This document shows, in pieces, positions 1 to 20,682 of a stretch of 20,682 bases of DNA. The position numbers and the translations under genes are program-made. The stretch's first letter is position 1; the number at the start of each line of letters is the position of its first letter. The notes beneath the pieces are model-generated. The model ran no database searches. It was not told the DNA's origin and saw only the letters and a program-made list of their open reading frames with translations. The DNA lies in IMG/VR virus record IMGVR_UViG_3300022725_000201, positions 1-20,682 of that record; one strand, written 5' to 3'. Source of the stretch: a virus.

Positions 1-222
1 CCCATCATCAAAATCCTTATATTTAGCCTTTGGCCACTTATTTAAAGCAGCTATTGATAAGGCATATGACCCTTCATCGCCCGTCGTTATATCAATATCT
101 TTTATTTTCTTAGGAACTCCCAAAAGCATATCTCTTGGTAATCCACCAACAATATATGGTTCAGAAATATTGTTTTCTTCTGCCAAGTCTTTTAGCTCCG
201 CTAAAAGTTCTGCTAGTTTCAT
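1..222 (-). CDS. Nucleotidyltransferase, poly(A) polymerase/CCA-adding head domain (partial)
   Basis: Only the first 74 codons are in the window; the gene runs off the left edge. The N-terminus carries a glycine-rich GG-x-x-RD motif (IVGGLPRDMLLG) followed by KDIDITTG. This is the signature of the class II poly(A) polymerase / tRNA CCA-adding nucleotidyltransferase head domain, where the DxD pair binds metal and the GG loop holds the NTP. Its ATG overlaps the stop of the upstream 563-aa gene (ATGA), so the two are probably translationally coupled. What RNA or small molecule it acts on in a phage cannot be told from the fragment. It sits at the end of the virion-like run rather than with the replication genes. 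The family call is good; the substrate is unknown. Confidence 0.75.
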   Translation of the reverse strand, partial: MKLAELLAELKDLAEENNISEPYIVGGLPRDMLLGVPKKIKDIDITTGDEGSYALSIAALNKWPKAKYKDFDDG

Positions 223-1910
223 CCTTTGACCTCAATAACAGGAACATAAGAAGTTGTTATTGCCTTTGGTGGCTCTCCTATAACTCCAGGAGCGTCTTCT
301 AGCTCTGGTAGGGCTCTAACACCTTCCTCAACTTCTAGATTTTCTACAGGCTCCCCAGGAGCTTTATCGCTCTGCTCTGCTCCTAAACCTTCCATATCAA
401 TTTCTTCAGGTGCTTCAAAGTCCTCAGTATTTTCACTTTCTTCTTCTAAGCCACCTTTCAACTTTCCAAGAGCCTCGTCAAGTCTTTTTTCAATATAAGA
501 GGTTGCTTCAATTTGTTTTGCCTGTGCCTCACCAAGTTCAGGAAAATGTGAAGCAATATTTAATGCTTCCATCATCATATCGGCTTTTGCCAACTCTCGT
601 ACCAAACTTCTCTCTTTAAGTTTTTTTTGTATGGGCTCTAAAATAGAAATAACATCCTCTGTTTTAGCATTTTTATAAGGATTTTCTTTAAAAGAATCTT
701 GTTCTTCACTTACTTCTAAATCTTTAGGCTCCTCTTCCATAGGAGGTTCCATTTCATTTTTCATCTCTTCGGGAAGCTCCCCTTCGCCATCTAAATCTTC
801 TTCTTCTGGCATATCTGGAAGGGGCGGAATTGTTTCTTCTCCAGCATTTCCACTCTCAGCTGGATTTGGGTTAGATTTAATATCATATTCTCTTCCAGTA
901 AGTGCTTTTTCAATTCTGGATGATAAGTCTTCAGGGTCTTCTGCTATCTTTTTTAAAATATGTGAATAATCAGATAAACCATATTTTCTATCTAACCTAT
1001 TAGCAGTTCTAACAATACAATCATTCATAGTTGCTTCGGTCTGAAGAAGTAATATTTTTGTTCGCAAGTCATTTAACTCGTGATGTAATGATTCAAGAAC
1101 GTTTCTATCCCAAACTTCGTGAAAATTCTCCAAAGTTCTTTCTGCCCTATATAACTTATTAACAATATCTTTTTTATGGTCCTTTAGAGTTTTTTCCTTT
1201 TTATAAGTTCCTCTTGGTCTTCCAGGACCTCTTCTTGACTGTGGAGTAGGCACATTCATAGGAGCAGTGGGCTGTGTATTTTCATTAGACATATCATCCA
1301 AATCACTTTCTTGAGGCTTCATCCAATCAGGCAGATTAAAAGCAACCTTGCTTCTTATAGGTTTTAAGCCATATTTATCGTGATCTCCACTTTCGTAAAA
1401 TTTTGCCCAATGACCAAAATTAAGTTTTTCCATAGGGTCCCAATCCTCCATAATTTTATCAGAAACTTCATCTCTAGGAAAACCTTGATAAATTCCATCG
1501 TGAATTTTCTTTAAAGCATCTACCCATTTATTAATATCTCTGCTTGGTTGAGAATTTGATTCCATAACGCCTTGAATATTAGGGTAAGCTTTTTTATTAA
1601 TAACCACATCATTTAAAGATTTTAAAAAAGCAGTTCTAATATCATTTAAATCAACATTTTCTTTATGTTTTAAATAATTATATGTGGCTTTAACAATAGC
1701 ATCTCTATTTTTATCATTAATATATCCAAGCTCTTCACAAACATCTTCGCAAAAATTATCAATATAGAAATATAAGTTTCTATTCTCATCACTTGATATA
1801 TCCAAGTCATTAAAAGTTTCGGCGTCATCCTTTGCCAATTGCCAAAGGTCATCATTCATTCCATCTTCGTTTATATTAACCATACAATCAATAGAATAAT
1901 TTGTTGCCAT
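219..1910 (-). CDS. Acidic 563-aa phage protein with AT-hook and coiled-coil, function unknown
   Basis: I do not recognise a family. Residues 1-200 look folded and mixed. An AT-hook-like core (RGPGRPRG, about 227-234) sits in a basic stretch, followed by a predicted helical or coiled-coil region (about 240-335). Proline/glutamate-rich acidic linkers lie at about 345-420 and 490-545, separated by a second helical block (about 425-490). The start is fixed by a TAATG overlap with the upstream 246-aa gene, and the end overlaps the nucleotidyltransferase start. Position next to a possible small terminase suggests a packaging or virion-associated role, perhaps touching DNA through the AT-hook. That is inference from context only. 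The low-complexity acidic tracts mean similarity searches should be run with masking. Confidence 0.85.
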   Translation of the reverse strand: MATNYSIDCMVNINEDGMNDDLWQLAKDDAETFNDLDISSDENRNLYFYIDNFCEDVCEELGYINDKNRDAIVKATYNYLKHKENVDLNDIRTAFLKSLNDVVINKKAYPNIQGVMESNSQPSRDINKWVDALKKIHDGIYQGFPRDEVSDKIMEDWDPMEKLNFGHWAKFYESGDHDKYGLKPIRSKVAFNLPDWMKPQESDLDDMSNENTQPTAPMNVPTPQSRRGPGRPRGTYKKEKTLKDHKKDIVNKLYRAERTLENFHEVWDRNVLESLHHELNDLRTKILLLQTEATMNDCIVRTANRLDRKYGLSDYSHILKKIAEDPEDLSSRIEKALTGREYDIKSNPNPAESGNAGEETIPPLPDMPEEEDLDGEGELPEEMKNEMEPPMEEEPKDLEVSEEQDSFKENPYKNAKTEDVISILEPIQKKLKERSLVRELAKADMMMEALNIASHFPELGEAQAKQIEATSYIEKRLDEALGKLKGGLEEESENTEDFEAPEEIDMEGLGAEQSDKAPGEPVENLEVEEGVRALPELEDAPGVIGEPPKAITTSYVPVIEVKG

Positions 1911-2650
1911 TATGCCTCATCAACCTCAACGTCAGATATATTTGCTGAAATTTGTTTTGTAGTCTTGCTGATTGAATTTAAACTTCCTGACCTACCAGTT
2001 CTATATGAAAGTGCGGATAATTTTTCATTCAACTTATCTAAAAATTTAGAAGCCATTTCTGAATCCATTTCTAGCAAAATTTCTCTAACAGCCTCTCTAA
2101 TAACTGACATTTGATCTTCAATAACAGTTATATTAATATTTGTTTCTATAGTCTTATCAGCAATTTGATCTACATATTTTGCCCATTGTTGTATTGTTGA
2201 AGTCCAACTGGTAAAATATTTATGAAGATTTGCTTCTTCATTTACAGATAATTCTCCTCTTGAAGCCCTATCAAATAAATCCTCAACTCTTGATTTAACC
2301 AATACTAACAAATCTCTTAAATTGCTCCTAACATCAACGTGAACATTTGCCGCTTCTTCAATCTTTTCTTTATAAGAAGGCAATGACTTCAATTTTTTAA
2401 TAGCCTTTTTCTCTGCCTTTTCAGCCTTTTTCTCTTTTTCAGCCTGCCTAATAAGCTTAATTGCCTCTTTATCTATATTTAAATGCTCTTTTCTAAATTT
2501 TTGTAAAGTTGTTGGAGTAATATGCTTTTTATTATCCTTAGGATGCTTTTCCTTTAACCATTTACTCACTTGTCTTACTCCCATACCATTGGAGAGCATT
2601 TTTACGATTTTATTAACATTCGGATGTGTTAAAATTTTTTCATAAGCCAT
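1910..2650 (-). CDS. HTH protein, possible terminase small subunit
   Basis: The 246-aa product starts with a compact helical domain (about residues 8-58) in which 'NGMGVRQVSKWL' resembles the first part of a helix-turn-helix and 'ITPTTLQKFRKEHL' a recognition helix. A lysine/alanine-rich charged helix follows (65-100), then a long helical region (100-225) likely to oligomerise. N-terminal HTH plus helical core is the layout of many phage small terminase subunits, which bind packaging sites as rings. It lies beside virion-like genes, which fits, but no large terminase is in the window to confirm it. An intrinsic terminator lies 20 nt upstream of the start, so this gene may begin a transcript. 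It could instead be an ordinary DNA-binding regulator. Confidence 0.85.
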   Translation of the reverse strand: MAYEKILTHPNVNKIVKMLSNGMGVRQVSKWLKEKHPKDNKKHITPTTLQKFRKEHLNIDKEAIKLIRQAEKEKKAEKAEKKAIKKLKSLPSYKEKIEEAANVHVDVRSNLRDLLVLVKSRVEDLFDRASRGELSVNEEANLHKYFTSWTSTIQQWAKYVDQIADKTIETNINITVIEDQMSVIREAVREILLEMDSEMASKFLDKLNEKLSALSYRTGRSGSLNSISKTTKQISANISDVEVDEA

Positions 2651-2670
2651 ATTTAATCCATAAAATTAAA

Positions 2671-2714
2671 GCCCGATAGGTGCTCGTATAGAGTAAAAAC
2701 GAGACTTACCGAGC
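2671..2714 (-). terminator. Intrinsic terminator after the 234-aa gene
   Basis: Read on the minus strand, the 11-nt arm at 2714-2704 pairs with the 11-nt arm at 2681-2671 (G-U pairs and one A-C mismatch). It continues as a perfect 5-bp stem (2703-2699 with 2687-2683), with one bulged base at 2682 and an 11-nt loop. A U-rich tail (TTTAATTTTAT) follows at once. The minus strand folds better than the plus strand because the wobble pairs fall as G-U there. The hairpin lies 20 nt after the 234-aa stop and just before the 246-aa start, so it probably marks a transcript boundary or partial attenuation. Confidence 0.6.
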
Positions 2715-2734
2715 AAGTTAATATAAAATACAAT

Positions 2735-3439
2735 TTAATGAACAGGTTTTAAAGCAGAACTTCTTGAATCATAGAAACGATTAGGAATTCCACCATAGTT
2801 AAAAGTGCTAGGTGTTTGATTTGCTACACTTCCACCTGGAACTTTTTGACCTTTATAATTAGTATAACCTACTTCATAATTATATACTTTACCGTCTAGA
2901 GGACATTGATAAGTTCTTTCGGCAACTCTAATTGCCTGAACACCTATATGATCTGGACAATATCTTGTAGTAATAGCACCTTCATTTCCTGGAATTATCG
3001 CTTCACTATCGTTTGCGCAATTCTCTTTATTTCCCATTACCTGTGGAAAAAATCCATAATCCCTGTTCTCATTTTTAAAGGCTGCTGCTGTTTTCTTAAA
3101 ACACTCTTCAGCAACATCTGCCAATCCATAGGCTCCATTTTCATCCAAATAATCAGCAAACAATAACAAATCTTCTTTTTCTTTTATCTCAGGAGCATCA
3201 TATCCTTTTAAAACAAGCTCTTTATTAAGATTTAAAACATTTTCTAAAGAAGATGTTTTAACATTTTCATAAGATTTTATTAAGCTTACAAGACCTCTGT
3301 AAAATCTGTTAAAATCTTCAACGACTTTTTTAAAATCCCGAGGATTTACATACTGTAAATGAAGCTTATTAACAACTTTTGCTTCTAAGTACATTTGCCA
3401 GCTTTTTAATTGTGTAACTAAATTTTCTAATTTTGACAT
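2735..3439 (-). CDS. Virion-like protein with ADxLDExG motif and Cys-containing C-terminal module
   Basis: This 234-aa protein is not assignable to a named family. Residues 1-85 are helical. Residues about 85-120 carry 'LLLFADYLDENGAYGLADV', a short motif also present at the end of the 91-aa protein encoded just upstream. The C-terminal 80 residues form a distinct module: RYCPDHIG, then YQCPLDGKVYNYE, then KVPGGSVANQTPS and a final RFYDSRS. The CPDH and CPLD pieces could form a partial metal-binding knuckle (three Cys/His visible), but this is not certain. The start ATG follows the TAG of the upstream gene directly, implying coupling. An intrinsic terminator follows its stop. A structural or assembly role is inferred only from neighbours. 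Confidence 0.85.
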   Translation of the reverse strand: MSKLENLVTQLKSWQMYLEAKVVNKLHLQYVNPRDFKKVVEDFNRFYRGLVSLIKSYENVKTSSLENVLNLNKELVLKGYDAPEIKEKEDLLLFADYLDENGAYGLADVAEECFKKTAAAFKNENRDYGFFPQVMGNKENCANDSEAIIPGNEGAITTRYCPDHIGVQAIRVAERTYQCPLDGKVYNYEVGYTNYKGQKVPGGSVANQTPSTFNYGGIPNRFYDSRSSALKPVH

Positions 3440-3715
3440 CTATAATCCCCTAATTAAAATATCTATAACATTTGCTAACTCAGCATTCCCCTCTTCATCT
3501 AATATGTCGGCATACTTAACTAAATTGTCCTTTACGCTCGTTGTTTTTGTATTGAGTTTTCTATTATAATCACTAATTGATTGTCCCAATTCATATAAAA
3601 CCCTATACAAAGCTTTTGTTATAGGGTGGTTTGGAGAAACCCTTTTAAGAGTTGTAAAAACCTTTTGTAATTCACGATGGTTGTTCCTAACCCTAGTTAA
3701 AAATTCCGCTGACAT
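3440..3715 (-). CDS. Small helical protein with ADxLDExG motif, unknown
   Basis: The 91-aa product is mostly helical, basic at the N-terminus, and ends with 'NLVKYADILDEEGNAELANV' plus a short tail. The same motif occurs in the 234-aa protein encoded next, so the two may share a small helical docking or assembly module. The gene is packed between the 561-aa and 234-aa genes with almost no spacing: its stop TAG touches the ATG of the next gene and its start follows the previous stop by four bases. No catalytic motif, signal peptide or membrane segment is visible. It is probably a virion or assembly accessory protein, from context only. Confidence 0.8.
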   Translation of the reverse strand: MSAEFLTRVRNNHRELQKVFTTLKRVSPNHPITKALYRVLYELGQSISDYNRKLNTKTTSVKDNLVKYADILDEEGNAELANVIDILIRGL

Positions 3716-3719
3716 TTAG

Positions 3720-5405
3720 TTAGTCTCCAATTAAAGTTTTTGCCGTATTAAAAAAAGCACCTTCTTGATTTTCTTGCTGTCTGGCATAATAGCTCGCTTT
3801 TAAATGATATTCTCCATTCTCATCTCTTACAAGTTCATGAGCAGGTCTACCTAATTTTTTATGAATAGGATACATTGAATTAGGAGTTTTAATAAACTGG
3901 TCCTTATCTTCAAATGATTGAGATAAATTATTCTTAGCCTTAACAACATTGGAAAGAATTCTTTGATAATCTGAAACAACGGAGCAATAAGTGTCGTCAT
4001 CAAATCTCTCTGCTATTACTTTAATAACTTCATCACAAGTGTTTATATCTCCAGAAGTTGCTGATTTTATAATTATTTCTCTTAGTTCGTGAACACTCAT
4101 AGCAAGTAAAGGACTGTTTCTTCTAACAAAGCCATCATCGCCCGCTTCTCTCATCGCAAATGCGTGAATTCTCTCTTTTGTAAAATCATCAATAAAGTCA
4201 TTTTTAGCAAAAACAGAAGGAAGTAGAGGAGTGCTTCCCTTCATCTCAATAGGAACTTCAATTGAAACCTTGCCCTTTGGAGTATTTATTGTTGCTTCAC
4301 ATATAAAACCATCATCGCAAGGAGCAGAAATTCTAACCTGAGTTCCTTTAAAACCCATAGAAGAAAGCTCTGAAACTACAATTCTCTTTGCTAATCTAAC
4401 AGAAGCTTGTGGATAGCCAACAGCTGCTTCTAAAACACTCTCTTCTAATTCTTCAGCAACCATTTTTAGTGGTTCAGGAAGCTCTGCCCGTGGAATTTCA
4501 ACTGAGCCAATATCTTGCTTTGCGTCTTCAATATTGGTATAAACTTGATCTGAAGCGGAAACGGCTCCGTGATTTGAACTAGGAAGCATAGAAGTAATTT
4601 TATCAACCTCTTCCTGTTCAGCAGTTTTTACAGTATTCCCTGTAAGTTCATCCAAAGTATTTAAAATAGAAGAAGTGGTGATTAGTTTTTGATCATTTCC
4701 AACACTAGCATTTACCAGATAGTCTTTAAGATTTGATTGAGTTAAAGTAGCAAAATTATTGCCTGCGACAAAAATACTTGGCAACTTTTCACCAGAGGCT
4801 TCAGTAGGAATAAATACACGCTTTGCCCCTCTATTTGTGTCTAAGTCAGTAGCAAAAACCAAAAAACGCGAGTTTCCACCAACAAGGCGAACCCGCGAAT
4901 TAGAAAAACCTAATGATTTCAACTCAAGACCCACTTTATCTTTTGCGTTGGCGGCACGCTGTGGATCATAAGTATCAACTTTTGTTTTAAATATGTTGCC
5001 CAAATCTTCAGAAAAGACAGGATTTACTTCATCGTGAATATCACCCTTCTCAGGATTGTCACGAATACCAGCAATATATTCTTCGTTTTTGTATGAAGTA
5101 GATTTAGGACCTGATGTTTTAAGCAAATCACCAAAAATCTCTCTAAATCTGGTCCCACTGGCATTTAATCCAATAAGCTCCTGATAAATATTTTCAACCT
5201 CTGCTTGACTCGTTATTGCCTCAGGATTTTCCTTATACATCCTTTCAATAACTGAAGAAACAGCACGAACTACTGTATCTTGTGGATAAGTTTCCGCAGC
5301 AATTTTCATTCTCTCATTTACATCCTTTAATAGGAATTTTTTACCGCCGTTTAATCTTTCAAGCAACATCTGTGCTTGATTTTTTAGAGAGCTAATATTG
5401 CTCAT
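3720..5405 (-). CDS. 561-aa virion-like protein with an internal duplication
   Basis: The protein contains two clearly related segments, about residues 146-232 and 330-416. Both run PQ-A-helix, then 'ELxSxGF', then a beta-rich stretch (RVRL / QVRIS), a hydrophobic strand, 'PSxF', and a final helix. A shorter third echo of the opening helix (YPQDTVVRAVSSVIERM) lies at 40-56. The remainder is helical and charged. No family is recognised; the repeat suggests a tandem alpha/beta domain used for oligomeric assembly. The start ATG is preceded by GGAGGCGAGCAA, a good ribosome binding site, and the gene lies 14 bases after the 381-aa gene. Association with the virion is inferred from its neighbours and size. 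Confidence 0.88.
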   Translation of the reverse strand: MSNISSLKNQAQMLLERLNGGKKFLLKDVNERMKIAAETYPQDTVVRAVSSVIERMYKENPEAITSQAEVENIYQELIGLNASGTRFREIFGDLLKTSGPKSTSYKNEEYIAGIRDNPEKGDIHDEVNPVFSEDLGNIFKTKVDTYDPQRAANAKDKVGLELKSLGFSNSRVRLVGGNSRFLVFATDLDTNRGAKRVFIPTEASGEKLPSIFVAGNNFATLTQSNLKDYLVNASVGNDQKLITTSSILNTLDELTGNTVKTAEQEEVDKITSMLPSSNHGAVSASDQVYTNIEDAKQDIGSVEIPRAELPEPLKMVAEELEESVLEAAVGYPQASVRLAKRIVVSELSSMGFKGTQVRISAPCDDGFICEATINTPKGKVSIEVPIEMKGSTPLLPSVFAKNDFIDDFTKERIHAFAMREAGDDGFVRRNSPLLAMSVHELREIIIKSATSGDINTCDEVIKVIAERFDDDTYCSVVSDYQRILSNVVKAKNNLSQSFEDKDQFIKTPNSMYPIHKKLGRPAHELVRDENGEYHLKASYYARQQENQEGAFFNTAKTLIGD

Positions 5406-5419
5406 TTGCTCGCCTCCAA

Positions 5420-6565
5420 TTAGTTATTTTGAATTCTATTTTCATAATCTAGTTTTGCTTTTTCTAAATTAGTATCGAATGTCACTTCAGTAAATTTTAT
5501 GTGACTACGATATGGTTCTGCTTTCGCTACTATATATTTTACAACATCGTTTTCATAATCATTTACTTCTACCATTATAATCATATTTTTAGGATCAGAA
5601 ATGTCCATTTTGCGAACAAAATGATCTACACCCAAACGATCTTTAAGTTCTCTATTTATTAATTCCTTTACAGGCTCATCTTCTCTAAAATGACCTGGAA
5701 TCTCACGATAAGGCTTTGTTGTTTTTTCAGGGACAATGTTTAATTTTGTTTCATCTATGTTTGGAAGTTCAACAAAATCAGGAGTAGGGTCCTGCCTTAT
5801 ATTAAACTTCTCAGTGCCATCAGCAGATTTATTTAAACTTTTTTTTTTTAATTCAGAGAAAAGAGTATTTACTTTATCTACAAGTTTTAGACTCTCTTTT
5901 AACTGTTGCGAAGCAGTCTTTTCTTCTGACGGTTGTTCAGTTTTTTTACCATCAATCGCGTTTTGAATATCGTGAATTTTTTGCAAAACATCAAGACTTG
6001 TGTTTAATTCATTAATATCTCTTACCTGTAATCCATCAAAATCATTCCTGCTTAAATTCTTTCCTTTATGAACTTTGTTGAGTAAAGGACCAAAATTATT
6101 TGCTTTTTTATAAATATTTCCAATCTCGTCATAAGAAAGAAGAGCTGCCTTTTTGGCTTCAGGAAGATCATCAATAAATTTGGCTAGGAAATTTTCATCT
6201 AATGATAGTTTTTCTTTAATTAAATTGCTAAGCTCAACAACATCTTCTTTAGTTTTTGCTCCAAAATCAGAAGCAGCAACTCTATGAATAGGTGTCCCAG
6301 AATACATAATAGTTAAATTAGCTTCCTTTTTGTCAGATTCGACACTCCAGTTTAACTCTGTGCTTAATTCTTCATCTTTTAAATCGTAAGTTCTAACCAA
6401 AAATTCATTGCCGTCATCATCGGCTTGAACTTGCCATAAATCGTCTTCCCCCTGAACCTTAAAAACATCAAATGCCACACGCACCATTCTGTGTTCATTG
6501 CCCTCTACAGGCATTTTGTTTTTATCAGGATTTAGAGTTTTATTAAGGAAATCATAGTCCAGCAT
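5420..6565 (-). CDS. 381-aa phage protein, first gene of the virion-like run
   Basis: No named family is recognised. The N-terminal 110 residues look beta-rich, with 'DLWQVQADDDGNEFLVRTYD' as a notable stretch. The middle (120-250) is helical and lysine-rich. The C-terminal 80 residues have 'LKDRLGVDHFVRK' followed by a hydrophobic strand and 'VKYIVAKAEP', loosely like the duplicated domain in the neighbouring 561-aa protein. The ATG at 6565 follows GCGGAGGCGAT, a strong ribosome binding site, and a 366-bp gap lies upstream, so transcription of the structural run probably starts in that gap. The role is unknown; placement suggests a head, neck or tail component. Confidence 0.86.
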   Translation of the reverse strand: MLDYDFLNKTLNPDKNKMPVEGNEHRMVRVAFDVFKVQGEDDLWQVQADDDGNEFLVRTYDLKDEELSTELNWSVESDKKEANLTIMYSGTPIHRVAASDFGAKTKEDVVELSNLIKEKLSLDENFLAKFIDDLPEAKKAALLSYDEIGNIYKKANNFGPLLNKVHKGKNLSRNDFDGLQVRDINELNTSLDVLQKIHDIQNAIDGKKTEQPSEEKTASQQLKESLKLVDKVNTLFSELKKKSLNKSADGTEKFNIRQDPTPDFVELPNIDETKLNIVPEKTTKPYREIPGHFREDEPVKELINRELKDRLGVDHFVRKMDISDPKNMIIMVEVNDYENDVVKYIVAKAEPYRSHIKFTEVTFDTNLEKAKLDYENRIQNN

Positions 6566-6931
6566 ATCGCCTCCGCATAATTTATTGCTATAAGCAACCT
6601 AAATGTATAACTTTTCGTATAAATACGTTCATCTTAAATATTCGCATATTGATAGAAATTTATAGGAGTTTGGAGACAATAAGTGTATGATTATTATAGG
6701 AAAGTAATTATAGGTGGGATTTTGTGATGAGAATTTGAGGTAAATAAGACATAAAGCCCCAGAATTATTGAATTTTGTGATTTGGAAAAGGCTCGGGAGT
6801 GTAGACGGACTACCCCCTTGAGAAAATAATAATGAAAAAATAAAAAAATGCCTAAAGAATATTAGGCATTACTTGTATCATAAGCAGATGTTCTAGTACC
6901 ATTGTTGATGCTATATTTCCACAAACTAGCA
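6566..6931. other. 366-bp non-coding gap with terminator and hairpin
   Basis: No plausible gene lies here on either strand. From right to left it holds about 60 bases after the sugar-dehydrogenase stop, an intrinsic terminator (6834-6870), an imperfect hairpin (6792-6822, core GTAG/CTAC), and about 225 AT-rich bases leading to the ribosome binding site of the 381-aa gene. A promoter for the virion-like genes would be expected in the last part. TATAAT-like boxes exist on the minus strand (around 6690-6700), but none has a convincing partner box. I therefore do not assign a promoter. Confidence 0.6.
6834..6870 (-). terminator. Intrinsic terminator after the nucleotide-sugar dehydrogenase
   Basis: On the minus strand a perfect 9-bp stem AATGCCTAA / TTAGGCATT (6870-6862 with 6855-6847) with a 6-nt loop is followed by a T-rich run (seven T, A, six T). 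It lies about 60 bases after the dehydrogenase stop and closes the accessory island transcript before the virion-like genes. The stem is short and GC-moderate, but the U-tract is strong. Confidence 0.8.
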
Positions 6932-6939
6932 TTATAACC
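6862..6939 (-). other. Possible C-terminal remnant of a lost gene
   Basis: Overlapping the dehydrogenase stop in another frame is a stop-to-stop stretch with no start codon, reading GYNASLWKYSINNG followed by TRTSAYDTSNA. Its TAA falls inside the terminator stem, which is where a genuine gene end often lies. The residues (Gly, Asn, Ser, Tyr, Trp) look like the end of a beta-rich virion protein. About 25 codons can stay open by chance, so this is weak. Confidence 0.25.
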
Positions 6940-8242
6940 TCACTATCTTATTACTATCAACGCCTTTATAGGCATTTCTAGTATCAACTACTACTTTTGA
7001 ACTATTTAAAATCATATTATAATCAATATTTGAGTGATTTGTGGTAATAACAGAGCAGTCAAAACTTTGATTTAGCTCCGTACATAATTCAAATTCCTCT
7101 TTTACCATCGAATACATATCTCCTCTTGGAGTCCAAATTTTCTCCACATAAGGATCATAATATAATGTTTCAGCTCCCTCTTGATGAAGAAGCTCAATTA
7201 AATCAAGAGCTGGTGATTCTCTTACATCATCAATGTCTGGTTTGTAAGCAACACCAACAACTAAAACAGTTGATCCATTGATAGGCTTTTTAATCTTATT
7301 TAAAGCAGAACTTATTAGGTTTAATACAAATATTGGCATTTGAGAATTAATCTCTTCTGCAAGAGCAATGAATTTTGAGTTAAATTTCAAAGTTTTTAAT
7401 TTCCAAGCCAAATAATGAGGATCTTGGCTTATACAGTGACCACCGCACCCAGGACCAGGAGTAAACTTCATAAAACCAAAAGGTTTCGTTGAAGCAGCTT
7501 CAATTACTTCCCAAACATTTATATCAAGTTTTTGACAAGCAATTGCTATCTCATTAACAAGCCCAATATTTATCATTCTAAAAGTGTTTTCTAATATCTT
7601 GGTCATTTCAGCCACTTCCGCCGAACTAGCAGGAATTACAGTCTCGACGACATTCTTGTAGAATGCTGTCGCAACCTCTGTCGCCTCTTGTGTCGTTCCT
7701 CCCACAACCTTCGGTGTATTATATACATTATATGTAGGATTGCTTGGATCAATTCTTTCTGGAGAGAAAGCAATTAAAGGTTTTTGAGGTTCATAGTCTT
7801 CTAAAAGTTCAGTAAAGGGACCACTTGTAAATGTAGGATATACTGTTGATTCCAATATAACAAGTTGTTCATTTTTAATAGATAATAAAGTTCCATAGAT
7901 AGTCTCGGCAGCATTTAAAGCAGATGAGACATCAGGGTCTTTTGTTTTATTAAGTGGCGTAGGAACACAAACTAAAATAATATCAACTTCTAAATCATGT
8001 AGATTATACTTTTTAACTGCATTAAGCATATTGCTTTTAACCAGTTTCGAAAGATATGATGAGGGCACATCCCCTATATAGGAAGTGCCCTCGTTAATCT
8101 TATCCACTTTATTTTCATCTAAATCAAATATAGTTGTCCTATATCCTGATTTAGCACATTGAACAGATAAGGGGAGCCCTACATACCCTCCCCCAATTAT
8201 TAAAACCTTAGCAGTCTTATTTTTTATACTTTCTTTCAACAC
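6932..8242 (-). CDS. UDP-N-acetylhexosamine 6-dehydrogenase (nucleotide-sugar dehydrogenase, WbpA/WecC type)
   Basis: The enzyme oxidises C6 of a UDP-sugar in two NAD-dependent steps to a uronic acid used in surface polysaccharides. Visible features, numbered from the chosen start, are the Rossmann loop GGGYVG (17-22), VPTPL after the NAD domain, ESTVYP (131-136), the Lys/Asn pair in TKILENTFR (about K215, N219), and the catalytic cysteine in GCGGHC (C270). GGHC rather than GSC points to UDP-HexNAc rather than UDP-glucose substrates. I chose GTG at 8242 because it gives MLKESIKNKTAKVLIIGGGYVG, the usual family N-terminus, two bases after the upstream stop; a GTG at 8269 would add nine residues. 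Length is normal at 436 aa. In a phage this is an acquired metabolic gene, possibly altering host surface glycans. Confidence 0.92.
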   Translation of the reverse strand: MLKESIKNKTAKVLIIGGGYVGLPLSVQCAKSGYRTTIFDLDENKVDKINEGTSYIGDVPSSYLSKLVKSNMLNAVKKYNLHDLEVDIILVCVPTPLNKTKDPDVSSALNAAETIYGTLLSIKNEQLVILESTVYPTFTSGPFTELLEDYEPQKPLIAFSPERIDPSNPTYNVYNTPKVVGGTTQEATEVATAFYKNVVETVIPASSAEVAEMTKILENTFRMINIGLVNEIAIACQKLDINVWEVIEAASTKPFGFMKFTPGPGCGGHCISQDPHYLAWKLKTLKFNSKFIALAEEINSQMPIFVLNLISSALNKIKKPINGSTVLVVGVAYKPDIDDVRESPALDLIELLHQEGAETLYYDPYVEKIWTPRGDMYSMVKEEFELCTELNQSFDCSVITTNHSNIDYNMILNSSKVVVDTRNAYKGVDSNKIVRL

Positions 8243-8243
8243 T

Positions 8244-9179
8244 TTAATTACCCCACTTCTCAATAACACAATATCCTTCTGCTTTTAAATATTGTGATCT
8301 TATTATTGTATTTAAATATAATTCTCCAAAAGTCTTTTTAACTTTATCATTATAATCATTTAAATCATATATCGTAGGATTTCCGTGATAATAGTTCCCG
8401 TGATAAGAAAATACTATATTATGTTTTATAGAAAACCCATCAACAGTGTAAACGCTTATCTTTGTTTTAATAGGGTATTCTCTTTCAATTTTCCCATAAA
8501 CTTTTTCCATTTTATCAAGCCACTTTTGAGAAGTATTTGATACTTTTTTAGAACATTTGGGACAGTTTTGTCCTATTACTCTTTTATATGGAGAAGTTTT
8601 CCATTTATGTCCTTTACTACATTTCCACCACACTTTTTTATGACTTTTAGGAACAATATCATTAGGAAAAATAGCATTTCTATTATAATCCCACTCTATC
8701 AAAATATTTGGGAATAAAGTAGATAGACAATTATTATTATTTGCTTTTTGATTAACACAATATGGACACCCAGACTTAAGATTTGTTCTACTAACAATAT
8801 TAGTTTTCCAACTAGAATTACATTTATTGCACTTCCACCAAGCAATTCTATTACTCTTTGATGTAACATTATGTGGGCTCATATTTTCATTTTTATTATA
8901 ATCCCATTCTTTTGCTATCTCTGGAAATTTGGCAGACAAACAAGTAAGTTTTGTTGCTTTTTGTCCAACACAATATGGACATCCAGATTTAAGCGTAGTT
9001 CTAACTTTTATACAAGTTTTCCATATATTTAAACATTTCTTACATTTCCACCACGCTTTTTTATTGCTACCATAAGTTAATTTATTGGGATCCAATCCCA
9101 ACTTATTATTTTCTTTCCAGTCCCACTCTTTCATTAAATTTTCATAACTTATCAAATATTTATTTTTAGCAACCATCAT
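8244..9179 (-). CDS. Homing-endonuclease-like protein: three zinc ribbons plus C-terminal nuclease domain
   Basis: The 311-aa protein has three consecutive zinc-ribbon repeats of the 'EWD..N...WWKC..C...W......GCP.C' type, like the DUF4379 zinc-ribbon family (C46/C49/C67/C70; C117/C120/C138/C141; C187/H191/C206/C209). From residue 216 comes a small nuclease-like domain: REYPIKT, VDGF, FSYHGNYYHGNP, GELYLNTIIRSQYLKAEGY and a final EKW. This resembles the VSR/EDxHD-type fold found in phage and giant-virus endonucleases, with Glu, Asp and two His as likely catalytic residues. The same C-terminal domain ends the 372-aa protein upstream. It probably cuts DNA to promote its own spread. Two adjacent ATGs (9179, 9176) are possible starts and the ribosome binding site is weak. 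Confidence 0.85.
   Translation of the reverse strand: MMVAKNKYLISYENLMKEWDWKENNKLGLDPNKLTYGSNKKAWWKCKKCLNIWKTCIKVRTTLKSGCPYCVGQKATKLTCLSAKFPEIAKEWDYNKNENMSPHNVTSKSNRIAWWKCNKCNSSWKTNIVSRTNLKSGCPYCVNQKANNNNCLSTLFPNILIEWDYNRNAIFPNDIVPKSHKKVWWKCSKGHKWKTSPYKRVIGQNCPKCSKKVSNTSQKWLDKMEKVYGKIEREYPIKTKISVYTVDGFSIKHNIVFSYHGNYYHGNPTIYDLNDYNDKVKKTFGELYLNTIIRSQYLKAEGYCVIEKWGN
8251..8543. repeat. Direct repeat copy A: shared endonuclease C-terminal domain
   Basis: This stretch aligns without gaps (constant offset 1321) to 9572-9864, with roughly four bases in five matching by eye. It encodes the shared nuclease domain of the two endonuclease-like genes. The DNA similarity stops where the zinc-finger regions begin, so the duplicated unit is the nuclease domain. 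Confidence 0.8.
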
Positions 9180-9244
9180 TTATATTTTCTTCTAGCTTTC
9201 CCAAAATGCTCTTTCTCCTTTATTGCTCCGCTTTTATAATAATT

Positions 9245-9559
9245 TTAACTTTCATTTTTTAATCTCACTGTTGTCTTATTTACACAAGTAGTTTTATTCA
9301 AGCTGGGTCGGCTTTGCTTACCATCCATAGTTTCAATTAATAAATTGGAGGCATCTTCCAATGTAAAATAAGAACAATTATATTTGTCATTCTTTCTCTC
9401 AACAATAAAAGCAACAGGAAACTTATCAATATTTGGAATATCCACTAAATGATTATACTCAAAGCATAAAATTAAATATCCAATCTCGCTCTTTATAACT
9501 CTCATTTCCCTGAAATTATCAGGGTCTTCACAATCACTTGAATTTATTGTCTTTACCAT
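9245..9559 (-). CDS. 104-aa protein of unknown function between two endonuclease genes
   Basis: The product shows no recognised domain. A central beta-rich part (IGYLILCFEYNHLVDIP, then FPVAFIVERKNDKYNCSYF) looks folded, and the C-terminus is polar and basic. The ATG lies five bases after the stop of the 372-aa endonuclease-like gene. The same reading frame continues after the TAA for 22 more codons and stops at a TGA that overlaps the ATG of the next endonuclease gene, so the true C-terminus could once have been longer. The gene may be the original resident that the two mobile genes flank, or part of the mobile cassette. No function is proposed. Confidence 0.7.
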   Translation of the reverse strand: MVKTINSSDCEDPDNFREMRVIKSEIGYLILCFEYNHLVDIPNIDKFPVAFIVERKNDKYNCSYFTLEDASNLLIETMDGKQSRPSLNKTTCVNKTTVRLKNES

Positions 9560-9564
9560 TACTA

Positions 9565-10683
9565 CTAATCACTCCATTTCTCAATAAGACAATAGCCCTC
9601 TGCTTTTAAATATTGAGACCTTATTATTGTATTTAAATATAATTCTCTAAAAGTCTTTTTAGCTACACTATTATACTCATTAAGATTATATATTTCAGGA
9701 TTCCCATGCCAATAACTTCCGTGGTAAGAAAATATTATATTATGTTTTATAGAAAAGCCATCAACATTATAAGTTCTTTTAATTGTTTTAATAGGGTATT
9801 CTCTTTCAATTTTCCCATAAATCTTTTCCATTTTGTCTAACCATTTTTGAGATGTTTTGGATATTCTGTTAATACAATTAGGGCAACCATTTCCCTTTTT
9901 TGTGCGACAGCAAATATAAGTTTCCCAATTATGGCTACATTTACTACATTTCCACCATACTTTTAATGAACTTCCAAAAACAATATCATCTGGACTTAAA
10001 CTACTATTTTTACTATAATTCCACTCTTTCGCTATATCTGGACATACCGAAGATAAACTATTTTCATCACAAACTTTTCTATTACTACAATAAGGACAGC
10101 CATTGCCTTTTAAATGGTCGTTTGCGATTTGAGAAAATTTTCCATGGATATTACAAATTATAATTATCGGCTTATAACTTCCTTTATATTCGCATAATTT
10201 ATAATCATACTTATAACCGTGAGTTTTTCTCACTTTCTGAATAAACTCTTCACTTGATAGTAATTTCTGCCTACTCAGCTCCTCTAAGGCACATCTTTTA
10301 CAACCATAGCCACTTAAATGACTAATAGGGCGTTGTAAAAACTCTCCGTGAATAGAACATATAATTTTTATCTTAATATGATTTTTTTTATATCTTACTA
10401 AGGAATAGTTGTATTTATTACTATGTACTTTCTTTGCTTCTTTTATAAATTGCTCAGTTGTCTTAGTTTTATTTTTTTTCATTCTTATAAGACCACATTC
10501 TTTACAACCCATTTTACCAGATATATGATGATTTGGTCTAATTAGAAATTCTCCGTGAATAGAACATATAATTATACCTTTTGTTTGATTATTAATATAA
10601 TTAAATTTAGAATAATCATACTTTTTCTTATGTATAATGTTAGCTTTTTTTATAAATTGTTCTAAAGTTTTTCTTTTTACCAT
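9565..10683 (-). CDS. Homing-endonuclease-like protein: three DUF723-type fingers, one zinc ribbon, nuclease domain
   Basis: The 372-aa protein has three repeats of 'KYDYS..Y.......I.C.IHGEF.....HL.G..GC..C', the pattern of DUF723 treble-clef modules (ligands C40/H43/C60/C63, C109/H112/C128/C131, C177/H180/C196/C199). One WWKC..C type ribbon follows (C246/C249/C267/C270), then the same nuclease-like domain as the 311-aa protein (276-372: VDGFSIKHNIIFSYHG, YWHGNP, LYLNTIIRSQYLKAEGY). The finger arrays probably set DNA target choice and the last domain cuts. The start ATG follows GGATAAGGA. The gene ends in tandem stops TAG TAG TAA. It sits between the HTH gene and the 104-aa gene, as expected for an intergenic mobile endonuclease. 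Confidence 0.87.
   Translation of the reverse strand: MVKRKTLEQFIKKANIIHKKKYDYSKFNYINNQTKGIIICSIHGEFLIRPNHHISGKMGCKECGLIRMKKNKTKTTEQFIKEAKKVHSNKYNYSLVRYKKNHIKIKIICSIHGEFLQRPISHLSGYGCKRCALEELSRQKLLSSEEFIQKVRKTHGYKYDYKLCEYKGSYKPIIIICNIHGKFSQIANDHLKGNGCPYCSNRKVCDENSLSSVCPDIAKEWNYSKNSSLSPDDIVFGSSLKVWWKCSKCSHNWETYICCRTKKGNGCPNCINRISKTSQKWLDKMEKIYGKIEREYPIKTIKRTYNVDGFSIKHNIIFSYHGSYWHGNPEIYNLNEYNSVAKKTFRELYLNTIIRSQYLKAEGYCLIEKWSD
9572..9864. repeat. Direct repeat copy B: shared endonuclease C-terminal domain
   Basis: Partner of 8251-8543. The ungapped match covers the codons from the SQKWLDKMEK stretch to the last residues of both proteins. Similarity this high at the DNA level points to a fairly recent duplication, gene conversion, or two arrivals from a common pool. 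Confidence 0.8.
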
Positions 10684-10705
10684 TCCTTATCCATTGAGAA
10701 TTTCT

Positions 10706-11122
10706 CTATTCTTCCTTTTCTTTTAAAATTAATAAAACCTTCTCATCTTTTTTACATATCTTTTTGAGTTTCTTTATGGCTCCACCATATCTTTTTTTTC
10801 CATTCGAATAGTCTATATTACCTTGTAATAATTTATGTACCGTAGTCTGATGAACTCCAAGCTTGTCAGCAATTTGACTTTGTGTTAAACCCTCAAGTCG
10901 TAAAGTAACCACCTCTGTTTGTCTCTTAGTTAATGAAGAATTAATAATTCTAATGACTTCTCCCATTAATTTCTGTCGCAACTCTAAAAATTTATCAGAG
11001 TACTTTGCCATATTAAGTTGACCACGAAGTCCTTGATTTGACTGAAAATCTCCTAAAATATTCGGATCAACAGATATTTCTACTATTTTATACTGATAAG
11101 AATCAGATTTATTTTTTTTCAT
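10706..11122 (-). CDS. Sigma-70 region 4-like HTH protein
   Basis: The 138-aa product has a clear HTH at about residues 65-100: LTKRQTEVVTLRLEGLTQ followed by SQIADKLGVHQTTVHKLLQG, matching the sigma-70 region 4 / LuxR-type pattern. A basic C-terminal tail follows. The N-terminal 60 residues show no sigma region 2. I chose the ATG at 11122, preceded by AAAGAGGGTATTCA, because an upstream in-frame ATG at 11197 would overlap the primase gene and add 25 residues with no recognisable pattern. It could be a phage transcription factor acting on middle or late promoters, or a partial sigma-like protein. Position at the end of the replication cluster fits a regulatory switch, but there is no direct evidence. 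Confidence 0.82.
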   Translation of the reverse strand: MKKNKSDSYQYKIVEISVDPNILGDFQSNQGLRGQLNMAKYSDKFLELRQKLMGEVIRIINSSLTKRQTEVVTLRLEGLTQSQIADKLGVHQTTVHKLLQGNIDYSNGKKRYGGAIKKLKKICKKDEKVLLILKEKEE

Positions 11123-11141
11123 TGAATACCCTCTTTGTATA

Positions 11142-11912
11142 TTATTTCCAGATAGGATTAATATTTTGGTATTCGCTGGCTTCATTAAGCACTTCAATTA
11201 CTTTTGATGGTGTGTGTTTTACAAGAAATTCATCCATATCATTTATATCTTTTGGAAATGGATTTTTAGCCAATAAAGAAGTATGTTCCGTTTTATTTTT
11301 TTCTACTATTTGGCTCGCAGCAACTTGAGTTTCTGGCTCATTATCAAAAATGAGCACTATCTTGTTAGCATATCTTGATAATAAAGCCATTTGTCTTTTA
11401 GAAAAGAATTTTCCACAAGTCGCCACTACATTTTTTAGTCCATTTTGATGAGCAGAAATCACATCAAAATATCCCTCTACAACATATGCCTTTCCAGAAT
11501 TTAAGATTTCTTTTTTAGCAAAGGATAGCCCAAATAAATGCTGCCCCTTTTTATATGGCAAATTCATATATTTTGGTAAGCCCTTTTCTTTTAAAAAAGA
11601 ATTATCTTTTAATGCTCGACCAGCCATAGATATATATCTACCATATACATCCCTAATTGGCATAACCAAATTCCATAGCTTAAATTTACTATAAGAAGCG
11701 TTTTTAATTATACCTGACTTTCTAAGCTCTCTTGGGTCTATTTCCACAAATATTTTTTTCAGATCTTGAGGAAATAGACCCAATTGAAATTTATCAATAT
11801 AATCAGCATTAATTTTTCTTTTAAAAAGGTATTGTATAGTATCTTTATCTTTTAAAAGTCTTTTGTGACACACTTCCGTCACACTTTTATAAATATTGTT
11901 TTTATTACTCAT
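11142..11912 (-). CDS. DnaG-type primase core with TOPRIM domain, no zinc-binding domain
   Basis: The 256-aa protein synthesises RNA primers, by homology. Residues 25-50 (YLFKRKINADYIDKFQLGLFP) match the start of the DnaG catalytic core. Residues 80-130 show LVMPIRDVYGRYISMAGRAL, PKYMNLP and GQHLFGL, typical of the RNA polymerase domain. The TOPRIM part has VVEGYFDVI (E146) and LIFDNEPE (D190, E192), where bacterial DnaG usually has DGD, so the second acidic residue is Glu. Both the N-terminal CHC2 zinc domain and the C-terminal helicase-binding domain are absent. The start overlaps the end of a two-zinc-ribbon gene by eight bases, which may supply the missing zinc domain in trans. Confidence 0.88.
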   Translation of the reverse strand: MSNKNNIYKSVTEVCHKRLLKDKDTIQYLFKRKINADYIDKFQLGLFPQDLKKIFVEIDPRELRKSGIIKNASYSKFKLWNLVMPIRDVYGRYISMAGRALKDNSFLKEKGLPKYMNLPYKKGQHLFGLSFAKKEILNSGKAYVVEGYFDVISAHQNGLKNVVATCGKFFSKRQMALLSRYANKIVLIFDNEPETQVAASQIVEKNKTEHTSLLAKNPFPKDINDMDEFLVKHTPSKVIEVLNEASEYQNINPIWK

Positions 11913-12231
11913 CCTTGTTCTTTAGGTATTGTTTTAAACCAACCATAAAGGCTGAAGTAATATGAACTTGAGTATCACATTTCTCACAAAACGCTTTGTC
12001 ATCTTTAACATATAAAGATCTACTTTCATTACATTTTTGACAAAGTGACATAAACGGCTGTTTCTTTTTATTTCTTAAAAATTGCCCCATTCCCATTAAC
12101 GCCTTCTTGGTAAATTGCGTTATGTTTCTTATAGGATTTCCGCAAGATTCACAAATTACTTCATTTGTATCTTTATCTAATTTAGCATTAGTACTTTGTA
12201 AACAACCTTTCGTTGTACAATTTATTAACAT
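11905..12231 (-). CDS. Two-zinc-ribbon protein, possible primase partner
   Basis: The 108-aa product is a tandem repeat of one unit: a four-cysteine ribbon followed by a helix. Unit 1 has C5/C10 and a CESC pair, then ITQFTKKALMGMGQFLRNKK. Unit 2 has CQKC and CEKC, then ITSAFMVGLKQYLKNKDE. The gene starts in a TAATG overlap with recA and its end overlaps the primase start, so the three proteins are probably made together. Because the primase lacks its own zinc domain, the simplest idea is that this protein supplies template recognition. It might equally be a small ssDNA- or RNA-binding accessory. The repeat and ligands are seen; the partnership is inferred. Confidence 0.82.
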   Translation of the reverse strand: MLINCTTKGCLQSTNAKLDKDTNEVICESCGNPIRNITQFTKKALMGMGQFLRNKKKQPFMSLCQKCNESRSLYVKDDKAFCEKCDTQVHITSAFMVGLKQYLKNKDE

Positions 12232-13355
12232 TATTCCTCCTCATCTGGGACTTGCTCTAATTCTTGCTTGCTATTATCCTGTTTATAGTCATTTAATTTA
12301 AAATCCTTTATTTTTTGAATAATTTCGTTTCTTAAATTATCATCTAGTAAGGCTTTAGCAGCATTATCTTTTCCTACCCATTTTTGGTCCCCATAAACAT
12401 ATGAAGTGTTAGTTGGTCTTTCTAAGATAGAATATTTTTTTGCCAACTCAAAAACTTCTAGATTTTCATCTACAGGACCTTTTAAAAATTCTATTCTAAT
12501 ATCACAAGATTTAAAAGGAGGTCCAACTTTGTTTTTATCTATTCTAGTTCTCATAGTATAACCAATTAAATCTCCTCTAGAATCATATATTTTAGAATCT
12601 TTATTCTCTAATCTAGCAAAGTGAACCATAACCGAACAGCCGTGTTTCCAAGCCGAACCGCCAGTAGATTTTTCAGGATTTCCCCATAACTGCCCAGGAT
12701 CTACTCTAACCTGATTAATGGCAATAAAAATAACTCCAGTTTCTGCTAACAAAGGAATAAGCTTCCTAAGCTCTGGAGGTAAAAACCTACCCATTAATGC
12801 CATATTTGGCTTTCCTGGCTTACTTTGTTTTTCCATAGGAGGCTGAACACAAGCAATACTATCTAATACTATTAGACCACATCCTGACTTTTCCGCTCCC
12901 CCTGTCGCTTTAATTAAATCAAGCAAACCAAGTTTAGCCTTTTCCTTACCATATTCTTTGTGCGGAACACCACAAAGCCTTTCAAATATCATTACACCAT
13001 CATTTTCTTTAAATAATTGAAGCCTCGATAAATCAACCCCTAAAACCTTTGCCCATTCAGGATCAAAAGTTTGTTCAGCATCAATAAAGAAAGCCCAATT
13101 TTTGGGATCTTTTTTTTGCCACTCACGAATTGCTATCAAGCTCATAAGAGTTTTTCCACTGCTCTCTTTTCCAGCGAATTGAACTATTCTTCCCTGTGGT
13201 AATCCCCATACCCCAAGAGCCTCGTTGAGCGCCTGTGATCCAGTAGGGCTTACCTTTACTGTTTCTATTAGATCAGAATCTGCTTTGTAAAGAGATTCTT
13301 CTCCAAAATTCTTATTCATCTGTTTCCAGATCTTTTCCATTGTCGTCTGTGCCAT
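12231..13355 (-). CDS. recA: RecA-family recombinase
   Basis: The protein forms ATP-dependent filaments on ssDNA and drives strand exchange in phage recombination and repair. Visible are Walker A GKESSGKT (62-69), the catalytic glutamate in DAEQTFDP (E94), Walker B LIVLDS (161-166), and the L2 region INQVRVDPGQLWGNPEKSTG followed by G-SAWKHG (213-239), which matches bacterial RecA closely. An insertion of about 20 residues (about 130-155, KEYGKEKAK and neighbours) precedes Walker B. The C-terminus ends in an acidic tail (QVPDEEE) as in bacterial RecA. At 374 aa it is a normal length. The ATG follows GAGGTGAAAA and overlaps the dnaJ gene by 44 bases, so the ribosome binding site lies inside dnaJ. 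It resembles cellular RecA more than T4 UvsX. Confidence 0.95.
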   Translation of the reverse strand: MAQTTMEKIWKQMNKNFGEESLYKADSDLIETVKVSPTGSQALNEALGVWGLPQGRIVQFAGKESSGKTLMSLIAIREWQKKDPKNWAFFIDAEQTFDPEWAKVLGVDLSRLQLFKENDGVMIFERLCGVPHKEYGKEKAKLGLLDLIKATGGAEKSGCGLIVLDSIACVQPPMEKQSKPGKPNMALMGRFLPPELRKLIPLLAETGVIFIAINQVRVDPGQLWGNPEKSTGGSAWKHGCSVMVHFARLENKDSKIYDSRGDLIGYTMRTRIDKNKVGPPFKSCDIRIEFLKGPVDENLEVFELAKKYSILERPTNTSYVYGDQKWVGKDNAAKALLDDNLRNEIIQKIKDFKLNDYKQDNSKQELEQVPDEEE

Positions 13356-14295
13356 TTTTCACCTCGTTAATTTTTTTAATTTGCTCTTCGTTTAATTTCG
13401 GTATCTTGATATTTATACCTACTATGTGGTTTCCCTGACTCAATCCACAACCGCGTAGTCTTAGTAAAGATCCTGGTTGGGTTCCCGCAGGTACTTTAAT
13501 TTTTTTAATCCCAGCTAACGTATTAATGCTTTTAGAGCAGCCAGTAATCGCATCCAAAGCATCTATTATAATATTACTTCCTATTTCTCCTTTTGAGTTA
13601 TTTACTACTTGAAATTCACTATGTGGCTTATATCGTATAATTACACGTAAATTATCATCAATTTTAATTGAACTCCCTTCTTTTGTTCCAGAAAGGACAT
13701 TAATGTTTATATCTCTTTTAGAAATAACTTCTCTATTTCCAAAACAAGTTTTACAGACAGACTTTGGCTTTTTGCCAAAGCCCTTACAGACTCCGCAAGG
13801 AGTCGTCATAACTATCACACCTTGTTTTACTGTTCTCTGCCCAGAGCCATTACAAGGGTCACAATTATCATCTGACAAAAGAACTCCTGAACCATTACAA
13901 CTATGACATTTTCTGGCTTCCTTAAGCTCAAATTCTTTATTAACTCCACTATAAATTTCTTCTAAAGAAAGAAACAAATTTACACTTCTAATTCTTCTCG
14001 TATTCTGGCGATTAAAGCCTCCAAACGGAGTTCCACTAAATTGACTAAAAATATCATTAATGTCAAATGGAGAAAATCCCTGAAAATCTGTATTTTGGTG
14101 TTGAAAAGGATTATAATTACCATCCTTTAATAAATTATACGCTTCATTTATTTCTTTTGTTTTACTTTCTGCTTCAGCTTTATCTTTTTCTTTATGTAGG
14201 TCTGGATGCCATTCACGCACTAATGTCCTATAAGCTTTTTTAATTTCATCTTTTGAAGCATCTTTAGAAACACCTAAAACTTTATATGGATCCAT
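13312..14295 (-). CDS. dnaJ: DnaJ (Hsp40) co-chaperone with complete zinc-finger region
   Basis: The 327-aa protein is a type I DnaJ. The J domain (1-65) has HPD at 30-32. A Gly/Phe-rich linker (70-97) follows, then four zinc-binding repeats CHSCNGSG, CDPCNGSG, CGVCKGFG and CKTCFGNR (C130-C184), and two C-terminal substrate-binding beta domains ending in acidic residues. All eight cysteines are present. It stimulates an Hsp70 ATPase and binds unfolded clients; no DnaK is in the window, so it would work with host DnaK. It sits between ruvC (14-base overlap) and recA (44-base overlap), suggesting co-production with the recombination proteins. It is shorter than the E. coli protein (376 aa), mostly in the linker and C-terminus. 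Confidence 0.93.
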   Translation of the reverse strand: MDPYKVLGVSKDASKDEIKKAYRTLVREWHPDLHKEKDKAEAESKTKEINEAYNLLKDGNYNPFQHQNTDFQGFSPFDINDIFSQFSGTPFGGFNRQNTRRIRSVNLFLSLEEIYSGVNKEFELKEARKCHSCNGSGVLLSDDNCDPCNGSGQRTVKQGVIVMTTPCGVCKGFGKKPKSVCKTCFGNREVISKRDININVLSGTKEGSSIKIDDNLRVIIRYKPHSEFQVVNNSKGEIGSNIIIDALDAITGCSKSINTLAGIKKIKVPAGTQPGSLLRLRGCGLSQGNHIVGINIKIPKLNEEQIKKINEVKNGTDDNGKDLETDE

Positions 14296-14899
14296 TTTCT
14301 ATCTCCGTTAAACATCCTGCCCAGGCAACGGCAATCCCGTCTGCCTCATCTCCAGTTTCAACAGCAACATTCCCTTTTGTGTTTAAGGGACCTTTAAATC
14401 TCTTATCTAAATGTTCAACTATGATAGAAGGAACCTCATCTTTTTCAATTTTTTTACCTAGTGATAGAAGTTCCTTAATCTTTGTTCTAACAGTTGATTC
14501 ATTTATAAATTTAATCTCCTTGTTAGAAACTAAACTCGCGGCAACTGAAGTAACTCTATTAAAGCCAGCTAACACAGTAATTGTTTGTGCGGAAGACATA
14601 CCTCTTTTAAAACTTTTCTTTATTTCTTCTACATAAATAACTGAAGGATCTAGGTCAGAGACAAGTCCCTGTATTCTATTGAATGTATTTGAAAGTCTAG
14701 TAATTATATCTCCCTTTTTTGCTTCTAGTGGTTTTATATGACCATAAGAAACAAGTTTGGGCATTTTTTCTAATGTTAGAAGACCCCAACCAATAGTTGA
14801 AGAACTACAGTCTATTCCCAATATAGTAGGTTTTTTAGTTTTTCTTCTAATTCTAATTATTCTTTCTTTTGGTCGTCGTGAGCGAGATTTTTTAGCCAT
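14282..14899 (-). CDS. ruvC: RuvC-like Holliday junction resolvase
   Basis: This RNase H-fold endonuclease cuts Holliday junctions or branched phage DNA. Visible catalytic residues are D30 in GIDCSSSTIGW, E91 or E92 in VIYVEEIKKSFKRG, and an acidic cluster in GDEADGIAVAW (D184, D187), the usual RuvC spacing. Residues 1-24 form a strongly basic extension (KKSRSRRPKERIIRIRRK) not typical of bacterial RuvC, which may add DNA contacts. No RuvA or RuvB is present, as usual for phage resolvases. The start follows the stop of the broken coiled-coil gene by one base, and the end overlaps dnaJ. In phages such enzymes trim branches before packaging. Confidence 0.88.
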   Translation of the reverse strand: MAKKSRSRRPKERIIRIRRKTKKPTILGIDCSSSTIGWGLLTLEKMPKLVSYGHIKPLEAKKGDIITRLSNTFNRIQGLVSDLDPSVIYVEEIKKSFKRGMSSAQTITVLAGFNRVTSVAASLVSNKEIKFINESTVRTKIKELLSLGKKIEKDEVPSIIVEHLDKRFKGPLNTKGNVAVETGDEADGIAVAWAGCLTEIENGSI

Positions 14900-14900
14900 A

Positions 14901-15449
14901 CTATTTTAAATAATAATTTTTAATTTCTTCAAAAACATCCTTAACTGAATTTAATTCAGCATAAGCTTTCTTGCTGCCTTGGCTTTTATAACTTTCGCCA
15001 AATACACCTAATAAATCATCGACAAGCTCATTACGAGATTTATCAATATTTGCCATATCAGAGTTTAAAAACTTTTCTAATACGGAATTGACCTCACTAT
15101 TAAGGTCAGTTAAAAACTTAATTCTATTTCTTAAGGACTTAATTTCTTCTTCAACGAGAGAATTATACCTATCAGCATTCTCTACTTTTGCTCTATAAAA
15201 CGCGACTAGCTTTTTAAGTCTTTTATTATCATCCTCTAATTTAATAGTTTCATAATCTTTCTGACCAACAATATCGCCTTTTTTACCTAAAGAAGAAACG
15301 GGAACAACGCCAGTCAGCTTTCTTACCGGAACTTTTTCTTTATTTTCAAGAGCAACAGTTAGCCATTTTTAAGGTGCTGTTTTCTTAACAACAGTTTTAT
15401 TACCTTTTGCCTTCTTTTTTACAGAAGTTGTTACTTTCTTTTTTGACAT
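14901..15449 (-). pseudogene. Coiled-coil gene interrupted by one in-frame TAA at codon 27
   Basis: An ATG at 15449 with a strong ribosome binding site (TTAGGAGAAAAT) opens MSKKKVTTSVKKKAKGNKTV, then VKKTAP and TAA (15371-15369). The same frame then stays open for 155 more codons to a TAG one base before ruvC. The downstream part reads KWLTVALENKEKVPVRKLTG and is followed by a helical, coiled-coil-like stretch (about codons 70-180). No ATG, GTG or TTG occurs in frame after the stop until a Met near codon 130, so the second half has no obvious start of its own. One base change (TAA to AAA, giving Pro-Lys-Lys-Trp) would restore a 182-aa protein. This could be a real nonsense mutation, a sequencing or consensus error, or stop readthrough. 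Function unknown; a basic N-tail plus coiled coil suggests a nucleic-acid or protein scaffold. Confidence 0.75.
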
Positions 15450-15457
15450 ATTTTCTC

Positions 15458-16060
15458 CTAATTTTTAATATCAGAATTTGAAGATAGGTCGTGCTCATAA
15501 TAAGCTGTTAATAAATCCTCAACTTTATAACCAATTAAAGCCAAATCTTTCTTATTAACTTCTTCAAACTTTTTACAAACTCCAAGAATTTTAGCTTCAT
15601 CAAGTTTGCCAGAATCAATCATAGATGCTTTAAAAGCATCCCAACAGCCATCATAATGTTGATCTTTTACTGAAGCTAATTCAGTTAAAAATACATCATA
15701 AGTAATAATATCATTAAACATACTTAAATCTAGCTTGTCAAAATTAAGCTGAGTTTCTAAATAAGATTTAAACTTATCAATTTCATCCAAACAAGATTCA
15801 AATCTGTTTAAATAGACATTAGTGTCATCACAATCTGATATTACTTCGCTTAGCAAAAATGTCATCTCTTGATCATCAATTCCCTTAAATTTGGGGGCAC
15901 TACAGCCTATTCCATATTTATGAGTTATATTCATAACTGAAAATATTAATTTTTGACTTATACTATTAACATCAAATAAAACTTTACTTTCCATTCGCGA
16001 TGGATTGGAATTAAAATATTCTACTTTATGGTTTCCTATTTCCAGAGTTTTATGCTCCAT
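15458..16060 (-). CDS. 200-aa protein of unknown function
   Basis: No domain is recognised. The product is acidic and mostly helical, with scattered cysteines (for example SDCDDTNVYLNRFESC) but no CxxC ribbon. The ATG at 16060 is preceded by AATTAAGGAACAAT, a fair ribosome binding site. The gene follows the ssb hairpin and precedes the interrupted coiled-coil gene. It could serve replication or recombination by position, but nothing in the sequence shows a particular activity. Confidence 0.82.
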   Translation of the reverse strand: MEHKTLEIGNHKVEYFNSNPSRMESKVLFDVNSISQKLIFSVMNITHKYGIGCSAPKFKGIDDQEMTFLLSEVISDCDDTNVYLNRFESCLDEIDKFKSYLETQLNFDKLDLSMFNDIITYDVFLTELASVKDQHYDGCWDAFKASMIDSGKLDEAKILGVCKKFEEVNKKDLALIGYKVEDLLTAYYEHDLSSNSDIKN

Positions 16061-16091
16061 ATTGTTCCTTAATTAATTGATATTATAATAA

Positions 16092-16143
16092 ATAACCCCA
16101 GCAAATCTGTGTTGGAAATTAATTGGTGATTTACCGGGGTTAT
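16092..16143 (-). terminator. Hairpin after ssb: terminator or 3' regulatory element
   Basis: On the minus strand the arms ATAACCCC (16143-16136) and GGGGTTAT (16099-16092) pair perfectly. After two mismatches around a G-C pair, GATTT/AAATC adds an inner stem. About 20 bases form the loop. The hairpin starts 11 bases after the ssb stop and is followed by an AT-rich but not pure T tract. The loop contains ATTTCCAACACA, the exact complement of a sequence in the ssb leader. Confidence 0.6.
16108..16119. repeat. Inverted repeat, distal copy (in 3' hairpin loop)
   Basis: The plus strand reads TGTGTTGGAAAT. The minus-strand transcript carries ATTTCCAACACA here, inside the loop of the hairpin after the ssb gene. 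It is the perfect 12-base partner of 16861-16872. Confidence 0.75.
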
Positions 16144-16154
16144 GTTTTATTATA

Positions 16155-16787
16155 TTATAGATCTGTTAAATCATCATCAAATGTAAAGTCTTCATCAGTT
16201 GCTGATGTTTTTACACTTGCCTGCCCAGAAGAAGCTCCTCCGGGAACGGAGAGTCCCAATTGAGTTAGCTTTTCAGCAACTTCCTCGGGAGTTGGAGGTT
16301 GAGTGAATTTTCCTAAATCAACTTTTTCGTTAAATCTCTCAATCATCACTTTTTCCTCTGCTGTTAAATCAGTAGATGGGTATGGAAAAACGGTATAAAG
16401 AGGCTGTGAGCCTTTCGGACCTCTTTTAATATTAATGTCATACTTCTCAATTGGACCCCATTTAGAATTTGTGACCAAATTCTTAATACCAACATAAACC
16501 TGAGTTGAAATTTCAAGGATTTTTGGTATATCAGACTTTCTATCTAAGACTCCAACATACCATCTTGTTTGAACTTTCTCTCCACGCTTCATTAAGGGAC
16601 AATTATGAACTGAACTTTTAACCTTACGAGGTGCTCCGGTTGAGTCTTTCACCCAAGCAACGTGAAATTGAAAGGGCTTTGTGAAAACTCTTACATCGTT
16701 GTCTCCTTCTACCAAATTCATAAAATCACTCGGAGTTGAAACGTCTCCTTCTTCCCATTCTACTTTACCATATTTTACTTCTGCCAT
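16155..16787 (-). CDS. ssb: Single-stranded DNA-binding protein (phage gp32-like)
   Basis: The 210-aa protein has a central beta-rich core, about 30-140, with WVKDSTGAPRKVKSSVHNCP, TRWYVGVLDRKSDIPKILEI and YDINIKRGPKG, as in OB-fold ssDNA-binding proteins of large phages. A flexible Gly/Ser-rich linker (180-195) and an acidic C-terminal tip (DEDFTFDDDLTDL) follow, the tail by which SSBs recruit replication partners. The gp32 zinc knuckle is not seen; only His-Asn-Cys remains. The ATG at 16787 follows AAAAGGAGAACAA. It sits among replication and recombination genes. Its mRNA has unusual structured ends, suggesting post-transcriptional control like that known for T4 gene 32. Identity as an SSB is well supported by layout but not by a database search. 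Confidence 0.78.
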   Translation of the reverse strand: MAEVKYGKVEWEEGDVSTPSDFMNLVEGDNDVRVFTKPFQFHVAWVKDSTGAPRKVKSSVHNCPLMKRGEKVQTRWYVGVLDRKSDIPKILEISTQVYVGIKNLVTNSKWGPIEKYDINIKRGPKGSQPLYTVFPYPSTDLTAEEKVMIERFNEKVDLGKFTQPPTPEEVAEKLTQLGLSVPGGASSGQASVKTSATDEDFTFDDDLTDL

Positions 16788-16873
16788 TTGTTCTCCTTTT
16801 GCCCTGGTACTCCTTGTACATTAATGGGCACTGTTAATTTTTGGCGTTATGCCTTTCTATATTTCCAACACAT
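16788..16873 (-). promoter_or_regulatory. Structured ssb leader
   Basis: Between the preceding stop and the ssb ATG are, in transcript order, TGTGTTGGAAAT (16872-16861, complement of the 3' hairpin loop), a small GGC/GCC hairpin (16853-16843), a hairpin with outer arms TGCCC/GGGCA and inner GTAC/GTAC (16830-16800), and then the ribosome binding site AAAAGGAG. The last hairpin directly abuts the ribosome binding site, so opening and closing it could set ssb translation. A nine-codon mini-frame, including the stop, begins at 16869 (ATGTGTTGG...). Confidence 0.5.
16861..16872. repeat. Inverted repeat, proximal copy (in ssb leader)
   Basis: The plus strand reads ATTTCCAACACA, the exact reverse complement of 16108-16119. 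The two copies flank the ssb gene and would face each other as 5' and 3' ends of its mRNA. Confidence 0.75.
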
Positions 16874-17134
16874 TTATTTATTAAATGTTAAATTTGAAAT
16901 TTTCTCAACCTCACCTAGTGGAATCCACTCCTCTTCTAAGAGTACGTTAGAAGGGAGTTTGTCGACATCATAAGTGTAATAGCCTATTCCATATACGTAG
17001 CCATCCGCTATTTCGAATTTAGGCTTATTTCCATTTTTACTTACTATAATAAATAGCTTATTTTGTTTAACTTTTGTGTCATCAGCATATCCTGTCTGCT
17101 TAAGACAGACCCGATAGATAGGCTTTATTGTCAT
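16874..17134 (-). CDS. Small protein of unknown function upstream of ssb
   Basis: The 86-aa product appears beta-rich, with KQNKLFIIVSKNGNKPKFEI and GYVYGIGYYTYDVD as likely strands; no domain is recognised. I chose ATG at 17134 (MTIKPIYRVCL). A TTG at 17149 in the same frame would add five residues and overlap the upstream gene. GGAAG lies eight bases before the ATG. The stop is followed directly by the ssb leader. Confidence 0.78.
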   Translation of the reverse strand: MTIKPIYRVCLKQTGYADDTKVKQNKLFIIVSKNGNKPKFEIADGYVYGIGYYTYDVDKLPSNVLLEEEWIPLGEVEKISNLTFNK

Positions 17135-17139
17135 TTCAT

Positions 17140-17670
17140 TTACTTCCAATCTGTTTCTCCAAATTTCATTGTATTTTCGTGTCCTGAAGATTCATTAAAC
17201 CCAGAAGAATATTGATGTTTTGTTTCACTCCTAAGCCTTTCTTTCATCATTTGATGAGTTTTTAAAAAGATTTCATATTTTCCATCAAACCATCTTCTGG
17301 CAGCTTCTGCTTTTAAACACCTGTCAACTGCTTCTAAATAATTAGAATTACATTTTGCTTTATGCTCCGCCAAAGAAACAGCCATTCTAGGCTCCTCTTC
17401 TTTGGCTTTTAAAACTGCTTTAGAAAACTCAGCAACTTTATCTGATTTACATTTTTGCTCTACCCACGTTAAATGAGAAAGAATTTCACTACACCTGTCG
17501 GCAGCTCTTAAAAATACCATAGCAAGATTTTCAGCTACTTGTAAAGGAATACTACTGTCTTTTGGTATTTTACTTGCGATGTTTTTAAATTCAGTTAAAT
17601 CTATATTTGAAGGATCAAATTTCTCTAACTCTTCACCCAAAGTAGCAATTTCTTTATCATTATTGTTCAT
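17140..17670 (-). CDS. Helical 176-aa protein, possible recombination mediator
   Basis: The protein is almost all helical with charged heptad-like stretches. Residues about 45-150 run 'AENLAMVFLRAADRCSEILS', 'MAVSLAEHKAKC', 'YLEAVDRCLKAEAARRWFDG' and 'YEIFLKTHQMMKERLR'. This arrangement, with size and position near ssb and recA, recalls T4 UvsY, which loads recombinase on SSB-covered DNA. The similarity is of architecture, not clear sequence identity. The start overlaps the upstream stop and uses AAAGGAG. If the mediator idea is wrong, it remains a helical replication-cluster protein of unknown role. Confidence 0.83.
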   Translation of the reverse strand: MNNNDKEIATLGEELEKFDPSNIDLTEFKNIASKIPKDSSIPLQVAENLAMVFLRAADRCSEILSHLTWVEQKCKSDKVAEFSKAVLKAKEEEPRMAVSLAEHKAKCNSNYLEAVDRCLKAEAARRWFDGKYEIFLKTHQMMKERLRSETKHQYSSGFNESSGHENTMKFGETDWK

Positions 17671-17941
17671 TATTATTTTGCTCCTTTACCCATTTTTCCA
17701 TACGCCTAAGTCTCTGATTAATCATTAAATTTTGAAGAAAAAATATTACTGCCCAACTCACCTTTTTTTTTAAAGGTAATTGAACTTGTGTTAAACAACC
17801 ATCTCCGTCCACTTCGAAAATATTTTTAAACTGATTTTTACCATCATAATTTCCAACAGTAAACTCGGCTACTAGTTTTTTATAGTAGTCATATTCTTCT
17901 TCTGTCATATCTACTGATTTAAAATCAATAATTCTTTTCAT
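17660..17941 (-). CDS. 93-aa protein of unknown function
   Basis: No named family is recognised. The product begins MKRIIDFKSVDMTEEEYDYY with an amphipathic helix, then a beta section (KNIFEVDGDGCLTQVQLP), then a hydrophobic helix (VSWAVIFFLQNLMI) and a basic helical tail. I chose ATG at 17941, preceded by AGGAAATAAT; an upstream in-frame start at 17974 would overlap the previous gene. It lies between the zinc-ribbon protein and the possible mediator. The hydrophobic helix is too short and interrupted to be a sure membrane segment. Confidence 0.78.
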   Translation of the reverse strand: MKRIIDFKSVDMTEEEYDYYKKLVAEFTVGNYDGKNQFKNIFEVDGDGCLTQVQLPLKKKVSWAVIFFLQNLMINQRLRRMEKWVKEQNNNEQ

Positions 17942-17942
17942 A

Positions 17943-18539
17943 TTATTTCCTGCGAACAAGTCCGCCACCACCACCCAATGCTTGTTGGTTTTGCGACTTT
18001 CTAGCTTTTGTTAATTTTTCTAAAATAGGATTATTTGCTCCTTCAGAAAATAAAGAGTCTTCTGGAAGTGCCTCCTTTGAGGCAAACTCATCATCAGGTA
18101 AAGCAATACTTTCAACAGTATTATATTTCTTATTTACCGCCTCGACCATCATTTTTTCCCTTTCTTCCTCTGAAATTCCTTCTTTTTGAAAAGAATCAGC
18201 TGAAATTACATCCTGCTTATTTTCTGAGTCCTTAATAAGCTTAGCGGTGGGACTTAATATTTTATTTTGCCTTTTACTTAGTGAAGGAGAATTGGAAATT
18301 TGATAATTAGACTCAATTCCAGAGGCATTTATTCCATATTTAACAACCAACGCCATAGCTAACTTATGAGCGGATTCCTCACGAATTGCTATTTCCGAAG
18401 CGATAGTTCTCTTTACATCCTCAATTGTCGCCATTGCTTCTTCATCCATAATAGAACCGCCACAGGCAGGACATTGATTTGTCGCTATTGCGTGCTTAAA
18501 CGATGCTAATAACTCTGTTTCACACGTTATACATTTCAT
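17943..18539 (-). CDS. Zinc-ribbon protein with long polar linker, unknown
   Basis: The 198-aa protein starts with a four-cysteine ribbon (CITC at 3-6, CPAC at 23-26). A helical segment (35-70) follows, then a long, polar, probably disordered region, and a tail with five glycines followed by RRK. Such a layout fits an adaptor that binds DNA, RNA or a protein partner by the ribbon. The ATG is preceded by AGGAGTTAGAAT. It lies immediately downstream of the polymerase gene, 36 bases away, so it may be expressed with it. No specific family is recognised. Confidence 0.82.
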   Translation of the reverse strand: MKCITCETELLASFKHAIATNQCPACGGSIMDEEAMATIEDVKRTIASEIAIREESAHKLAMALVVKYGINASGIESNYQISNSPSLSKRQNKILSPTAKLIKDSENKQDVISADSFQKEGISEEEREKMMVEAVNKKYNTVESIALPDDEFASKEALPEDSLFSEGANNPILEKLTKARKSQNQQALGGGGGLVRRK

Positions 18540-18575
18540 ATTCTAACTCCTAATATACCGATTTCCTATCATATG

Positions 18576-20682
18576 TCAATAGACTTTTGTAATTTCTCTA
18601 AGCATTATTGATTTAAACCCATTAAATTCACTAACTTGACATTTGGCCTTTATAGGAAATCCTTCTTTTATTTTACTTTTTGCTTTTTTAAATGTTTCAG
18701 GCCAAAACGGTGCTACGGTCATCTCAGAATTTGTTCCATACATATCCTCTACCTGATACTTTATCATAGGCTGACCAATATATTTGCCCCGTTTAATTTT
18801 AAATTCTCTAAGTTTAGTTTTAATTAAAACTTCTACAAAAATATGCTCTCTATCTGGCAAACTTTTCAGTCTTGATAATGGAGTAACGTGATAATCATCT
18901 GTAAAAAAACCCGGAAATAAATCCTTAAGACTTCCAGACACTAATTCTCCAAGAACTTCTTGCTCATATCTTAACATTTGAGTATCAGACCATTCCTGAT
19001 TTTCTTGAAACAAGGATAAATCATCAAAAGTTAATTCACCAGCATAACCATCTCTACTTTTAACATAAGTATTAACTTTTGCTCTATTCTTTTTAGAAAA
19101 ATCGTGAACGTCTTTCCTACATAAATTTAAAGAATTAAAACATCCCGCTTTAGCTAATGCTTCCATTTTTGACTTATTAACAACTCTTCCATCTGTTTTA
19201 TAGAAAAACTCTGCTAAAGAAGAGTATGGCTGATTTTCAACTATAGAATTTATAGCTTTTTCTCCTAAGCCTTTTATTGCTTCAAAACCCATAACAATTG
19301 TACTGCTATCTAGAACTTCATAACCAGCAGAGCTTTGATTAACATCAGGTGGAATAATTTTAATATTAAATCTTTTACATTCTCTTTTAGCAATATTTAC
19401 TTTTTCTTCTCTACTGGCAGCATTTTTATTAGTTACAACTTTCAAATATGCTGCCAAGAATGCGACAGGATAATGTCTTTTTAGATAAGCAGTATAATAT
19501 CCCATTATAGAATAAGCAACGGCGTGAGCTTTATTAAAACCATAGCCACTAAACACCTTAATTACCTTATCCCATATCTCTTGAGCTGTTTCGTGAGGCA
19601 TATTATGAAATTTCATAGAATCTGCCACGAATTCTGCTTCCGTTTTAAGCATTAAATCACTATTTTTATCTTTATCTTTAGTTATTTTTCTAAGAGCGTC
19701 TGCTTTATTTAAGTCCCAACCAGCTACATATTTGGCAACCTCCATTAACTGGTCCTCCATAATACATAATCCATAAGTAGAACTAAGTGCTTTTTTCAAA
19801 CTAGGGTGAATATAAGTTATTTTAGATATTCCGCGACGCCTTTCTATATACACCTGTCTTTCATTTTTATTTGTAATTTTATCTTTTTCCGCAGAAGATG
19901 GTCTTCCAAGGGCATTAATGATTGCTATGTCAAGAATATCTGTTGGTTTAATATACTTACATAGGGCAACCATTGTTCCAGACTGGCCAAGTTGGAAAAC
20001 ACAATTTGTGTGACCTTTTTGAAGCATTTCATATGTTTCTTCATCATCTAAAGGAATATCTTCCATTTTAGAAATTCCTTTATTATGAAGTGTTTTAATA
20101 TTCTTAAACGTTTCGTCAAGAACATCCAAAGTTGATAGAGCCAAGAAGTCCATTTTAACAAGACCATTCATTTCACTACGTTTTTTATCATATTGAACAG
20201 CGACAGATCCATTTTTATCAACTCTCAATGGAATAAAATCCACTAATGGAATATCTGAAATTACCATTGCTGCTGCGTGCGTAGCATAATCTTTTGGATT
20301 TCCAACAATTTTTGAAGCATACTCTATAACTTCTGGCGCCTGTTCAGCAAATTTAGCAAAATCTTTGGAAATTTCTAGAGCCTCTTCTATTGTTGAAACC
20401 CTATCATTGTTATTATTTTTATCTGGAATTGATGCTCTAATTTTATTAGAAACAGTAACATAATTCTCGCCTGGAGCAATTAAATTAGGTAATACATTTC
20501 TCATTGATTTTATTAAATCTGGAATAACATTTTTAGGAGTATATGTATTTATATTTGATATTTGAGCACACTTGTCCTTTCCATACTTTTGAATAACATA
20601 TTCTTTTACCTTGTCTCTTCCAGCAGATGTAAAATCTGTATCAATATCTGGAAGATCTTTTTTCCATTTATTTTGAAATCTT
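18576..20682 (-). CDS. dnaE: DNA polymerase III alpha subunit (DnaE type), N-terminus outside window
   Basis: The last 701 residues are present and the frame stays open to the right edge. The palm shows PDIDTDF (D14, D16 of the fragment) and KMDFLALSTLDVLD (D178), which match the three catalytic aspartates of family C polymerases. The fingers carry GRPSS, YGLCIMEDQLMEVAKYVAGW and ALRKITKDK. The conserved YGFNKAHAVAYSIMGYYTAY, followed by LKRHYP, is intact. A helix-hairpin-helix region follows, and the C-terminus has an OB-like domain (about residues 610-701). The PHP domain lies beyond the window. A phage-encoded replicative DnaE is less common than family A or B polymerases. A Met at 20504 is internal, not the start. 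Confidence 0.95.
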   Translation of the reverse strand, partial: RFQNKWKKDLPDIDTDFTSAGRDKVKEYVIQKYGKDKCAQISNINTYTPKNVIPDLIKSMRNVLPNLIAPGENYVTVSNKIRASIPDKNNNNDRVSTIEEALEISKDFAKFAEQAPEVIEYASKIVGNPKDYATHAAAMVISDIPLVDFIPLRVDKNGSVAVQYDKKRSEMNGLVKMDFLALSTLDVLDETFKNIKTLHNKGISKMEDIPLDDEETYEMLQKGHTNCVFQLGQSGTMVALCKYIKPTDILDIAIINALGRPSSAEKDKITNKNERQVYIERRRGISKITYIHPSLKKALSSTYGLCIMEDQLMEVAKYVAGWDLNKADALRKITKDKDKNSDLMLKTEAEFVADSMKFHNMPHETAQEIWDKVIKVFSGYGFNKAHAVAYSIMGYYTAYLKRHYPVAFLAAYLKVVTNKNAASREEKVNIAKRECKRFNIKIIPPDVNQSSAGYEVLDSSTIVMGFEAIKGLGEKAINSIVENQPYSSLAEFFYKTDGRVVNKSKMEALAKAGCFNSLNLCRKDVHDFSKKNRAKVNTYVKSRDGYAGELTFDDLSLFQENQEWSDTQMLRYEQEVLGELVSGSLKDLFPGFFTDDYHVTPLSRLKSLPDREHIFVEVLIKTKLREFKIKRGKYIGQPMIKYQVEDMYGTNSEMTVAPFWPETFKKAKSKIKEGFPIKAKCQVSEFNGFKSIMLREITKVY

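Follow-up and report, generated by a model that had tools for sequence, protein, structure and literature searches.

Covariation Points to End-to-End Pairing of the ssb Messenger RNA in a Clade of Uncultivated Phages

The ssb Locus

The window analyzed here, a 20,682-nt stretch of viral DNA (IMG/VR record IMGVR_UViG_3300022725_000201), carries on its minus strand an ssb gene (16155..16787) that encodes a 210 aa single-stranded-DNA-binding protein (SSB) with an acidic C-terminal tail and is preceded by the Shine-Dalgarno sequence AAGGAG (16793..16798). The protein matches phrog_1192, a single strand DNA binding protein family (7.3e-12), and is 32% identical to phage G gp377, which is annotated as an SSB; SSB PHROGs are matched by all 11 proteins of the clade described below. 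Because solved-structure and fold searches with the SSB gave no significant match (the model is mediocre, pLDDT 66), its identity rests on the PHROGs and the phage G annotation. Searches for the Pfam gp32 family likewise returned no significant match for the window SSB (best clade member, 0.013), and among prokaryote genome contigs none with a related SSB was found. Most SSBs of the clade contain an H-x13-C-x4-C-x2-C pattern that recalls the zinc site of T4 gp32, and three of its four residues are lost in the window protein (A, S, C, M).

Several other minus-strand genes of the window are of separate interest. Two related proteins (8244-9179 and 9565-10683) contain DUF4379 treble-clef zinc fingers, one together with DUF723; their C-terminal parts are near-identical and a 104-aa ORF lies between the two genes, which resemble free-standing genes of the mobile-nuclease type that inserted into the cluster of replication genes. 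A possible phage transcription factor, a protein with sigma-70 region 4, is encoded at 10706-11197, where its gene overlaps the primase gene's end, and a complete, phage-borne UDP-glucose/GDP-mannose dehydrogenase is encoded at 6932-8269.

The ssb message, read from the minus strand throughout, is flanked by two segments that could pair with each other as a long-range helix, P1. The leader arm (TGTGTTGGAAAT, 16861..16872) has its first base 2 nt past the stop codon of a small upstream ORF (16874-17149). It is followed by a small local hairpin, GGC-ATAAC-GCC (16843..16853), that is weak by itself in the window, and by a local element termed P3 (CCC-n6-GURC-loop-GYAC-CA-GGG, 16799..16830) situated directly 5' of the Shine-Dalgarno sequence. 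At the other end of the gene, a 3' hairpin (16092..16143) begins 11 nt downstream of the ssb stop codon and consists of a 16-bp apical stem (16143-16128 with 16107-16092) and a 20-nt loop (16127-16108), extendable by an A/T-rich 8-bp base (16154-16147 with 16091-16084). Its predicted energy of -26 kcal/mol (z = -7.8) was equaled in 0 of 200 shuffles. The loop arm of P1 (ATTTCCAACACA, 16108..16119) sits flush with the stem on the 3' side of this loop, so that 12 of the 20 loop bases belong to P1 and 8 nt on the 5' side stay unpaired. The two arms are 12 nt long, 100% complementary, and 741 nt apart; both the exact complement and the well-formed hairpin are thus present as a preliminary description of this DNA had reported them.

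That description also held that a 12-base match between two such short gaps is unlikely to arise by chance. For these particular gaps (86 and 94 nt) the statement stands, since a match of at least 12 was found in only 3 of 3000 dinucleotide shuffles (p ~0.001). It does not carry over to the window as a whole: perfect inverted repeats of 12 nt or longer, spaced by no more than 1 kb, number 6 there against an expected 3.6 ± 1.8. The window sequence by itself is therefore weak evidence for a pairing: when 20 kb are looked over, one sequence could show such a pair by luck, and a comparison with relatives is needed.

Conservation and Covariation of the Pairing

Diverged SSB homologs were gathered by profile searches of IMG/VR. 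A near-identical contig (L001, 99.9%) holds no covariation information, and L089, whose DNA is identical to that of L088, was counted once with it. This left 11 distinct ssb loci (the window and 10 others, at ~48-88% protein identity), each of which has an 11-16 bp contiguous match between the 5' leader and the 3' hairpin loop of the same message, written in different letters. Arm and loop partner read TAGACCACATTGT and ACAATGTGGTCTA in L005, TAGATCGCGTT and AACGCGGTCTA in L006, and TAGACCATGTTGAGAG and TTTTCAACATGGTCTA in L019, and the same arrangement recurs in L081, L082, L023, L083, L086, L087, and L088. Positions are kept as well: the arm precedes the ssb AUG by 85-121 nt in all 11 loci, and its partner is always located in the loop (16-21 nt) of a GC-rich hairpin that closely follows the ssb stop.

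The leader-loop duplexes have predicted energies of -16.4 to -24.2 kcal/mol, against approximately -10 kcal/mol for shuffled leaders, and at each locus only 0-4 of 2000 shuffled leaders equaled the real duplex. Full-length mRNA folds put the cost of opening both arms at 3-12 kcal/mol and the net gain from P1 at -10 to -18 kcal/mol, a figure that ignores the entropy of closing a loop of ~750-850 nt.

Ten distinct arm/partner rows could be aligned without gaps over 14 pairs, in a register set by the pairing itself; an alignment of the hairpins made without the leaders gives the window loop the same register. Standard pairs occupy 91.4% of the cells of this alignment (10 rows by 14 pairs), and 12 of the 14 aligned pairs show double-sided changes, the compensating substitutions in both arms for which the preliminary description had proposed searching relatives. 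The covariation score is 0.56, compared with 0.285 ± 0.035 in shuffled controls, and falls to 0.18 or less, with 31-40% of cells paired, when the strands are slid by 1-3 columns. Over pairs 1-13, the mRNA strand contains ten G·U cells (five of them at pair 1) and zero A·C. Because G·U is stable in RNA and would be A·C on the other strand, the acting molecule is most readily taken to be the sense transcript.

These changes recur on the SSB protein tree, where pairs 3 and 7 changed on both strands three times each, and pairs 6, 8, and 11 once each, with pairing unbroken throughout. Several pairs have been switched on both sides even among the close relatives L006, L081, and L082 (80-88% protein identity). 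The ssb loci with the pairing form one group on this tree with moderate support (49/82); all come from uncultivated contigs of large phages, and 11 loci, or 10 distinct arm/loop rows, are few and mutually related. Relatives that keep ssb and have lost the complementarity, which could have spoken against the proposal, all fall outside this clade and lack the long-loop hairpin as well. One contig of a related lineage (L007, 4892-5690) carries an arm-like leader segment, TAGATCGCA, together with a 14-nt loop that contains GTGGTC and is re-closable by G-U pairs. It is possible that these represent a relic or a precursor of the pairing; the reduced match was left uncounted, being equaled by 565 of 2000 shuffles.

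A pairing that is kept while its letters are rewritten across a clade is the strongest kind of evidence that sequences can offer. On these comparative grounds we consider it highly probable that the RNA pairing is real and under selection, and the proposal that the ssb mRNA pairs end to end is borne out by matched arms at 11 loci and by their covariation; it is the comparison with relatives, and not the single sequence, that argues for the reality of the helix.

Gene Context and Local Leader Elements

In 9 of the 11 loci the stop of the small upstream ORF adjoins or overlaps the arm, at a distance of -2 to +15 nt from its first base. L005 has no such ORF; in L019, L081, and L086 the ORF runs into the arm, and in L019 its stop is located past the arm. 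Since the place of the arm relative to the ssb AUG is kept even where the upstream ORF is missing or overlapping, the arm belongs to ssb. Downstream, a conserved co-directional gene starts 58-94 nt past the ssb stop, with the 3' hairpin in between. Six contigs were scanned for hairpins with loops of 12-24 nt, and ssb was the only gene at which a comparable stem coincided with pairing.

The leader contains local structure of its own. The GGC-ATAAC-GCC hairpin of the window stands where relatives have a longer hairpin, P2 (GATGT...ACATC type). P3 is common to all clade members, includes two covarying pairs, and is the only element in a nested-fold consensus of the leaders alone. A covariance model of P3 (R1) yielded one match per clade genome scanned, always before ssb and nowhere else in those genomes. 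Rfam searches of the window, P3 included, gave no match at gathering score and only chance matches at E up to 5. P3-like CCC...GGG elements are also readable in outgroup leaders, including that of phage G, although none of these is reached by model R1. P3 is thus probably a separate local control element that predates the end-to-end helix, the helix being a later addition.

No equivalent pairing was found in phage G, L002, L008, L009, L011, L014, L015, L027, L029-L051, L092-L095, L120, L122, or L123. Nearly all of these outgroup ssb genes have ordinary small-loop terminators at the same place, and their mRNAs have leader structures with the end-to-end helix absent. In L008, L029, and L030, near-consensus sigma-70-type promoters lie directly upstream of the P3-like element, an arrangement in which the arm would have no room in the transcript; clade members show no evident promoter of this kind immediately 5' of the arm.

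Comparison With Known Systems

Pairing between the ends of a single mRNA has been described in a small number of bacterial messages. In the B. subtilis hbs mRNA, a 14-nt pairing of the 5' and 3' UTRs is reported to protect the leader from RNase Y (Braun et al., 2017, reviewed in PMC7821165), and the hbs 3' UTR shows no conservation in orthologous mRNAs of close relatives (PMC7821165). Both hbs and the phage ssb message encode DNA-binding proteins and join their UTRs by RNA alone. They differ in that the ssb mRNA uses the loop of a GC-rich hairpin as its 3' partner, belongs to a phage gene, and covaries across a clade; RNase protection, reported for the hbs leader, is for phage ssb suggested by analogy.

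The S. aureus icaR mRNA has a 3' UTR of ~390 nt whose UCCCC motif masks the Shine-Dalgarno site, creating a substrate for RNase III (PMC3868564). As in phage ssb, leader and 3' UTR of one mRNA pair over a gene-length distance. Unlike icaR, however, the phage arm lies far enough upstream of the AUG to leave the Shine-Dalgarno site free, and in none of the 11 loci does the 3' UTR pair with the Shine-Dalgarno region. A chemically probed long-range 5'-3' pairing that may delay translation is also known from S. aureus RNAIII, which encodes delta-haemolysin (PMC7821165). RNAIII, in which 7 residues are paired, is a regulatory RNA of dual function, whereas phage ssb is an ordinary mRNA with 11-16 bp.

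Among phage SSB genes, the reference is the T4 gene 32 pseudoknot, an element of ~28 nt wholly inside the 5' leader (PMC535899). T4 and RB69 gene 32 resemble the present messages as phage ssb mRNAs in which local leader structure precedes an A/U-rich stretch ahead of the start codon. P1 joins leader and 3' UTR instead of being an H-type pseudoknot confined to the leader 5' of the ribosome binding site, and the distinction from T4 drawn in the preliminary description holds.

The phage case has its principle in common with RNAIII, icaR, and hbs and is set apart by the hairpin loop, the free Shine-Dalgarno site, the phage ssb gene, and conservation by covariation. Some eukaryotic mRNAs have their ends joined by loop-loop base pairing with a 3' translation enhancer; the likeness lies in the loop-mediated joining of mRNA ends, and no homology is implied.

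Possible Functions of the Closed Message

We assign a probability of about one half to the reading, mechanism included, that in this phage clade the ssb mRNA is joined end to end and that its lifetime or translation is tied to an intact 3' end. In the proposed mechanism, a single-stranded leader segment of 11-16 nt would pair with the 3' half of the hairpin loop (16-21 nt). The resulting pseudoknot-like helix, for which stacking on the hairpin's 3' strand is predicted, would close a gene-length loop of ~750-850 nt. It would have to await transcription of the entire gene and would require the 3' hairpin to be still attached. It may shield the leader from endonuclease or 5'-exonuclease attack in the manner of hbs, in which case the lifetime of the ssb mRNA, and hence its translation, would depend on an intact 3' end.

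Three considerations favor a role in stability. First, the arm does not touch the Shine-Dalgarno site and so would have no direct way of blocking initiation. Second, only about half of the hairpins are followed by a U-tract suited to termination. Third, the best-matched precedent, hbs (14 nt), acts by blocking RNase Y (PMC7821165). Since the arm adjoins the upstream stop in most loci, on a polycistronic mRNA the helix would be pulled apart by ribosomes finishing that ORF, and it is possible that translation of this ORF and the long-range helix are linked. A more specific and rather doubtful extension is that closure serves as a full-length check, whereby only messages with an intact 3' hairpin would be protected or translated and the supply of SSB would be matched to completed transcripts.

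The SSB itself offers an alternative, albeit an unlikely one, in which the helix, the hairpin, P3, and the A-rich linker act together as a composite operator for autogenous control, a distant analog of that of T4 gene 32. SSB bound to the single-stranded arm, loop, or linker would open the closed form, or nucleate on it, and turn translation off. The gene product is an SSB, and the T4 and RB69 proteins repress their own mRNAs through a folded element and an unstructured U/A-rich stretch (PMC535899). The leaders described here similarly combine a structured element with an A-rich linker before the Shine-Dalgarno sequence, and P1 and P3 were found only at ssb in the contigs scanned. However, the window SSB lacks a significant match to Pfam gp32, and the outgroup leaders without an end-to-end helix indicate that the helix is not needed for SSB control generally.

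Somewhat less probable still is control of termination or polarity, in which the leader arm, by pairing with the nascent loop, would alter termination and thereby expression of the downstream conserved gene. The position of the hairpin between ssb and that co-directional gene fits such a role, as do the ordinary terminators at the same place in outgroups and the U-tracts that follow the hairpin in approximately 5 of the 11 loci (L023, L083, L088, L082, and L019). Pairing is nevertheless kept in the window, L005, L006, L081, L086, and L087, where the U-tract is poor, and the arm pairs with the loop rather than with a strand of the stem, so that it would not compete with the hairpin save for 1-2 closing pairs in some members.

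Action in trans seems improbable to us. It would mean that the 3' hairpin is freed as a small RNA, or that two ssb mRNAs pair head to tail, with the leader arm of a second molecule as the target. Cis and trans pairing are indistinguishable from sequence, exposed loops make good pairing seeds, and icaR mRNA dimerizes in vitro (PMC3868564). Pairing in cis, which effective concentration favors, nonetheless fully explains why loop and arm of one gene change together, and the arm lies far from the Shine-Dalgarno site, the usual point at which such small RNAs block translation. Last, it is hardly credible that the match arose by chance or is a DNA-level inverted repeat with no role in RNA: although inverted repeats of this size are about as frequent in the window as expected, this explanation is already contradicted by the duplex energies, the 11 matched loci, the double-sided changes at 12 of 14 pairs and their recurrence on the tree, the fixed position of the arm in both leader and loop, and the G-U bias of the mRNA strand.

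Implications

A 2021 review called the generality of 5'-3' end pairing in bacterial mRNAs open. Bacterial cases have been a handful of single-species examples that are poorly conserved, whereas this phage clade keeps the pairing and rewrites its letters. If closure does serve as a full-length check on the message, it would be, to our knowledge, the first case outside RNA viruses in which covariation across multiple lineages shows 5'-3' closure of an mRNA. The eleven natural variants, and short arm swaps among them, could be used for direct tests of closure in bacteria. For the phages themselves, end-to-end closure of the ssb message through its 3' hairpin loop may represent a mode of control for an SSB gene that is unlike the textbook T4 gene 32 operator.
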